Part shown: piece by piece, positions 1 to 64,000 of the stretch | Numbering within the stretch: the stretch's first letter is position 1 | Layout: each line of letters begins with the position of its first letter | From: Deltaproteobacteria bacterium | Lineage (GTDB): Bacteria > Desulfobacterota > DSM-4660 > Desulfatiglandales > Desulfatiglandaceae | Length of the DNA: 64,000 nucleotides | Direction: 5' to 3' | NCBI GenBank assembly: GCA_019307945.1 | Contig: JAFDIS010000006.1 | Span: 1-64,000, forward strand | Notes under the pieces: generated by a model | The model's input: only the letters and a program-made list of their open reading frames with translations | The model's database searches: none | Told to the model about the DNA's origin: nothing | Made by a program: the position numbers and the translations under genes

Positions 1-143
1 CCCGTGCCCACATCGAGGACGCGCTCCCCGGGCCGGGGGGCCAGCAGCCTGAAGGTGAGTTCCTTTTCCAGTCGGTCCACATGGGAACCAAGCGGCGTCT
101 TGAACCACCCGTCGTATTTTTCGGCGATTCGGTCGAATTCCAA
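1..143 (-). CDS. SAM-dependent class I methyltransferase, N-terminal part (runs off the window)
   Basis: The minus strand reads 47 codons from a TTG start at 143, preceded by a GAGGAGG Shine-Dalgarno sequence. The peptide begins LEFDRIAEKYDGWFKTPLGS and ends at the window edge in ERVLDVGTG. The DxGTG run is motif I of class I SAM-dependent methyltransferases, and the FD-x-IAExYD-x-WF opening is common in UbiE/Methyltransf_11-like enzymes. The substrate cannot be told because the rest lies outside the window. Confidence 0.75.
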   Translation of the reverse strand, partial: MEFDRIAEKYDGWFKTPLGSHVDRLEKELTFRLLAPRPGERVLDVGT

Positions 144-452
144 AGGGCCCTCCTCTTGTCTGCGAAACGGGGGTCCGGACCTTTCCGGGATTCCGGGACG
201 TGTGGTGGGCGGGAGCCTCCCCCCCAGGGAAGCCCTGGGGTCACGGATGAAGAAGGATCATACCCCATTTTCCATTAACAGGGAACCCGGTTCCGGGGGA
301 GGGGTATGAGGACGGACGGCCCCGCCAAAGAACCTTCCCGGGGAGGTCGGGTTGTGGGGGGTGGAAATGGCTCAAGAGAAAAATTTCCTTGACCGATGGT
401 AGGGTGAGAGCCACATGCGACTGACCGTTAAGGAGAAGAGGGAGGCCGGCTA
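144..452. other. Divergent intergenic region with a nested inverted repeat
   Basis: This region lies between the divergent methyltransferase and the first kinase gene. A 9-bp inverted repeat (TCATACCCC at 258-266, GGGGTATGA at 301-309) encloses a second one (GGAACC at 282-287, GGTTCC at 289-294). There is no T-run, so it is not an ordinary terminator. A TTGACC at 389-394 has no convincing -10 partner. No small gene is supported. Confidence 0.5.
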
Positions 453-2072
453 TTGGAAGGTTCAATGAAAGAAGACAAAGGGTCTCCGGCCTGCGTGGAT
501 TCCGCCACCGGGAGGGATGATTACTGCCGGGCCATTCTCTGGAGCCTCGAAGACGAAATCTTCGTCCTGGATAGGGACCGGCTGATCACTGACGTGAACA
601 AGGATTTCCTGCCCCTGTGCGGGAAGCGAAAAGAAGAAGTCCTGGGCCGTCCCTGCCATGAAATCGCCCTTGGGCTGGACCGTCCGTGCGACGAAGCGGG
701 AGAACCCTGCTGGTTCGAGGATGCATTCCGCACCGGAAAGACACGCCACTTCCGGCGCCATCAAATCACAAGGGATGAATCCCGCATCCTGGTGGACGTG
801 CATCTTTGCCCCCTGAGAGACAAACGCGGCCGGATAACCCATCTGATCAAACGCGTCCGGGACATCAGCCAGGAGGTCCGGCTGGAAGCGCAGCTCCGCC
901 AGGCCCACAAGATGGAGGCCATGGGTACCATGGCGGCGGGCATCGCCCATGAGTTCAACAACATCCTGGGCTCCATCTTTCTCAACGCCGAACTGGCCCT
1001 CCAGGGAATGGATCCGGAGCATGAGTCCGGGCTTTTCGTTCGCAGGATCCTGGACGCAGGCCGCAGGGCCAGGGACCTGGTGGGACAGATTCTCACCTTC
1101 GGCCGGCAGGGGAGGCAGGAGCGAATCCCCGTTCATATCGTGCCGCTCGTCAAGGAGACCCTGAAACTGCTTCGCGCTTCCCTTCCGGCGAGTGTGGAGA
1201 TTAGGAACGAAATCACCACCAGCACCGGAATAATCGATGCCGACCCGGCCCAGATTCATCTGGTGCTCACTCACCTGTGTCTGAACGCGGCCCAGGCCAT
1301 GGCCGCAGAGGGCGGGGGAATTCTGGAGGTGAGACTTGAGGACACGGAGGTGGATGCCGAGATGGCGGCTGGGCATCCGGATCTTCACGAGGGTTCCTAC
1401 CTCAGACTGACGGTTCGAGACAACGGTCCGGGCATGGAGCCCTGGGTCCTGGAACGCATCTTTGAACCCTTTTTTACCACCAAGCGGGTGGATGAGGGCA
1501 CGGGGATGGGGCTGGCCCTGGTCCACGGCGTAGTGAGGGGTTACGACGGGGCCGTAATGGTCAAGAGCAGGCCCGGCCAAGGGGCCCTCTTCGAGGTTTA
1601 CCTGCCACGAGCCGAGATCGGAGTGCCCGATGAGCTCACGCCCGAAGGGCCCCTCGTCGGAGGCCGGGAGCGCATCCTCTTCGTGGATGATGAAGCGTCG
1701 GTCACGGGGGCTGCAGGCCATGTGCTCAGGCGTCTGGGTTACCGGGTCACCACGTTAACAGAGGCGGAGAAGGCCCTGGAATCCTTTCGGAATGCCCCGG
1801 AGGACTTCGATCTCGTTATCACCGACCTCACCATGCCCCGCATGGACGGTATCCAGCTTGGCAAAGCGATTCGGGAAATCCGTCCCGACATGCCCATAGT
1901 CCTCTGCACCGGTTACCGGGATGTTATCACGCCGGAAGAAATGGGGAGCCTCGGGGTCCGGGAGCTGCTCCTCAAACCCATGACCCGGAGCAGACTCGCC
2001 GCCGCGGTTAGGAGCGCGCTGGGTGACCTTTCAGGCCGGGGTATTGCAGTGCCCCTGGCAGCCAGGGGGTAA
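453..2072 (+). CDS. PAS hybrid histidine kinase with C-terminal receiver
   Basis: This is a 539-aa soluble sensor kinase without membrane segments. A PAS domain (about 25-140) contains several cysteines (C56, C68, C79, C86), so it may bind a metal or sense redox. It is followed by a HisKA dimerisation domain with phospho-acceptor His166 (AAGIAHEFNN), a HATPase_c domain (GTGMGLALVHGVV) and a receiver domain (about 405-525, TDLTMPRMDG). The TTG start at 453 has a GGGAGG Shine-Dalgarno at good spacing; an ATG at 465 is an alternative. The gene sits 6 bp upstream of the sigma-54 response regulator, its likely partner. Its kinase core closely resembles that of the gene at 13241. Confidence 0.9.
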   Translation: MEGSMKEDKGSPACVDSATGRDDYCRAILWSLEDEIFVLDRDRLITDVNKDFLPLCGKRKEEVLGRPCHEIALGLDRPCDEAGEPCWFEDAFRTGKTRHFRRHQITRDESRILVDVHLCPLRDKRGRITHLIKRVRDISQEVRLEAQLRQAHKMEAMGTMAAGIAHEFNNILGSIFLNAELALQGMDPEHESGLFVRRILDAGRRARDLVGQILTFGRQGRQERIPVHIVPLVKETLKLLRASLPASVEIRNEITTSTGIIDADPAQIHLVLTHLCLNAAQAMAAEGGGILEVRLEDTEVDAEMAAGHPDLHEGSYLRLTVRDNGPGMEPWVLERIFEPFFTTKRVDEGTGMGLALVHGVVRGYDGAVMVKSRPGQGALFEVYLPRAEIGVPDELTPEGPLVGGRERILFVDDEASVTGAAGHVLRRLGYRVTTLTEAEKALESFRNAPEDFDLVITDLTMPRMDGIQLGKAIREIRPDMPIVLCTGYRDVITPEEMGSLGVRELLLKPMTRSRLAAAVRSALGDLSGRGIAVPLAARG

Positions 2073-2078
2073 AGACCT

Positions 2079-3476
2079 ATGCCGAAGGTCCTGATCCTGG
2101 ACGACGATCCCATGATGAACGAGGCCTTGGCCAATGTAGTGGCGCGCCTTGGCCACGAGCCCTCCTGCGCCTTCACCCTGTCCGAAGGTCTGGACCTGGC
2201 CCGGGAGGAGGCATACGATGTCGTCTTCCTCGACGTGCGGCTGCCCGACGGAAACGGTCTGGAGGCCCTCCCATCCCTCAGGGCGGGGCCCGGGGCACCG
2301 GAGGTGATCATCATCACCGGGTACGGGGATCCGGATGGGGCCGAACTGGCCGTCAAGAACGGTGCCTGGGACTATATCCAGAAACCCTCCAGCATGGGAC
2401 GCATGTCACTGGCCCTGAGCAGGGCGCTTCAGTACCGCGCTGAGAAAACCGTAAGTCCCGGGCCCATGGTCCTCAAGCGGGAAGGGATCGTGGGCGCGAG
2501 CCTCAGACTGAACGAAGCCCTGGAGCGCCTGGCCCAGGCCTCCCAGACGGAGGGCAATGTGCTGATCGAGGGCGAGACCGGAACGGGAAAGGAACTGCTG
2601 GCCCGTGCGGTTCATGAAAACAGCCCAAGGGCCGGCAGGCGTTTCGTGGTGGTGGACTGCGCGGCATTGCCCGAATCCCTGGTGGAGAGCATTCTCTTCG
2701 GCCACGAGAAAGGGGCCTTCACCGGCGCCGACCGGGCCCACGAAGGTCTTATCCAGCAGGCCCACGGTGGGACCCTTTTCCTGGATGAAGTGGGGGAACT
2801 GCCCCTTCCTGTACAGAAAGCCTTCCTGCGCGCGGTCCAGGAGCGACGCTTTCGGCCTGTGGGCTCCGACCGGGAGATCGGGGTGGATTTCAGACTCATC
2901 GCCGCCACCAACAGGGACCTGGAGCGAATGGCGCAAGAGGGCCGTTTTCGCAAGGATCTCCTCTACCGTCTCCGCACCCACTTCATCCAGGCACCCCCTT
3001 TGAGGGAGCGCCGGGAGGACATCCGGGAACTGGCGGTTTACCACGTCAACCGGCTCTGCGAACGATACGGCACGGAGACCAAAGGGTTTTCCCCTGAGTT
3101 CTTCGAGGCCCTGAGCCTCTACGAATGGCCGGGGAATGTCCGTGAGCTATTCAACACCATGGAAGAAGCACTGGCCGCAGCAGGGGATGAACCCACCCTC
3201 TACCCATATCATCTGCCCATTGCCCTTCGGGCCCGGGTGGCTCGCTCGTCCGTCGAAAACCACGAGGAAGGCCTTCCCGCCCCATCTTCTCCCTCAGGGC
3301 CGTTGGAACAAGGCCCTTTGCCCACACTGAAGGCCTTCAGGGAGGAGGCCGAAAGGCGCTACCTCCAACGCCTGTGGCACCGGACCGGCGCCAGCCGAAA
3401 AGAAATGTGCCGGGTCTCGGGCCTTTCCAGGACCCGCCTCTTCGAACTGCTCAAGAAACACGGGATCCCCTCCTGA
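2079..3476 (+). CDS. Sigma-54-dependent response regulator (NtrC family)
   Basis: The 465-aa protein has an N-terminal receiver (phospho-acceptor Asp52 in FLDVRLPDG), an AAA+ domain (about 140-370) with Walker A GETGTGKE and the sigma-54-contacting GAFTGA motif, and a C-terminal Fis-type helix-turn-helix (SRKEMCRVSGLSRTRLFELL). All hallmarks of an active sigma-54 activator are present. It follows the kinase at 453 by 6 bp. The gene immediately downstream is preceded by a -24/-12 promoter and by palindromes placed where an enhancer should be, so this regulator is the likely activator of the 3753-15913 operon (inference). Confidence 0.95.
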   Translation: MPKVLILDDDPMMNEALANVVARLGHEPSCAFTLSEGLDLAREEAYDVVFLDVRLPDGNGLEALPSLRAGPGAPEVIIITGYGDPDGAELAVKNGAWDYIQKPSSMGRMSLALSRALQYRAEKTVSPGPMVLKREGIVGASLRLNEALERLAQASQTEGNVLIEGETGTGKELLARAVHENSPRAGRRFVVVDCAALPESLVESILFGHEKGAFTGADRAHEGLIQQAHGGTLFLDEVGELPLPVQKAFLRAVQERRFRPVGSDREIGVDFRLIAATNRDLERMAQEGRFRKDLLYRLRTHFIQAPPLRERREDIRELAVYHVNRLCERYGTETKGFSPEFFEALSLYEWPGNVRELFNTMEEALAAAGDEPTLYPYHLPIALRARVARSSVENHEEGLPAPSSPSGPLEQGPLPTLKAFREEAERRYLQRLWHRTGASRKEMCRVSGLSRTRLFELLKKHGIPS

Positions 3477-3527
3477 CTTCCGATCTATCCTCCCCCAGCG
3501 GCGGGATGTTCAAAAAGCCTTCAGGCT

Positions 3528-3565
3528 GTTCCGAAAAACGAACCGTGATGTTCGAAAAATTGAAC
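3528..3565 (+). promoter_or_regulatory. Candidate enhancer (UAS) for the sigma-54 activator
   Basis: Two palindromes of the form GTTC-N8-GAAC lie at 3528-3543 and 3550-3565, 22 bp apart, which is two helical turns. The second extends to ATGTTC-N8-GAACAT (3548-3567). A further GTTC half-site is at 3508-3511. They lie about 110-150 bp upstream of the -24/-12 element, the usual distance for NtrC-family binding sites. The binding protein is inferred to be the regulator encoded at 2079-3476. Confidence 0.65.
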
Positions 3566-3675
3566 ATTCAGGCCCGCTCCTAATTACCCGAAGCTTCATG
3601 GCGAATGGGCTTCAATCTAGTCTAACCTATTGAAAAATAATTAAAAAACTGTTTTTGATCTCCATCGTTGCCTTC

Positions 3676-3691
3676 TGGCACCACTCTTGCT
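3676..3691 (+). promoter_or_regulatory. Sigma-54 (-24/-12) promoter
   Basis: The sequence TGGCAC-N5-TTGCT matches the sigma-54 consensus, with GG at 3677-3678 and GC at 3689-3690 separated by exactly 10 bp. Transcription should start near 3702, about 50 bp before the ATG at 3753. It drives the signalling operon to its right. Confidence 0.85.
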
Positions 3692-3752
3692 TCCAACTGG
3701 AAAACAGGACGGAAGCCCACGCGCCATTTCAGTGAGGAGACGGGACACGCAG

Positions 3753-4172
3753 ATGAGACAGGGATATCCAAACAACTACACCACGGTCTTGCTTTACGCC
3801 GCGCCCACCCATCGAGCGGGCAAGAGGCTTCGCAGGATCGTGGACCAGCTCGTCACGGAAGAGCACAAGGAATTCTACCAGTCCATCACAAGGCTCACCC
3901 AGCGGCTCAGAAGGCCCCTGGGGGAGCGTCCCATAGGGGTCTTCCTGGCCCGGGACGCGGATGAGCTGGCTACCCTGCTTTCGGTCAGGGACCTTCTCAG
4001 GGATCTGCGGGTCATCCTGGTGGTCCAGGATCATAAAGAGGACACACTGAGCCTGGCCCATGCCCTTTGCCCCCGGTACGTGACCTATGCGGACGGGGAT
4101 CTTGATGACGTGGCCGCGGTCATGGGAAAGATGATGGGAAAACACGGTCGCGACCGCGGGGTCGGACAATAG
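3753..4172 (+). CDS. Small protein with a receiver-like fold, function unknown
   Basis: The 139-aa protein is first in the sigma-54-driven operon. I do not recognise the family. Its second half (GVFLARDADELATLLSVRDL, then RVILVVQDHKEDTLSLAHAL, then YVTYADGDLDDVAAVMGKMM) alternates strands and helices like a receiver domain but lacks the acidic pocket and phospho-acceptor, so it may be a degenerate REC or a partner protein. I chose ATG 3753, with GAGGAG 13 bases upstream, because the longer reading frame would begin with a TTG inside the -12 promoter element. Confidence 0.6.
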   Translation: MRQGYPNNYTTVLLYAAPTHRAGKRLRRIVDQLVTEEHKEFYQSITRLTQRLRRPLGERPIGVFLARDADELATLLSVRDLLRDLRVILVVQDHKEDTLSLAHALCPRYVTYADGDLDDVAAVMGKMMGKHGRDRGVGQ

Positions 4173-4213
4173 CAAACTCGTTTCGGGCTCGTTGCCGGAA
4201 AAGGAGGCATCAC

Positions 4214-4588
4214 ATGACACAAAGGGAAAAGGAGATTCAGGAGCGCTACTGCCGACTGATCAAGGACTATGCGGGGATCCGTCACGAAGAGGGCCTGCAG
4301 GCGGCCCGTTCCCTGGGCAGGGACCTGGGCCGATACAGGATTCCTGCCGAGGCGGTCGTCCGGCTTCATCGCGAGGCGTTGCAGCGATTCGTCGAGGAAA
4401 CCCCGCAGGCCGAGCTCAAGAGGGCCTTGCCCAGGGTATCGGCCGCCCTTGTGGAAGCCCTGAAGGGATACGAGGCGCCTTTGAGAGAGGGGCCCCCGGC
4501 CGGAGATCTCGCCGCATCGGCCCTCAGGGAGGCGGACTATCACCTTCGCTGTATCCTGCGCAAGAAGGCCCTCGGAAATCTACATTAA
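4214..4588 (+). CDS. RsbU N-terminal-like (kinase-recruitment) domain protein
   Basis: The protein is 124 aa and all-helical. The pattern YCRLIKDYAG, then LQAARSLGRDLGRYRIPAEAVVRLHREALQRF, resembles the N-terminal domain of phosphatase RsbU and related stand-alone domains that dock switch proteins. No catalytic domain is attached. It has an ATG start with an upstream GGAAAAGGAGG-like ribosome site. It lies 15 bp before the large hybrid kinase, which suggests an adaptor role in that pathway. The family match rests on pattern only. Confidence 0.55.
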   Translation: MTQREKEIQERYCRLIKDYAGIRHEEGLQAARSLGRDLGRYRIPAEAVVRLHREALQRFVEETPQAELKRALPRVSAALVEALKGYEAPLREGPPAGDLAASALREADYHLRCILRKKALGNLH

Positions 4589-4603
4589 AGAGGATGAGCC
4601 CCG

Positions 4604-8043
<3,440 letters not shown>

Positions 8044-8047
<4 letters not shown>

Positions 8048-9804
8048 AGGTGCTTTTGGCCGAAGACGACCCTGTTTCCAGGGCCCTTCTCCGTAAGGTG
8101 CTCCAGAAGGCCGGCCATGAGGTCCTGGTGGCCAAAGACGGTCTGGAGGCCAAGGATTTCTTCATTAAGAACGTGGTGAGGCTCGTGGTCACGGACTGGA
8201 TGATGCCGGGCCTGGACGGGTTGGGGCTCTGCCGGGAGATTCGTTCCGCGGGAAAACCCCATTATACTTATGTGATCGTGCTCACGGCCAAGGACGAAAA
8301 ACCGGATTTCATGCGGGCCTTCGAGGCCGGGGCGGACGACTATATCTCCAAGCCGTTCGACCCGGAAGAACTCCTCGCACGCCTCAAGACGGGTATGCGC
8401 ATCGTGCGGCTGGAGCAGGAGCACCAGAAACTGCAAGGGATCCTCATCGAAAGCCGGAACAAGCTGCGGGTGGTCTTCGACTCCCTGCGGGAACAGGTGG
8501 TGTCCGTGGACGAGGATCTCAGGATCGTCTCGGCCAACCGGGCCTTCCTCGACCGGAACGGCGTCACCTTCGACAAGGTCATCGGGAGGCACTGTTTCCC
8601 CAACGGGGACCCGGAAGTTCGGGGTTACCTCAGCGAGGGCACCAAAGCGGCTGTTCTGGCCGTGTTTCGTGAGGGAGATCCCGTGAGCATAGAGGAATCG
8701 TCTCAAGATCCGCAGGGTGAGATGGTCTTCAGAGAAATCAGTTGCCTTCCCGTCAGAGACGATGGGGGCAGGGTCTTCCAGACCACCATCCTTTGTCGCG
8801 ACACCACCGAGGAGCGACGGCGGACCCAGGAGATCGAGCGCCTCAACCAGCAGGTCCAAAAGGCCTACCAGGAGATCAAGGCCAAGAATGAGCGCCTGGA
8901 AGACGCCTTGCGACAGCTCAAGGACAGCCAGGCCCAGATCCTGCAGTCCGAGAAAATGGCCTCCATCGGCCAACTGGCAGCCGGTGTGGCACACGAGATA
9001 AACAACCCCACCGGGTTCGTGAGCAGCAACCTGAAGACCCTGGGCGATTATCAGAAGGACATCACGGATCTCATGGAACAATACAGGAAACTCTGTGCTT
9101 CCGTCCTGGAAAAGGCCCGGGGACGGGAGGATCTGAGGGATCTCGAAGAAGCGGTCTCACGCATCCGGGAGCAGGAAGAGGACGTGGACATCGACTTTGT
9201 CCTGGGCGATGCCCTCGACCTGATCCGGGAGTCCCAGGAGGGTACGGAACGGATCAAGAAGATCGTCCTGGATCTCAAGAACTTCGCCCATCCCGGAACC
9301 GACAAGCTCCAGTCCGCCGACATAAACGGGAGTATCGAGTCCACCTTGAATATCGTGTGGAACGAGATCAAGTACAAGGCCACGGTGCACAAGGACTACG
9401 GGGAACTTCCTCCGGTCAAGTGTTATCCCCAGCAGCTCAATCAGGTGTTCATGAACCTGCTGGTGAACGCGGCCCAGGCCATGGAAGACAAGGGGGAGAT
9501 CTTCATCTCCACACGGAGCGACAACGGAGAGGTTGAGATCGTGATCAGGGACACGGGCTCCGGCATCCCCGAGGAAATCCTTCCAAAGATTTTCGATCCG
9601 TTTTTCACCACCAAGGAGGTGGGAAAGGGGACGGGCCTGGGGCTCAACGTGGCTTACAATATCATCAAGAAGCACCGGGGCGAGATCCGGGTGGAAAGTA
9701 CTCCCGGCAAGGGCACGGCCTTTACGATCCGCGTTCCCGTGGAATTCAAGGAGCCGCCGGAAGAAGAAGCGGACGCTCAATCGGAGACACATCATGTCGC
9801 TTAA
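8044..9804 (+). CDS. Receiver-PAS-histidine kinase
   Basis: The 586-aa soluble protein has an N-terminal receiver ([13 protein letters not shown]), a PAS domain (about 140-255), a coiled coil (about 255-305), a HisKA domain with His317 ([11 protein letters not shown]) and HATPase_c ([18 protein letters not shown]). The start is ATG 8044, which overlaps the preceding stop, so the two kinases are translationally coupled. Receiving phosphate from the upstream hybrid kinase and autophosphorylating would make it an intermediate of a multistep relay (inference). Confidence 0.93.
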
Positions 9805-11149
9805 ATTTAAACACACGATCCTGCTGGTGGACGACGAGGAGGCGATCCTCAAGGCCCTCCAGCGGTTGTTTCGACGGGACGGCTACCGGATCCTGACCGC
9901 CGCGAGCGGCCAGGAGGGACTCGAGGTGCTCCGTGAGCACGGAAAACCGGTCTCCCTCATCATTTCGGATCAACAGATGCCGGGTATGAACGGGGCCCAG
10001 TTCCTGGAAAAGGCCAGGGCCATTTACCCTGACGCCATGCGTTTTCTCCTGACAGGCTACTCGGACATGGACGCCATCGTGGAGGCGGTCAACAAAGGTG
10101 AGATCCACCGTTACCTGACCAAGCCTTGGAACGACGAGGATCTTCCCCTTCAGGTACGGCAGGCCCTGGAGCAGTTCGAGCTAGTGGTCGAAAATCGCAG
10201 GCTTTCCGCATTGACACGGAGGCAGAACCGGGAGCTGGCCGATCTGAACCGGGACCTGGAACGGAAGGTCGAGGAACGCACCCGGGAGGTTCAAGAGAAG
10301 AACAAGGAACTTTCCAGGCTCAACCGGGAACTGGAGGCAAGCCTGTATGACACGGTGCGGGCCTTTGCCTCTCTGGCCGAGATGCACGCCGCGACACTGG
10401 CGGGGCACAACCAGCGGGTTAGCGCACTTGCAAAGGAAATCGCTTCGGCCTTCGGCCTTTCCGAGCGTGAGGTGGTGAGCGTCGAGACCGCCGCCCTGCT
10501 TCATGACATCGGAAAGCTCGGATTGAATGAGCGGATCCTCCGCTATGACACGGTCCGGTGGGGGGAAGAGGATAGAAAGGCCTACCGCAAGCACCCGGAG
10601 GAGGGTCAGGCCGTGGTCCAGTTCATCAAGCGCCTGGACCATGTGGGGCTCCTGATCCGCTCCCATCACGAGCGTTACGACGGCAAGGGTTTTCCGGACG
10701 GGTTGAAGGAGGAATCGATCCCCCTGGGCTCCCAGATCATCGCGGCGGCCGACGCCTATGACCGGATCGTTCACCTGAGGGTGAAGGCCAAGGTTCACGT
10801 GGAGGCCTACCTTAGGGCCAAAGGGATCACGCTGGATCACCTGCCGGAAGAAGAACTCCTCCAGCAGGCGGCCATCCATCACCTGGACCAGAACCGGGGG
10901 ACGAGGTACGACCCCGAGGTGGTCCAGGCCTTCGTGGGGATCCTGAAAGAGCGGGGTGTGCAGTACCGAACGGAAAGGTCCGTGCCCCTGGAGCTTCTGG
11001 AAGAGGGCATGGTACTGGCCACGTCCCTGTTCACAAAGAGGGGCAAGTTTCTTCTTCCCTACAATACGAAACTGACAGAGGAGCACCTGAACAAACTGCG
11101 GGTGATTCATGAAAACGACCCCTTGCCCGAAATCTACATCAACCCCTGA
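9794..11149 (+). CDS. Receiver-HD-GYP response regulator (probable c-di-GMP phosphodiesterase)
   Basis: The 451-aa protein has an N-terminal receiver (ISDQQMPGMNG), a long coiled coil (about 135-190) and an HD-GYP domain with the HD pair at His237-Asp238 (LLHDIGKLG) and the signature HHERYDGKGFPDGL, in which GYP is GFP. It is RpfG-like. Family members hydrolyse c-di-GMP in the cytoplasm, and the metal ligands expected for activity are largely present. The start overlaps the previous gene by 11 bp. Confidence 0.92.
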   Translation: MSLKFKHTILLVDDEEAILKALQRLFRRDGYRILTAASGQEGLEVLREHGKPVSLIISDQQMPGMNGAQFLEKARAIYPDAMRFLLTGYSDMDAIVEAVNKGEIHRYLTKPWNDEDLPLQVRQALEQFELVVENRRLSALTRRQNRELADLNRDLERKVEERTREVQEKNKELSRLNRELEASLYDTVRAFASLAEMHAATLAGHNQRVSALAKEIASAFGLSEREVVSVETAALLHDIGKLGLNERILRYDTVRWGEEDRKAYRKHPEEGQAVVQFIKRLDHVGLLIRSHHERYDGKGFPDGLKEESIPLGSQIIAAADAYDRIVHLRVKAKVHVEAYLRAKGITLDHLPEEELLQQAAIHHLDQNRGTRYDPEVVQAFVGILKERGVQYRTERSVPLELLEEGMVLATSLFTKRGKFLLPYNTKLTEEHLNKLRVIHENDPLPEIYINP

Positions 11150-11195
11150 GCGGGTGAGGGCAGTGCCCCCTCAGGGGGCGAGGAAAGGATTCGTC

Positions 11196-12056
11196 ATGGA
11201 ACGTGAAGCGTTCATCCGGAGACTGGAACAGGTGGAAGACCTTCCCACACTGCCTTCGGTGGCCATGGAGGTGAACCGGCTCCTGGAGGACGAGGATGTC
11301 TCCATCCGGAAGTTGACCGACACCATCGAGAAAGACCAGTCCATTGTGAGCAAGATTCTCAAGCTTGTCAATTCGGCCTTTTTCGGCCTCCGCTCCCGGG
11401 TGGACAACATCTCCCACGCGGTGACGTTGCTTGGCTTCAACACAGTGAGGAATGCAGTGCTTTCGGTCTCCGTCATCAAGACCTTCGGAGGAGTTAAGCC
11501 GGGTGACGGCTTCAGCATGGCCGACTTCTGGCGGCACGCCGTGGCCGTGGGGATCACGGCGCGGTTCCTGGGCCAGCAAACTCGGCTGGCCTCGCCCGAC
11601 AACGGCTTTATCGCAGGACTCCTTCACGACATGGGCAAAGTGGTGCTCTCGGCCTTCTTCCCGGAGATTTTCCGGGAGGTGCTTCAGGGCTTGGCCCGGG
11701 GGATTTCCTTTTATGAAGCGGAGCGCGATACCTCGCCCATGGACCACGCCAGGATCGGCGGATTCCTGGCCCGGCAGTGGCAGCTTCCCCGGAGCCTGAC
11801 TGACGCCATAAGGTGCCACCACGCGGTCAAGCAGAGTGCGGCCGATTACCGGCTTCTCCTCCTGGTCCATGCGGCGGACCTTGTCTCGGTGCGGGTGAGG
11901 AACGAGCAAGAGGGTGCCGAAGCCCTGAAAGGACTGCACCCGGAAGCCTTAAAGGCGGTGAGATCTCAGCTTGACAATTTCCATGACTGGTCTCAAGACC
12001 TCCGGGAAGAGATAGATACCGGGTGCCGCTTCTTTCTCGAGGAGTTGGATTCATGA
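11196..12056 (+). CDS. HDOD domain protein
   Basis: The 286-aa protein is almost entirely an HDOD domain (LPTLPSVAMEVNRLL, ISHAVTLLGFNTVRNAVLSVSV, GLLHDMGKVVLSAFF). HDOD proteins are non-catalytic or weakly characterised relatives of HD phosphohydrolases that act as signalling scaffolds and often accompany HD-GYP regulators, as here. ATG 11196 has a GAGGAAAGGA ribosome site. The stop overlaps the next start (ATGA). Confidence 0.92.
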   Translation: MEREAFIRRLEQVEDLPTLPSVAMEVNRLLEDEDVSIRKLTDTIEKDQSIVSKILKLVNSAFFGLRSRVDNISHAVTLLGFNTVRNAVLSVSVIKTFGGVKPGDGFSMADFWRHAVAVGITARFLGQQTRLASPDNGFIAGLLHDMGKVVLSAFFPEIFREVLQGLARGISFYEAERDTSPMDHARIGGFLARQWQLPRSLTDAIRCHHAVKQSAADYRLLLLVHAADLVSVRVRNEQEGAEALKGLHPEALKAVRSQLDNFHDWSQDLREEIDTGCRFFLEELDS

Positions 12057-12901
12057 GAGAGTATACACATACCATTCTTTGCGTGGACGACGAGGAAAAC
12101 GTTCTCCGCGCCCTCAAGCGCCTCCTGCGCAAGGAGCGCTATCGAATTCTGAGCGCGTCCACCGGGCGGGAAGGCCTCAGGGTCCTGGAGGAAGAGGACG
12201 TACACCTGGTGATCTGCGACCAGCGCATGCCGGAGATGAGCGGGACGGAGTTCCTGGCCCGGGTCAAAGAAGACTACCCGGACGTGATCCGCATGATCCT
12301 CACGGGGTATACGGATGTGGATTCGATCACCGAGTCGGTAAACAAGGGGCACATATACAAGTTCCTTCTCAAACCCTGGAACGATCAAAACCTCAAGCAG
12401 GAGATCCAGCGGGCCCTGGAACAATACGACCTGATCGCAGCAAACCGCGCGCTCCACGAAAAGGTCCTCCGGCAAAACCAGGAACTCACCCGCATAAACG
12501 AGGGCCTGGAGACGCTGGTCCGGGAGAGGACCCGGGAACTGCAGATCCAGAACCAGGCCCTGGAGCTGTCCCACGCGATCCTGGAAGACCTCCCCGTTCC
12601 CATCGTGGGGGTGAGCGCCGAGGGTATGGTCGTCCTGGTCAACAGGGAGGCTAGGGCCCTCGAGACCCCGGAAGGGGCCATCGAAGAAGGGAGGAGACTC
12701 TCCCGCTACTTTGATGAATTGGTCTCGGGCTGCGTGGCGCGCGTGCTGCGGGACGGAGCCTCTGAGAGCCTGAAGGCGGGGATTTCGGGAGAGAGCCCTT
12801 TTCGGGTGACCGTGACACCGCTTTCAGGGAGATTCAAGGGCAAGGGAGTCATTCTGGCCCTCGAGTCTCGGGGCAAGGGTCGTGGCCCCTGTGATCCATG
12901 A
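12053..12901 (+). CDS. Response regulator with coiled coil and C-terminal PAS-like domain
   Basis: The 282-aa protein has a receiver (ICDQRMPEMSG) strongly similar to that of the HD-GYP protein at 9794, including a GYTDVDSITESVNKG segment that parallels GYSDMDAIVEAVNKG. A coiled coil follows (about 135-180), then a short PAS-like domain (LEDLPVPIVGVSAEGMVVLV). No output enzyme is present. It may be a sibling of the 9794 protein that lost HD-GYP or exchanged it for a sensor module. The start overlaps the HDOD stop. Confidence 0.88.
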   Translation: MREYTHTILCVDDEENVLRALKRLLRKERYRILSASTGREGLRVLEEEDVHLVICDQRMPEMSGTEFLARVKEDYPDVIRMILTGYTDVDSITESVNKGHIYKFLLKPWNDQNLKQEIQRALEQYDLIAANRALHEKVLRQNQELTRINEGLETLVRERTRELQIQNQALELSHAILEDLPVPIVGVSAEGMVVLVNREARALETPEGAIEEGRRLSRYFDELVSGCVARVLRDGASESLKAGISGESPFRVTVTPLSGRFKGKGVILALESRGKGRGPCDP

Positions 12902-13244
12902 TGTACCCGGTGAAGGAGAGACGCTGCAGGATTCCCGAATTTTATCGATGGTGGGCCCGATGAAAGAGAAAAAACCGCGGGAGGACGTGCAAGAAAGGAC
13001 CGAAGAATCGTGTCGAAGGGAGGATATCTCACCTTCCGAATCTTCCGGGGATCCCGGAATCGCCTTAGGCGAATCTCTGCTTCGCGCCAGACTGAGGGAA
13101 GCTGCGACCGCGTACCAGAAACAGATGAAACGCAATATTCTCACAGCCTTGATGGACTCCCCGGGGTCTCCGGAAAGGGTCGAAATTTCACGAAAGGGGT
13201 CTGAACGACACAAGAGTCGGGGAGGGAGGAGCAACCGCAAGTGA
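12882..13244 (+). CDS. Small hydrophilic protein coupled to a hybrid kinase, function unknown
   Basis: The reading frame of up to 120 aa bridges two signalling genes. The N-terminal half is charged and low-complexity. A helix (SLLRARLREAATAYQKQMKRNILTAL) near residues 63-90 is the only clear structure. Its stop overlaps the GTG of the next gene (GTGA), supporting real translation. The start is uncertain: GTG 12882 overlaps the previous gene by 20 bp, and ATG 12948 or 12960 are alternatives without a clear ribosome site. Confidence 0.45.
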   Translation: MAPVIHDVPGEGETLQDSRILSMVGPMKEKKPREDVQERTEESCRREDISPSESSGDPGIALGESLLRARLREAATAYQKQMKRNILTALMDSPGSPERVEISRKGSERHKSRGGRSNRK

Positions 13245-15913
13245 GCAGTTCTCTGGAAGAAAAGATCACCTGCACCGCCCTGCGCCTGGTCGACAGTCTC
13301 TCGCCGCTGGTCCTGGGGGAGCGTCGCGCCAGGGACCCGCACTCCCTCTTGTTCTGGCGGGAGCGGATCCTTCTCTGGCTCATGGTGGGTGGTGGAATCC
13401 TCGGAGGCCTGGGCCTCCTGCTGGGGGTCGGCCGGGCCCTTCAGGCGGGGCCCTGGGTGAATGCCCTGGTATATTCGGCGGTATACGCATGTGGCCTGGT
13501 GATCACCTTTTTGAAGAATCTCCCCTACCGCGTCCGGGCCTGGATCTGGCTCATGGGGTTTTTCACGCTGGGGACGGTCTCCCTTTGGGCCTCGGGATTC
13601 TTGGGCCCTGGAAGGATATGGCTGTTCTTCTTCGCCCTGGGCGCCGCCCTGCTTCTGGGACTTCGAGGGGGCATTGCGGCCCTGGCCCTGAACGCGGGGG
13701 CCCTGGCATGGATTCTGTGGTGGGCCGGGCCCCAGGCCCCATGGTGGCAGGCCGGGAACCCTCAATTTTCCCTGCTTTTGATTTCGAGCTGCACCGGTTC
13801 CATGACTGCTTACGCCGTTTGCGCTGTGGGAATCGCCACGCTGGCGAATTCCATCGGGCGAGTCCTGGAAGAAGAAAGGATCCTTTCGGCGGGCCTTGCA
13901 GAGGCCAACCGCAGGCTCCAAGCGGAGGTAGCCGTGCGCCTGGAAGCCGAAAGGGCCGCGCGGGTCGGTGAGAAGAATCTTCGTGAGATCCTGGAGGGTT
14001 CAGCCATCGCCACCTTCGTGATCGACCGGGAACACCGGATCACCCACTGGAACCGGGCCTGCGAGGTCCTCACGGGCGTGCCGGCCTCATCCATGGTGGG
14101 AACGCGCAAGGCGGGTGAGGTTTTCTACGGCAGGCCCCGCCCCGTGATGGGGAACCTGGTACTGGACGGGGCGCCGGAGTCGCGGATCGCGGAGCATTAC
14201 GACGGGGCCTATAGACGGTCGGCGCTCTTGCCCGGTGCCTTCGAGGGCGAGGGCTTCTTCCCACACTTCGGAGAAAAAGGCAAGTGGGTGTTTTTCACGG
14301 CCGCGCCTATCAAGAACGCCCAGGGGGAGACGGTGGGGGCCGTGGAGACGCTCCAGGACATTACGGCCAGGAAGGAGGCCGAAACCGCACTTGAAAAGAG
14401 CGAGGCCTTTCACCGGGGACTCATGGAGACCCTGGAGGACATGGTGTTTCGCATCGATCTCAACGGCCGATTCAGCTATCTCAACCCGGCCTTCGAGCGC
14501 CTCACGGGGCACCGGGCCCGGGACTGGGTGGGCCGACCCTTCCTGGAACTCGTGGCGCCGGAGTCGGCGGCCCTGGTGCGGGAGCAGTTCAGGCGGGGTA
14601 TTACGGGGGAGAGCCTCGCTACCGAGGAGGTTTGTCTCCTGGACCATCGGGGCGAAAAGATCCCCGTGGAAATCAACGTGGTGAACCTCAAGGACGAGCA
14701 GGGTCGGACCGCCGGCCGCCTGGGCGTCGCACGGGACTTGAGGGACAGGATTCGGGCTCGCGAGGAGAGGGCCCGGCTCGAGCGCCGCCTGCGGCAGTCG
14801 GAGAAGATGGAGGCCATCGGGACCCTGGCAGGCGGCATCGCTCACGACTTCAACAACATCCTCTACGCGGTCATCGGCTACACGGAACTGTCCATGGACG
14901 AGGTGGGCGAGGGGCATCCTGCATGGTGTTTCTTGGAGGAAGTCCTGCGGGCCGCCCAGAGGGCGAAGGACCTTGTAGGCCAGATTCTGACCTTCAGCCG
15001 CCAGGGCCCGGATGAGCGGCGACCCGTGCGGGTGGACACGGTTGTGCGGGAGGCAATGGGGCTGCTCAGGGCCTCCATTCCCAGCACCATAGAGATAAGG
15101 CAGGAAATCGAGACCGAGGCACTGGTAACGGCCGATCCGGTGAGGCTCCACCAGGTGGTCGTGAACCTCTGCACCAATGCCGCCCAGGCCATGGAAGAGA
15201 AAGGCGGTACTCTTACGGTGCGCCTGGAGGAAAAGCCCGAAGTGCCCTCGAGGCTCGGGCCGGCACCCGGCCCTTACCTCCTCCTTACTGTCGAGGACAC
15301 GGGGCCCGGCATGCCTGAAAAAGTCCTTGACCGGGTGTTCGAACCCTTTTTCACCACCAAGGACAGAGGCAAGGGCACGGGCATGGGTCTTTCCGTGGTA
15401 CACGGTATCGTGGAAGGGTACGGCGGCACTGTGACCGCTCAGAGCGAGCCGGGCAAGGGTGCGGTGTTTCGTGTCTACCTTCCGGCGACGGGGTCGGGTG
15501 CAGAGACAGGGGACTCGGACGATGTCAAGTGCCCCGTTCCCATGGGACGGGGAGAACGGATCCTCTTTGTGGACGATGAAGAGGCACTGGTCGCCCTGGG
15601 ACAGCGGATGATCGAGTCCCTGGGCTATCGGGTAACCACCCGGGTGAGCAGTCTGGAAGCCTTGGAGCTTTTCCGTGCGAGCCCCTCGCGGTTCGACGCG
15701 GTGGTGACGGATTTGACCATGCCCCACATGAAGGGAGATGAACTGGCCAGGGAGATCACTCGTATCAGACGGGACATCCCCGTGATTCTCTGTACCGGGT
15801 TCGGGGCTGAAGCCGCCGGCCCCTCAAACGGGATCCGGGCGGTGGTGAATAAGCCGATCCTGCGGAAAGATCTGGCGCAAACCCTGGCAGAGATCCTGCG
15901 GGAGGCCCCCTGA
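13241..15913 (+). CDS. Membrane PAS hybrid histidine kinase with C-terminal receiver
   Basis: The 890-aa protein begins with a multi-pass membrane region (about six hydrophobic segments between residues 45 and 205). Two PAS domains follow (about 245-380 and 385-505), then HisKA with His535 ([10 protein letters not shown]), HATPase_c ([13 protein letters not shown]) and a receiver ([11 protein letters not shown]). The kinase core is a close relative of that in the first gene of the block: both share DLVGQILTF-x-RQG and LLRAS-x-PSxxEIR segments. The GTG start has a GGGAGGAG ribosome site. It is last in the operon and ends 60 bp before a convergent gene. Confidence 0.92.
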
Positions 15914-15975
15914 GATGGCCATGGCCCTTGCAGCAGCCGGTTGAGGCCCCGGCGGATTTTTCGGCGGAATCATCC

Positions 15976-16485
15976 TTATTGGGCCCTGTCCCCCCTCGCA
16001 TGAGCTACGCCCACCAGTCCCAGGAGGCCCGAACCCAGGAGCAGGAGGCTTCCGGGTATGGAGACCGGCGACATGTCAAAATCTTCCGTGGCGGTCCAGG
16101 CTCCGTCGTAAATCAGGGTTCCCGCACCCTGGACCGCACCGTCCAGCATCTCGGCCCACTGCATCTCAAAGGGCGCCTTGTCGGAAAAGCGGACCTGCCA
16201 CCTGCCCTTTCCGGCCGCGATCTCGGGCCCCGCACCCCGGAGGTAAGTGGATGTCTGAACCTCGGTATTCCATCCCTGGGGATTGTTGGGCTGTTTCCAG
16301 TCCAGGAACGTCACGTCGCCTCCGGTGAGCCAGAGGTGAATTTCGTCCGGATCGTAATCATTCCGAAAGACCTGGGTCCAGGGGGCCGCCTGGGCCTCTC
16401 TCTCCCAGGCCGGTGTCGTGAGGCAAAGGGCGACGGCCAGCAGCAATGCGGCGCCGGCCATGATTTTCTTGGTATGTTTCGGCAT
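15976..16485 (-). CDS. PEP-CTERM-type secreted protein
   Basis: The 169-aa protein has an N-terminal signal peptide (KKIMAGAALLLAVALCLT, with cleavage near AQA-AP) and a C-terminal sorting signal: the SIPGS motif, the hydrophobic run LLLLGSGLLGLVGVA, and a basic tail HARGDR. This is the VPxPG/PEP variant seen in Desulfobacterota PEP-CTERM proteins, which are processed by exosortase and delivered to the cell surface or matrix. The middle part (about 35-140, tryptophan-rich) matches nothing I know. No exosortase is encoded in the window. It has its own sigma-54 promoter. Confidence 0.75.
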   Translation of the reverse strand: MPKHTKKIMAGAALLLAVALCLTTPAWEREAQAAPWTQVFRNDYDPDEIHLWLTGGDVTFLDWKQPNNPQGWNTEVQTSTYLRGAGPEIAAGKGRWQVRFSDKAPFEMQWAEMLDGAVQGAGTLIYDGAWTATEDFDMSPVSIPGSLLLLGSGLLGLVGVAHARGDRAQ

Positions 16486-16564
16486 GAAAAGTCACATCCT
16501 TTCATTTTCCAACTGTCCCGGCGAAGATTATCCATGGGCGACACCGGGGGTCGGCCTTTGAAAA

Positions 16565-16580
16565 TGCAAGAGTCGTGCCT
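16565..16580 (-). promoter_or_regulatory. Sigma-54 (-24/-12) promoter for the PEP-CTERM gene
   Basis: On the minus strand the sequence AGGCACG-N4-TTGCA matches the -24/-12 consensus, with the GG and GC dinucleotides exactly 10 bp apart (CC at 16578-16579 and GC at 16566-16567 in plus-strand letters). Transcription should begin about 70 bases before the ATG at 16485. PEP-CTERM genes are frequently sigma-54 controlled, and a sigma-54 activator is encoded next door. Confidence 0.8.
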
Positions 16581-16601
16581 GAACAATGCATTCAAGAGAA
16601 A

Positions 16602-16619
16602 CGAAAAAGGCCTTTTTCG
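16602..16619. repeat. Perfect 18-bp palindrome upstream of the sigma-54 promoter
   Basis: CGAAAAAGG and CCTTTTTCG form a gapless palindrome 22 bp upstream of the -24 element of the PEP-CTERM promoter. It may be an activator-binding site, although that is closer than usual for a sigma-54 enhancer. A hairpin role for the activator transcript, which ends at 16772, is less likely because there is no loop. Confidence 0.45.
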
Positions 16620-16771
16620 CCTGTGAAAACAAGCAAATGGCATTTTTCAAGGCAAAAATCCTACGGAATGAGAAGCGAGGTTCCGAGCAACACCGTGAAG
16701 AACTCGTAATCAGAGGTTGTTGGGATTACGATTTGGTAATCGACGTGGTCATTCCTTCGGGGGAGGCGGCT

Positions 16772-18139
16772 CTAACGGTTCCGCTTCCAGCCCGGATGAG
16801 TGATCCCGAATTTGCGGATCTTGTAGTTGAGGGCCCGGGGGGTGACGCCAAGGGCCAGGGCGGCATCCTTCTGCACCCAACGGGCATCTTCCAGGGCCTT
16901 GAGGATGAGCGCCTTTTCCTGGCTCCGGAGCCGGTCCGCACCTGCGGGCACGGGTCGTTCTCCCCCGCCGGAACTTTCGGTGCCGCTGAGGGAGATGCTA
17001 TCGGAACCGATCACGTCTCCCTCTTCCAGGATGGCGGCCCGCTCGATGGTGTTGGCCATCTGGCGGATGTTCCCGGGCCACGAGTAGGCTCGGAAGCGTT
17101 CAAGGACCTCGGGGGCAAACCCCGTGATCCGTTTTCTCAGGGTTCGACAGACCCGCTCCAGGAGCCAGTGGGCAAGTGGTTCGATACACTGTCGTCGTTC
17201 CCTGAGAGGTGGCAGGTGCACGGTCAGGACGTTGATTCGATAAAAGAGGTCTTCGCGGAATTTTCCCCCGCCGATCTGCTCTTCCAGGACGCGGTTGGTG
17301 GCGGCTATGACGCGAACGTCCGAGCGGATGGTGCGGTTTCCGCCCACCCGCTCAAAGGCCTTTTCCTCCAAGACCCGCAGGAGCTTGCCCTGGAGGGGCA
17401 TACTCAATTCCCCGATCTCGTCCAGAAAAATCGTCCCGCCCTGGGCCTGCTCAAAGCGTCCCACTCTCACCCTGTCGGCCCCGGTAAACGCCCCCTTTTC
17501 GTGACCGAACAGTTCGCTTTCAAGAAGCGTTTCCGGGATGTTGGAGCAGTTGATCTTCACAAAGGGCTTGTGCCTTCGGTGGCCGTTGAAATGGATGCTT
17601 CCGGAAAGGAAGCTCTTGCCGGTCCCGGTCTCCCCCGTCATGAGGATCGTGGCGTCGGTCTCGGCGAATTTTTTGAGCGATCTGATCACCGCCTTCATGT
17701 TGGGACTCTCCGCTATGATTCGGTCAAAATCATAGATCACGTCCTGCTCGTGCCGGAGATAATCGATTTCTCCCCGCAGGCTCTTGGTGTCAAGGGCCCG
17801 GTCCACGGCCAGGCGAATCTTGGCGGCCGAATAAGGCTTCCCCACGAAATCGAAGGCCCCTTCCTTGATGGCCCGCACCACGATTTCCGTTTCCTCCGTC
17901 TCGCTGGTCACCACCACCGGCATGTGAGGGCGCAGTGTGCGGATACGGGAGAGGAACCGGAAGGGATCCCCCGGCGCGGCCTGCAGGTCCAGGATCACCA
18001 GGTCATGGTGGCGTGAGGAAAGCCTGTGCTCCAGATCTCCTTCGGGGGACAGGAATTCCAGCGGGTGATCCGGCTCGAAGCCCCGGGAAAGGACCTCCCT
18101 CCAGCGTTTCTGATTTTCAACGGCCAGGATGCTGCCCAT
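16772..18139 (-). CDS. Sigma-54-dependent response regulator (PrsR-like candidate)
   Basis: The 455-aa protein has an N-terminal receiver (VILDLQ phospho-acceptor, FVGKP lysine, but only one acidic residue visible in the early VEN segment), an AAA+ domain with Walker A GETGTGKS and GAFTGA, and a Fis-type helix-turn-helix (VQKDAALALGVTPRALNYKIRKFGI). ATG 18139 has a strong GAGGAAAGGA site. It sits just upstream of a PEP-CTERM gene that carries a sigma-54 promoter, the arrangement expected for PrsR, the PEP-CTERM regulator. I infer that role from context and not from a diagnostic motif. Confidence 0.88.
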   Translation of the reverse strand: MGSILAVENQKRWREVLSRGFEPDHPLEFLSPEGDLEHRLSSRHHDLVILDLQAAPGDPFRFLSRIRTLRPHMPVVVTSETEETEIVVRAIKEGAFDFVGKPYSAAKIRLAVDRALDTKSLRGEIDYLRHEQDVIYDFDRIIAESPNMKAVIRSLKKFAETDATILMTGETGTGKSFLSGSIHFNGHRRHKPFVKINCSNIPETLLESELFGHEKGAFTGADRVRVGRFEQAQGGTIFLDEIGELSMPLQGKLLRVLEEKAFERVGGNRTIRSDVRVIAATNRVLEEQIGGGKFREDLFYRINVLTVHLPPLRERRQCIEPLAHWLLERVCRTLRKRITGFAPEVLERFRAYSWPGNIRQMANTIERAAILEEGDVIGSDSISLSGTESSGGGERPVPAGADRLRSQEKALILKALEDARWVQKDAALALGVTPRALNYKIRKFGITHPGWKRNR

Positions 18140-18232
18140 GGTGTTTCCTTTCCTCAATCATAGAGTGAAACCCGATCATGCCCCTGTCCCCACAGGCCCT
18201 CAGCGGGCGAATCCGAGGGCGGCCGCTCATGG

Positions 18233-19987
18233 TCACGGGGTACCCCTCTGCCTCTGCGGGGCTGTTTCTGCGAGGCGGTGGTAGCGGTCCATGTGCCGGG
18301 CCGCCCTGTCGAAGTCCCCAAGGGCCCTGCAGCAATTGGCCATGTACCGTGCGGCCTCCGCTGAGTCGGGATATTCGGCCAGGAGCGCCATGGCCTCCTC
18401 ATAGGCCCTGGCCTTCATGAGGCTTACGGTGAGGCAGAGGGCCAGTTCCTCGTCCGGGCCCAGTGCGGCCAGGCCTTGCCGCAGGATATGCACCGCCTCG
18501 GAGTGTTCGCCCCTGCGCTGTTTCAGCATGCCCAGCCCCAGGTAAGCCCTGCGGTCCGAGTGAAGAGAGAGCGCCCTGCGGAACAGGGTTTCAGCGGTCT
18601 TTTCGGGCTCGGGAATGCCGTTTGTATGGGCGTAATCACCGTGGCTGAAGGTGAGCCCCAGCCGCGAGCAGAAGTCGGCCGACAGGGGGGCCATATCCTC
18701 CCCCTCCTCCAGTTCCAGGGAGTCCACATACCCGGGAAGCCTGCCGTAAAACCCCGATCTAAGGGTCCGCCCGAAGCCCATGACGTCCTCAGCGGAAAGA
18801 TCCGGATCCATCTCGAAATACATGACGTCCTCCGTCCGGGCCAGCCATGTCTCGTCGGAGATTTTACCCTCCTTCTTGAGATCTTCGTAAAGGGTCGTGC
18901 CGGGAAAGACGTCCAGGATGTAAAAAACGGCACCCAGGGGCCTTATTCGGTCCATGAGATCCAGGGACTCCCGGATGGTCTGGTCGGTTTCTCCCCGGGA
19001 TCCGTAGATGAAATAGGCCCGGGGCAGCATTCCGCAGCGGGCCGTGAGTCGGAAGGCTCGCTCGGCCTCTTCCGGCGTGAGATCTTTCTGCAAGAAATTG
19101 CGGATCCGCTGCGAACCGCTCTCCACCCCATAGCTCACCTGGATGCACCCGGCCTTGCGCATCCAGCGCAGCACATCTTCGTCCACGTGCCGCACGTGGC
19201 TGATGGCCGCCCAGGCAACTTGGAGGCCTCGGGCCAGGATCAGCCTGCAGACCTGCACCACCCGTTTCTTGTTGAGGGTAAATGTGTCGTCGGAGACATA
19301 GAAAAAGGAGATGCCGCGACGGGCCAGGATCTCCATCTGGTCCACGAAATACTCCGGGGAATGGGCCCGCACCCTACGGCCCCAGAAGCGCGGGGACCCG
19401 CAAAAGGCGCACCTGCCGGGGCAACCCCGGGTGAGTGCAAGATGCTGGAAGTCGAAATAGCGGGCGGGCATGGGTAAGACATCCAGATCCCGGATCGGTG
19501 CCCGGTCGGGGGTCTTGACGATACGCTTCCCCTGCCGAAAGGCGATCCCCGAGACGCGGGGCAGGCGGTCGTGGCGATCCTGCTCCAGGCACTGGATCAG
19601 TTCCAGTAAGCCGTACTCTCCTTCGCCCCTGACGATGTAATCCACCTGCTCGAAGTGGCGCAGGAAATGCTCCCAGAGGAAAGTCGCGCCGACCCCCCCG
19701 AAAACCACACACACGGCGGGGTCGATCTCTTTGGCCCGGGCGGCCATGTCGAGGCCTCCCCATCGGTTGGCGTGAAGGATGCTGAAGCCCATCACGCGGG
19801 GTCGAAATTCCCGCATGAGGCCTTCCCAGTCTTGGGGGCCCCGCTCGTACCCGTTGAAGATCTCCACCTCGTGGCCAGCTTCCTTGAGGACCGCCCCCAC
19901 CGAATAGATGCCCATGGGCAACGCCCGCACGTCCTCTTCGTGGATCCTATCTTCCAGACATCTTGGATAGACGAGCAGAATCCTCAT
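18233..19987 (-). CDS. B12-binding radical SAM protein with C-terminal TPR region
   Basis: The 584-aa protein has an N-terminal cobalamin-binding-like Rossmann domain (about 1-145), a radical SAM core with the cluster motif CPGRCAFC (CxxxCxxC, about residues 193-200), and helical TPR-like repeats (about 450-570). It belongs to the large B12-dependent radical SAM superfamily, many of whose members methylate or rearrange unactivated carbon. The substrate is unknown. The ATG overlaps the stop of the upstream kinase-fold gene, so the two are co-translated. Confidence 0.85.
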   Translation of the reverse strand: MRILLVYPRCLEDRIHEEDVRALPMGIYSVGAVLKEAGHEVEIFNGYERGPQDWEGLMREFRPRVMGFSILHANRWGGLDMAARAKEIDPAVCVVFGGVGATFLWEHFLRHFEQVDYIVRGEGEYGLLELIQCLEQDRHDRLPRVSGIAFRQGKRIVKTPDRAPIRDLDVLPMPARYFDFQHLALTRGCPGRCAFCGSPRFWGRRVRAHSPEYFVDQMEILARRGISFFYVSDDTFTLNKKRVVQVCRLILARGLQVAWAAISHVRHVDEDVLRWMRKAGCIQVSYGVESGSQRIRNFLQKDLTPEEAERAFRLTARCGMLPRAYFIYGSRGETDQTIRESLDLMDRIRPLGAVFYILDVFPGTTLYEDLKKEGKISDETWLARTEDVMYFEMDPDLSAEDVMGFGRTLRSGFYGRLPGYVDSLELEEGEDMAPLSADFCSRLGLTFSHGDYAHTNGIPEPEKTAETLFRRALSLHSDRRAYLGLGMLKQRRGEHSEAVHILRQGLAALGPDEELALCLTVSLMKARAYEEAMALLAEYPDSAEAARYMANCCRALGDFDRAARHMDRYHRLAETAPQRQRGTP

Positions 19988-20907
19988 GGGTATTCTCCCC
20001 GTTTCCCGCCCCCTCCTGCCGGCTTGGTCGAAAAAGGGAGCTGCCCTCCGGCCTCGCTGAACCCCTCTTCCTTCATGGAGAGGTGAAATGCCTTTTCGAT
20101 GGCCTTGACCTCCCTGATTCTTCCCGGGTCCAGGTAGATCCGATAGAGAACTTCTGATAGGTCAGGGGGCCTGCCCAGCACCTTTTCCTCCAGGAGGGCC
20201 AGGGCCTGGATGGATTTGTCGCACACGGGGTAGCCCCGGTCGTCGACCCTGATTTTTCGGTCCATGAACACCCTGGAGATGTTGTTGATGTCCACCAGCT
20301 TGATGCGGCCCGCGCGGGTCACCAGGAGGTTCCCCACTCCGGCGAGGTCAGGTACGTGGCCCGACTCAAGTATCATGCGTTTGACGTTGCGGACAAACCC
20401 CTCGGCATGCCCCCGGAAAAGGGACAGGGCTCCCGGCTCCAGGCGGGACGCCAGATGCCGGAGTTCGGCGCCCTGGGCCGGACTCCAGGGGTCGAGTATC
20501 TCCCCTTCCACATATTCCTGCAGCCCACACAGGAGCGGTTCCCTCCCCCCGCCGATGTTATAGTCCACCAGGAATTCGTTGGACATACCCAACTGCTCGG
20601 CCTCCAGGTGTCGCAGAACGAGCTTGACACGACCGATTTCCTGTTCGGCCTCCGATGGACCTTCGAATCGAGTGCGAAAGATGCGGAGCATCTTGAGAGG
20701 TTTGGCCCGGGGAAACCGCCGAAGACCGTCCTGGAGGATTCCGGTTCTTTCCAGCTCGAGATCCCCTAGCCTGAGCACCTCCATGATATGGGACCGGAGG
20801 CCCGAGCGATGGTGCCGCCTGAACAGATAAGGGGATGGCTCCCGGATGAAATTGAGGGCCAGCACGTCCTCGTGGGACAGATAAGGCTTGTCTCGGACGT
20901 CTTCCAC
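19984..20907 (-). CDS. Kinase-fold-like protein of unknown substrate
   Basis: The 307-aa protein has a segment DLAGVGNLLVTRAGRIKLVDINN (about residues 183-205, written here only by its key positions D-x5-N and VD-x-NN). This resembles the catalytic loop and metal-binding Asp of protein-kinase-like folds such as YrbL or aminoglycoside phosphotransferases. A conventional glycine loop is not obvious. It has a GTG start at 20907 with AAGGAAGG upstream. It follows serA by 61 bp and overlaps the radical SAM gene by 4 bp, suggesting a shared pathway. Confidence 0.55.
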   Translation of the reverse strand: MEDVRDKPYLSHEDVLALNFIREPSPYLFRRHHRSGLRSHIMEVLRLGDLELERTGILQDGLRRFPRAKPLKMLRIFRTRFEGPSEAEQEIGRVKLVLRHLEAEQLGMSNEFLVDYNIGGGREPLLCGLQEYVEGEILDPWSPAQGAELRHLASRLEPGALSLFRGHAEGFVRNVKRMILESGHVPDLAGVGNLLVTRAGRIKLVDINNISRVFMDRKIRVDDRGYPVCDKSIQALALLEEKVLGRPPDLSEVLYRIYLDPGRIREVKAIEKAFHLSMKEEGFSEAGGQLPFSTKPAGGGGKRGEYP

Positions 20908-20968
20908 GCTGGTCAGTGTCCTTCCTTGGAGAAGGACCTCAGGATCTCCCGTCCATGCCGCGATTCCG

Positions 20969-22561
20969 TCAGTTCAGGTCGATGTGCCGTGCGAAAAGGA
21001 TGTGGGGCAGGGACCGGATCTCTTCGATTACCTCCTCCCCGGCCGGGGTGTCTATGTTCACCAGGCATAAGGCCTCCCCCTCTCTTCGACCCAATTGAAA
21101 TCGCGCGATATTTACGCCGTGCCGGGCCAGGGTCGTGCCGATATTGCCTATGACGCCCGGCCGGTCCACGTTGCGCAGCACGATCATGGGCCCCTCGGGA
21201 AGGGCATCCATGGAGACCCGGCCCAGGCGCACGATTCGCTGGTATTTCCCGGCGAAGATGGTGCCCCAGACCTCGTCCAGTTCCGGTTTTCCGCCCGACG
21301 CCCGGATGCGGATAAGGTTCGTGTAGTCCTGGTCCGCCTGGCTCAGGGTCTCGGCCACATCAATGCCCTTCTCCCGCGCAAGGGAAGGAGCGCTCACGTA
21401 ATTGATGGGGCGATCCGTGAACGCCCCCAGGAGTCCTTTTAGCACGGCGTGGGTCAGGACGCGGGTGTCGAACTCGGTCACCCTGCCGCTGTAGGTGATG
21501 CTCAGGGCGTTCATCTGCCGGTTGAGCTGGCCCATGAGGGCTCCCATTCGTTCCGCCAGACCCAGGTAGGGCCGGAGCTGATTCATGATCTCCTGGGACA
21601 CTGAAGGGAAGTTCACCGCGTTGGTGATCACCTCGTCCAGGAGATACTGGACCATCTGTCGAGCGATCATCTCGGCCACCTTCTGTTGAGCCTCACCGGT
21701 GCTGGCCCCCAGATGGGGGGTAAAAATCACCCGGGGATGGCGGAAGATGGGCAGGGACCAATCCGGTGGTTCCCGGGGAAAAACGTCCAAAGCCGCACCC
21801 GCCACCCGCCCCGATTCCAGGGCCTCATGGAGGTCCTCCAGGTGGATCACCTCGCCGCGGGCGCAGTTGATGATGCGAACGCCGGGCTTCATGCGCTCCA
21901 GGGTTTGCCGCCGGATCAGGTTGCGCGTCTCTTCCAGCCGCGGAACATGTAGCGTGATGAAATCGGCAAGGGGGAGGAGGTCCTGGAAGTCCAGGAGTTC
22001 GACGCCCAGAGCGCCCGCAGCCTCCTTTGTTACATAGGGATCCGCCGCCAGCACCCTCATCCCCAGCCCCATGGCCCGGGTGGCCACCACGCGCCCGATG
22101 TGACCCAGCCCTATGATCCCCAGGGTCTTTCCTTCGATCTCCACGCCCAAAAATTGCTTCTTTTCCCATTTTCCCTCGCGCATGGATGCGGTGGCCTGGG
22201 GAATGTTTCGGGCCAGGGCGAGCATCATGGCGATGGCGTGTTCGGCCGTGGTGGCCGTATTGCCCCCGGGCGCGTTCATGACCACGATACCCCGGGCCGT
22301 GGCCGAGGTCACATCGATATTGTCCACGCCGATCCCGGCCCTTCCGATCACCTTGAGCCGGGAAGCCCGGTCCAGGACGTCTTCGGTGATCTTGGTGCCG
22401 CTTCGCACGGCGATTCCGTCAAAGTCTCCGATGAGTCCGGCGAGCACCGCCGGATCCGATGTGGCCTTGTCGTTGTCCACCACCACTTCGATCTCCCCGG
22501 TTGCCTCGAGGATTTCCCTTGCCTTTGGGGACATGTTGTCCCTGATCATGACTCGAAACAT
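20969..22561 (-). CDS. serA: D-3-phosphoglycerate dehydrogenase
   Basis: The 530-aa enzyme catalyses the first step of serine synthesis, oxidising 3-phosphoglycerate with NAD. It has the long type I architecture: substrate and NAD-binding domains (GIIGLGHIGRVVATRA nucleotide loop; the active-site region HLGASTGEAQ), an ASB domain, and a C-terminal ACT domain (VDRPGVIGNIGTTLARHGVNIA) that usually binds serine for feedback. The start is ATG 22561 with AAGGAG at 7-base spacing. A good sigma-70 promoter lies upstream. Confidence 0.97.
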   Translation of the reverse strand: MFRVMIRDNMSPKAREILEATGEIEVVVDNDKATSDPAVLAGLIGDFDGIAVRSGTKITEDVLDRASRLKVIGRAGIGVDNIDVTSATARGIVVMNAPGGNTATTAEHAIAMMLALARNIPQATASMREGKWEKKQFLGVEIEGKTLGIIGLGHIGRVVATRAMGLGMRVLAADPYVTKEAAGALGVELLDFQDLLPLADFITLHVPRLEETRNLIRRQTLERMKPGVRIINCARGEVIHLEDLHEALESGRVAGAALDVFPREPPDWSLPIFRHPRVIFTPHLGASTGEAQQKVAEMIARQMVQYLLDEVITNAVNFPSVSQEIMNQLRPYLGLAERMGALMGQLNRQMNALSITYSGRVTEFDTRVLTHAVLKGLLGAFTDRPINYVSAPSLAREKGIDVAETLSQADQDYTNLIRIRASGGKPELDEVWGTIFAGKYQRIVRLGRVSMDALPEGPMIVLRNVDRPGVIGNIGTTLARHGVNIARFQLGRREGEALCLVNIDTPAGEEVIEEIRSLPHILFARHIDLN

Positions 22562-22683
22562 ATCCGGCTCCTTTTCCCTCCCGCCTGGGTTCGCGGAAAA
22601 CACGCCGCCGCCTCGTGCAGGGGGCTTCTCGGACTCTCCATGCCCTGTTGACTCCGGCGGGGCTCCGTGAATGATTCAGGCTT

Positions 22684-22712
22684 GTTATACACGCCCGGGG
22701 CGGGTTTGGCAA
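22684..22712 (-). promoter_or_regulatory. Sigma-70-type promoter of serA
   Basis: On the minus strand, TTGCCA (22712-22707) and TATAAC (22689-22684) are separated by 17 bp. Transcription would start about 115 bases before the ATG. Confidence 0.65.
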
Positions 22713-22790
22713 TTGCAGGTTTGGGGGGTCGCGGCCCCCTGGTTTCACCTGCCTGGATCGGCGAGGTCCAGGGACCCGGCGCCCTCCGAT

Positions 22791-22820
22791 TTGATCTTTC
22801 TATCCCCGGGTCGATAATGT
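22791..22820 (+). promoter_or_regulatory. Weak sigma-70-type promoter candidate for the 22914 gene pair
   Basis: TTGATC at 22791-22796 is followed by GATAAT at 22813-22818 (16 bp) or TAATGT at 22815-22820 (18 bp). The match is moderate. Confidence 0.35.
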
Positions 22821-22913
22821 ATATAGTGACGGATCAGGATAACCCGCCGCACGCCGGGTAGGCCTTTGTGGGGGTGGCGGACAATCTCCGTGCCGGGGGG
22901 GAAGAGGCGCTCC

Positions 22914-23177
22914 ATGGAGGAAAAAGCATGCTTCGGGGTCTTGGACAAGGTCTTTCCAGTGGGAGAGGAAGGCCTTCGCCAGGTGCCTCCCGGATGCTTC
23001 CGGTGTGAAGAAAGGATCGCCTGCCTGCAGGCGGCCCTTGAGACCGGCGATGGTTTGAAGTTTCAAGAGGAGGTCCTGGCGCGCACACCGCCCCGGGGCT
23101 TTATGGAGCGGGTCAGACGCTGGTCCGAGAAAAAGACGTTGAGCCGCAGGATGAACACCGGGAAAAGAGGAAAATGA
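22914..23177 (+). CDS. Small cysteine-containing protein, function unknown
   Basis: The 87-aa protein has a cysteine group CFRC-x5-C (about residues 26-34), plus C7, that could hold a metal or Fe-S centre. The rest is helical and basic at the C-terminus (SEKKTLSRRMNTGKRGK). ATG 22914 has GAAGAGG upstream. The stop overlaps the next start (ATGA), so it is made together with the zinc-ribbon/Yip1 membrane protein. I do not recognise a family. Confidence 0.6.
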   Translation: MEEKACFGVLDKVFPVGEEGLRQVPPGCFRCEERIACLQAALETGDGLKFQEEVLARTPPRGFMERVRRWSEKKTLSRRMNTGKRGK

Positions 23178-24013
23178 GTCTCCAGGTCACGTGCCCCTAC
23201 TGCCGGTACACCAAGAGGATTTCCAGAGAAAAGATTCCTCCCGGCGTCAAATGGGCCACCTGCCCTCAATGCCGCCAGCGTTTTTCGCTCTTTGGCGAGC
23301 CTTCACCCCGGGTGTCTACCCAGGACCCGGCAAGGCCCGGCGCGGAAGAAACCGGCGAGCAGGGAGCAGGCCCTCGGCGACAGGGAGCCCCCTGGGAGCG
23401 GCGTACCGAGCTGGGCCTCTGGTCGGCGATCGGCCGGACCTTCAAAGAGGTCCTTTTTTCTCCCCATCGATTTTTTCGGTCCCTCACCTTCCGCGGGGGC
23501 TTCAGCGAGCCCCTGGCCTTCGGGCTCCTGGCAGGGGCCCTCGGGGGCATGTTCTCCCTATTCTGGAGGACTCTGCTCGTCTCGGGAGGCGTGGCCGCCT
23601 TTCTGCCCGGCGGCTTTGGGGTTCTGAGCGCTGCGGTCCTCCTTTTCCTGTTTCTCGTGGTGGTTCCTTTTCTGGTGGTGGCGGGCACGTTTCTCTATGC
23701 GGTTCTCCTGCATCTCATGCTACTGCTGCTGCGGGGGGGGCACCACGGCCTGGAGGCGACCTTCCGGGTGATAGCTTACAGCCAGGCCACGCAGGTGTGG
23801 GGGCTCGTTCCTTTCCTGGGCGGAGGGATCGCGGGAGTGTGGCAGCTCATCGTGCAGATAGTGGGCCTGAGGGAAATCCACGAGACCACCTACGTGCGGG
23901 TCATCCTGGCCTTCGTTATCCCGGTGGCGGCGCTGGCGGCACTGGCGGTGGCGATCCTGATCCCGCTCTTGTATCTCGTCCTGCGGGAGCCCTTGAACCG
24001 CATCTGGTCCTGA
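23174..24013 (+). CDS. Zinc-ribbon and Yip1-type membrane protein
   Basis: The 279-aa protein starts with an MJ0042-like zinc ribbon (CPYC-x20-CPQC, residues 8-33). A low-complexity linker to about 75 and a Yip1-like membrane domain follow, with about five hydrophobic segments between 110 and 275 (including LVVVPFLVVAGTFLYAVLLH). Bacterial Yip1-domain proteins are poorly characterised inner-membrane proteins. The gene is coupled to the small protein upstream. Confidence 0.75.
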   Translation: MSLQVTCPYCRYTKRISREKIPPGVKWATCPQCRQRFSLFGEPSPRVSTQDPARPGAEETGEQGAGPRRQGAPWERRTELGLWSAIGRTFKEVLFSPHRFFRSLTFRGGFSEPLAFGLLAGALGGMFSLFWRTLLVSGGVAAFLPGGFGVLSAAVLLFLFLVVVPFLVVAGTFLYAVLLHLMLLLLRGGHHGLEATFRVIAYSQATQVWGLVPFLGGGIAGVWQLIVQIVGLREIHETTYVRVILAFVIPVAALAALAVAILIPLLYLVLREPLNRIWS

Positions 24014-24100
24014 AAGGTTCGGCGGAGGCGTCCCCGGAAAAGCAGGGAGATTCGGGTTGTGTGACCTTGGGCCTTTCATCGGAAAGGCAGGGGGGAAGAC

Positions 24101-25153
24101 TTGTACGAGATTTTCAGGTGGCTGGCCGATGAGACCCTGTTGCACGACCTTGTGGGACGCTTTCCCGCATGGTTGCTCCTAGTCTTCATCGCGGCCTGTA
24201 TCGTGCTCCTTTCCAAGGGTGCCAACACCATGATCGACGGAGTGGTGCAGTTGGCCCGCAGGACCGGTCTGCCCCGCATCGTGGTGGGGGCCACCATCGT
24301 CTCCCTGGGAACCACCATGCCTGAGGCCTTCGTCTCGGTCATGGCCGCCTGGATGGGAAATCCCGGCCTGGCCCTGGGAAACGGAGTGGGTTCCATCATC
24401 GCGGACACGGGTCTCATCTTCGGCCTGAGTTGTGTGCTGGCCCCCATCCCCGTCAACCGGTATATCCTGAACCGGACCGGGTGGGTGCAGGTGGGGGCGG
24501 CGACCCTTCTGGTCTTGATCAGCATGGCCGCCCTGTTTTATTCCGATGAAGGGCCGCTTCTGGGCCGTGGCGTGGGTTTCTTCTTTCTCTTCCTGCTGGC
24601 AGGTTACCTTTATGTGACTTATCGCTGGGCGCGGGGCGGACCGTCGGGCATGGAAAAAGAGGATACCTCGCCGCTTGTGGGCCGGTGGCGGGCCTGGGCC
24701 ATGATACTCGGGGGTCTGATGGGCGTGGTGGCGGGCGCCCGGGTCCTGATTCCCTGCGCGGCAGAGCTGGCAGTGCGCATGGGAGTTCCCGATGACGTGA
24801 TCGCCGCCACCATGGTGGCCCTGGGTACGTCTTTGCCGGAACTCATGACCGCCGTGGCCGCCATTCGCAAGGGCCACCCCGAGATCACCGTCGGCAATAT
24901 CGTTGGTGCCGATGTCCTCAATTGCCTGTTCGTCATAGGGGCGGCGGCCGCGGCGAGGCCTTTGAGCATTCCGGCCAACTTTTACTCCTTCCATTTTCCG
25001 GCCATGCTCATCATCCTCTATTCGTTCCGGTTCTTCATCTTTCGCAACCGACAGGGCCGGTTCAAGCGGTGGCAGGGAGGCTGGCTCCTGTCAGTGTACG
25101 GGATCTACCTCTTTCTGCAATACGCCTTCAACATTGGATCCCCCCCGGGCTGA
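24101..25153 (+). CDS. Sodium/calcium exchanger-family inner-membrane protein
   Basis: The 350-aa protein has about ten hydrophobic segments and the two inverted alpha repeats of the CaCA superfamily: GATIVSLGTTMPEAFVSVMA and AATMVALGTSLPELMTAVAA, each with the acidic residue that binds the cation, and each followed by a GNxVG motif. It is YrbG-like. The TTG start at 24101 is set by a GGGGGGAAG ribosome site. Cation specificity cannot be read from the sequence. Confidence 0.9.
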   Translation: MYEIFRWLADETLLHDLVGRFPAWLLLVFIAACIVLLSKGANTMIDGVVQLARRTGLPRIVVGATIVSLGTTMPEAFVSVMAAWMGNPGLALGNGVGSIIADTGLIFGLSCVLAPIPVNRYILNRTGWVQVGAATLLVLISMAALFYSDEGPLLGRGVGFFFLFLLAGYLYVTYRWARGGPSGMEKEDTSPLVGRWRAWAMILGGLMGVVAGARVLIPCAAELAVRMGVPDDVIAATMVALGTSLPELMTAVAAIRKGHPEITVGNIVGADVLNCLFVIGAAAAARPLSIPANFYSFHFPAMLIILYSFRFFIFRNRQGRFKRWQGGWLLSVYGIYLFLQYAFNIGSPPG

Positions 25154-25207
25154 GCCGGGGAGCCCTTTTAGCAGCCCCGCCCCGGGGCCCAGGAGGAACA
25201 CAAGGTT

Positions 25208-27367
25208 TTGGCAGGTTCCATCGACTATGACGCATTTCTCAATCCCGCCCAGCGCGAGGCGGTCATGGCTGGGGAAGGGCCCATCCTGGTCATCGCAGGG
25301 GCGGGAAGCGGCAAGACCCGTACCCTGGTTTACAGGGTGGCTCGGCTCGTGGAAACGGGCGTGCCGCCCGAGGCCATCCTGCTGTTGACCTTCACCCGAA
25401 AAGCCGCGCAGGAAATGCTGGCGCGGGCGGCCGGGCTCTCGGATCCCCGGTGCCGTCTGGTCACGGGGGGCACGTTTCATTCGCTGGCCTATCGCACGCT
25501 CCGGCGGCACGCACCCCTGCTGGGCTATGAGCGCACGTTCAGCATTCTGGACCGCTCCGACATGGAGGAGGCCCTCCAGGGGCTCATCACGGAGGTGCGC
25601 CCCGTTGCGGGAGGAGGACGGTTCCCCAAGCGGGCCACGGTGGCCAACATCCTGAGCAAGGCGGCCAACGTCCAGTTGGGGGTGGAAGCCCTGGTCATGG
25701 AGGAGTACCCTCAATTCCTGGACGCCGTCCCCGCCCTGGAAAGACTCCGGGGCCTCTACGCGGAGTACAAGAAGGCCCACCATATGATGGACTACGACGA
25801 TCTCATTCTCAACTTCAGGCTCCTCCTTGAGCGCGAGCCGGAGGTCCGGGAGGATCTGGCGGTACGGTACCGGCATCTCCTTGTGGACGAATACCAGGAC
25901 ACGAACGCCATCCAGGCGGACATCGTGCGATGGCTCGCCCGGTCCCACCGCAATGTGATGGTGGTGGGCGACGACTCCCAATCCATTTATTCCTTCCGGG
26001 GGGCCGATTACCGGAACATGTTCGATTTCACGGCGCACTTTCCCGAGACCAGGGTGATCAAGTTGGAAGAAAACTACCGGTCCACCCAGCCCATCCTCAC
26101 CCTGACCAACGCCCTGATGGCCCGGGCGCGGGAAAAATACACGAAATGCCTCTATACTCGGAGGGTCGATGGTGAGACTCCGCGCCTGGTGGACACGGGA
26201 ACCGAACCGGAGCAGGCCATTTTCGTTTGCAGGCTAATCGAGGAAGGGCTGGCCGAGGGAAGGTCCCTCAGCGATTTCGCCGTTCTGTTCAGGGCCGGGT
26301 ATCATTCCTTTGAACTGGAAATGGAACTGGGCCGCAAGGGGCTGCCCTACGTGAAGTACGGGGGGTTCAAGTTCATGGAATCGGCCCATATCAAGGATTT
26401 CCTGGCCCACATGCGGGTGGTGGTGAACCGGGACGACGTCCTGAGCTGGAGCCGCATCCTGAGGCTCGTGGAACGGATCGGTCCGGCCAGGAGCGGGGCA
26501 ATCGTCTCATGGATGCGGGAGTCGGGGGTGCCGCCGCATGAGGTGGCCCGCTGGCCCGGCGAGAAGCGCTCCAACCAGGGACTGGATCGGCTGGGTCGTC
26601 TCCTGGCAAGGCTCGGGGAGGAGAATCTCGCCCCACGTGCGGCCGTGGAGGCCGTGATGGAATACTACGGGCCCATCCTGCAAAAAAAATTCGACGACTA
26701 CCCCAGGCGGCGAAGAGAGATCGAGCAGCTACTGCCCATGGCGGGCCGGTATCGGAGCTTCCGAAATTTCCTGGATGATTTGGCCCTGGATCCTCCAGCG
26801 GGCTCGGCGGACCTGGAAGCCAAGGCGCCGGGGGACTGCCTGACTCTCTCAACGGTCCATTCCGCCAAAGGGTTGGAGTGGCCGGTGGTGATCATCATCT
26901 GGCTCACGGAGGGCCGATTTCCCCCGGTAAAGGCCTTTGCCGCCCCGGAGATGCTGGAAGAGGAGCGCAGGCTTCTCTACGTGGCCGCCACCCGGGCCAA
27001 GGATCACTTGATTCTGTGCTATCCCGGCCGGGATGAACAACCTGTCTGGCAACGCGCTTCGGCGCGCCTCCGCCCCGGCCTGTCTTCCTTCATCCGCGAC
27101 CTTCCACACGAGGTGCTTGTCCGCGAATACGGATCCACCTCCAGGGCCTCGTACCGGCCGTCGCCCCCGCCCCGCATCCGTGAGGAACCCCGTTTTATGG
27201 AGGAAGGGAGTTCGGAGACACCATCGCCCGGCCAACGAGTGCGGCACCCGGCCTTCGGCCCCGGGGTCGTTTCCCGGATCGTGGGCGGAGACAAGGTGGA
27301 GGTGTTCTTTCGGGATTTCGGCCGCAAGCTGCTGCACCTGGAACACACGAGCCTCGAACTGATGTAG
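25208..27367 (+). CDS. UvrD/Rep/PcrA-family ATP-dependent 3'-5' DNA helicase
   Basis: The 719-aa protein has all superfamily-1A motifs: Q motif region LNPAQREAV, Walker A AGAGSGKT, motif II DEYQDTN, motif III DDSQSIYSFRGA, LEENYRST, and motif V VHSAKGLEW. The C-terminus (RHPAFGPGVVSRIVGGDKVEV) is the Tudor-like domain found in UvrD/PcrA. It presumably acts in repair or replication restart. The TTG start at 25208 has GGAGGAA about 12 bases upstream; no nearby ATG fits. The spacer 2B region looks shorter than in E. coli UvrD. Confidence 0.95.
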   Translation: MAGSIDYDAFLNPAQREAVMAGEGPILVIAGAGSGKTRTLVYRVARLVETGVPPEAILLLTFTRKAAQEMLARAAGLSDPRCRLVTGGTFHSLAYRTLRRHAPLLGYERTFSILDRSDMEEALQGLITEVRPVAGGGRFPKRATVANILSKAANVQLGVEALVMEEYPQFLDAVPALERLRGLYAEYKKAHHMMDYDDLILNFRLLLEREPEVREDLAVRYRHLLVDEYQDTNAIQADIVRWLARSHRNVMVVGDDSQSIYSFRGADYRNMFDFTAHFPETRVIKLEENYRSTQPILTLTNALMARAREKYTKCLYTRRVDGETPRLVDTGTEPEQAIFVCRLIEEGLAEGRSLSDFAVLFRAGYHSFELEMELGRKGLPYVKYGGFKFMESAHIKDFLAHMRVVVNRDDVLSWSRILRLVERIGPARSGAIVSWMRESGVPPHEVARWPGEKRSNQGLDRLGRLLARLGEENLAPRAAVEAVMEYYGPILQKKFDDYPRRRREIEQLLPMAGRYRSFRNFLDDLALDPPAGSADLEAKAPGDCLTLSTVHSAKGLEWPVVIIIWLTEGRFPPVKAFAAPEMLEEERRLLYVAATRAKDHLILCYPGRDEQPVWQRASARLRPGLSSFIRDLPHEVLVREYGSTSRASYRPSPPPRIREEPRFMEEGSSETPSPGQRVRHPAFGPGVVSRIVGGDKVEVFFRDFGRKLLHLEHTSLELM

Positions 27368-27413
27368 GGCAACCGCTCTCCCCCCCGGCCGCAGCCCTAT
27401 TTTCAGGTATCCC

Positions 27414-27644
27414 TCAGGGCCGTGCGCCCTCCCGCAAGTCCGCCAGGATTTCCAGGATCTCCTCTTCAAATACCCTGGGTGCGGCCACGTAGCCCCAGCC
27501 CTTCTGGCTCTGGAACAGCCCGTCGAAGGCCGTATCGTGGTAGGAACGGAAGCGGTGGGGAATTTCCAGCTCCTCGAGGATGGATCCAAGAGAGTATGCC
27601 TCGATTTCATTTTCCAGTATGGCGATCTTGACGAAGGCTTCCAT
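27414..27644 (-). CDS. DUF2007-like putative signal-transducing small protein
   Basis: The 76-aa protein opens MEAFVKIAILENEIEAYSLG, with the beta-alpha pattern and ELE-x-IPHRF segment of DUF2007 proteins (a ferredoxin-like fold related to PII/ACT-like domains). It lies 41 bp after the MaoC-type gene on the same strand and ends convergent to the helicase gene. Confidence 0.65.
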   Translation of the reverse strand: MEAFVKIAILENEIEAYSLGSILEELEIPHRFRSYHDTAFDGLFQSQKGWGYVAAPRVFEEEILEILADLREGARP

Positions 27645-27685
27645 GGGGTTTCTCCAGGAGATTCCGGTCGCTTCATCTTCGCCCC

Positions 27686-28162
27686 TCAGCCGCGCAGGGG
27701 GTTGGTGGGGTCTCCCTCGGACAGCATGGTCCGCAAGATTTCAGTTTCACCCCGGCCGGGCAGGATCCCCCGCAGGGTGGCCGAGAGCACAGCCTCTCCG
27801 TGCTGGTTCCGGTACGTGACCCGTGCCTCGGCCCGTCCTCCCTCCTCGACCCGGGAGATGGTGAATCGGCATGTGATCGTATCCCCGAAAAACACAGGCC
27901 GGATGAATCGAAAGTTCATCTCCGTGGCAAGCCACCCTATCTGTCCACCGATTTCCGTGAGCAACCCGCCCACCAGCAGACCGTGACAGATCCTGTCTCG
28001 GAATCCCCGGGCACGGGCGAATCGCTCGTCGTAATGGACCGGGTTGTAATCCAGAGTGACATCTCCGAAGCGGCGCATGTCCTCTTCCGTGAATGTGCGG
28101 GTGGTCACGAACTCGTCGCCGGGCCGAAGCCCTTCCACGGCCTTTTGCCGAATTCCGTTCAT
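27686..28162 (-). CDS. MaoC-like (R)-specific enoyl-CoA hydratase
   Basis: The 158-aa protein has a hot-dog fold with the hydratase-2 signature DYNPVHYDERFARARGFRD and HGLL, in which Asp and His are catalytic in the family. Such enzymes hydrate trans-2-enoyl-CoA to (R)-3-hydroxyacyl-CoA. No fatty-acid or PHA genes are adjacent, so the pathway is open. Confidence 0.88.
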   Translation of the reverse strand: MNGIRQKAVEGLRPGDEFVTTRTFTEEDMRRFGDVTLDYNPVHYDERFARARGFRDRICHGLLVGGLLTEIGGQIGWLATEMNFRFIRPVFFGDTITCRFTISRVEEGGRAEARVTYRNQHGEAVLSATLRGILPGRGETEILRTMLSEGDPTNPLRG

Positions 28163-28352
28163 CTCAGGGTCCCCGGGTTCATTTGCCGCAGGGTTCGTGG
28201 AGCGCGTCCTCTTGAGCGCTGCCGCCCTGCGGGGCAGATCCGTTTGCGTTGAGGCCTATCCCATCCTGATTCGGTCCATGGTTTTCACAGTCGAAGGGGA
28301 TTCGTCAAGACCTTTGTCCCCTCAGGTCCCCGGAGACGATAGAAGCTTTTCA

Positions 28353-28382
28353 TTGACAAAATTTTTGGGGGCCTGCAAAAAT
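28353..28382 (+). promoter_or_regulatory. Sigma-70-type promoter candidate of folC
   Basis: A perfect TTGACA (28353-28358) is followed 18 bp later by AAAAAT (28377-28382), a weak -10. It would start transcription near 28389. Confidence 0.45.
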
Positions 28383-28435
28383 ACCCTGCCTGCGTAGCGG
28401 GCGGCATGGAAACGGATGAGAAGGGAGCAGGCAGA

Positions 28436-29782
28436 ATGGTTTCCCACCTGAGCGGGGATCCGGGCAGGGCCGGCAAGAGCATGCAGGATACGGGTGACGA
28501 ATACGTAACAAACGTCCGGTACCTGTACTCTCTCCAAAAGTTCGGCATCAAGCTGGGGCTGTCCAAGACCATCACCATGCTGGAGCGGATGGGCAACCCG
28601 CATTTAGGCAGGAGATACGTCCACATCGGAGGGACCAACGGTAAGGGTTCCGTGGGAGCGTTCATGGCCTCCGTGCTCCACGAGGCGGGTCTGAAGGTGG
28701 GCCTCTACACCTCGCCCCACCTGGTGCGGTTCACGGAACGGTTCCGGATCAACGGCAGGGAGATGGAAAGGCGGCAGGCCTCGGCCCTGATTCAAGAGTT
28801 GAGAAGGGTTATGGATCCGCAGGATCCCCCAACCTATTTTGAGACCACTACGGTAATGGCTCTCCTGCATTTCGCCAGGAACGGGACCGACATCGACGTG
28901 ATGGAGGTGGGCATGGGCGGGCGTCTCGACGCCACCAACGTGATCACGCCCCTGGTCTCGGTGATCACGAACATCTCGGCCGAGCACCGTGAATATCTGG
29001 GCTCAGGGATTTTGCAGATAGCGGCCGAAAAGGCTGGAATCATCAAGGAGGGTGTGGAGGTCGTCACCGGGGCCACACAGCCGGCGGTGGTGCGTCTTTT
29101 TGAGGAACGATGCACTCGACTGGGAGCTTCCCTGAGGCGGCTGGGGGCCGATGCGCGCTATCGACTCACGGCATCGGGGCTTCATTACTACGGCAGAAAC
29201 CGGACCCTAGGGAGGCTTGCGCCCGGGCTTTCGGGAGACTTCCAGGCCCGAAATGCGGCCCTGGCCCTGGCCGCCCTGGAATGCCTGGAGGAAAAGGGCT
29301 TTCGTTTGACAGAGCAGGATCTGAGGGAGGGCCTGCGAAAGGCGCGCTGGCCGGGAAGGATGCACCGGGTGCGGGAGCGTCCCACCGTGCTCGTGGACGG
29401 TGCGCATAATCCGGCGGCGGCCAGGACCCTGGCCCGGGCCCTGCAGGCAGGTTATCGGTACCGCCGGCTAATCATGGTGGTGGGAATCATGGCGGACAAG
29501 GATGTGGGTGCCATCCTGAGGGCCCTGATTGCTCCGGCCCACCATGTGATTTACACCAGGCCCGCCTATCCGCGGGCGGCTGAACCCGAAACGCTCCGGG
29601 AAAAGGCGGCGGGGCTCGGCAAGGGGGGGGAAGTGGTCGGTGACTTGGCGGGCGCCCTCGAGAGGGCCATGGGGCTTGCCGCGCCCGAGGACATGGTGGT
29701 GGTGTGCGGATCCCTGTTCACGGCGGGCGAGGCCCTTTCCCTCCTGGATCCTGAACATTTCGAGCCGGACATCCCCGCCTGA
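28436..29782 (+). CDS. folC: Bifunctional folylpolyglutamate/dihydrofolate synthase
   Basis: The protein of about 448 aa is a Mur-ligase-type enzyme that adds glutamate to dihydropteroate or folates. It shows the ATP loop GGTNGKGSVGAF, the mid-domain HREYLG and KAGIIKEG motifs, and the C-terminal DGAHNPAAA motif. I prefer ATG 28436, which has AAGGGAG at 8-base spacing, over ATG 28406, which would leave a leader of only about 17 bases from the candidate promoter. Confidence 0.94.
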   Translation: MVSHLSGDPGRAGKSMQDTGDEYVTNVRYLYSLQKFGIKLGLSKTITMLERMGNPHLGRRYVHIGGTNGKGSVGAFMASVLHEAGLKVGLYTSPHLVRFTERFRINGREMERRQASALIQELRRVMDPQDPPTYFETTTVMALLHFARNGTDIDVMEVGMGGRLDATNVITPLVSVITNISAEHREYLGSGILQIAAEKAGIIKEGVEVVTGATQPAVVRLFEERCTRLGASLRRLGADARYRLTASGLHYYGRNRTLGRLAPGLSGDFQARNAALALAALECLEEKGFRLTEQDLREGLRKARWPGRMHRVRERPTVLVDGAHNPAAARTLARALQAGYRYRRLIMVVGIMADKDVGAILRALIAPAHHVIYTRPAYPRAAEPETLREKAAGLGKGGEVVGDLAGALERAMGLAAPEDMVVVCGSLFTAGEALSLLDPEHFEPDIPA

Positions 29783-29832
29783 AGAAGCAGGCCGGTTCCA
29801 ATCCCCGGAAGATCACCTTTGGGAGGTACCTC

Positions 29833-32097
29833 ATCCTTACGGCCAGACTAAGAAAAGTCCACTCATGGCTGTTCCCGCTTTTTCTCTTCGTCCTTTGCCT
29901 TTGGGCGGATGCCCATGCGTTTGCCGGACAGGGATTTTCCCGGGACCGCCTGCTGGGCGATCCGAACGCGCCCTGGGAGATCACGGCCGAGCGCCTGGCC
30001 TATGACCAGGAGGAGGGTGTTTACCGGGCTCGCGGCGCGGTGGTCATCCGAAAAGGCGACCAGGTTCTTCATGCGGAGGAGGCCACCTACCGGCAAAAGA
30101 CGGGTATGGTCTCCGTGCGTGGGAACGTGAGGCTGGAGGCTGGTGGCGACGTCCTGCGCGGAGATTCGGGTTGGTTCGATCTCAACCGCCAGGTAGGACG
30201 CATTGAGGGGGGGAGGCTTTTCCTGGCGAGGAATCACTACTACGTGCGCGGTGATTTAGTGGAAAAGACGGGCCCCGACACCTACCGTGTCCGAAACTGC
30301 GTGGTCACCACGTGCGACGGCCCGGTTCCGGCATGGAGCATCAGTGGCTCCGAGGTGGAAGTGACCCTGGAAGGGTACGGACATGTCACCCACGCGGCCT
30401 TCCGTGTGCGCGACTGGCCGGTGCTTTATTTCCCCTACATGGTGTTCCCGGCCAAGACCAAGCGTCAGACCGGATTCCTCCCACCACGGGCGGGGTATTC
30501 CACGCGCAACGGCGTGGAAGGGGAACTGCCCTTTTTCTGGGCCGTCTGCGACCAGGTGGACGCGACCTTTTATCCCCATTACATGAGCCGGCGGGGCTAT
30601 GAGCAGGGCGTGGAGCTGAGATACCGGCAGGGAGAGGAGTCGGGCGGGGTCTTCCTTTTCGATCTGTTGCAGGACCGAAAAGACAAGGACATGACCGACG
30701 AGGATGACCTGGCGATCAGTCCCTACAAAAGGACGAACCGCACGCGTTACTGGTTCAGGGGCAGGGCGGACCAGGAGTTTCCCCTGGGCGTGACCGGACA
30801 CCTGGACGCGGATTTGGTCAGTGATCAGGACTACCTGCGGGAACTGGGAAAGGACCTCTTCGGGTTCGACTCCCACGCAGACCCCGCCTCCCGATCCGGG
30901 AGATCCCTGGAAGAAGAATCCTCCCCCACGAGGCGCTCGGCCCTGCGCCTGGACAGGGACGGGGAGGATTACAGCCTGCAGGGCCTCGCGTCTTTTCACC
31001 AGCGCCCTGAAAGGCCGCGGGAGGACATGACCGCTCAGCCCCTGGGAGGGGTCTACTTTTCCCTCCTTCCCAGGAAATGGGGAAAGTGGCCCGGCTTTTT
31101 CCGCGCGGAGACGGATTACGATTACGTCTGGCGAGAGGCGGGATCAAAAGGACATCGTACATGGGTGGCCCCGGAAGTGACCTTCCCCTTCTGGTTCCTG
31201 GATGACCGCTTGGTGGCAGAGACCTCGTTGCTGTACGAGTACAACCGGCAGTGGGTGGACGAAGGGAGGGATTTCGGGAATGAACAGCGGTCCAGGCGGG
31301 CCTATGAGGGGAGGGCAAATCTGTCTTTTCAGGCCGAACGCCTCTTTGACGGGCGCTGGGGCGACGCGGAGCGCCTCCGCCACAAGGTGACGCCCTCACT
31401 CCGGTACCGATACCGGGTCCACCACGCCCCCGAGGAGGCGAGTCCCTGGTTCGAACGGGTGGACGCGTCCAGCGTGGTCAACGGCATCGTCAACGAGCTC
31501 ACTTTTTCCCTGGAAAACGCCCTGGACGCCCGGCTCAGGCGGCAGGAAAAGGCCGCGCGTTACGCGAGGTGGTGCACCTTCGACCTGTCTCAGACCTATG
31601 ATCTGGTGGAGGCGCAGCGAAACCGGGGACCTGACCGCAGGCCTTTCAAGCCGCTGGCGGCTTCGCTGAACGTGTTTCCCGACGACGACCTGGACCTTCG
31701 GGGCTCCATCACATGGAACCACTATGACAAGATAATTGAAACCTCCCAGCTCAGCATGGTCCTTTCCGTGCCCCGTTCCGGGGGGCGAACGGATCACTAC
31801 GAACTTGACTATCTCTACGCAGTGGAGGATGAGAAGACCCTGAGCTTTTCGGCGGACATTTTTCTCCTCTGGGGGTTTTCCGCGGGCATGGCCTTGTCGC
31901 GAGATCTCCGGCTGGGCAAGGACATCTCACGCAGCCTGCGCTTGGGTTACAACAGCCAGTGCTGGGGGATCGATCTCGTGGTGGAAAAGCAGTACAGGGA
32001 GACCCGTTTCCTGGTGGTGTTCGATCTATTGGGCCTGGGTGAATTCAAGGGGGGGCGGAAGAAATCATCCCTCGTACGATACTGGCGCCGGGACTAG
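29833..32097 (+). CDS. lptD: LPS-assembly outer-membrane protein LptD, apparent non-canonical start
   Basis: The protein inserts lipopolysaccharide into the outer membrane. An OstA/LptA-like N-terminal domain (WEITAERLAYDQEEG onward) is followed by a large beta-barrel (YFPYMVFPAKTKRQTGFLPP is typical). Reading upstream in frame, a signal peptide appears (WLFPLFLFVLCLW, then ADAHAFA with an AHA cleavage site), preceded by basic residues. The frame is open back to 29755 but contains no ATG, GTG or TTG before 30040. An ATC at 29833 lies 6 bases after a GGGAGG site and is the best initiation point. The stop overlaps the stop of the convergent gene. Confidence 0.85.
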   Translation: MLTARLRKVHSWLFPLFLFVLCLWADAHAFAGQGFSRDRLLGDPNAPWEITAERLAYDQEEGVYRARGAVVIRKGDQVLHAEEATYRQKTGMVSVRGNVRLEAGGDVLRGDSGWFDLNRQVGRIEGGRLFLARNHYYVRGDLVEKTGPDTYRVRNCVVTTCDGPVPAWSISGSEVEVTLEGYGHVTHAAFRVRDWPVLYFPYMVFPAKTKRQTGFLPPRAGYSTRNGVEGELPFFWAVCDQVDATFYPHYMSRRGYEQGVELRYRQGEESGGVFLFDLLQDRKDKDMTDEDDLAISPYKRTNRTRYWFRGRADQEFPLGVTGHLDADLVSDQDYLRELGKDLFGFDSHADPASRSGRSLEEESSPTRRSALRLDRDGEDYSLQGLASFHQRPERPREDMTAQPLGGVYFSLLPRKWGKWPGFFRAETDYDYVWREAGSKGHRTWVAPEVTFPFWFLDDRLVAETSLLYEYNRQWVDEGRDFGNEQRSRRAYEGRANLSFQAERLFDGRWGDAERLRHKVTPSLRYRYRVHHAPEEASPWFERVDASSVVNGIVNELTFSLENALDARLRRQEKAARYARWCTFDLSQTYDLVEAQRNRGPDRRPFKPLAASLNVFPDDDLDLRGSITWNHYDKIIETSQLSMVLSVPRSGGRTDHYELDYLYAVEDEKTLSFSADIFLLWGFSAGMALSRDLRLGKDISRSLRLGYNSQCWGIDLVVEKQYRETRFLVVFDLLGLGEFKGGRKKSSLVRYWRRD

Positions 32098-33038
32098 GCG
32101 GTTCCTCGGGATCTGTCGCCCATGCGTTCCAGGAGCAGGACCACGAGGAATCCCAGGATCATGAGGCAGATGGCCGTCGTCTCTTCCACACCCCACTGGC
32201 GGGGTAGGATATTGACCTGGAGCAGGGGAACGATGTGCCCATGTGGGTCATTCCGGTATCCAAGCGTCTCCTTCCACGGCCACACCTTGCGCAAGGAACC
32301 CAGCATCAAACCCGTGAGAACCACCACCGTCAGGTCGTGGTAGCGCCGGAAAAGCCATGCCAGGAGACGAGAAAAGGCCGCAATGCCGAAAAGAGCCCCT
32401 GCGGCCACCAGCCCCAAGGTGACCAGGTCTCGTTGGTTGACGGCCGACAGGACGTGCTGGTATTTTCCCAGGAGGACCAGCACGAAGGAGCCCGAGATGC
32501 CGGGCAGGATCATGGCGCAGATGGCCACCGCGCCGCTCAGGAAGAGAAACCACGGGTCCTGGGGCGTGGAGACGGGAACCAGCCCCACGAGGATGTAGGT
32601 TCCCGCTGCGCCCAGGCCCAGGCCCAACCATCGAGAAGCGGCCCTCCATTGACCGACGCGTCTACCCACGGTGATCATGGAGGCCACGATCAACCCGAAA
32701 AAAAACGACCAGATCAGGACGGGCCGATTCTGCAGGAGCCATTCCAGGACCCGGGCCAGGGAAAAGATCGCCGTCAGGATACCGACTCCCACGGCCAGGA
32801 GAAAGGGCCAGGCCACGGCCTTTCGGAAAGATTCCCATCGGAGCGAGGCCAGGAGTCTGAAACTCTTGAGGTTGAAGGACCGAATGGCGTCGATCAGTTC
32901 CTCGTATATGCCCAGGATGAAGGCCATGGTCCCTCCGGAGACCCCGGGAATGACATCGGAGGCCCCCATGATGAAGCCTTTGAGCCCCAGGAGCAGGTAA
33001 TCCTTCCATGTCCTTTCGGGGGCAGCGCCCTCGCGCAT
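32094..33038 (-). CDS. DUF368/PopT-type polyprenyl-phosphate transporter
   Basis: The 314-aa membrane protein has about eight to nine hydrophobic segments and the DUF368 motifs GASDVIPGVSGGTMAFILG (near residue 25) and an internal repeat LPGISGSFVLVLLGKY. DUF368 proteins have been shown to recycle undecaprenyl phosphate across the membrane (PopT family). The adjacency to uppP, which makes undecaprenyl phosphate from its diphosphate, supports this. The gene starts 33 bp after uppP in the same operon. Confidence 0.85.
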   Translation of the reverse strand: MREGAAPERTWKDYLLLGLKGFIMGASDVIPGVSGGTMAFILGIYEELIDAIRSFNLKSFRLLASLRWESFRKAVAWPFLLAVGVGILTAIFSLARVLEWLLQNRPVLIWSFFFGLIVASMITVGRRVGQWRAASRWLGLGLGAAGTYILVGLVPVSTPQDPWFLFLSGAVAICAMILPGISGSFVLVLLGKYQHVLSAVNQRDLVTLGLVAAGALFGIAAFSRLLAWLFRRYHDLTVVVLTGLMLGSLRKVWPWKETLGYRNDPHGHIVPLLQVNILPRQWGVEETTAICLMILGFLVVLLLERMGDRSRGTA

Positions 33039-33071
33039 CGTCTCTTCACCTCACCAAGGCCCGGGCGGGGA

Positions 33072-33890
33072 TCATGAAAGGCTCCATACCAGAGCCCCCA
33101 CGGCCCAGCAGTAGGGTGTAAAATAAAACAGGTGCCCTTTCCTCACCACGCCCATCAATACCCGCAGGGCCCCCAGTCCCACCAGGGTGGAGGCTGCCAT
33201 GCCCGCAATGAGAGAGAGGAGCGACACCCCTTCCAGCCCGCCCGACCCCAACTGGAGGACCAGGGCGCCGACGATCGCGGGGATGGAAAGCAGGAAACTG
33301 AATCGGCCCGCCAGTTCCCGGTCCAGGCCGCACAGGAGTCCGCACGCGATGGTGGTCCCTGATCGGGAAAGCCCGGGGATGATCGCCAGGCCCTGGGCGG
33401 CGCCCACGCCCAGTGCCCTTGCCCACCCCACCTGCTTCCGGCCGCTGGTCTTGCCCGCGGGGCGAAAGGTCGCCAAGAGGATAGCCCCCGTGACCACCAG
33501 CATGACTCCCACGACACTCATCGAACCAAAGGCCATTTCCAGCGGGTCCTTGAACAAAACGCCTATGAGGGCTGTGGGCATCGAGCCCGCCACGATCCAG
33601 CACACCATGGCCAGGTCCGGATCGTCCATGGCCTCGCGCAACGACCCCGGCCGCTGCGGGCCGTGTCCCAGGAGGCCCCACACCTTGGCGGTCATCCGGC
33701 TGAGGTCGGGGAAAAAGTAGATACACACCGCGAGCAGGGTTCCCAGGTGGAGGGAGACGTCCAGCAGGAGTTGAGGTTCCCGGAAGCCAAGCATGTGCTG
33801 AAAGAGGACCAGGTGACCGGAACTGCTGATGGGCAGAAACTCGGTCAATCCTTGAACGACGCCAAGGATGATGCTTTCCGTCAGGTTCAT
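33072..33890 (-). CDS. uppP: Undecaprenyl-diphosphatase
   Basis: The 272-aa BacA/UppP-type membrane phosphatase has the family motifs EFLPISSSGHLVL and PGLSRSGTTIACGLLCGL, which contain the catalytic Glu, Ser and Arg residues. It releases undecaprenyl phosphate for peptidoglycan and O-antigen carriers. ATG 33890 with GAGGAA upstream gives the family length; the reading frame continues further upstream without support. Confidence 0.96.
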   Translation of the reverse strand: MNLTESIILGVVQGLTEFLPISSSGHLVLFQHMLGFREPQLLLDVSLHLGTLLAVCIYFFPDLSRMTAKVWGLLGHGPQRPGSLREAMDDPDLAMVCWIVAGSMPTALIGVLFKDPLEMAFGSMSVVGVMLVVTGAILLATFRPAGKTSGRKQVGWARALGVGAAQGLAIIPGLSRSGTTIACGLLCGLDRELAGRFSFLLSIPAIVGALVLQLGSGGLEGVSLLSLIAGMAASTLVGLGALRVLMGVVRKGHLFYFTPYCWAVGALVWSLS

Positions 33891-33977
33891 TTTCCTCGAT
33901 GCGGGACGAGACTCTATCCTTAGATTCCGCTCGGCGGACCGGAAGACTAGTTCCCACCGGGCCTTGAATTGCAAGAC

Positions 33978-34007
33978 CCCATATCAGACATAGTCCCCGC
34001 TTGGCAA
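33978..34007 (-). promoter_or_regulatory. Sigma-70-type promoter candidate of uppP
   Basis: On the minus strand, TTGCCA (34007-34002) and TATGGG (33983-33978) are 18 bp apart. It is divergent from, and close to, the stronger pfk promoter. Confidence 0.35.
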
Positions 34008-34032
34008 GCCCCAAACATGGACCAAGGGTTTC

Positions 34033-34061
34033 TTGACACCTCCAGGAGGTTCCTCTATAGA
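34033..34061 (+). promoter_or_regulatory. Sigma-70-type promoter of the phosphofructokinase gene
   Basis: TTGACA (34033-34038) and TATAGA (34056-34061) are separated by exactly 17 bp, one of the best matches in the window. The leader to the ATG is about 80 bases. Confidence 0.8.
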
Positions 34062-34147
34062 GAGGAATGAGAATCGCGCCGGCCTATCATGCCGACCCCG
34101 GGGTCGGGGGCGGGTCTTGCCGGCGTTCACCTGGGAGGAGGCGTTCC

Positions 34148-35251
34148 ATGAAAGTCAAAGTCGGAGTCTTGTCCGCGGGCGGTGACTGCCCCGGGATCAA
34201 CAGCACGGTCCACTGGCTCGTTTATTCGGCCCTGGACAAGGACCTGGCCCCGGAGCGGGGCATGATGTTCGAGGTCCTGGGTATCGTGGATGGTTGGAAG
34301 GGGCTCATGGAAGTCAAGCCCGACAACAAGGAGAGCCTCAAGCACTGGACCCTCCCGCTGGACAAGGAGATGGTGAGGACCTGGGATCGGTACGGCGGGA
34401 CGCGTCTGGGCACCAGCAGGGTGAACCCCTTCGACCCCAAGAAAGACAGATCCGCAGTGGTCGTGGAAAACGTCGAGAAGCTGGGCCTGGACGCCCTGGT
34501 GGTGATCGGGGGCTTCGACAACCTGGGTGTGGCCTACAAGCTGTACCGGGAAGGTGTGCGGGTGGTTGGGATTCCCAAGACCATCGACCGTGATATCGCC
34601 GGGACCGACTACACCCTGGGGTTTGATTCGGCCGTGAACATCATCACGGAAGACATTGATCGCCTCCGTATCACGGCAGGCTCACACAGCCGGGTCTTCG
34701 TGGTCGAATCCATGGGTAGACAGGCGGGGTGGCTGGCCCTCGAAGCGGGGGAAGCGGCCGGGGTCTCCATCATCCTGATTCCGGAACACGACTTCCTCAC
34801 CGAGCGGGTCATTGATTTGCTTCAGGCCAGGAAAAAATCCTTCGAGCGTTACAGCATCGTTCTCGTCTCGGAAGGGGCGAAACCGCGGGGCATGGATCAC
34901 GTGTACGAAAAACGCGGCAGGGACGGTTTCGGCCATCACTTCATGGGAGGAATCGGCGGGTTCCTGGCCGAGGAAATCCAGAAACATACCGACCTCGAGG
35001 TGCGGTATGTGGCACTGCGACACCTGCAGCGGGGCGGGTCCCCCACGGCCTACGACCGGAGGATGGGCCGCAAATTCGGCGTAGCGGCCATCGACATGAT
35101 CGTGAACGAAGACTTCGGCCGCATGGCCAGCCTCAGGCACGGCGAGATGACGTCGGTTCCCTTGAAAAAGGCCCTGGAACGGCTGAACCTGGTGGATGTG
35201 GAACGGTTCTACAACACTAAATACTACAGGAGCCTGGACCGTATCCTCTAG
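34148..35251 (+). CDS. Phosphofructokinase with unusual phosphoryl-donor residues
   Basis: The 367-aa PfkA-superfamily enzyme has GGDCPGIN near the N-terminus and LQRGGSPTAYDR near the C-terminus. The usual ATP-site motif GGDGS is replaced by GGFDN (F123, D124). The motif PGTIDND is replaced by PKTIDRD (K144, D147, R148, D149). Asp at the second position and Lys before TID are the marks of PPi-dependent enzymes, but loss of the first Asp of GGD to Phe and N to R are unusual. ATG 34148 has an ideal GGGAGGAGG site. It is likely glycolytic or gluconeogenic; the donor is unclear. Confidence 0.85.
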   Translation: MKVKVGVLSAGGDCPGINSTVHWLVYSALDKDLAPERGMMFEVLGIVDGWKGLMEVKPDNKESLKHWTLPLDKEMVRTWDRYGGTRLGTSRVNPFDPKKDRSAVVVENVEKLGLDALVVIGGFDNLGVAYKLYREGVRVVGIPKTIDRDIAGTDYTLGFDSAVNIITEDIDRLRITAGSHSRVFVVESMGRQAGWLALEAGEAAGVSIILIPEHDFLTERVIDLLQARKKSFERYSIVLVSEGAKPRGMDHVYEKRGRDGFGHHFMGGIGGFLAEEIQKHTDLEVRYVALRHLQRGGSPTAYDRRMGRKFGVAAIDMIVNEDFGRMASLRHGEMTSVPLKKALERLNLVDVERFYNTKYYRSLDRIL

Positions 35252-35314
35252 GAGGCGGTCGAAAGACTACCGGGCTTATCGATATTCAGGGTAAAGTTGG
35301 CATTCCGCCTTGTC

Positions 35315-36745
35315 TCACCTGCGCTCCCCACGTTTTTGAACACCCTGCTGATCCGGATCGGCCCCTGCCGGAGGGAAGATCTTGCCCGGGTTCAGGATGC
35401 CGTTGGGGTCGAAGGCCTTCTTGATACGGCCCATGAGGCGGATTCCTTCCTCGGGGATCTCCATTTCCAGGTAGGGCGCCTTGGTGATCCCTATGCCGTG
35501 CTCGCCGCTGATGGTCCCCCCCAGACGGATCACTTCCATGAAAAGTTCCCGGACCACCGCGTCCACCTTGTCACGCTCGACAGGATCATCCCCGTCATAC
35601 ATGATGTTCACATGGAGGTTGCCGTCTCCAGCGTGCCCGAAGGCCGCGATGGGAAGGCCGAACCTCCGAGCCAGGCCGTCCAGGTGCCGGGCCAGGGCGG
35701 GCAGGAGGCTCCGGGGCACCACCACGTCCTCGCTCGTCTTGTGGGGTCTCAACCGGTAAAGGGAGGGAGAGACGTTTCTTCGCGCCTCCCAGAGGGTTTC
35801 GGCCTCCCGGGGGTCTGAGGCCTCGCGGAAGTTCAGGGCGCCCCGGTGCAGACAGACATGCCTGATTTTTTCCGCCTCATCCGTCACGGCCCGCCGTGTG
35901 CCGTCCACTTCGATGAGAAGCATGGCCCCGGCTCCGGCAGGAAGCCTCAGCCCCATTTCCTTTTTTACGCACCGGAGACAAAGTCCATCCAGGAATTCCA
36001 GGGCCGTGGGTGTGACCCCCGCGCCGATGATGCTGGAAACCGTTTCCACCGCCTCTTCGACATCCCTGAAAAAGGCCAGCATGGTCTCCTTGGCGTCGGG
36101 CCGTGGGATCAGCCGGAGCGTGATCCGTGTGATCACGGCGAGGGTGCCTTCCGACCCCACGATGAGTCGGGTCAGGTCGTAGCCCGCCACACCTTTCATG
36201 GTCTCGACGCCGGTCTTGAGGATTTTTCCCGTGGGAAGCACTACGGTCAGACCGAGCACGTAATCCTTGGTGACCCCGTACTTTACGGCCCTTAGGCCGC
36301 CAGCACATTCGGCCACGTTGCCCCCGATGGTGGAAATATGGATGCTGGCGGGATCCGGCGGGTAGAAGAGACCAACCTGTTCGGCTGCCTCCTGCAGATC
36401 CGCGGTGATGACGCCTGGCTCCACCTTGGCCACCAGGTTTTCCCGGTCGATTTCCAGGATGCGGTCGAGCCTCCGAAGGCCCAGAACGAGGCCTCCCCGC
36501 ACGGGCAGCGCGCCTCCGCTCATACCACTGCCCGCTCCTCGGGGGATTACGGGAAATCCCTCCCGGTTGGCCACCCTCAGGATGCGTGAGATCTGTTCCG
36601 CATCCCGGGGAAATGCCGCCGCATCGGGTGGGAAGGCCAGCTTGGTTCCGTCCGTTCCATATTCCCCCAAGGCGGTCCTATCCGTCACCAGGTGATCGGG
36701 TCCGACAATGCGGGCCAGTTCGCGAAGGGCCGATTGCGATATCAT
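35315..36745 (-). CDS. FAD-linked oxidase, GlcD/D-lactate dehydrogenase type
   Basis: The 476-aa protein has an FAD_binding_4 domain (PRGAGSGMSGGALPVRGG, then the TIGGNVAECAGG region) and a C-terminal FAD-oxidase_C domain (AFGHAGDGNLHVNI, SGEHGIGITK, the metal or substrate His residues). Relatives oxidise glycolate, D-lactate or 2-hydroxyglutarate. No GlcE/GlcF partner follows. The ATG overlaps the recR stop (ATGA), an unexpected coupling. Confidence 0.92.
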   Translation of the reverse strand: MISQSALRELARIVGPDHLVTDRTALGEYGTDGTKLAFPPDAAAFPRDAEQISRILRVANREGFPVIPRGAGSGMSGGALPVRGGLVLGLRRLDRILEIDRENLVAKVEPGVITADLQEAAEQVGLFYPPDPASIHISTIGGNVAECAGGLRAVKYGVTKDYVLGLTVVLPTGKILKTGVETMKGVAGYDLTRLIVGSEGTLAVITRITLRLIPRPDAKETMLAFFRDVEEAVETVSSIIGAGVTPTALEFLDGLCLRCVKKEMGLRLPAGAGAMLLIEVDGTRRAVTDEAEKIRHVCLHRGALNFREASDPREAETLWEARRNVSPSLYRLRPHKTSEDVVVPRSLLPALARHLDGLARRFGLPIAAFGHAGDGNLHVNIMYDGDDPVERDKVDAVVRELFMEVIRLGGTISGEHGIGITKAPYLEMEIPEEGIRLMGRIKKAFDPNGILNPGKIFPPAGADPDQQGVQKRGERR

Positions 36746-37347
36746 GTGCGTACGGGAATGCGGCAATTAAGGGCGTGTTCCAGGGTCATCCTGTCCATGT
36801 ACTTGAGGTCTCCGCCCATGGGGACGCCCAGGGCGATGCGGGTGACCTTCACTCCCTTGTCCCCCAGGATCCTGGCCAGATAGGAAGCCGTGGCTTCACC
36901 CTCGGCAGTGGGATTGGAAGCAAGGATCACCTCATGGATTTTCTCCCGTCCCAGACGGCGCAGGAGCCCCGGGATTTTGAGATCCTCCGGACCCACGCCA
37001 TCCAGGGGTGATAGGGCGCCGTGCAGGACGTGGTAGCGGCCCCTGAAACAGCCCGATTCTTCCAGGGCCAGTTGGTCGCCGGGACCTTCCACCACGCAGA
37101 GGATGCCGTTGGCCCGGGTCTCGTCCGCGCATACGCCGCAGGGATCTTCGTCCGTTAGGTTGTAGCAGGTGGAACAGAACCGAATGCGATCCTTGACCTC
37201 GACTAGGCTTTTTGCGAGTTCGTCGGCCAGTTCCCGATCCCGCCCCAGGATATAAAGGGCAATGCGGGCGGCCGATTTCTGACCGATCCCCGGCAGACGG
37301 GTCAACTGGCGGATCAGGTTTTCCAGAGGCGGCGGATAGATTCCCAT
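36742..37347 (-). CDS. recR: Recombination mediator RecR
   Basis: The 201-aa protein has the N-terminal helix-hairpin-helix (LTRLPGIGQKSAARIA), a four-cysteine zinc finger (CSTCYNLTDEDPCGVC) and a Toprim domain (VVEGPGDQLALEESG). It acts with RecF/RecO in gap repair. I chose ATG 37347 because MGIYPPPLENL matches the family N-terminus. A GTG at 37362 that overlaps the ybaB stop is possible. Confidence 0.96.
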   Translation of the reverse strand: MGIYPPPLENLIRQLTRLPGIGQKSAARIALYILGRDRELADELAKSLVEVKDRIRFCSTCYNLTDEDPCGVCADETRANGILCVVEGPGDQLALEESGCFRGRYHVLHGALSPLDGVGPEDLKIPGLLRRLGREKIHEVILASNPTAEGEATASYLARILGDKGVKVTRIALGVPMGGDLKYMDRMTLEHALNCRIPVRT

Positions 37348-37358
37348 GGCCCCGTCCC

Positions 37359-37688
37359 TCACACGAGACCGGGAATGTTGGGGAGCCCCAGTCCCTTGGT
37401 GAGCTTGCCCATTTCCTCGTTCACCATTTCCCTGGCTCGGTTGAGGCCCTCGTTGACCGCCGCCAGGACCAGGTCCTGGAGCATTTCCACATCATCGGGA
37501 TCGGCCACCTCGGGTTCGATCCGGATGGAGACCACCTCCTGCCTTCCGTTGACCACCGCGGTGACCATGCCGCCCCCGGCGGAGGCCTCCACGGTCTCTT
37601 CTCCCAGCTTTTCCTGGAGCTGGGACATCTTTGCTTGAAATTGTTGGGCCTGTTTCATGATTTGACCCATGTTCGGAATTCCTTTCAC
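37359..37688 (-). CDS. ybaB: YbaB/EbfC nucleoid-associated protein
   Basis: The 109-aa DNA-binding protein has the family opening MGQIMKQAQQFQAKMSQLQE and the core GGGMVTAVVNGRQEVVSIRIEP. A GTG start at 37688 gives VKGIPNMGQ, typical for the family, and has AAGGAGG at 7-base spacing. It overlaps the dnaX stop (GTGA). The dnaX-ybaB-recR order is conserved in many bacteria. Confidence 0.95.
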   Translation of the reverse strand: MKGIPNMGQIMKQAQQFQAKMSQLQEKLGEETVEASAGGGMVTAVVNGRQEVVSIRIEPEVADPDDVEMLQDLVLAAVNEGLNRAREMVNEEMGKLTKGLGLPNIPGLV

Positions 37689-39370
37689 TTGGATCCCTCC
37701 TTGTGTGATTTGCGGCGTTGGGGAGCCGAGGGGGCCTCGGCGATGCGTCCGTTGAACATGCTGATCACCTCCTTGACGGGAGGGGGGAGCTCGCTTTTTC
37801 GCCCGGTCCGGTCCCCGGCCCCGGTCTCCCTGGCGGGCGGGGCCGGGGAAGCCGATTGGGATGACGTGGAACCCACGATACGTATCTTCATTTCCCGCTG
37901 GAAGAAGCGTTTGCAATGGCGGGAGAGCTGTTCCACGCGGTCGGGATCGTCGAAATAGTTGGCCGAAAAGGGCTGGCCGCCCCGGGCCAGCTCCAACAGG
38001 TTCCCCTGAAGTGCAGCACATCGCCATTCCCTGAGGATGCCGGCCATGGGTGGGCTTTCCCTGGATAGGTATTTGAGGAAGTCCTCCCATGCCTTGCCCG
38101 GATCGGGACCTGATCGTTCGGGGGCGCTGGCCTCGTCACGGGCTCCGGCCTCGGGGGATTCCTCCCAGCGTGCTTTAGTCTCCTTGGTCCCGAGTCCGTT
38201 GGAGGCCTGCACGGAGCCTGCGGCGCGGACCAGTCTCTCCTCCAGGTTCGAAAGCCGGTTCAGGAGCTGTTCCAGAGACAATCCGTCTCCGAGGCGGGAA
38301 AGGCGAATCAACGTGGTTTCCAGCAGAAGACGCGGGTGGGAAGTGAAGCGCAGGGCCTCCTCCCTGTGGATGAGCAGGTCCAGGATCAAGCGTAGTTTGT
38401 CTCGTCCGGCCTTCTCGGCCAGGGCCCTGCATGTGTTCCGGTCCTGGTCGCTGAGGTCCAGGATGCTGTCGTCCGGGGAAATGAGACACACCAGCAGGTT
38501 TCGAAACTGTTCCATGAGGTTGCGGTAAAATACCTTGAGATCGTGCCCACTGATGTAGAGGCGGTCTATGATCCGAAGGCATTCGTCCGCGGCGCCTTCC
38601 AGCACTGCCTCACAGGTATGGAGTACCAGGGAACGGTCCACCACGCCCAGGATGTCGGTGATTCGATCGTCCGGTACCCGGGGGCCCGTGAACGAGACCA
38701 CTTGGTCCAAGAGACTCTGGGCGTCCCTCATGCCGCCTTCCGATTCCCGGGCCAGGAGTGTCAGCCCCGTCCTGCTGATCTCGATTCCTTCACTGTCGGC
38801 GATCCGGGCCAGGTGCTCCACCATCTTGGCGATGGGGATTCGCTTGAAGTCGAAGCGCTGACAGCGGGACAGGATGGTTACCGGCACCTTGTGAGGTTCG
38901 GTGGTGGCAAAAATGAACTTGACGTGCTCCGGAGGCTCTTCCAGGGTTTTCAGCAGGGCGTTGAAGGCCGGCAGGGTGAGCATGTGTACTTCGTCGATGA
39001 TGTAGACCCGGTATCGGCTCGCCGAGGGCATGTACTTGACGTTTTCCCGCAACTCCCGGATCTCGTCGATGCCGCGGTTGCTGGCCCCGTCGATTTCCTG
39101 GACGTCCACCGAACTGCCGTCCGTGATTTCCCGGCAGGACCGGCAGGTGTTGCACGGATCCCCTTTCCCGCCCGATTCGCAGTTGATGGCCTTGGCCAGA
39201 ATGCGGGCCACCGAGGTCTTCCCCACTCCCCTCGGCCCGCCGAACAGGTAGGCGTGTGCCAGTCGATCCCGCTCCAGGGCGTTGAGAAGGGTCTGGGTGA
39301 CGTGTTCCTGGCCCACCACGTCCTGGAAACGTTGGGGCCGCCATTTTCTGGCCAAGACTTCGTAGGTCAT
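37685..39370 (-). CDS. dnaX: DNA polymerase III subunit tau (gamma/tau)
   Basis: The 561-aa clamp-loader ATPase has the N-terminal motif RKWRPQRFQDVVGQEHV, Walker A GGPRGVGKTS, a four-cysteine zinc module (CESGGKGDPCNTCRSC), DEVHML and the sensor-1 region ATTEPHKVP. A proline-rich linker leads to a C-terminal tau-specific domain. ATG 39370 gives the family start MTYEVLARKWRP. It is first of a coupled dnaX-ybaB-recR-glcD-like series. Confidence 0.97.
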   Translation of the reverse strand: MTYEVLARKWRPQRFQDVVGQEHVTQTLLNALERDRLAHAYLFGGPRGVGKTSVARILAKAINCESGGKGDPCNTCRSCREITDGSSVDVQEIDGASNRGIDEIRELRENVKYMPSASRYRVYIIDEVHMLTLPAFNALLKTLEEPPEHVKFIFATTEPHKVPVTILSRCQRFDFKRIPIAKMVEHLARIADSEGIEISRTGLTLLARESEGGMRDAQSLLDQVVSFTGPRVPDDRITDILGVVDRSLVLHTCEAVLEGAADECLRIIDRLYISGHDLKVFYRNLMEQFRNLLVCLISPDDSILDLSDQDRNTCRALAEKAGRDKLRLILDLLIHREEALRFTSHPRLLLETTLIRLSRLGDGLSLEQLLNRLSNLEERLVRAAGSVQASNGLGTKETKARWEESPEAGARDEASAPERSGPDPGKAWEDFLKYLSRESPPMAGILREWRCAALQGNLLELARGGQPFSANYFDDPDRVEQLSRHCKRFFQREMKIRIVGSTSSQSASPAPPARETGAGDRTGRKSELPPPVKEVISMFNGRIAEAPSAPQRRKSHKEGSK

Positions 39371-39656
39371 CACTGATCCGCTGCTTCACGGCCCCGGGAG
39401 GCTGCAGGGCCGGCTGAAAAATCACCCTTTCGGGGTCTTTTGGTCCTTCTCCCCGATCGGTCCCTGAGCCGTTGCCGTGGGGTTTTCCCGGGGGGGAGAG
39501 GAGGCTGTGGGCGAGACCGCAATCGCTATGAACAGCTCCCCTGCTCTTGAACCGGTCCCGGGCTGTAAGCTGGATGGCGATGCCGGGGCGGCGGAGGCCA
39601 GGCCGGGCTGCTGGTTGGTTTCGAGCGTCCGACAAGGGATACGTGGCGGTGGTACG

Positions 39657-39751
39657 TGGCGGAGAGAGAGGGATTCGAACCCTCGGTACCACGTTTTGGT
39701 GGTACACGCGATTTCCAGTCGCGCTCCTTCGGCCAGCTCGGACATCTCTCC
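39657..39751 (-). tRNA. tRNA-Ser(GGA)
   Basis: On the minus strand a 95-nt class II tRNA runs from GGAGAGATGTCCGAG to CTCTCTCCGCCA. It has a 7-bp acceptor stem, anticodon GGA (context ACTGGAAATC), a long variable arm, the T-loop GGTTCGAATCC and an encoded CCA end with G discriminator. Confidence 0.95.
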
Positions 39752-39832
39752 GCGCGACCACGCACCCGGCGGCCGCCTTGAGCCCCCGGCTCCCCGGTGG
39801 GCGGCACATCGAAACGGATGTGCCCTAAATTT

Positions 39833-39928
39833 TGGCGGAGAGGGTGGGATTCGAACCCACGTGCCCCGCTCTTCACGGGACAAGTCGATTTCGAGTCGAC
39901 CCCGTTACGACCACTTCGGTACCTCTCC
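39833..39928 (-). tRNA. tRNA-Ser(CGA)
   Basis: On the minus strand a 96-nt class II tRNA runs from GGAGAGGTACCGAAG to CCTCTCCGCCA. It has anticodon CGA (context ACTCGAAATC), a long variable arm, the T-loop GGTTCGAATCC and an encoded CCA with G discriminator. Its first 24 nt also form the end of the tadA reading frame. Confidence 0.95.
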
Positions 39929-40408
39929 GGTATCGGACCGCCTTGGGATCTTTCCACGCCGCATCCGGAAGAACTCCCGGATCAGACGGCGGCAGCCCTC
40001 TTCCCTGACTCCGGTGATCAGCTCTACATGGTGATTCAACCGGCGGTCTGCGGCCAGGTTGTACAGCGACCCCGCCGCACCGGACTTCGTGTCCCACGCC
40101 CCGAACGCCAGGCGGGCGATTCTGGCCTGAAGGATCGCCCCCATGCACATGGGGCAGGGCTCGATGGTCACCGCCATCACCATACCCGGTAAGCGGTAAT
40201 TACGCACCCGGCAGCAAGCCTCCCGCAGGGCCAGGATCTCTGCATGGGCCGTGGGATCGTTCAGGGCGATGAGGCGATTGTGGGCCCTCGAAATCACGGT
40301 CCCGTCGCCCCGGGCCACCACGGCCCCCACCGGAACCTCTCCTTCCGCAAAGGCCTTCTCCGCCTCACGCAAGGCTTCTTCCATGAGTCGGTTCCAGTCG
40401 AGATCCAT
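39905..40408 (-). CDS. tadA: tRNA-specific adenosine deaminase
   Basis: The 167-aa cytidine-deaminase-fold enzyme converts A34 to inosine in tRNA-Arg(ACG). It has the HAE zinc and catalytic motif (PTAHAEILAL) and PCPMCMGA. The last eight codons (GEVPKWS and stop) lie inside the tRNA-Ser(CGA) gene, so the two overlap by 24 nt. ATG 40408 lies only about 5 bases after the likely transcription start, so the message may be nearly leaderless. Confidence 0.94.
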   Translation of the reverse strand: MDLDWNRLMEEALREAEKAFAEGEVPVGAVVARGDGTVISRAHNRLIALNDPTAHAEILALREACCRVRNYRLPGMVMAVTIEPCPMCMGAILQARIARLAFGAWDTKSGAAGSLYNLAADRRLNHHVELITGVREEGCRRLIREFFRMRRGKIPRRSDTGEVPKWS

Positions 40409-40419
40409 GAGAGTCAATA

Positions 40420-40448
40420 TCTTTACATGTTCGGGCCCTTTAGGTCAA
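40420..40448 (-). promoter_or_regulatory. Sigma-70-type promoter candidate of tadA and the tRNA-Ser genes
   Basis: On the minus strand, TTGACC (40448-40443) and TAAAGA (40425-40420) are 17 bp apart. The start point would fall around 40413, right before the tadA ATG. Confidence 0.45.
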
Positions 40449-40564
40449 CCGGATAGTTTGGCTCCAACCCCCTTGCGATGCCTTGAAAAGGGCGTTATGA
40501 TTCGATTTCCGAACACCGCCGGAAGCGGGAGTCGGCGGTGGGCGCCGGAGGCAGGGGGAAGAGC

Positions 40565-40885
40565 ATGCAGTGGGAAGAAACCATTGTGACGGAGGAAGAG
40601 ATCCGCAAGGAGAAGGAGCGGGCCCGAAGACTTCGCAAGACCCACTGGTGGCAAAGGAAGATCGAGCGGGGCGTCTGTTATTACTGCCGGACCCACGTGG
40701 GCCGGGACGGACTCACCATGGATCACATCGTACCCTTGAGCCGCGGGGGCAAGAGCCGGAAGGGTAACATCGTGGCGTGCTGCAAGGAATGCAACAACCG
40801 AAAGCAGAGCCTCCTTCCCGTGGAATGGGAAGAATACCTGGACCGTCTCGCCCGGGAAGACCGGGCAAAAGAGGACACCTCTTGA
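40565..40885 (+). CDS. HNH endonuclease-fold protein
   Basis: The 106-aa protein has the HNH motif with structural zinc cysteines: CYYC-x-THVG, then LTMDHIVPLSRGGKSRKGNIVACCKECNNRK. Stand-alone HNH proteins of this type are common, and their substrate is unknown. ATG 40565 has a GGGGGAAGAG site. The N-terminal helix is charged. No phage or restriction genes are adjacent. Confidence 0.85.
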   Translation: MQWEETIVTEEEIRKEKERARRLRKTHWWQRKIERGVCYYCRTHVGRDGLTMDHIVPLSRGGKSRKGNIVACCKECNNRKQSLLPVEWEEYLDRLAREDRAKEDTS

Positions 40886-41287
40886 GGTCGAAGCATCGCC
40901 TACACCCCGGGGGACCCGCTCCCTCGCATCCCCCCTCCCGTCCCTCTTTTTCTGTGGGCATCTTTGACGGGGATGGCCCCTCCTGATTTTTCAAGCATCC
41001 TTCAGCTCCTATCAAAAAACTCATCTTATCATATGGTTATCCCCATCCTTTCTCGAACTGAGTCTTTGGCACTTTTCTTGCTAATAGACTAATAGGTGCG
41101 GCCCCACTGGTTTTTTCTTGGCAGGGTGACGCCTCTCCTTAAGGTTCGGGTGCCGAACGTCGATAATGCATATGAGAGCGTCGAAACATCCCCGGTGAGA
41201 TCTCGGATGCGTTGTGCCGCCACTGCTGTGCGGCCCCTGGGTCGAGGTGCTTTCGAGGATCGATCCACGGATCGGGAGGACAGATCA
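40886..41287. other. Intergenic region with sigma-54 promoter and long leader
   Basis: This 402-bp stretch holds an AT-richer segment (about 40990-41045), the -24/-12 promoter at 41067-41082 and a roughly 195-nt leader before the Roadblock gene. The leader stays open in the Roadblock frame back to a GTG at 41096, but that GTG lies at the expected transcription start, so I do not treat it as coding. I see no clear enhancer palindrome. Confidence 0.6.
41067..41082 (+). promoter_or_regulatory. Sigma-54 (-24/-12) promoter of the Roadblock/MglA operon
   Basis: TGGCAC-N5-TTGCT matches the consensus, with GG at 41068-41069 and GC at 41080-41081 spaced by exactly 10 bp. Transcription should begin near 41093. 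No activator gene lies beside it, so a distant sigma-54 regulator must act here. Confidence 0.85.
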
Positions 41288-41692
41288 TTGACGTACGCCT
41301 TGGAACAGAGCCAGTTGGACGGCATTGAGTCGATTCTGCAGGAGGATTTCATCGATCTGGGGGTCCACTGCGCCTTCCTGATCGACATGGCCGGCAACAT
41401 CATCGCCAGCCTGGACAACGCCCGGCACAAACACGACGTCTACTCCCTGGCCGCACTGGCGGCCGGTAATTTCGGTGCCGTGAGCGCCATGGCCAAGATG
41501 ATCGGAGAGGAGGATTTTTCCCTGCTCTTTCACAAAGGAACGGCGGAGAGTATCCACTTCAGCAAAGTCATGAACGAGTTCCTGCTGATTACCATCTTCG
41601 GGAAAGAAGTTTCCCTGGGCTTTTTGCGGTTGAAGGTGAGTGAAGCGATCGAAAAGATCAAGACGATCCTGGAACCGGCATATGCACCCTGA
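41288..41692 (+). CDS. Roadblock/LC7 domain protein (MglB-like)
   Basis: The 134-aa protein is one Roadblock/LC7 domain (DFIDLGVHCAFLIDMAGNIIAS, then SLAALAAGNFGAVSAMAKMIG). MglB-type proteins are GTPase-activating partners of MglA, and an MglA-type GTPase follows 59 bp later. The TTG start at 41288 has a GGGAGG site at 8-base spacing. It is first gene of the sigma-54 operon. Confidence 0.87.
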   Translation: MTYALEQSQLDGIESILQEDFIDLGVHCAFLIDMAGNIIASLDNARHKHDVYSLAALAAGNFGAVSAMAKMIGEEDFSLLFHKGTAESIHFSKVMNEFLLITIFGKEVSLGFLRLKVSEAIEKIKTILEPAYAP

Positions 41693-41751
41693 GTCGCGCG
41701 TGAGGCGCCGCGCGGTACCATGCTTGACTTGGAAAATCGAGGCGGATCCGG

Positions 41752-42357
41752 ATGGCTTTCATCAATCTCAAAAAGAGAGAAGTTCAGGTCAAAATCGTCT
41801 ACTACGGCCCCGGCAGGGGCGGCAAGACGACAAACCTGGAATATATTTACAATAAGTTCAACCAGCGTATCCAGACCCAAATGGTCACCATCAAGACCCA
41901 GGGAGACCGCACGCTGTTTTTTGATTTTCTGCCTTTCGACATGGGCAAGATCAAAGGCTATGACGTAAAAGTCCAGCTTTACACGGTGCCGGGGCAGGTG
42001 AAATACAACGCAACGCGCAAACTGGTCCTACGGGGCGTGGACGGTGTGGTGTTCGTGGCGGATTCCATGACGGTGCGCCGAAAGCACAATATGCTCTCTT
42101 TGAAAAACCTGCAGCAGAACCTGGCCTCCTATAAAAAAAGCATCTTCAAGGTCCCCCTGGTCCTGCAGTTCAACAAACGAGATCTGGCCGAACAGGGAAT
42201 ACCTCTACTTTCCCTCGAGACCATGCAACGGGATCTCAACACGCACCTGAAGGCCCCGACTTTCGAGGCGAGCGCAATCGTGGGGACCAATGTGCCGGAA
42301 ACGCTCAAAAAGATCATATCAATGACAATGCTGTCCCTGGAAAAGGAACTGAAGTAG
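41752..42357 (+). CDS. MglA-type small Ras-like GTPase
   Basis: The 201-aa GTPase has a P-loop (GPGRGGKTTN), a G3 region with TVPGQ instead of DxxGQ, as is characteristic of the MglA family, and the guanine-specificity motif NKRDL. MglA proteins set cell polarity and control motility machinery, switched by Roadblock proteins. It has an ATG start, and the gene downstream begins 11 bp later. Confidence 0.93.
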   Translation: MAFINLKKREVQVKIVYYGPGRGGKTTNLEYIYNKFNQRIQTQMVTIKTQGDRTLFFDFLPFDMGKIKGYDVKVQLYTVPGQVKYNATRKLVLRGVDGVVFVADSMTVRRKHNMLSLKNLQQNLASYKKSIFKVPLVLQFNKRDLAEQGIPLLSLETMQRDLNTHLKAPTFEASAIVGTNVPETLKKIISMTMLSLEKELK

Positions 42358-42368
42358 GAGGTGAGCTG

Positions 42369-43064
42369 GTGGACGAGGAGGCGAGGAAGACCTTTGCAGA
42401 CGAGGTAGACAGCCGCCTGGAGGACCTCTTCGGCGAAGATGAAAAACCGACCGGAGAAGATGCCCCTTCTCTGGAAGACCTGGAGATCGCCGTGGAGGCG
42501 GATCCGGCCGAGGAGGTCGTGGAGGCTCTTTTGGGAAAGGACGAGGTGCCGACGGCGCAGGATCTTCCGGAAGCCGAGCCCGGTGGGACCGCGGGCGAGA
42601 CGTCTCCGTTGAGAGAATTGCGTTCCATGGTTCTTTCCATCGACTGGGAAATTACGGATGAAGTCATGGGGACTTTCCTGGACCAGGTGGAGAGCCTCAA
42701 GGGCGCCTACGGACAAGACCGGTGGGCCTCTTTACTGCTTCAGGGGCTTTCCTCCCTGGGGCGGTACATCCGGAGACGCAAGGGAAAGGCCCATCCCAAT
42801 TCCATCAACGTACTCAAGTCTCTTTACGGGAGTCTCGAAAAGGTGGTCCTTCCCGGCAAGGCGGACGAAGATGAGAAGAAACGTATAGTTGCGCGGGAGC
42901 TGGAACGATTCCGCGAACTGAAAAAGGATGTGGCAGTCGGCAGGGGCCGTGCCGCAACGGTGCTGCAGCGGCCGGCCCTGGAAGAGATCAAGGAAGTAAT
43001 CCGGTCGGAATTCGCCAAACTCCGGGCCGAACTGCGGTCCATGCTGCAAGGCAAGTCCGACTGA
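42369..43064 (+). CDS. Acidic protein of unknown function in the Mgl operon
   Basis: The 231-aa protein has a strongly acidic N-terminal half (residues 1-80, rich in Glu and Asp). A helical domain follows (about 85-165, including VLSIDWEITDEVMGTFLDQV and LLLQGLSSLGRYIRRRKG), then a charged coiled coil (170-231). The middle resembles a four-helix bundle. It could tether the GTPase or its GAP, but this is speculation. The GTG start has GGAGG upstream, 11 bp after the GTPase gene. Confidence 0.75.
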   Translation: MDEEARKTFADEVDSRLEDLFGEDEKPTGEDAPSLEDLEIAVEADPAEEVVEALLGKDEVPTAQDLPEAEPGGTAGETSPLRELRSMVLSIDWEITDEVMGTFLDQVESLKGAYGQDRWASLLLQGLSSLGRYIRRRKGKAHPNSINVLKSLYGSLEKVVLPGKADEDEKKRIVARELERFRELKKDVAVGRGRAATVLQRPALEEIKEVIRSEFAKLRAELRSMLQGKSD

Positions 43065-43117
43065 ACCGCCGATGTCCGCCCGAGTCCAGGGGCTTTGTGC
43101 GGCGGTGAGGCGTTAGT

Positions 43118-43585
43118 ATGAAGGGACCGGCGAGGAAGACCTCAGAGGCCGTCTATCGGCGTTCGGACAGGAAAGACATGGGAGAGTTTTCCCTGGACGC
43201 CATAATGCTGAATGTCCTCATGGAACTGGACGGCCGCAGCAGCGTGGCGCAGGTGGCCGAGCGTCTGAGGAGGCCTGCGAGGGAAGTGGAAGGCCTCATA
43301 GCGCGTCTGCTCAAGCTGAAACTGGTGGAACCCGTGGAGGGAGGCAGGGTCCTGGGTGCCAAGGAGTTTTTCCGGATGCTTACCGCGCAGATGTCTCTGG
43401 CCGTAGGTCCCATTGCGCAGATCCTCGTGGAGGATGCGCTGGCGGAAATGGGACTCGTCCAGCCCGCCTTTCCATTGGGGCGTGCCGCGGAATTGGTGGA
43501 CCATCTGGCCCGGGAAATCAATCGTGAGGACAAACGGATGGTTTTCAAGCGCAACATGCTCGAGTGGATGAAGAACGGGGCCTGA
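43118..43585 (+). CDS. Winged-helix-like protein of unknown function in the Mgl operon
   Basis: Residues 20-75 of the 155-aa protein (DAIMLNVLMELDGRSSVAQVAERLRRPAREVEGLIARLLKLKLVEP, noted by the SVAQVAERL and LLKLKLVEPV segments) look like a winged helix. The C-terminal half is helical (LVEDALAEMG, then AELVDHLAREI). DNA binding is not assured because such folds also mediate protein contacts. ATG start with a GGTGAGG site. Confidence 0.7.
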   Translation: MKGPARKTSEAVYRRSDRKDMGEFSLDAIMLNVLMELDGRSSVAQVAERLRRPAREVEGLIARLLKLKLVEPVEGGRVLGAKEFFRMLTAQMSLAVGPIAQILVEDALAEMGLVQPAFPLGRAAELVDHLAREINREDKRMVFKRNMLEWMKNGA

Positions 43586-43605
43586 AGCATGAGGGAGTTT
43601 TCATC

Positions 43606-44799
43606 ATGATCGTCATTTGTGAAGAGTGCGGCAAAAAATACCGCATCGATCCCGAACGGATCAAAGGGAAGGAAGGACGGTTCAGGTGCAAGGCCTGCGG
43701 GCACATCGTCCGCGTGGTCAAGCCGGAGCCCGAGGCCCCGGAAATCACCATTGAGATCGGGAGCCCGTCTGTCGGGGCGGCTCCAGAGAGCCGGGAGAGT
43801 CCGGGAGGGTCTCCTGCGTCCGACGATGGGTTGGGGGAAGAAAAGGAAGGCCCTGAAAAAGGCCCCGCCCCTGCGGAAGAAAGCGGGGCTTCCGTGGTCA
43901 CGGCAAAAACCCGCAAGGGCCCGGGTCTTCGCCTCAAGATGTTTTTGCTCTTTTTTCTGATCCCCATGGTTTTCATAGCCGCGGCGGGACTCCTCTACCT
44001 GCGTCAGATGCAGAATCTCTCGACCCTCATCACCCGGGAGAGCACCGCAATGGTGAAGCGATTCGCTGAGAGGGCCATCGCCGAGAAGGCCCACTCCGTT
44101 GCGGCCCAGGTGCAGTTGAGTTTGAAGAACCGCAAGGGTCTCAAGAAAACTCAGCTCAATGATGACCCGGCATTCCGGGCCGTCGCGGTCCAGAAAGTGG
44201 GAAAAACGGGGTACACGGCCCTCTATGAACGGCCGGGCAAGGACGGAGTGTGGCGGACATGGGTCCACGTAAATCCCAAGATCATCGGTATCGACATGAG
44301 CAAGCTCAAGAAACCCCTGGGGGAAAATTTCCCGGGCTTCTGGCGTGTCTATACCGGCGTCAAGGGCGGCAGGGAAGCCAAGGGCTACTACACCTGGCGG
44401 GACAAGGACGGCGCCTTCCGTGACAAGTTCATGGTTTGCACGCCCGTACCCGGTACTCGGTTCGTCGTGGCCGCCACCACCTATGTTGATGAATTCACAA
44501 AAGATGTTTCGGCCCTCCGGGAAAGGGCGCGATCTGTAACCGAAAGGACGAAGCAGATAGTCCTGCTGATCCTGGGCTGCACACTGGTCCTGGTGGGCGC
44601 CGTGGTATCACTCTACGGACACGCCCTGACTCGAAAGATTCGGACCCTCACGGACGTGGCCGAGCGCATCAGCGTGGGGGACCTGGAGGCGGAGATCCCG
44701 GTCCGGTCCGGGGATGAGATCGGTGCCCTTGCGGAGGCCATCGAGCGCATGCAGGAGAGCATTCGCCTTTCCATCGAGAGGCTCCGGCGACGGAGGTAG
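43606..44799 (+). CDS. Zinc-ribbon, Cache and HAMP membrane receptor without output domain
   Basis: The 397-aa protein has an MJ0042-type zinc ribbon at the cytoplasmic N-terminus (CEEC-x20-CKAC), a linker and a membrane segment at about 112-135 (MFLLFFLIPMVFIAAAGLLYL). Next come a single Cache-type periplasmic domain (about 140-305), a second membrane segment (about 315-340) and a HAMP domain (345-397). It ends after HAMP with no kinase, methyl-accepting or cyclase domain. The signal must pass to a separate protein, plausibly others in this operon. Confidence 0.85.
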   Translation: MIVICEECGKKYRIDPERIKGKEGRFRCKACGHIVRVVKPEPEAPEITIEIGSPSVGAAPESRESPGGSPASDDGLGEEKEGPEKGPAPAEESGASVVTAKTRKGPGLRLKMFLLFFLIPMVFIAAAGLLYLRQMQNLSTLITRESTAMVKRFAERAIAEKAHSVAAQVQLSLKNRKGLKKTQLNDDPAFRAVAVQKVGKTGYTALYERPGKDGVWRTWVHVNPKIIGIDMSKLKKPLGENFPGFWRVYTGVKGGREAKGYYTWRDKDGAFRDKFMVCTPVPGTRFVVAATTYVDEFTKDVSALRERARSVTERTKQIVLLILGCTLVLVGAVVSLYGHALTRKIRTLTDVAERISVGDLEAEIPVRSGDEIGALAEAIERMQESIRLSIERLRRRR

Positions 44800-44819
44800 G
44801 CGGACAATCGGGGGAGCGT

Positions 44820-45812
44820 ATGATCATCGTTCCAAAGGAAAGACCCGTAATCGCGAGGCTCAACAGCTACTATGTAGACGTCCCCAAACTCTTTGAGCAT
44901 TACCAGGGCGAGCTTGGGGCCGGCGGTATCCACTTCAAGGGGCCGGGATCCGAGGGGATCATCTTTTTCGACAAGGATGAGATGCTCAATGCGGTCTTCC
45001 GCCGAAAAGGAGAGACCATTTACGGTCGAGAGGCCGCCGGGCGGATTTTCCAGGAGGCCCCGAACGCATCCTACGAGATCGACGTTTATCGGATCGATTC
45101 CGAACAGATCTATTTCTGGGCCAATATCCCGTCCTCCCAGGATGTCTACCGAAATCTCACAACGGATTTTACGGACCTGGAAGGACTCATCAGGAAGATG
45201 CGAGCGGAAAAGCTGACCGGTTTCATCGACGTGGCCATCGACAAGGGCATGGAGGGAGGTCTCATCCTCTTCAACCAGGGGGAAATCATCGGGGGCTCCT
45301 ATTCCTGGGCCCGGGGTAACCTGGATGGATCCATCAGGAACCTCAAGATCCTGATCAAGAAGAGCAGAGACAGGGGCGGGGTGTTCCAGGTATGCAGAAT
45401 TCCTTCCTCCCAGCAGGAATTGAAGGCCGGGCCGGGCATGCCTCCCGTTGCTGGGCAGGGGGATCTGTGCGGGCCGCTGGCGGATCTGTTGGCGGCCCTG
45501 GAAGGCCTGTTCCGGTCCAACCGGAAGTTCAAAAAGGACTTCGGGACCGTGCTTCGCAAGAAATTCGTCGAGAAGGCGGATCGTTACGCATTTCTGGACC
45601 CCTTTGCCGGTGAATTTCGCTACGCGAACCAGGAAGTGGTCTTTACGGGCCGGGCCGCTCATCAGGACCTTGTCCCGGCGGTAATGGAATGTGCCCTGGA
45701 ATTGGCCTGTGAGTACGGGATGGATGGCCCTTACCGGAAAGTCTTCGATTCGTGGCGCGGGCGATACGCGAATGAACTGGCGGGGGCCGGGGTGGAACCC
45801 CCCGATGAATAA
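44820..45812 (+). CDS. Unknown protein with a PATAN-like segment in the Mgl operon
   Basis: The 330-aa soluble protein has no membrane segment. One stretch (KLTGFIDVAIDKGMEGGLILF, then NQGEIIGGSY) resembles the strand-loop-strand core of PATAN/DUF4388 domains, with the same ILF-x-x-GEI pattern found in the response regulator two genes on. The rest, including a helical C-terminal region (about 235-320), is not recognised. ATG start with GGGGGAG upstream. Confidence 0.7.
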   Translation: MIIVPKERPVIARLNSYYVDVPKLFEHYQGELGAGGIHFKGPGSEGIIFFDKDEMLNAVFRRKGETIYGREAAGRIFQEAPNASYEIDVYRIDSEQIYFWANIPSSQDVYRNLTTDFTDLEGLIRKMRAEKLTGFIDVAIDKGMEGGLILFNQGEIIGGSYSWARGNLDGSIRNLKILIKKSRDRGGVFQVCRIPSSQQELKAGPGMPPVAGQGDLCGPLADLLAALEGLFRSNRKFKKDFGTVLRKKFVEKADRYAFLDPFAGEFRYANQEVVFTGRAAHQDLVPAVMECALELACEYGMDGPYRKVFDSWRGRYANELAGAGVEPPDE

Positions 45813-45858
45813 ATCACCGAAGGCGCTCCGGGCAGGAACATGGAAGGAAGCCTGAGGT

Positions 45859-46956
45859 GTGGAAGAGCCGAGGGGAAAGGTGATCTGGAAGATTTTGATC
45901 GTGGACGATGACCTGGAACTGCTCTCCAGCCTGTCCCAGGGTATGGAGCCGCACCGACAGCGGCTCTCCGTACTCACGGCCGGGAGTGTTTCCCTGGCCA
46001 GGGAAGCGCTGGACAAGCACCTCATCTCCCTGGTGGTCACGGACGTCAAGATGCCGGGCAAGGACGGCTTCGGGCTCGTTTCAATCCTTCGAAGGGAGTA
46101 TCCGGACATACCCTTTATGCTGATTACGGGTTTCGGCAATCCGAAAATGAAGGGTGTGGCGCGGGAATTGGGGGCTGAGGGCTATATGGAAAAGCCCTTT
46201 TCGCTTCAAACGTTTTCCTCGGCCGTAACCAGGATCCTGGACCGACTGGTCGAGGGGGGGGCCTTGCAAGGGGTCAGCCCCGGCATGTTCTTGCAGTTGA
46301 TTGAGATGGAACAGAAGACGTGTACCATCCGCCTGTCGGAACGAAATGCCTCCGGAGACGGTGTCCTTTTCTTTCGCAGAGGAGAACTCCTCGACGCCCG
46401 GACAGGGGGCCTTCGCGGTGAGCCCGCGGCCTACGAGATCTTTGGGATGGAAGAGGTGGATCTGGCCATCGAAAATCGCTGTCCGCCCGTAGGAAGGAAA
46501 ATCCGGGGAGACCTTCAGGCTGTCCTGCTCGAGGCCATGAGGCGAAAGGACGAAAAGAGACAGCAGGCGGGGGCGAAGGTCAACACGGGCAGGGTGGGGG
46601 CGGGACACGCCGCTCGTGGACTACGCGGAGCAGGGACGCCCCCCGCCGGTACGGTCTTGGAGAACGTCAGGCGGAGACTGGAGAGACTCTTGGGTGAACG
46701 TAGCGCCCTGAAAGAGATCACCCAGGATGACACTTGGGACGGGCTGCTGGCACAGATGTCCCGTATGGGGTCCCTGTTTCAATGCGGAAGGCTCCTGTTG
46801 ACGTACATGGAGGTGGGGGATAACGGCGGTCAGAACCTGCTGATCCTGCCCGGTGAAAACAGCATCGCCGTGACTCTTCATCCCAGTTGCCCGCGAGATC
46901 GAGTTCTCGATGCCCTGAGTCGGGACGAGTCCTCTCCCGGGGGAGAATCGGCATGA
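45859..46956 (+). CDS. Response regulator with PATAN (DUF4388) domain
   Basis: The 365-aa protein has an N-terminal receiver (VVTDVKMPGKDG) and a DUF4388/PATAN domain (LQLIEMEQKTCTIRL, then GVLFFRRGELLDARTG). A linker of low complexity (about 235-265) follows, then an unrecognised C-terminal domain (about 270-365). PATAN receivers are typical of cyanobacterial PatA and of deltaproteobacterial motility and polarity regulators. No cognate kinase is in the operon. The GTG start has GGAAGG upstream, and the stop overlaps the next start. Confidence 0.87.
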   Translation: MEEPRGKVIWKILIVDDDLELLSSLSQGMEPHRQRLSVLTAGSVSLAREALDKHLISLVVTDVKMPGKDGFGLVSILRREYPDIPFMLITGFGNPKMKGVARELGAEGYMEKPFSLQTFSSAVTRILDRLVEGGALQGVSPGMFLQLIEMEQKTCTIRLSERNASGDGVLFFRRGELLDARTGGLRGEPAAYEIFGMEEVDLAIENRCPPVGRKIRGDLQAVLLEAMRRKDEKRQQAGAKVNTGRVGAGHAARGLRGAGTPPAGTVLENVRRRLERLLGERSALKEITQDDTWDGLLAQMSRMGSLFQCGRLLLTYMEVGDNGGQNLLILPGENSIAVTLHPSCPRDRVLDALSRDESSPGGESA

Positions 46957-47330
46957 AAGATGTCCTCAGAGATCTGGCCGCCATGGACGGGGTCATGGCG
47001 GTGCTTTTCTTTTCCGAGGACGGAGACCTGCTGTTCAAGGAAATGCTTCTCCCGCCGGTGGAGGACCCTGAGAAAAAAGAGTGGTGGCCCTTGCTCATAC
47101 ATTCCCTCGCAGGGATTCGTGAAATGGAATTGGTCTTCGACCGGGGGAGGGTTTACATCCGAAAGACGGGCCGGGGCTACCTTTTGATCTTCCTGTCCCG
47201 GGGAGCACCGGTGGCCCTGCTGAGGCTTCATTGCGATACGGTCCTGCCGGCCCTGGACAAGACCCGGCAAGTGGGCCGCGGCCTGGGCCGGTGGCTCAGG
47301 TGGAACCGCGGAAAGGGCCGTATTCACTGA
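46953..47330 (+). CDS. Second Roadblock/LC7-like protein
   Basis: The 125-aa protein begins with the Roadblock-like pattern MKDVLRDLAAMDGVMAVLFF, a beta-strand pair and EDGDLL, but it is more diverged than the first Roadblock gene. It is translationally coupled to the PATAN regulator (ATGA). Two Roadblock proteins could form a heterodimeric partner for the GTPase (inference). Confidence 0.65.
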   Translation: MKDVLRDLAAMDGVMAVLFFSEDGDLLFKEMLLPPVEDPEKKEWWPLLIHSLAGIREMELVFDRGRVYIRKTGRGYLLIFLSRGAPVALLRLHCDTVLPALDKTRQVGRGLGRWLRWNRGKGRIH

Positions 47331-47392
47331 AGCTGACGGCCGATGGTGCCGATTAGAATCAATAAACAGCATGTACGGGGGTCCTCGTAGAA

Positions 47393-48406
47393 ATGACACT
47401 CGACACCCAATCCAGCATCAAAGAGGCTGAAGTCTACAGGTCCATGGGCCTTCCCATGGAAGCCTTCCGGGTATACAAGCGATTCCTGGCCCAGCAGTCG
47501 AGCCTCGACGCGGAGACCAGAAAGGACATCAAGGTCCGGATGGAGCAACTCCGGCGGGAGATCCTGGCTGAAGAGAAAGGAGATGCCCCGGGCATATCGG
47601 AAGACGATCTGTCCGTGGTAAAGCAGGCCCTCTCCGAGGGTGAAAACACCCAGGTCATCAGCGATGGGGCCGAGGCGTTTCGGGAGATGGGGCTGGTCCA
47701 GGAGGCCCTCGATGAGTACGTCAAGTTGATCAAGAGAAGAAAATCCTTCGACGGACTGGTTCCGGGAATCGCCGATTTGCTCCTGCAGGCCGGCTTTTCG
47801 GAAAATATGGATGGCCAGGTGGAAGACCTCCTTAGGGAAACAGGGCTCGAAAAGGAGGCTCAGTCCCGGTTCTCACAGGAACTCGCGGAATTCATGTTGT
47901 CACGTGACCATGAGGAACCGGCCCGCTTCTTGTACCAGACGGCCGCCTCCCTGGACCCGGAAAACCGGGAGGCCCTGGAGGCCCTGAGTCGCCTGGAGAG
48001 TCAGACCGAGACCGAAGAGACGATGCCCGAGCGACCCCAGAGGGGCGAGGAGAAACGTCGGGAGGAGCGTATCTCCATGAGGTTGCCTGAATTCCTGTCC
48101 GTGGAGTTTACCCTGGGGACGGGTACTTCGGACGAAAAACGGTATCGTCTGGGTGTACTGAATTATTCCGGTTACGGCCTGGGACTGTTGGTCAATGAGA
48201 GGAATCGCGAACTCCTCAAGATTCTGAAACCCGGAGACCGTATCGAGGGCATGACCTTTTTCGCCAGGTGGGCCCTGGTAAAGGTGAACGTCACCGTGCG
48301 GCACATAACGCCTATCGCCGACGGCGAGCACATGGGTCAACACATCATCGGTGTGGAGTCGAAGGAGTTGATTGACGACGGCTCCGGTGAGGAAGAGGGG
48401 AGGTAG
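47393..48406 (+). CDS. TPR-like and PilZ domain protein (probable c-di-GMP effector)
   Basis: The N-terminal two-thirds of the 337-aa protein is helical TPR-like repeats (AEVYRSMGLPMEAFRVYKRF, then AEAFREMGLVQEALDEYVKL). The C-terminal PilZ domain (about 220-325) has an RxxxR-type arginine cluster (KRREERISMR) and NYSGYG in place of D/NxSxxG, as needed for c-di-GMP binding. It links the operon to c-di-GMP. It is the last gene and ends 6 bp before a convergent stop. Confidence 0.85.
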   Translation: MTLDTQSSIKEAEVYRSMGLPMEAFRVYKRFLAQQSSLDAETRKDIKVRMEQLRREILAEEKGDAPGISEDDLSVVKQALSEGENTQVISDGAEAFREMGLVQEALDEYVKLIKRRKSFDGLVPGIADLLLQAGFSENMDGQVEDLLRETGLEKEAQSRFSQELAEFMLSRDHEEPARFLYQTAASLDPENREALEALSRLESQTETEETMPERPQRGEEKRREERISMRLPEFLSVEFTLGTGTSDEKRYRLGVLNYSGYGLGLLVNERNRELLKILKPGDRIEGMTFFARWALVKVNVTVRHITPIADGEHMGQHIIGVESKELIDDGSGEEEGR

Positions 48407-48412
48407 AGATTC

Positions 48413-49216
48413 TCATGTGCCTTCCACCACCACTTTTCCTCCTACGGACCCTGCCTGAGGCCCCAAGAGGTCGCAGGCCCTGCCTTGATTAACGGAGATT
48501 TCCAGGAAATTGGAACTGCCGATGAGGGCCAGGGGTTCCCCCGGCGCGACGGCGGCATAATAGTCTCTCAGGCCCTGCAACGCGATTTTTCCGGCTCGTA
48601 TCACGAGTTGCCCCCCCCTCGCAAAGTCTTCCAGATCTATCCTGTGGATGTTGGTGATCAGGTTGCCGAAGTGATCCACCCGGATGATTTCTCCTATCAA
48701 TGCCGAACCTTGCTTGCGGGGTTCGGGGATGGGCAGGGTTCGGGGATCGGTGATGCGTGTGCCCACATCTTCGAGGGCTGCTCCGAGGGTTAGATGTGCC
48801 GCTACCGGGGCGAACACGTCCCTGCCGTGGAAGGTGGCGCTCACCGGGTGCCTGAAAAAGCGTTCCCGGTTCAGGTGGAAGATGGGCGGCAGGGGGCCTC
48901 GCCGCAGGATAGGCCAGAAGAGCCCGTTGTCGGGACCCACGAAGAAACGGCCGTCCGTGTGGAACGCGATGGGCCTCCTTGCACCGCCCACACCCGGGTC
49001 CACCACGGCCACGTTGACGCTCCCCTCCGGGAAAAAGGGGTATGCCTCCAGGAGCGTCGTGCCCGCCACGAACACGTCTCCCGGGGCCACTTCGTGCGTG
49101 AGGTCCACGGGGGTGACGTCCGGGTTTATGGACAGGAGCACGCCCTTCATTACACCCACGTAAGGGTCTTTGAGCCCGAAATCAGTCAGCAGTGTGACCA
49201 CCTTTCTCCGTGCCAC
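48413..49216 (-). CDS. SAM hydroxide adenosyltransferase (DUF62)
   Basis: The 267-aa protein has LLTDFGLKDPYVGVMKG (N-terminal SAM-binding motif), VDPGVGG, the GPDNGL motif and the C-terminal HFGNLITN segment of the DUF62/chlorinase-fluorinase superfamily. Its non-halogenating members hydrolyse SAM to adenosine and methionine. The GTG start lies right after GGGAGGAGC. A good promoter lies upstream. Confidence 0.93.
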   Translation of the reverse strand: MARRKVVTLLTDFGLKDPYVGVMKGVLLSINPDVTPVDLTHEVAPGDVFVAGTTLLEAYPFFPEGSVNVAVVDPGVGGARRPIAFHTDGRFFVGPDNGLFWPILRRGPLPPIFHLNRERFFRHPVSATFHGRDVFAPVAAHLTLGAALEDVGTRITDPRTLPIPEPRKQGSALIGEIIRVDHFGNLITNIHRIDLEDFARGGQLVIRAGKIALQGLRDYYAAVAPGEPLALIGSSNFLEISVNQGRACDLLGPQAGSVGGKVVVEGT

Positions 49217-49307
49217 GCTCCTCCCTCGCCCCCCCCAGGGGCCGGGAGCCCCACCCTGGGCGGCCCCGGCATGTCCGCTTGCGTCTCCGGTTTTTGCCTG
49301 AACCAGG

Positions 49308-49336
49308 TTTATAGATCAACGCGGCCACCGGGTCAA
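49308..49336 (-). promoter_or_regulatory. Sigma-70-type promoter of the DUF62 gene
   Basis: On the minus strand, TTGACC (49336-49331) and TATAAA (49313-49308) are 17 bp apart; the leader would be about 85 bases. Confidence 0.6.
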
Positions 49337-49413
49337 CTTCCCATGGCGCGTGGAATCCGTGATCACGAGGGGCCGCGACGCTGCTGCCGAGCGGGTGTTG
49401 AATCACAAAACAT

Positions 49414-49442
49414 TTGCCAATCCACGGCGATTATGGTATCGA
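49414..49442 (+). promoter_or_regulatory. Sigma-70-type promoter candidate of folD
   Basis: TTGCCA (49414-49419) and TATCGA (49437-49442) are 17 bp apart; both elements are partial matches. Confidence 0.35.
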
Positions 49443-49532
49443 AAACCGCAGCGACCATGTACCTTTTTTCTCAAGCCCGGGAAGTCTTAACATATCGCGA
49501 CAACTTATTCTTTTCAGGAAAGGAGAACACAA

Positions 49533-50441
49533 ATGACGGCAAAATTGATCAAGGGTACCGAGATCCGGGAGGAGATCTTGAAGGAGATCGAGGAGGAGGT
49601 CAAGCAGATCAAAGAGAAGCACGGCAAGGTGCCGGGCCTGGTGACCATCCTCGTGGGTGAAAACCCGGCCTCCGTTTCCTATGTGACTCTCAAAATCAAG
49701 ACGGCGAACCGTCTGGGGTTCCACGAAATTCAGGACAACCAGCCGGAGGATATTTCAGAGGCCGATCTGCTGGCGCTCATCGACAAGTATAACAAGGATG
49801 ATTCGATCCACGGCATCCTGGTGCAGCTCCCGCTTCCCAAGCATATCGACGAGAAGAAGGTCCTGAACGCCATTGATCCGGACAAGGACGTGGACGGCTT
49901 TCACCCGGTGAACGTGGGCCGGTTGATGATCGGGGGCTCGGAGGTGAAGTTTCCGCCCTGTACGCCGGCGGGAATCCAGGAGATGATCGTTCGATCCGGC
50001 GTGGAGACGAGCGGCGCCGAGGTGGTCGTGGTGGGACGGTCCAACATCGTGGGAAAGCCCATAGCCAATATGATGCTTCAAAAGGCGGAAGGGGCCAATT
50101 CCACGGTCACGGTGGTCCACACCCGCACCAAGGACATGGCCTCTCACTGCAAGCGGGCCGACATCCTCATCGTGGCGGCGGGCGTGCCGGGCCTCGTCAA
50201 GCCCGAGTGGATCAAGCCCGGGGCCTGCGTGATCGATGTGGGCGTCAACCGGGTGGGTGAGAAGATCAGTGAAAAGACCGGAAAAAAGGTCGCCATTCTC
50301 CGGGGAGACGTGGACTTCGACAAGGCCAAGGAGATCGCGGGCTGGATCACGCCGGTGCCGGGCGGTGTAGGGCCCATGACCATCACCATGCTCATGAAGA
50401 ACACCCTGAAGTCCCTTAAGTTCAGTCTCGGGATCGCCTGA
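49533..50441 (+). CDS. folD: Methylenetetrahydrofolate dehydrogenase/methenyltetrahydrofolate cyclohydrolase
   Basis: The 302-aa bifunctional one-carbon enzyme has the substrate motif PASVSYVTLKIKTANRLG (with the catalytic Lys), GILVQLPLPKHID, GRSNIVGKPIANMM and PVPGGVGPMTITML. In anaerobes it can serve the Wood-Ljungdahl methyl branch as well as biosynthesis. ATG 49533 has AAAGGAG upstream, and a terminator follows. Confidence 0.97.
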   Translation: MTAKLIKGTEIREEILKEIEEEVKQIKEKHGKVPGLVTILVGENPASVSYVTLKIKTANRLGFHEIQDNQPEDISEADLLALIDKYNKDDSIHGILVQLPLPKHIDEKKVLNAIDPDKDVDGFHPVNVGRLMIGGSEVKFPPCTPAGIQEMIVRSGVETSGAEVVVVGRSNIVGKPIANMMLQKAEGANSTVTVVHTRTKDMASHCKRADILIVAAGVPGLVKPEWIKPGACVIDVGVNRVGEKISEKTGKKVAILRGDVDFDKAKEIAGWITPVPGGVGPMTITMLMKNTLKSLKFSLGIA

Positions 50442-50463
50442 GAGGGCTGAAAAAAGACAACGG

Positions 50464-50509
50464 AAGGGGGGGCGGTTCCGCAGAGCAACGCGCGAACGCC
50501 CCCCTTTTT
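50464..50509 (+). terminator. Rho-independent terminator after folD
   Basis: AAGGGGGGGCG (50464-50474) pairs with CGCCCCCCTT (50497-50506) and continues into a T5 run. The C-rich stem may also act on the opposite strand, where the hdrA gene ends at 50652. Confidence 0.8.
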
Positions 50510-50651
50510 GTCGGTGGGCGAGGGGGGTGTGCGCTCGCCCGGCGGCAGACGAACCGAAGGCCCCTTGCCCTGTCCGCAAGTGGGCCCGGAAGTGCGGCAC
50601 ATCGGCCGGAAATGGCTCCGCGTCGGTCACCTGAGCCTGGCGGCCCGCGGG

Positions 50652-53090
50652 CTAGCCTTTCTTGGCCTCTTCCAGTATACGGATCGTCTCCTGGATCTCC
50701 TCCCGTGTTACACTCCGCCTCAGGGCTTCCATGTCCTTCATTACCTGGGCGAAACGCACGCCTTCGGCCGCGCTGATCCATGCCAGCTGGAGCCTTTCGG
50801 GCCGCAGGCCCATCTTTTCCATACGCTTGTGCAGGCGCGCCACCCTCTTTTCGGTCCAGTGGTTTGCGTCGATGTAATGACAGTCACCGATGTGGCAACC
50901 GCTCACCAGGATCACCGGGGCGCCCTTGCGGAATCCGTGCCAGATGAACTTTTCATCCACACGACCGGAACACATTGTGCGGATGAGGCGGACGTTGGAC
51001 GGGTACTGGAGCCTGGAGACCCCGGCGTAGTCGGCACCTGCATAGGAGCACCAGTTGCAGGCAAATGTTAGAATCTTCTCGGACGGGTTCTCCTCCAGCA
51101 TGGCTTCGATCTGGCCGGTGATCTGCCCGTCGGTGAAATGGTTCATGATGATGGCGCCGAAACGGCATTCCGCCGCGCAGGTGCCGCAACCCGCGCAGGC
51201 CGCCTGGTTGACCACCGCGGGTGTCTTCTTCTTCACGTCCACCGTGATGGCGTTGTAGGGGCAGACCTCGGCGCACTTGCCGCAGGACTTACAGTGCTCG
51301 GCCACCACCTCGCTGGTGATTGGCTCAGTGGTGATTTCCCCCCGGTGCATGAGCCGGATTGCCCGGGCCGCGGCGGCGGAGGCCTGGGTTACGCTCTCCT
51401 TGATGTCCTTTGGCCCCTCGGCGCAACCTGCGTAAAAGACACCGCGGGTGGCTGCGTCGACGGGTAGCAATTTGGGGTGGGCCTCCAGGAAAAAGCCGTC
51501 GGGGGTCAACTGGAGCCCCAGCATCTCCTGCAATCTCTGTGTGCTTGGCGCCGGTTTGACGCCCAGGGCGAGTACCAGCATGTCCAGGTGATGAATTTCG
51601 AGCTTTCCCGTGGCCGTGTTTTCCACGGCCACCCGCAGGCTGCCCTCCGGTGTTTCCTCCACCGTCCCTGGCAGGCCCCGCAGGTAATGGACTCCCAGCC
51701 TGCGGCTCCGGGCGTAGAGGTCTTCGAAGCCCTTTCCAAAGGCCCGGATGTCGATGTAGAAGACCTTGATTTCCAGGTCGGGGTCATGCTCCTTGAGCAC
51801 CAGTGTGCTCTTTATGGTGTTCATGCAGCAGATATTCGAGCAGTAGCTGGCTCCCTTCCTGGCGGAACGTGACCCCACGCACTGGACAAAGCCCACGGAC
51901 CGCGGTTTCTTCCGGTCCTTGGGACGGATGAGTTCTCCCCTGGTGGGGCCTCCGGCATTGACGAGCCGCTCGAACTCCAGGCTCGTCAGGACATTCTCGA
52001 ATCGCGTGTACCCGTACTCGTCCAGCTCCCGGGGGTCATAGGCTTCCAGCCCCGTCGCCACCACGATGGAACCCACCTCTTCCAGGATCTCCTGGTCGGA
52101 CATATGAAAATTTATGCATTTCTTGTCGCACGCCTCCACACACTTGGCGCATACGACCGGATTGTGTCCCAGGCATTCATTTACGTTGATGACATAGGCG
52201 GCGGGCACGGCCTGGGGAAACGGTGAGTAGATCGCCTTTCGCGAAGAGAGCCCCAGGTTGAACTCATCGGGCCGGACTACCGGGCAGACCTTGGCGCACT
52301 CCCCGCAGGACGTGCATTCCTTTTCGTCCACGTACCGGGCCCTCTTGAGGATCTTGACCTCGAAATTGCCCACGTACCCCTTGATACCCACCACTTCACT
52401 CAAGGTGTAGAGCTTGATCCGGGGATGTCGACCGACATCCGTCATCTTCGGACCGAGTATTCAGATGGAGCAATCCATGGTGGGGAACGTCTTGTCCAAC
52501 TGGGCCATGGTTCCCCCGATGGAAGGCCTCTTTTCCACCAGCACCACATCGAATCCGTTGTCGGCCAGATCCAGGGCCGCCTGGATCCCCGCCACGCCGC
52601 CGCCGATGACCAGGGTCCTTCGGGTCAGGGGCAGGACCTCTTCCTCCAGGGGCTCCAACTGCCTCACCCTGGACACGGACATCTTCACCAGGTCCAGGGC
52701 CTTGCGGGTGGCCGCTTCCGGCTCCTGCATGTGGACCCAGCTGCACTGCTCCCGGAGATTGGCCATTTCCAGCAGATAGGGGTTCAGGCCCGCGGAAATG
52801 AGCATCTGGCGGAACGTGGGTTCATGAAGCCGCGGTGAGCAGGAGGCCACCACGATCCGGTCCAGGCCTTGCTCCAGTATGTCGTTCTTAATCTCCTGCT
52901 GGCCCGGCTCCGAACAGGCGTATCCGATGTCCTTGGAAACCACCACATCTTCCAGGAGGGCCGCCTCCCCTGCCACCTTGCCGCAGTCCACGGTCTGCGC
53001 GATATTCAGGCCGCAATGGCAGACGTAGACGCCGATCCGGGGGCGGTTTTCCTCCCCTTTGCGCCTTGTCAAAGGCATGCTCTGTTCCAT
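50652..53090 (-). CDS. hdrA: HdrA-MvhD fusion, candidate selenoprotein (UGA at 52463-52461)
   Basis: The 812-aa FAD/iron-sulfur electron-transfer protein is read through one in-frame TGA as selenocysteine 210. The HdrA part has an N-terminal domain (YVCHCG), an FAD loop ([16 protein letters not shown]), then DCSI-U-ILGPKM, where homologues carry Cys (or Sec in some methanogens), ferredoxin clusters ([35 protein letters not shown]) and an MvhD domain ([12 protein letters not shown]). Both halves are in the same frame, without gap or frameshift. A hairpin follows the TGA at 52423-52440. HdrA carries the FAD that splits electrons between ferredoxin and another acceptor. It is last gene of the kor-hdr operon. 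Confidence 0.88.
52423..52440 (-). promoter_or_regulatory. Candidate bacterial SECIS hairpin for the hdrA UGA
   Basis: On the minus strand, GGATGTC and GACATCC form a 7-bp perfect stem closing the tetraloop GGTC. The loop starts 27 nt after the TGA, inside the 16-37 nt window known for bacterial SECIS elements, and its GGU matches the SelB-contacting loop of E. coli fdhF. A bulged U as in fdhF is not obvious. Confidence 0.7.
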
Positions 53091-53135
53091 CTCACGAATC
53101 CTTCCAATGGATTAATCTTTTTTCTCGGTCAAAGC

Positions 53136-53171
53136 GGAAGCCGTTCCTCCCGGAGGGGCCGAACGGCTTCC
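53136..53171 (-). terminator. Strong intercistronic hairpin before hdrA
   Basis: GGAAGCCGTTC (53136-53146) and GAACGGCTTCC (53161-53171) form an 11-bp perfect stem with a 14-nt loop. It lies between the MvhD-HdrD gene and hdrA. The following U-run is poor, so it is more likely an attenuating or mRNA-processing hairpin than a full stop. Confidence 0.55.
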
Positions 53172-53176
53172 ACGGC

Positions 53177-54760
53177 TCAGGCCCACTGGATCGCATCGGC
53201 CAGGATGCTCGTCAGATCCCGGAGGGTCATCTGCAGGTCTTCGCCCTGAAAAGGGTCCTCCATGGCGCACTTCAAATGTATTTGGCACTTGGGGCAGGCC
53301 GTGACGAGAAGGTCGCTGCCCGTCTCACGGGCCTGCCGGAGCCGCTTGGCCTGCAAGGCCTTGCTGAAGGCGTCGCACCCGATCCAGGCGGTGTTGCCGC
53401 AGCATATGGCCCCGCGACCACTGTCGGGCATCTCTCTAAAGTCCCAGGATTCCAAGCGGGCCAGCAGCTTTCTGGGAAGCTCGGGCCGGTTTTCCAGGCG
53501 GCTCAGCCGGCAGGGGTCCTGGAAGGTCAGGATCTGTTCCGGCCCTTTGAATTCCACGGCACCCTTTTCGATCTCCCGGTCCAGGATCTCGAACAGGTGC
53601 ACCACCCGGAACGGGACCTCCACGCCTTCTGCCGGGTAGTCCGTGGCCAGGGTGCGATAGCACTCCGGGCATGCGGTGACCACCTCTTCGACTCCCGCTT
53701 CCCGGATCCGGTCCACGTTGAGCCGTGCCAGTTTGCGAAAGCTTTCCCGGTCCCCGGACCAGAGCAGGTCGTGGCCGCAGCAGCGCTCGTCCTCCAGGAT
53801 TTGGGGATAGATATCGAAAAAGTTCAGCAGTCGGATGGCGTCCTTGAGGATGCGGGCCGTTTCGACGCCCAGGTGATTTCGGTAAAAGATGTCGAAATAG
53901 GGTGCACAACCCCCGAAAAACAGGATTTTGCTCTTGTGGTCGGTTTTGATGTCCCCCGAAAGCCATTCGTAGTGTCGCGGCCTGACGCCGGGCGATGTCA
54001 TGGTACGCATAAGGGATTGAAAAAATCCCCCGTGGGCCTCGAAACCAGGGAGCCCCGCATTACTGAGTACATTCCTCATGTCTCTGATGAACAAAGGGAA
54101 ATCAACGGCGGAGGGACACCTGTCATAACAGAGGCCGCAGGTGAGACAGGACCAGATCCCATCCCGTACGGCCTGGGAGGCGATTTCCCCGTTGATGACG
54201 GCCCCTGCGATGGCCCGCGGGGAAAAGGGCTTACCGGACAGGGTGAGGGAACAGGCCGATGAGCATTTCCCGCAGTCCTGGCAGGCATACACATCGTGCG
54301 CCGCTACGACCTGTCGAATGGTCTCCGCCTCTTCCAGGATAGGGGATCGCTTCACCGGCGGAGTCACGGGACTGGGCCCTATTGCTCGAATATCGGAAAT
54401 CGCCGTTTGCAGAAATTCCAGAAGGGCCTCCGCCTCGTCGGGCATGAAGGAAGCAAAGCGGAGACGGTCGGCTCCCAGACCCAGCAGAGCCAGGATCCCC
54501 CGGGTATCTTCCACGTTCTTGAGGGCCGTGGCCGTGCCGGTTCCGTACCGGCAGGTTCCGGTCTCGCACCCCAGGAGCAGTACGCCGTCGGCCCCCATTT
54601 CAAAGGCCTTGAACAGAAGGGCCTTACTGATACGCCCGGAGCAGGGTATCCGCACCATCTGGATTTCCGGTGGGATCTCGGCGGCCCGGTCCTGAAGCTC
54701 CTGGTACGCCGCGTGGGGGCCCCAGTTGCACATAAACAGAATGACCTTGAATTCCGGCAT
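53177..54760 (-). CDS. MvhD-HdrD-like fusion protein
   Basis: The 527-aa protein has an N-terminal MvhD-like domain (about 1-125, PCSGR and LLGCETGTCRYGTG), two ferredoxin clusters (CQDCGKCSSACSL, CLTCGLCYDRCPS) and two CCG domains (CCGHDLL-x-CPECY and CCGNTAW-x-CPKCQ), which in HdrB/HdrD hold the non-cubane clusters that reduce disulfides. The first MvhD cysteine pair is CNWG where the fusion partner at 50652 has CNWC. It probably passes electrons between HdrA and a disulfide or membrane carrier. Cytoplasmic. Confidence 0.87.
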   Translation of the reverse strand: MPEFKVILFMCNWGPHAAYQELQDRAAEIPPEIQMVRIPCSGRISKALLFKAFEMGADGVLLLGCETGTCRYGTGTATALKNVEDTRGILALLGLGADRLRFASFMPDEAEALLEFLQTAISDIRAIGPSPVTPPVKRSPILEEAETIRQVVAAHDVYACQDCGKCSSACSLTLSGKPFSPRAIAGAVINGEIASQAVRDGIWSCLTCGLCYDRCPSAVDFPLFIRDMRNVLSNAGLPGFEAHGGFFQSLMRTMTSPGVRPRHYEWLSGDIKTDHKSKILFFGGCAPYFDIFYRNHLGVETARILKDAIRLLNFFDIYPQILEDERCCGHDLLWSGDRESFRKLARLNVDRIREAGVEEVVTACPECYRTLATDYPAEGVEVPFRVVHLFEILDREIEKGAVEFKGPEQILTFQDPCRLSRLENRPELPRKLLARLESWDFREMPDSGRGAICCGNTAWIGCDAFSKALQAKRLRQARETGSDLLVTACPKCQIHLKCAMEDPFQGEDLQMTLRDLTSILADAIQWA

Positions 54761-54860
54761 CTCTCTTTCCTGTCCGTCCCCTCTTGCCCCACAAGAATCA
54801 GGGGTTGTAACGGGAAAGGACCTAATGGAGTCCTTCCCCCGGGGACGATTGGTGTCATGC

Positions 54861-57800
54861 TCAGGAGGCCAGGACCTCCTCCAAAAGTTGTTCCAGGTAC
54901 GCCTGGTCTCGATAAGGGCTGTCCGCGGCGTTTGAGGGGCACACCGAGATACAATTGCCGCACCCCTTGCAGAGGGCTTCGTCCACCACTGCGTGCCAAC
55001 CGCCCACGGCGTTTCTTTCGAATGTTATGGCCTGGTAGGGGCAGACGTTGAAGCACCTGCCGCAGCCCCTGCAGACCGCTTCGTTCACCACCACGGTGTA
55101 TCCCTTGCTCTGTCTGGGGCCACGCGGCATCACTGCGGCGGCCAGGACCGCGGCGGCGGCCCCCTTTTTTCTTTCCGAAACGGGCAGATCCGGCGGGGCC
55201 GCCAGGAAAAGTCCGGAGATGGATGTCGCGCCGGGGGTCAAGAACGGCACACCCGTCACCCCCTTTTTCTGCATGGCGGCGTTCACAGCGCTTCCCTTGA
55301 GGCCCTCCTGGGGGTAATAGGGGATCTTGCGCCGAAAACGTTCTCCCACGATCACGGCACCCACCTGCAGGGTCTGAGCCCGCCCGTTTGAGTCGATGAA
55401 GACCTGAAAGTCCCCCAGCGTGCCGCTGAGGCCCTTGACCGTCGCATCCCTGAACAGGAGGATGTTGGGGTGTGAAAGCCCCTGGTTCCGCCTGTTGCCG
55501 GGAGAGCCGAACAGAAAGACCTCGAGACCTGCTTCGGCCAGGGTCAAAGCGCAGGTGAGAGCCGATTCCGATTCGCCCACCACGGCGGTGGTAAAATTAT
55601 AGATCCTCGCCGGCGTGGGCAGGGGTTTGAGCCTCCGCGCCCGATTCACCGACCGTTCGATGAGACCCTGAAACCGGTTGTGGGCCGCGTCCGGGTCCGT
55701 TCCAAGGAGCCTCAGGGCCTCGCCCCGCACGTTGCAGGTCTCCACCATTGATCGGCTGATGCCCGTCCCCCGAAAGAGCCCTTCCTTCAAGCGGCTGCGC
55801 TGGTCCGTGCAGGCGCTGCAGACAAAGTCCAACGGACAGCACACGCAGGAGGCCAGCACCAACCGGGTGAGGCCCTTTTCACGAACCGCCCTCAGAATTG
55901 CCGAATATCCCTCCGGAACGCAGGCCGCGGAAAGGATCTGGCTGTGGACCACGTCATCCCGTCCCTCGAGTCCCAGCACATAGGATTCCATCTCTTCGGA
56001 CCAGCCCAGGCTGTCGTTGCAGCGGCACACGAAGACCCCCACTCGGATCTCGGGTGAGAGGTGGGGGTCGGGGGGTGAGAAGGAAAACCCCCGCCCTTTA
56101 GGCCGCACGGATGTGCCGCTCAGCAGAACCATGGCCTGGGCGGCGGCTGCGTATCCCCTGCAGATCATGGCATAGACGTCGGGCTTGGCGGCCTTGGGGC
56201 CGTACGCACGAATCACGTCCTCCCCTTTGACCGGGGGTACGGCATGAGGGTCGGCTATGATCACAACGCCCGCATGTTCGGCCGTGTGCACGGTGTCTTC
56301 CGCGTGGTTGATAGCGCCCACCGGTCCGCAGACCTCGGCGCAGAGCAGGCATTCTGCGCAGAGCCCGCACTGCAGGCACCTTTCCGCTTCCTGGAGGACC
56401 TGGGATTCGCTGAGGCCCAAAGCCACTTCGGAGAAGTTGTCGCACCGTGCCCCCGGTTGGCGTTCGGGCATGGTGGGTCGATGAAGCGAAGGGATGTCCG
56501 GGGGGATTTCCGAGAAATCCCGATCCTTCGGCCGCAGCGGCGTTGATTCCGCAGGTTCGTCCCCGGCCAATGACCGGTGGACCGCGAGTGCGGTGGCCCG
56601 ACCCGAGGCCATGGCCTCCACGACTGAAGAGGGCCCCCTGGTTGCGTCCCCTGCGGCAAAGACCCCCGGCGGACCCGCGCTCATCTCCTCATCCACGGCG
56701 ATCAGGCCTCTGGTCGTGACCGAAAGGTTTCCGCTCGATCGGTCATAAGGGCCTTTCTGGCCGATGGCCACCAGGGCCCGGTCGAAGGCCAACTCGAAAG
56801 GTCGCGCCCCCTGGACTTTCACCGGCCAGGGAATACCGTTTTCATCAGGAGGCCCAGGTTCCGTGGGCGTGCAGCGGAGGCGCTCCAGCCGGCCGTCACG
56901 GCCCAGGAAGGCCACCACCTGGGTCCTGTCCACTATCCTGATTCCCTCTTCGCGGGCACCGCGAAGTTCTTCTTCGTCCGCGGGGATGAGGTCCTCGGGA
57001 AACCAGGACAGGATCGTAACCCTGGCCCCCATCCGCCGCACCGACCGGGCCAGATCAAAGGCCGCATTCCCATCCCCGATGACCGCGACCTCTTCTTCGA
57101 TCCGTTCCACCTCTTCACGGTAGAGCCGCTGAAGAAGAGAAAGGCAGCCTTCCACGCCCTCGAGTTCTTCCCCGGGTACCCCCAAAGGGCGATCCTCCCA
57201 GGTGCCGGTTGCCAGGACCACGGCGTCGTAACGGTCCCGGAGCTCCTGGAGCCCTCCCTGGAAATCCACCGGTTGTCCCAGCAGAAACTTTACTCCCAGC
57301 CCTTCGATGTGGGCCAGTTCGACCTCCAGGATCTCGCGGGGCAGCCTGTGCTTTCCAATGCCGTAGCGCAGCAGTCCGCCCGCCCGTTCCTCTTTTTCAT
57401 ATACCTCTACTTCATAGCCCAGGCGGGCAAGGTCAGCGGCGGCGGCAAGGCCCGCAGGACCCGAGCCCACCACGGCGATCTTGCCTTCCCTTCGGGGAGA
57501 CGGTGAGGTCTCCACGGCGGGCGGGTGCTCCAGTTCGTAATCGGCAAGGAAGCGCTTGATGTGACGGATGGCCACCGGATCGTCTAGTTCTCCCCTCCTG
57601 CAGGCATCTTCACACGGATGGGTGCATACCCTGCCGCAGATCCCAGGCAGGACATTGTCCCTCCGGACCACCTCCAGGGCCTCCCGGTATCGGCCGGCAC
57701 GGGCCAGGGCGATGTAGGCCTGGGCGTTTACTCCAAGGGGGCAGCTCTCCTGGCAGGGCGGCTTGCGCCGCTTGTCTATCACCGGACGCCCGGGCAGGCT

Positions 57801-58214
57801 CCTGCGGCCGTTGGAGATGATGGGCCTGGTCCCGTCCGGCGTGTGCACCGGGCAGGCCTCCACGCATTTGCCGCACAGCGTGCAACGATCCGGATCCACG
57901 TAGGTGGGCTCCAGCTCCAGGTGGGCCCGAAATCCCTGGGGGGTGTGCTTGAGTTTCGTCACCCGGGCCGGCAGGAGCGTACGGATGTCAGGGTTTCGGA
58001 GGATTCTCAGGAGCGCAGAACGTTGTGCGAAGTTCAGGGACAGTCCGGAGGCCAGTCTCCATTCCTCCCTGGCCAGTTTGCGGTCCAGGTCCGGCTCCGG
58101 ATCCGTCAGGGTCACCGGGATTCCCAGTTCCCCCAGTTTGCTCACTGCGGCGATTCCTGCGGGCGTTGCACCCACCACCAGGACCCTGTGCAGGCGGTTC
58201 TTCGGCCGTTTCAT
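54861..58214 (-). CDS. Giant GltD-type NAD(P)H and HdrA-like flavin/iron-sulfur fusion protein
   Basis: The 1117-aa protein has an N-terminal FAD-like Rossmann domain (1-100), a ferredoxin cluster (C111-C121) and a GltD N-terminal iron-sulfur domain (about 150-225, CQESCPLG, CGRVC). Next come FAD (GSGPAG, 250) and NAD(P) (GDGNAAFDLA, about 378) domains, a cluster region (CLQCGLCAECLLCAEVCG), an HdrA-like domain (VGVFVCRCN, ASCVCCPLDFVCSAC) and two C-terminal clusters (CRGCGRCFNVCP, CKGCGNCISVCP). The likely role is NAD(P)H or ferredoxin entry to the complex. It starts 2 bp after korC. Confidence 0.88.
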   Translation of the reverse strand: MKRPKNRLHRVLVVGATPAGIAAVSKLGELGIPVTLTDPEPDLDRKLAREEWRLASGLSLNFAQRSALLRILRNPDIRTLLPARVTKLKHTPQGFRAHLELEPTYVDPDRCTLCGKCVEACPVHTPDGTRPIISNGRRSLPGRPVIDKRRKPPCQESCPLGVNAQAYIALARAGRYREALEVVRRDNVLPGICGRVCTHPCEDACRRGELDDPVAIRHIKRFLADYELEHPPAVETSPSPRREGKIAVVGSGPAGLAAAADLARLGYEVEVYEKEERAGGLLRYGIGKHRLPREILEVELAHIEGLGVKFLLGQPVDFQGGLQELRDRYDAVVLATGTWEDRPLGVPGEELEGVEGCLSLLQRLYREEVERIEEEVAVIGDGNAAFDLARSVRRMGARVTILSWFPEDLIPADEEELRGAREEGIRIVDRTQVVAFLGRDGRLERLRCTPTEPGPPDENGIPWPVKVQGARPFELAFDRALVAIGQKGPYDRSSGNLSVTTRGLIAVDEEMSAGPPGVFAAGDATRGPSSVVEAMASGRATALAVHRSLAGDEPAESTPLRPKDRDFSEIPPDIPSLHRPTMPERQPGARCDNFSEVALGLSESQVLQEAERCLQCGLCAECLLCAEVCGPVGAINHAEDTVHTAEHAGVVIIADPHAVPPVKGEDVIRAYGPKAAKPDVYAMICRGYAAAAQAMVLLSGTSVRPKGRGFSFSPPDPHLSPEIRVGVFVCRCNDSLGWSEEMESYVLGLEGRDDVVHSQILSAACVPEGYSAILRAVREKGLTRLVLASCVCCPLDFVCSACTDQRSRLKEGLFRGTGISRSMVETCNVRGEALRLLGTDPDAAHNRFQGLIERSVNRARRLKPLPTPARIYNFTTAVVGESESALTCALTLAEAGLEVFLFGSPGNRRNQGLSHPNILLFRDATVKGLSGTLGDFQVFIDSNGRAQTLQVGAVIVGERFRRKIPYYPQEGLKGSAVNAAMQKKGVTGVPFLTPGATSISGLFLAAPPDLPVSERKKGAAAAVLAAAVMPRGPRQSKGYTVVVNEAVCRGCGRCFNVCPYQAITFERNAVGGWHAVVDEALCKGCGNCISVCPSNAADSPYRDQAYLEQLLEEVLAS

Positions 58215-58216
58215 GG

Positions 58217-58816
58217 TCAGGCCCCCGTCTTCCCGGAGGCCTTCTTCCGGCGGCCCTTCAGCAAGGCGGCGCCATGGTCGAAACCCTTGTTGAAAGCAGT
58301 GATGTTCATCTCTTCCGTTCCTTTGGGTACCGATTCCGCCACCGCATCCCGGGCCGCCCGGGGGGAGACCACCCCGGTCACTGAAGTCAAGAACCCCAGC
58401 ATGATGATGTTGGCCATCATCTTGCGGCCCAGTTCCTCGGCCATGCGGGTGGCCGGGATGGCGAAACGGGGGCGGTCATCCTCCCCCATGCGGACCAGGT
58501 CCCGGTCTATGAGGAGCGTACCTTCTTCGCGCAGCAGGCCGCCGAACTTCTCATACCCACCCTGCGACATACACACGAGGATATCCGGGTTTCTCACGTA
58601 CGGATATGGAATGGGACTGTCTGAAATGGTGACCTGGGCGCTGCAGGCGCCGCCTCTGGATTCGGGTCCGTAGGATTGGACCAGGGTGCTTTCACGATGG
58701 TCCCCCAGGGTGGCGGCCTTTCCCAGGATGCGGCCCGCCAGGATGATGCCCTGGCCCCCGAAACCGGTGATGATGATCTCCGTTTTTTCTGCTTTTCCTT
58801 TCTCTGTCTCCGTCAT
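58217..58816 (-). CDS. korC: 2-oxoacid:ferredoxin oxidoreductase, gamma subunit
   Basis: The 199-aa subunit shows ITGFGGQGIILAGRILGKAA (POR gamma-domain loop), ESRGG and LLIDRDLV. It forms part of the CoA-dependent decarboxylase that produces reduced ferredoxin. ATG 58816 follows a GA-rich ribosome site, and longer upstream reading is unsupported. Confidence 0.92.
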   Translation of the reverse strand: MTETEKGKAEKTEIIITGFGGQGIILAGRILGKAATLGDHRESTLVQSYGPESRGGACSAQVTISDSPIPYPYVRNPDILVCMSQGGYEKFGGLLREEGTLLIDRDLVRMGEDDRPRFAIPATRMAEELGRKMMANIIMLGFLTSVTGVVSPRAARDAVAESVPKGTEEMNITAFNKGFDHGAALLKGRRKKASGKTGA

Positions 58817-58890
58817 GGGCGAAACTCTTTCCCTCTCCCTCCCTTCCCAACCCTTTCGGGCGCCGGGTGGGACGTGCCGCTCCCCGGGCC

Positions 58891-59748
58891 TCAGGCGGCC
58901 TTTTCCTCGTCGGCCGGTTCCATCGGGGGTCGGCAAGTGCGGTCATAACTCTCGACGCAGGTGGGCCGCTCCGTGTCCACGAACTTCCCCAGGATTATGG
59001 CGCGATCAAAGTCGATCTGGAGCCGGGTCGGGTCTGCGTCGTTCATGATGATCGATTTTTCCTGGTAGGCGCGCAGGGTGTCCATAGGTCTCTGGCGGTT
59101 TCTGCGACCGTAGTTGACCGGGCACGGGGCGAGGACCTCAATGAAGGAAAAGCCCTTTTTCACGAGCCCCTCTTCGATGGATTCGGTCAATTCCCTGCTG
59201 TGCAGGATGGTCCAGCGCGACACGTAGGTGGCCCCAGATGCAAAGGCCAGGAGCGGCAGGTTGAAAGGCGCCTCCGGGTTGCCCACCGGCGTGGTGGTGG
59301 TCTTGCTTCCCGAGGGAGTCGTGGCCGCAACCTGCCCTCCCGTCATGCCGTAATTGAGGTTGTTGACGCAGACCACGGTAAGATCCACGTTCCTTCGCGC
59401 CGCATGGATGAAGTGATTGCCGCCGATGGCGAAAAGGTCTCCGTCTCCGCTGAATACCACCACGTTTAGTTCCGGCCTGGCCAGCTTCATGCCCGTTGCA
59501 AAGGGGATCGCCCTGCCGTGGGTCGTGTGGTAGGAATCGAGTTTCACGTACCCCGCCCCCCTTCCGGAGCACCCTATCCCGGATACCATGGCGGTGCGCT
59601 CCAGGTCGATGCCGCTGGCCTTCATGGCCATGAGACATGCGGAAAAGGCCGTCCCTATACCGCATCCCGGACACCAGATGTGGGGGATGCGGTCCGTACG
59701 GAGTAGGTCGTCCAACGGATGATGGGAACCCTTGGCGCTCTTGCTCAT
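58891..59748 (-). CDS. korB: 2-oxoacid:ferredoxin oxidoreductase, beta subunit (TPP-binding)
   Basis: The 285-aa subunit has IWCPGCGIGTAF, HGRAIPFATGMKLARPEL, the TPP/Mg motif GDGDLFAIGGNHFIHA, and NNLNYGMTGGQ. Its cysteines (C26, C29, C60) serve an iron-sulfur cluster in the family. The KorB family is closest to 2-oxoglutarate enzymes, but other 2-oxoacids are possible. Confidence 0.95.
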   Translation of the reverse strand: MSKSAKGSHHPLDDLLRTDRIPHIWCPGCGIGTAFSACLMAMKASGIDLERTAMVSGIGCSGRGAGYVKLDSYHTTHGRAIPFATGMKLARPELNVVVFSGDGDLFAIGGNHFIHAARRNVDLTVVCVNNLNYGMTGGQVAATTPSGSKTTTTPVGNPEAPFNLPLLAFASGATYVSRWTILHSRELTESIEEGLVKKGFSFIEVLAPCPVNYGRRNRQRPMDTLRAYQEKSIIMNDADPTRLQIDFDRAIILGKFVDTERPTCVESYDRTCRPPMEPADEEKAA

Positions 59749-59822
59749 CTTGTTTGCTCCTCTCCCTTGCCGGGGAACGTCACGAAAGCCGGGGGGGTGA
59801 AGCCCCCGCCTTTTTCAGTTTT

Positions 59823-60980
59823 TCAGGTCCTTCCACTGATCCGCTTGAGCATGTCCACCACGCTTTCTGGCGGGATGATGGTGCCTCCCGGGTGCCCGAC
59901 CAGATATGCCGGGGCCCTGCCTCCCGCGCAGCGCTCCACTTCCAGGTGCATCTGACCCAGGTTGATTTCCACGGTCACGAAGCCCTTGACGCGCCCGGCC
60001 AGGGCGCGGATCTTTTCTTCCGGGAAGGGCCAGGGGGTCACCAGCCGCAGGAGACCGGCCCGGATCCCCAATTCCCTTGCCTCGTCCACCGCAGCCAGGC
60101 TCGTCCTTGCTGAGACACCGTAAGAGACCAGGACGAAATCCGCATCATCCAGCCGATACGCTTCGGTCCGAATGATATCCTCGCGATTGTTCCGGATCTT
60201 GCCCATGATGCGATCCATCATTTCCGCCTGCGCCTCCACCGTCATGACGGGATATCCCCGTTCGTCGTGGGTCAGCCCGGTCACGTGGATGCGGTAGCCC
60301 TCGCCCGCCGCGGCCATGGGGGCCACGCCGCGGGGGCCTGGCTTGTAGGGCAGAAACCGGTCCTTTCTCCCCTTGGCCCTGGGCCTGGACACCGTTTTGA
60401 TCGCCTTGGCCGGGGGTATCACCACTCTCTCGCTCAGGTGGCCTATGATTTCGTCGGTCATGACCAGCACCGGCACGCGATAGGTCTCGCTCAGGTTGAA
60501 GGCCTCGATGGTGAGGTGGAAACACTCCTGGGGCGAGGCCGGCGCCAGGGCGATGAGGTCGTAGTGGCCGTGGGAACCCCACCGGGCCTGCATCATGTCT
60601 CCCTGGGCGCCCTGGGTGGGGAGACCGGTGGACGGGCCTGCGCGCTGCACGTTGACCAGGACGCAGGGGGTTTCCGTGCATACGGCAAGGCCCAGGTTTT
60701 CCATCATGAGACTGAAACCCGGCCCCGAAGTGGCTGTCATGCTCTTGACCCCTGCGCAGGAGGCCCCCACCACGGCGGCCATGGCGGCGATTTCGTCCTC
60801 CATCTGGATGAAGGTACCCCCTACCTGGGGCATCCTTTCGGCAATGCGTTCGGCGACCTCCGTGGCGGGCGTGATCGGGTAGCCGGCGAAGAATCGACAT
60901 CCCGCGGCCAAGGCCCCTTCGGCTGCCGCCTCGTCTCCCGTCATGAAATGTTCACCTGTGAGCACGGCGGGTTTCGTCAT
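59823..60980 (-). CDS. korA: 2-oxoacid:ferredoxin oxidoreductase, alpha subunit
   Basis: The 385-aa subunit has the opening TGDEAAAEGALAAGCRFFAGYPITPATEVAE, ATSGPGFSLMMENLG and RAGPSTGLPTQ, diagnostic of the alpha chain that binds the 2-oxoacid. It lies in the order korD-A-B-C. Confidence 0.95.
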   Translation of the reverse strand: MTKPAVLTGEHFMTGDEAAAEGALAAGCRFFAGYPITPATEVAERIAERMPQVGGTFIQMEDEIAAMAAVVGASCAGVKSMTATSGPGFSLMMENLGLAVCTETPCVLVNVQRAGPSTGLPTQGAQGDMMQARWGSHGHYDLIALAPASPQECFHLTIEAFNLSETYRVPVLVMTDEIIGHLSERVVIPPAKAIKTVSRPRAKGRKDRFLPYKPGPRGVAPMAAAGEGYRIHVTGLTHDERGYPVMTVEAQAEMMDRIMGKIRNNREDIIRTEAYRLDDADFVLVSYGVSARTSLAAVDEARELGIRAGLLRLVTPWPFPEEKIRALAGRVKGFVTVEINLGQMHLEVERCAGGRAPAYLVGHPGGTIIPPESVVDMLKRISGRT

Positions 60981-61005
60981 TCGTCATCCTCGTCTGGTCC
61001 CGGCA

Positions 61006-61275
61006 TCAGGATTCCCCGGTCTGCACTTCCACGGAATAGATGGCAAACTCCGGGCAGATGATTTCGCAAAAGTGGCAGTTGACGCATTCTTCTTCCTTTG
61101 CCACCTCGGGGGGATGATATCCTTTGGCGTTGAATTCTTTTGAAAATTGAAGGACTTTTTTGGGGCAGAACTCGATGCAGTATCCGCAGCCCTTGCAGCG
61201 ATCAGCCAGGATGTACACCTCTCCCCGGGGGACCTCGATCTCATCCGAATCCAATGGAATACGCCAGAGTGTCAT
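61006..61275 (-). CDS. korD: 2-oxoacid:ferredoxin oxidoreductase, delta subunit (ferredoxin)
   Basis: The 89-aa protein has two [4Fe-4S] motifs (CKGCGYCIEFCP and CVNCHFCEIICP). ATG 61275 has AGGACGAG upstream; the reading frame further up has no ribosome site. First gene of the operon, about 45 bases after the promoter start. Confidence 0.92.
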   Translation of the reverse strand: MTLWRIPLDSDEIEVPRGEVYILADRCKGCGYCIEFCPKKVLQFSKEFNAKGYHPPEVAKEEECVNCHFCEIICPEFAIYSVEVQTGES

Positions 61276-61327
61276 AATCTCGTCCTGGTCGGGTATTTCG
61301 GAACAAATAGGTTTCCAAAGGCGCAAA

Positions 61328-61355
61328 TTTATACCAGGAGATATAAGTATGTCAA
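61328..61355 (-). promoter_or_regulatory. Sigma-70-type promoter of the kor-hdr operon
   Basis: On the minus strand, TTGACA (61355-61350) and TATAAA (61333-61328) are 16 bp apart. This is a strong match, with start near 61321 and a leader of about 46 bases. Confidence 0.7.
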
Positions 61356-61651
61356 GGTCAATCGCGGTTCGAAATCCCGGTTTTGAAAGAAACCGGCCTC
61401 TTTTTCCGGGGAGAGTCTTCGAAAAGAGGATTTTGAGAGCTCTGTTTAGCGGATATTTGCATATGCGTTTGAGGCTGATAAAGGAAATAGTGGCCTGGCG
61501 CAACGAAAAATTCCGATCTTCCCATAGACACCCCCCTCAAAAAAAAGGGGGAGTCACGGAGAGTGATTTCTTTCCAGGGTTCATGCTTCCCCCTTTTTTC
61601 AGCCTGCCAACATCCCACACCTTGAAGCACCACCACGGACCTTGAAAGCGA

Positions 61652-61680
61652 TTGACATCTCGTAGTTTTTCCGTTAACAA
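61652..61680 (+). promoter_or_regulatory. Sigma-70-type promoter of purA
   Basis: TTGACA (61652-61657) and TAACAA (61675-61680) are 17 bp apart; the leader would be about 75 bases. Confidence 0.6.
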
Positions 61681-61731
61681 ACAACTGGCTCTTGCCTGAG
61701 ACGAGAGACCCGGCGCCCCTTGCCGGCATGA

Positions 61732-63057
<1,326 letters not shown>

Positions 63058-63364
63058 GGGCGCGCCCCTGGTTTAAGGGGCACGTCCATGTGGCGACCGG
63101 AGGGTTCGGGCGGAGCAGATTCCAGGAGGGCTTGAGGGCGGGTCGGGTGACCCGCCCGTCTGTTTTGTGGGATCCCGGGGAGAAAGGGACAAGCCCCGGC
63201 CCTTATTCGTCATGAGCCCTTGTCATGACATGGGAAACAAGGCCTCCCAAAAAGAACGGCCACGGGCATTTCCGCCCGTATGTCGAGGATATTTCTCGAT
63301 CGCGGCACGCTATGCGGGATCTGGTCCTCCAACTGCAATAGATTGCCGGTGAGACTGGTGGGAA
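63058..63364. other. Intergenic region between purA and mnmG
   Basis: It contains the purA terminator (63136-63166). The remaining 200 bases before mnmG include no promoter I would defend and no small gene. Confidence 0.6.
63136..63166 (+). terminator. Rho-independent terminator after purA
   Basis: GGGCGGGTC (63136-63144) and GACCCGCCC (63149-63157) form a perfect 9-bp stem with a GGGT loop, followed by GTCTGTTTT. Confidence 0.8.
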
Positions 63365-64000
63365 ATGACGACCAGGGTGGAGAAACAATACGACGTTATC
63401 GTGGTGGGCGCCGGCCACGCGGGGTGCGAGGCGGCCCTGGCCGCCGCACGGATGGGACATCTCACGCTTCTGCTCACCATCAACCTGGATCACGTGGCCG
63501 CCATGAGTTGCAATCCGGCCATAGGCGGGCTCGCCAAAGGGCATCTCGTCAAGGAGATCGACGCCCTGGGAGGTGAGATGGCCCGTAACGCGGATGAAAC
63601 GGCCATCCAGTTTCGCAGGCTCAATACGCGAAAGGGCCTGGCCGTTCAGGGCTCCAGGACCCAGAACGACCGAGACCTCTATCGCCGGCGCATGAAGTTG
63701 GTCCTAGAGCGGCAGGAACGCCTGGACTTGCGCCAGGCCATGGTGGAGCGTCTCCTGGTCCGGGACGGCCGGGTGTGGGGCGTGGAGACCCGGCTCCATG
63801 AGCAGTTCCCGGGAAAAACGGTGATCCTCACCACGGGCACGTTCCTGCGCGGTCTGATCCACATCGGCCTCCAGCGGTTCCCCGCCGGCAGGCTGGGGGA
63901 TCCCCCCTCAGACACCCTTTCCCGGCAGTTGGCGGAGCTGGGATTCCGGCTTGGCCGGCTCAAGACCGGCACCACGCCCAGGCTCAACGGCCGGACCATC
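63365..64000 (+). CDS. mnmG: tRNA uridine-5-carboxymethylaminomethyl modification enzyme, N-terminal part
   Basis: The reading frame is open to the window end (212 codons). It has the FAD motif YDVIVVGAGHAGCEAALAAA, MSCNPAIGGLAKGHLVKEIDALGG and LRGLIHIG, which are those of MnmG/GidA; with MnmE it modifies U34 of tRNAs. ATG 63365 is preceded by GGTGGG. Confidence 0.97.
   Translation, partial: MTTRVEKQYDVIVVGAGHAGCEAALAAARMGHLTLLLTINLDHVAAMSCNPAIGGLAKGHLVKEIDALGGEMARNADETAIQFRRLNTRKGLAVQGSRTQNDRDLYRRRMKLVLERQERLDLRQAMVERLLVRDGRVWGVETRLHEQFPGKTVILTTGTFLRGLIHIGLQRFPAGRLGDPPSDTLSRQLAELGFRLGRLKTGTTPRLNGRTI

Follow-up and report, generated by a model that had tools for sequence, protein, structure and literature searches.

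Between the gene for a sigma-54-dependent response regulator (bEBP) and a -24/-12 promoter, the window (i.e., the whole 64,000-nucleotide stretch analyzed here) carries two GTTC-N8-GAAC palindromes. This arrangement raises the question of whether the palindromes are the binding sites of the adjacent regulator and, if they are, which genes the promoter would switch. The features on the regulator side of the locus are as follows.

453 to 2072, plus strand: PAS - histidine kinase - receiver hybrid kinase (Pfam PAS, HisKA, HATPase_c, and Response_reg)
2079 to 3476, plus strand: sigma-54-dependent response regulator (bEBP) with a receiver, an AAA+ domain with GAFTGA, and a Fis-type HTH
3507 to 3518, plus strand: extra operator-like half-site GATGTTCAAAAA (read from the sequence itself)
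3528 to 3543: palindrome 1, GTTCCGAAAAACGAAC, perfect GTTC-N8-GAAC (pattern search)
3550 to 3565: palindrome 2, GTTCGAAAAATTGAAC, perfect GTTC-N8-GAAC (pattern search)
3623 to 3635, between operator and promoter: IHF-like element TAACCTATTGAAA, 1 mismatch to YAANNNNTTGATW
3676 to 3691, plus strand: predicted -24/-12 promoter TGGCACCACTCTTGCT, TGGCAC-N5-TTGCW without mismatch, with the conserved GG and GC

Regulator gene, paired palindromes, and promoter

The first-pass annotation had placed an activator gene just before the palindromes, and the domain search confirmed a sigma-54 response regulator there. The 2079-to-3476 product matches the Pfam receiver, Sigma54_activat, and AAA lid families, its translation contains GAFTGA, and alignment locates an HTH with the recognition helix SRTRLF. 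On the basis of this domain make-up, the protein is predicted to be an NtrC-type sigma-54 response regulator. It resembles AtoC and NtrC and scores below all NCBIfam equivalog cutoffs (i.e., AtoC, NtrC, PrsR, ZraR, and others), the best equivalog being AtoC (341 bits versus a cutoff of 714). Several genomes of the same order encode relatives of this bEBP with 45 to 60% identity. The hybrid kinase encoded at 453 to 2072 is its presumed partner, and a kinase gene lies upstream of the bEBP gene in 19 of the 34 relatives with enough sequence. Neither a GTTC-N8-GAAC nor a -24/-12 match was found ahead of the kinase and regulator genes, so there is no indication of autoregulation.

The palindromes are exactly as had been described, with centers 22.0 bp apart (i.e., about two helical turns). 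The first of them starts 52 bp after the end of the bEBP gene (3476), and the pair covers positions 111 to 148 bp before the -24 element. An additional GTTC half-site (3510 to 3513, within GATGTTCAAAAA) is located 18 bp upstream of the pair. Single GTTC-N8-GAAC palindromes occur at near-chance frequency (3 in the window versus 1.16 expected, with at least 3 in 11 of 100 shuffles; about 51 expected genome-wide). The tandem doublet is unique in its own 4.16-Mb genome, where the next best site has 2 mismatches. A search of 395 phylum genomes found the exact doublet in 2, while about 0.2 would be expected from composition alone and a reversed control pattern gave 0 matches. Both exact doublets are located at a bEBP/pseudo-receiver junction, namely, at this locus and in genome G160, which belongs to another taxonomic family. 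Single palindromes being common, the significance rests with the tandem pair.

The same palindrome had been suggested as a query for other sigma-54 promoters in the genome. The genome-wide regulon search did not find a second promoter site beyond this locus that would confirm the motif, and the only other perfect TGTTC-N2-AAAA-N2-GAAC site in the genome (contig C46) lies inside coding sequence. The description of the circuit as self-contained fits, the genome's sole operator pair being at this locus. The promoter had been called near-perfect and has zero mismatches to TGGCAC-N5-TTGCW; such matches, like single palindromes, are expected by chance about once or twice per 64 kb. The genome encodes rpoN.

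As the mark of an IHF site, we took WATCAANNNNTTR between the upstream activating sequence (UAS) and the promoter, together with an encoded IHF. A variant, YAAN4NTGAAW, which was noticed before being tested, occurs in 13 of 62 regions of relatives versus 1.1 expected, mostly at 40 to 43 or 52 to 53 bp before the -24 element (i.e., at positions about one helical turn apart). Since the generic IHF consensus was not enriched in the relatives' regions and no protein of the genome passes the IHF-alpha cutoff (HU/IHF-type proteins are present below it), the idea that IHF might act as the bender at TAACCTATTGAAA is a guess.

The window contains other sigma-54-like sites. A second cassette of the same kind occupies 15976 to 18157 on the minus strand, where a bEBP gene (18157 to 16772) is followed by a perfect 18-bp palindrome (CGAAAAAGGCCTTTTTCG, about 16619 to 16602), a -24/-12-like element (AGGCACGACTCTTGCA, 16580 to 16565), and a gene (16485 to 15976) whose product has a C terminus that looks like a PEP-CTERM sorting signal. 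Another perfect -24/-12 match (TGGCACTTTTCTTGCT, 41067 to 41082, plus strand) stands just ahead of an ORF (41096 to 41692) that by eye reads like a roadblock protein, and ORF 41752 to 42357 reads like an MglA-type small GTPase.

The putative target operon and its pseudo-receiver

The genes downstream of the promoter, all on the plus strand, are as follows.

3753 to 4172, plus strand: predicted stand-alone pseudo-receiver without catalytic residues, first gene of the target operon (AlphaFold2, Foldseek)
4214 to 4588, plus strand: RsbU_N-like small protein (Pfam PF08673; E value, 1.2e-5; just over the gathering score)
4604 to 8047, plus strand: Tll0287-like/PAS hybrid histidine kinase with two receivers (Pfam)
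8044 to 9804, plus strand: receiver - PAS - histidine kinase ATPase protein (Pfam)
9794 to 11149, plus strand: receiver - HD-GYP type protein (NosR-family c-di-GMP phosphodiesterase model over its cutoff)
11109 to 12056, plus strand: HDOD domain protein (Pfam)
12023 to 12901, plus strand: ORF with a receiver-like N terminus, probable last operon gene (ORF translation only)

Since the genes from 3753 to about 12901 are closely spaced, we infer that they form one operon. The operon had been announced as one of signaling genes, and the domain search agrees, with kinases, an HD-GYP regulator, and an HDOD protein following the pseudo-receiver. The RsbU_N-like protein is encoded as a stand-alone domain between the pseudo-receiver and the hybrid kinase, and no homolog of it was found in the other loci compared.

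The 3753-to-4172 protein has no convincing Pfam or NCBIfam match and no PDB sequence match. An AlphaFold2 model built with 40 homologs (pLDDT, 89.6; pTM, 0.82) contains five beta-alpha units, and the best PDB folds found by Foldseek (TM, about 0.6) are the CpaE N-terminal receiver-like domains (4dad and 4dn6) and the receivers of response regulators. The 40-sequence alignment lacks the catalytic DD, D, T/S, and K residues of receivers: 0 of the 40 members have an acidic residue at the end of beta-3 (columns 64 to 66), and the conserved Lys after beta-5 is absent. A Pro after beta-4 is present in 37 of the 40 members, and L-x-P-R and P-D motifs are conserved in the family. Since the modeled receiver (beta-alpha)5 fold lacks the phospho-acceptor and its partner residues, the protein is, as modeled, a stand-alone pseudo-receiver. 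Neither the receiver family PF00072 nor the smaller Pfam families of pseudo-receivers that PMC12632262 names matched any of the 40 members at an E value of 1, and the family, which the first-pass annotation had overlooked, is apparently undescribed.

Members of the family were detected in 52 of the 395 phylum genomes (13%). A check for occurrence outside the phylum, made on 50 genomes reached from named loci, gave only 3 matches (titled Desulfobacteraceae, Desulfobacula, and Desulfobacterales), and a scan of a viral collection gave one weak match. Of 61 sampled genomes of the order, 13 have a close bEBP relative; the pseudo-receiver was present in 11 of these and in 0 of the 48 others. Such a bEBP gene immediately precedes about half of the copies, the rest being elsewhere or on cut contigs. 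In 25 pseudo-receiver loci, chemoreceptor or CheW genes are located within 3.5 kb downstream (downstream sequence of at least 2.5 kb was available for 59 loci), and a Pfam scan of the downstream genes agrees with this linkage. The operon studied here carries histidine kinases, the HD-GYP regulator, and the HDOD protein in place of the relatives' chemoreceptor/CheW genes. As a guess, the pseudo-receiver might serve as an adaptor or as feedback towards the adjacent kinase or chemoreceptor.

Genome G018 has four pseudo-receiver genes (L204, L201, L132, and L139), two of which are located away from this bEBP subfamily and are preceded by palindromes with other letters. Two close bEBP relatives, L134 (G032) and L135 (G012), belong to genomes without a pseudo-receiver. 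Behind the promoter-like element, L134 has a gene whose product reads as a canonical receiver, and L135 has one for what reads as a prepilin-like protein; the target is therefore exchangeable.

Conserved layout and variable operator letters across the phylum

The first-pass annotation had treated the orthologous regions as a check on the palindromes, and at the level of architecture the palindromes withstand it, with different letters in orthologs further away. Many relatives across the phylum repeat the order bEBP, palindromes, -24/-12 element, and small protein; their palindromes equal those here in length (16 or 17 bp), lie about 95 to 155 bp before the -24 element, and have other letters (i.e., GTCC, GTCT, and TTCC). 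GTTC letters are not kept in orthologs of the same taxonomic family, so support for the exact sequence comes from two other loci only. Exact GTTC palindromes are absent from same-order orthologs, which led us to a broader palindrome class. In 32 bEBP-adjacent regions, this class yielded 26 palindromes versus 5.3 ± 2.7 in dinucleotide shuffles. Since the class was defined after inspection of the sequences, it was tested on 31 further (held-out) regions, where 11 palindromes were found versus 2.75 ± 1.85 (0 of 300 shuffles as high); these palindromes occur in 29% of the held-out regions versus 6% of windows further upstream. Some loci in both region sets have no palindrome under the strict definition. 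At the promoter, a score of at least 17 was reached upstream of 71% of 77 pseudo-receiver genes versus 12% of control windows. We took paired palindromes about 80 to 200 bp upstream of a promoter and conserved with the regulator as the mark of a UAS. The pair has this layout and conservation, as judged from the sequences, and is a candidate bEBP enhancer.

In the bEBP tree, this regulator groups with those of L213, L216, and L220 (support, 0.993), and all four clade loci carry two 16-bp palindromes 22 bp apart. The sites are GTTC pairs here and in L213, have one mismatch in L216, and are of the GTCT/TTCT type in L220. The recognition helix SRTRLF is common to this locus, L213, and L216 (in the last case read by eye from DNA whose reading frame is broken at the end) and was not seen elsewhere in the set. 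Members with SRPxLY have GTCT- or TTCT-type sites. Each of these two associations between helix and half-site letters gave a Fisher P value of about 0.003, as post hoc tests on sequences that are not independent. A paralog on contig C10 of the same genome is arranged in the same way, with GTCC/GTCT sites and SRSRFY as its helix, so that one cell contains two such circuits whose operators differ. Across the cassette, the letters of the operator and the HTH appear to have diversified in concert, and on this ground paralogous circuits within one cell probably stay separate.

Proposed mechanism, rival explanations, and known systems

The palindromes had been predicted to be the site of the adjacent regulator and to control the operon, and the layout, the enrichment, and the helix association all favor this prediction. 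We consider it very probable that the two GTTC-N8-GAAC palindromes are the UAS through which the NtrC-type regulator switches the pseudo-receiver operon. The hybrid kinase (453 to 2072) would phosphorylate the receiver of the regulator (2079 to 3476), whose dimers would bind both palindromes side by side on one DNA face (22 bp), with assembly of the AAA+ ring. The DNA would then loop, perhaps with help from bending at TAAC-N4-TTGAAA, and contact with the sigma-54 polymerase at 3676 to 3691 would be made through GAFTGA. The operon would thereby be turned on, with the pseudo-receiver expressed first and the sensor kinases, HD-GYP regulator, and HDOD protein after it. The locus would be one member of a phylum-wide cassette (i.e., kinase, bEBP, palindromes, -24/-12 element, and pseudo-receiver, often followed by CheW/chemoreceptor genes).

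GTTC/GAAC half-sites are also present in LexA boxes of other bacteria, and by this resemblance the palindromes could be the operator of another regulator acting in the same intergenic region, such as a LexA-like or other global repressor. However, a global regulator should have more sites, whereas the doublet is unique and the other perfect site is intragenic; moreover, sites of this type are found repeatedly next to members of this bEBP subfamily and change along with the HTH. We therefore regard control by another regulator as unlikely. The position of the repeats just past a stop codon, along with the capacity of palindrome 2 to fold as a hairpin, would also suit a role in RNA, as hairpins or as a terminator for the transcript of the kinase and regulator genes. 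We rejected this explanation, which we judge very unlikely: folding is only mildly better than that of shuffles (z, -1.4 to -1.6), the sole terminator-like match is on the opposite strand and within chance, and what relatives conserve is the pairing of 16/17-bp palindromes within a fixed range of the -24 element. Finally, about one or two single palindromes, and as many -24/-12 matches, are expected in every 64 kb, so chance palindromes might lie near a real or chance -24/-12 element; the unique doublet, its second occurrence in a distant genome at the homologous junction, and the family-wide enrichment make such a coincidence extremely improbable.

The reading as the UAS of the adjacent regulator places the locus close to known systems. 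NtrC-family regulators have been mapped in Desulfovibrio vulgaris, where most sites are inverted repeats of 4 to 6 bp with 3 to 8 bp between them (PMC3333781, PMC4641369). The present locus shares with these systems a receiver-AAA+-Fis HTH activator, palindromes upstream of a -24/-12 promoter, and a small local regulon; it differs in that the operon starts with a pseudo-receiver, the activator falls below all equivalog cutoffs, and the operator letters vary within the family while the layout is kept. The D. vulgaris orp operons depend on sigma-54, DVU2106, and IHF, the IHF dependence being experimental (PMC3897727). They likewise have an IHF-like site between palindromic EBP sites and a -24/-12 promoter, whereas only the IHF-like element was found here, with no protein above the IHF-alpha cutoff. 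The best fold matches of the pseudo-receiver are the N-terminal receiver-like domains of CpaE/TadZ (4dad, 4dn6), but the pseudo-receivers are about 125 to 140 aa, stand alone without the ATPase part, and share about 20% identity with them. Like other bacterial pseudo-receivers (PMC12632262), including FrzS (PMC1974792), they have a receiver fold without the phospho-acceptor Asp and other catalytic residues; unlike the known ones, they fall outside every receiver and pseudo-receiver Pfam family searched. The operator type and the NtrC-type mechanism are ordinary and known (PMC3333781, PMC4641369). What looks new is the recurring cassette, together with its unnamed pseudo-receiver and the diversification of the operators, and a limited search of the open-access literature did not find a cassette with a pseudo-receiver and co-diversified operators.

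These loci provide paralogous sigma-54 activators with sites that can be read from the sequence. Since each site adjoins the gene of its activator, the rules of bEBP DNA recognition and the insulation of circuits become directly testable. They also expose an unnamed pseudo-receiver family that is genetically linked to kinases and chemoreceptors, and the switching mechanisms of bacterial pseudo-receivers have been described as a mystery (PMC12632262). On balance, we lean towards the view that Desulfobacterota-type bacteria possess undescribed stand-alone pseudo-receivers, often under a dedicated kinase/bEBP pair with a co-diversified operator and helix, and that a cell may contain several insulated sigma-54 circuits, each of which would feed its own pseudo-receiver to a chemoreceptor/kinase sensing module, possibly as feedback or as an adaptor.

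Follow-up and report, generated by a model that had tools for sequence, protein, structure and literature searches.

Where does translation of lptD begin when its reading frame holds no usual start codon ahead of the signal peptide? LptD inserts lipopolysaccharide into the outer membrane and, to our knowledge, few bacterial genes start at AUU, AUC or AUA (AUH; ATH in the DNA). In the window, by which we mean the whole 64,000-nucleotide stretch that was analysed, the lptD frame reads open on the plus strand from 29755 to 32097 (780 codons). ATG, GTG and TTG are absent from it until GTG 30040-30042, which lies 69 codons downstream of an ATC at 29833-29835, and this ATC follows GGGAGG (29821-29826) after a spacer of 6 nucleotides. 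The sequence-only reading had described this arrangement: OstA domain, signal peptide and basic leader in one frame open back to 29755, a first usual start at GTG 30040, and an ATC 6 bases past GGGAGG. We reproduce all of these points from the sequence. Together with the T that follows it, the Shine-Dalgarno (SD) motif (29821-29827, plus strand) pairs with the anti-SD at about -11.6 kcal/mol. The upstream gene on the same strand is folC (28406-29782), whose stop lies 50 nucleotides before the ATC.

Read from the ATC, the coding sequence (29833-32097, plus strand) specifies 754 amino acids. The translation begins ILTARLRKVHSWLFPLFLFVLCLWADAHAFA-GQ: basic residues come first, then a hydrophobic core and finally an end that resembles Ala-x-Ala; judged by eye, the signal peptide expected of an LptD is therefore present if translation begins here. 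It would span 31 codons (29833-29925), ending in ADAHAFA before GQ, where cleavage is predicted. The N-terminal and barrel domains of LptD are present as well: LptD_N (OstA; residues 49-105, numbered from the ATC), LptD_2 and LptD are found, with PF19838, PF04453 and PF03968 all above the Pfam cut-off, and the NCBIfam LptD models match the product below their own cut-offs. A start at GTG 30040, within LptD_N and behind a weak SD (-2.5), would cost 69 residues, removing the whole signal peptide and cutting into LptD_N, and we judge that it is not the real start. We find no second intact lptD copy in the window's genome (a draft of 4.16 Mb in 185 contigs, 98.5% complete), since that genome gives a single lptD match.

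Is the arrangement peculiar to this genome? We sought lptD in 85 genomes of the window's class (probably DSM-4660 of GTDB, with Desulfatiglandales), which consists of one order; 76 matched and 67 have a usable 5' end (in the other nine, G066, G031, G027, G043, G044, G054, G077, G052 and G050, that end is absent, truncated at a contig edge, masked or misaligned, and they were not scored). A scan of genome contigs for LptD yielded distant LptDs only. A single rule was applied to all loci. Class A has no usual start from the in-frame stop to three codons before the hydrophobic core, class A2 has none within 40 codons, class B has an ATH whose SD reaches -6 kcal/mol or lower and which is better than the best usual start by 2, and class C is the rest. 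Families f1 and f2 (53 loci) divide into 11 A, 1 A2, 11 B and 30 C. AUH starts of lptD thus occur at 22 of the 53 loci and in 16 of 37 genera, a count that leaves out one locus scored A (L037) and three loci of family f4 whose B score is doubtful. The start codons are ATC in 10, ATT in 10 and ATA in 2, and the SD energies range from -12.9 to -5.6. At ten loci from seven genera, the window included, there is no ATG, GTG or TTG between the in-frame stop and the core of the signal peptide. An ATH lies 2-9 nucleotides past the best SD in 10 of the 11 A loci, where composition would lead one to expect 2.2 (P about 4e-7, with relatedness ignored). In L037 (genome G068) no usual start, SD or ATH precedes the signal core, and its congeners have ATG; this lptD may be damaged or misassembled.

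The sequence-only reading had proposed a comparison with orthologues, and had named a shared start further upstream as one outcome that would count against it. The comparison instead places an SD followed by ATT, ATC or ATA at the same position in the AUH loci, and in several of them an upstream start is excluded because a stop codon adjoins the SD. In L011 an in-frame TAA stands two codons ahead of the ATC, and in L016 and L028 a TGA directly abuts AGGAGG. Aligned, the 22 sites read (A)GGAGG, a short spacer and then mostly CC-ATH. The pair CC occupies positions -2 and -1 at 16 of the 22, against 73 of 374 strong-SD ATG starts in the window's genome (p 3e-7, the rows being related). CC and TC are already the commonest pairs before ATG in that genome, so these sites take a preference that exists locally and push it further.

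How specific is this to lptD of these families? We applied the rule unchanged to bamA of that family, on a sample of 30 loci from which L129 was dropped because its contig begins inside the gene. The result is 28 C and 1 A2, that is, 1 of 29 against 22 of 53 for lptD. For lptD from other classes of the phylum (the best 30 of 175 matching genomes), the rule gives 29 C and 1 B, or 1 of 30; the lone B has an ATG closer to the signal core, and the lptD genes in this sample use ATG, GTG or TTG. Fisher tests of lptD against bamA and against outgroup lptD give p-values of 2e-4 and 1e-4, for rows that are not independent. The positive control is infC, which starts at ATA in 30 of 30 loci of family f1 (L081-L110), past an SD of the GGAGG type or a near form, in the layout GGAGGTAA-NN-CC-ATA. 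AUH starts therefore function in these genomes, and in a layout common with that of lptD. At these infC loci an ATG often stands two codons before the ATA, too close to the SD.

Are start codons simply lax in this organism? We scanned 1,006,530 bp of the window's genome (24% of it, in 61 pieces with 623 genes closed at the 5' end) for coding signal before the first usual start, in a scan that would miss genes whose usual start sits a few codons past an AUH. The upstream coding score of lptD, 13.0, is the second highest of the 623. Only lptD joins a strong SD to an ATH from which a clearly coding stretch sets out (1 of 623 genes; score 8.2 against 0.3-1.3 for three other listed genes), and we reject a general laxness of start codons for this sample. 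The highest upstream coding score, 15.1, belongs to L229 on the minus strand of contig 41. In front of each of two large frames there (11681-14501 and 15653-19112) stands an in-frame TGA, and both TGAs have the peptide context TNDCAM*ILSPKLVEVG. Both frames score highly; the shared context suggests a selenocysteine rather than a missing start. We take these frames to resemble HdrA-type proteins with selenocysteine at UGA. Another large frame, L213 (contig 25, 338-3626, plus strand), lies near a contig end with an upstream coding score of 9.2 and without an SD-ATH pair.

We conclude that translation of the window's lptD very probably begins at AUC 29833. The sequence-only reading had left a choice between a rare start codon and an ATG misread as ATC at 29835. 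The relatives decide the matter in favour of the rare start, and an error of base calling or assembly in the window's genome, with ATG as the true codon, is now very unlikely. That genome is a draft in 185 contigs, and the tree neighbours L003, L004, L020 and L021 carry ATG about where the ATC sits; the ATG users among the nearest neighbours are the main evidence against the AUC start, and for their sake we leave a small chance that this one assembly is wrong. Consensus errors at any one given base are rare, however, and AUH starts are common in the clade. The ten loci without a usual start would require one and the same codon to be wrong in every one of these separate assemblies. An SD-ATH at the same place in 22 of 53 loci, ten of them without a usual start, is thus more than a random miscall in a single assembly could produce.

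Two other explanations place the start elsewhere. One of the non-standard codons near the ATC could be used instead, namely CTC 29830, CTT 29836, ACG 29839 or CTG 29869, and CTC and CTT do lie 3 and 9 nucleotides past GGGAGG; but ATH alone recurs at that place across relatives, the in-frame stop of L011 leaves just GCC and ATC near its SD, and CTG 29869 would delete the basic n-region. We regard this as slightly less probable even than a sequencing error. Least credible of all is a frameshift, real or artefactual, in which ribosomes would start out of frame, at ATG 29864 or within folC, and slip into the lptD frame. An out-of-frame ATG is indeed present at 29864, but by eye we see no strong SD before it, the SDs of the relatives are correctly placed for AUH, and gaps of 30-255 nucleotides between folC and the start, among AUH relatives in which folC was found, argue against a conserved slip.

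The same gaps bear on the gene neighbourhood. With 50 nucleotides between folC and the start here, and 30-255 in the other AUH loci in which folC was found, we reject an overlap of the two genes that would couple their translation. In L016, L024, L025, L028 and L040, folC was not found upstream and the AUH start of lptD is retained, so that the gene neighbour has changed and the start type has stayed.

In a quick tree search of LptD (65 of the 67 scored rows, two being too short, and five outgroups), the AUH loci fall in several branches of f1 and f2, and the start type changes at least 15 times between AUH and the usual codons. One clade of six loci from three genera (L013, L024, L025, L016, L028 and L040) is AUH throughout. 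The nearest tree neighbours of the window with a clear start use ATG, and the 30 canonical loci of f1 and f2 include G026/G005 and G015/G032, which are near the window on the tree. In genus g46, L051 reads GAGGAGG..ACC-ATT. Its sister L056 retains the ATT there, within Thr-Ile-Lys, but behind a weakened SD; the better-scoring start of L056 is an ATG six codons downstream of the ATT. Judged from the sequences, the pair appears to be a start switch in progress. The whole pattern is consistent with an old trait whose codon has changed repeatedly between AUH and AUG, gains and losses being indistinguishable on this tree.

How might such a codon be read? The strong SD 6 nucleotides upstream would position the AUC on the ribosome, where the ordinary initiator tRNA would read it with the help of the SD, its CAU anticodon mismatched at the third base, so that fMet would be the first residue of LptD. 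In the window's genome we find a single match to the initiator arm pattern, with CAT and inside a tRNA-Met called by ARAGORN; this single arm points to the ordinary fMet-tRNA as the initiator at AUC, and a changed initiator tRNA is rejected for this genome on the same ground. In some relatives GGGCTGATAACCC and further non-CAT forms of the initiator arm occur, which we take as chance words. Initiation at AUC would presumably be weak, with initiation factor 3 (IF3) discriminating against the codon. The account of the start as a whole (AUC, strong SD and ordinary initiator tRNA) seems to us highly probable, by a shade less so than the start codon itself. LptD synthesis would then be kept low and might track the ratio of IF3 to ribosomes, as for infC, pcnB and sigR. 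That the AUC start serves control by IF3 is a plausible but tentative suggestion, made by analogy with those genes. We advance more hesitantly the wider idea that lptD across the class may be under an IF3-discriminated start, so that the capacity for lipopolysaccharide export at the outer membrane would depend on the ratio of IF3 to ribosomes. If true, such a start would link growth to envelope building through translation, and the link would be as old as the class even though AUH and AUG have replaced each other repeatedly.

We found no report of a non-AUG lptD start in the open-licence literature searched. An outer-membrane gene of the essential type would join the AUH-start genes, and would do so across many genera. 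In these genomes, gene callers restricted to ATG, GTG and TTG would deprive LptD of its signal peptide and of some of OstA, or lose the true start of lptD. Related species with and without an AUH start in lptD also form a natural series for testing the purpose of such starts.

How does lptD compare with known genes of this kind? E. coli IF3 is described as repressing its own AUU start in infC (PMC9410913). The infC gene (AUU or AUA, autoregulated by IF3) and lptD are alike in the AUH start, the strong SD and a similar spacing. As in infC, no usual start of the window's gene could make LptD, its strong SD stands at the proper distance, and the start is kept in relatives, in 22 of 53 loci and not universally. 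Unlike infC, lptD encodes an outer-membrane protein, its codon varies among ATT, ATC and ATA and is often ATG in relatives, and feedback by IF3 on lptD is hypothetical. The same source has E. coli pcnB expression limited by an AUU start (PMC9410913). Like lptD, pcnB is a non-translation gene with an AUH start; unlike it, pcnB is nonessential, is not an envelope gene and belongs to another lineage. Streptomyces sigR starts at GTC and is repressed by IF3, as tested by mutation (PMC5472188); like lptD it retains a non-canonical start across species of a lineage, and it differs in its codon. In Staphylococcus aureus, an extended SD followed by AUH is described for cvfC1 (AUU), ccpN (AUA) and citZ (AUA), with the cvfC1 and ccpN starts retained across related species; AUA and AUU starts there give about 10% of the output of AUG in poor medium, and one reaches 30% in rich medium (PMC13009471). 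These three genes resemble lptD in joining an extended SD to an AUH codon, but they are Gram-positive genes, none of them for outer-membrane assembly.
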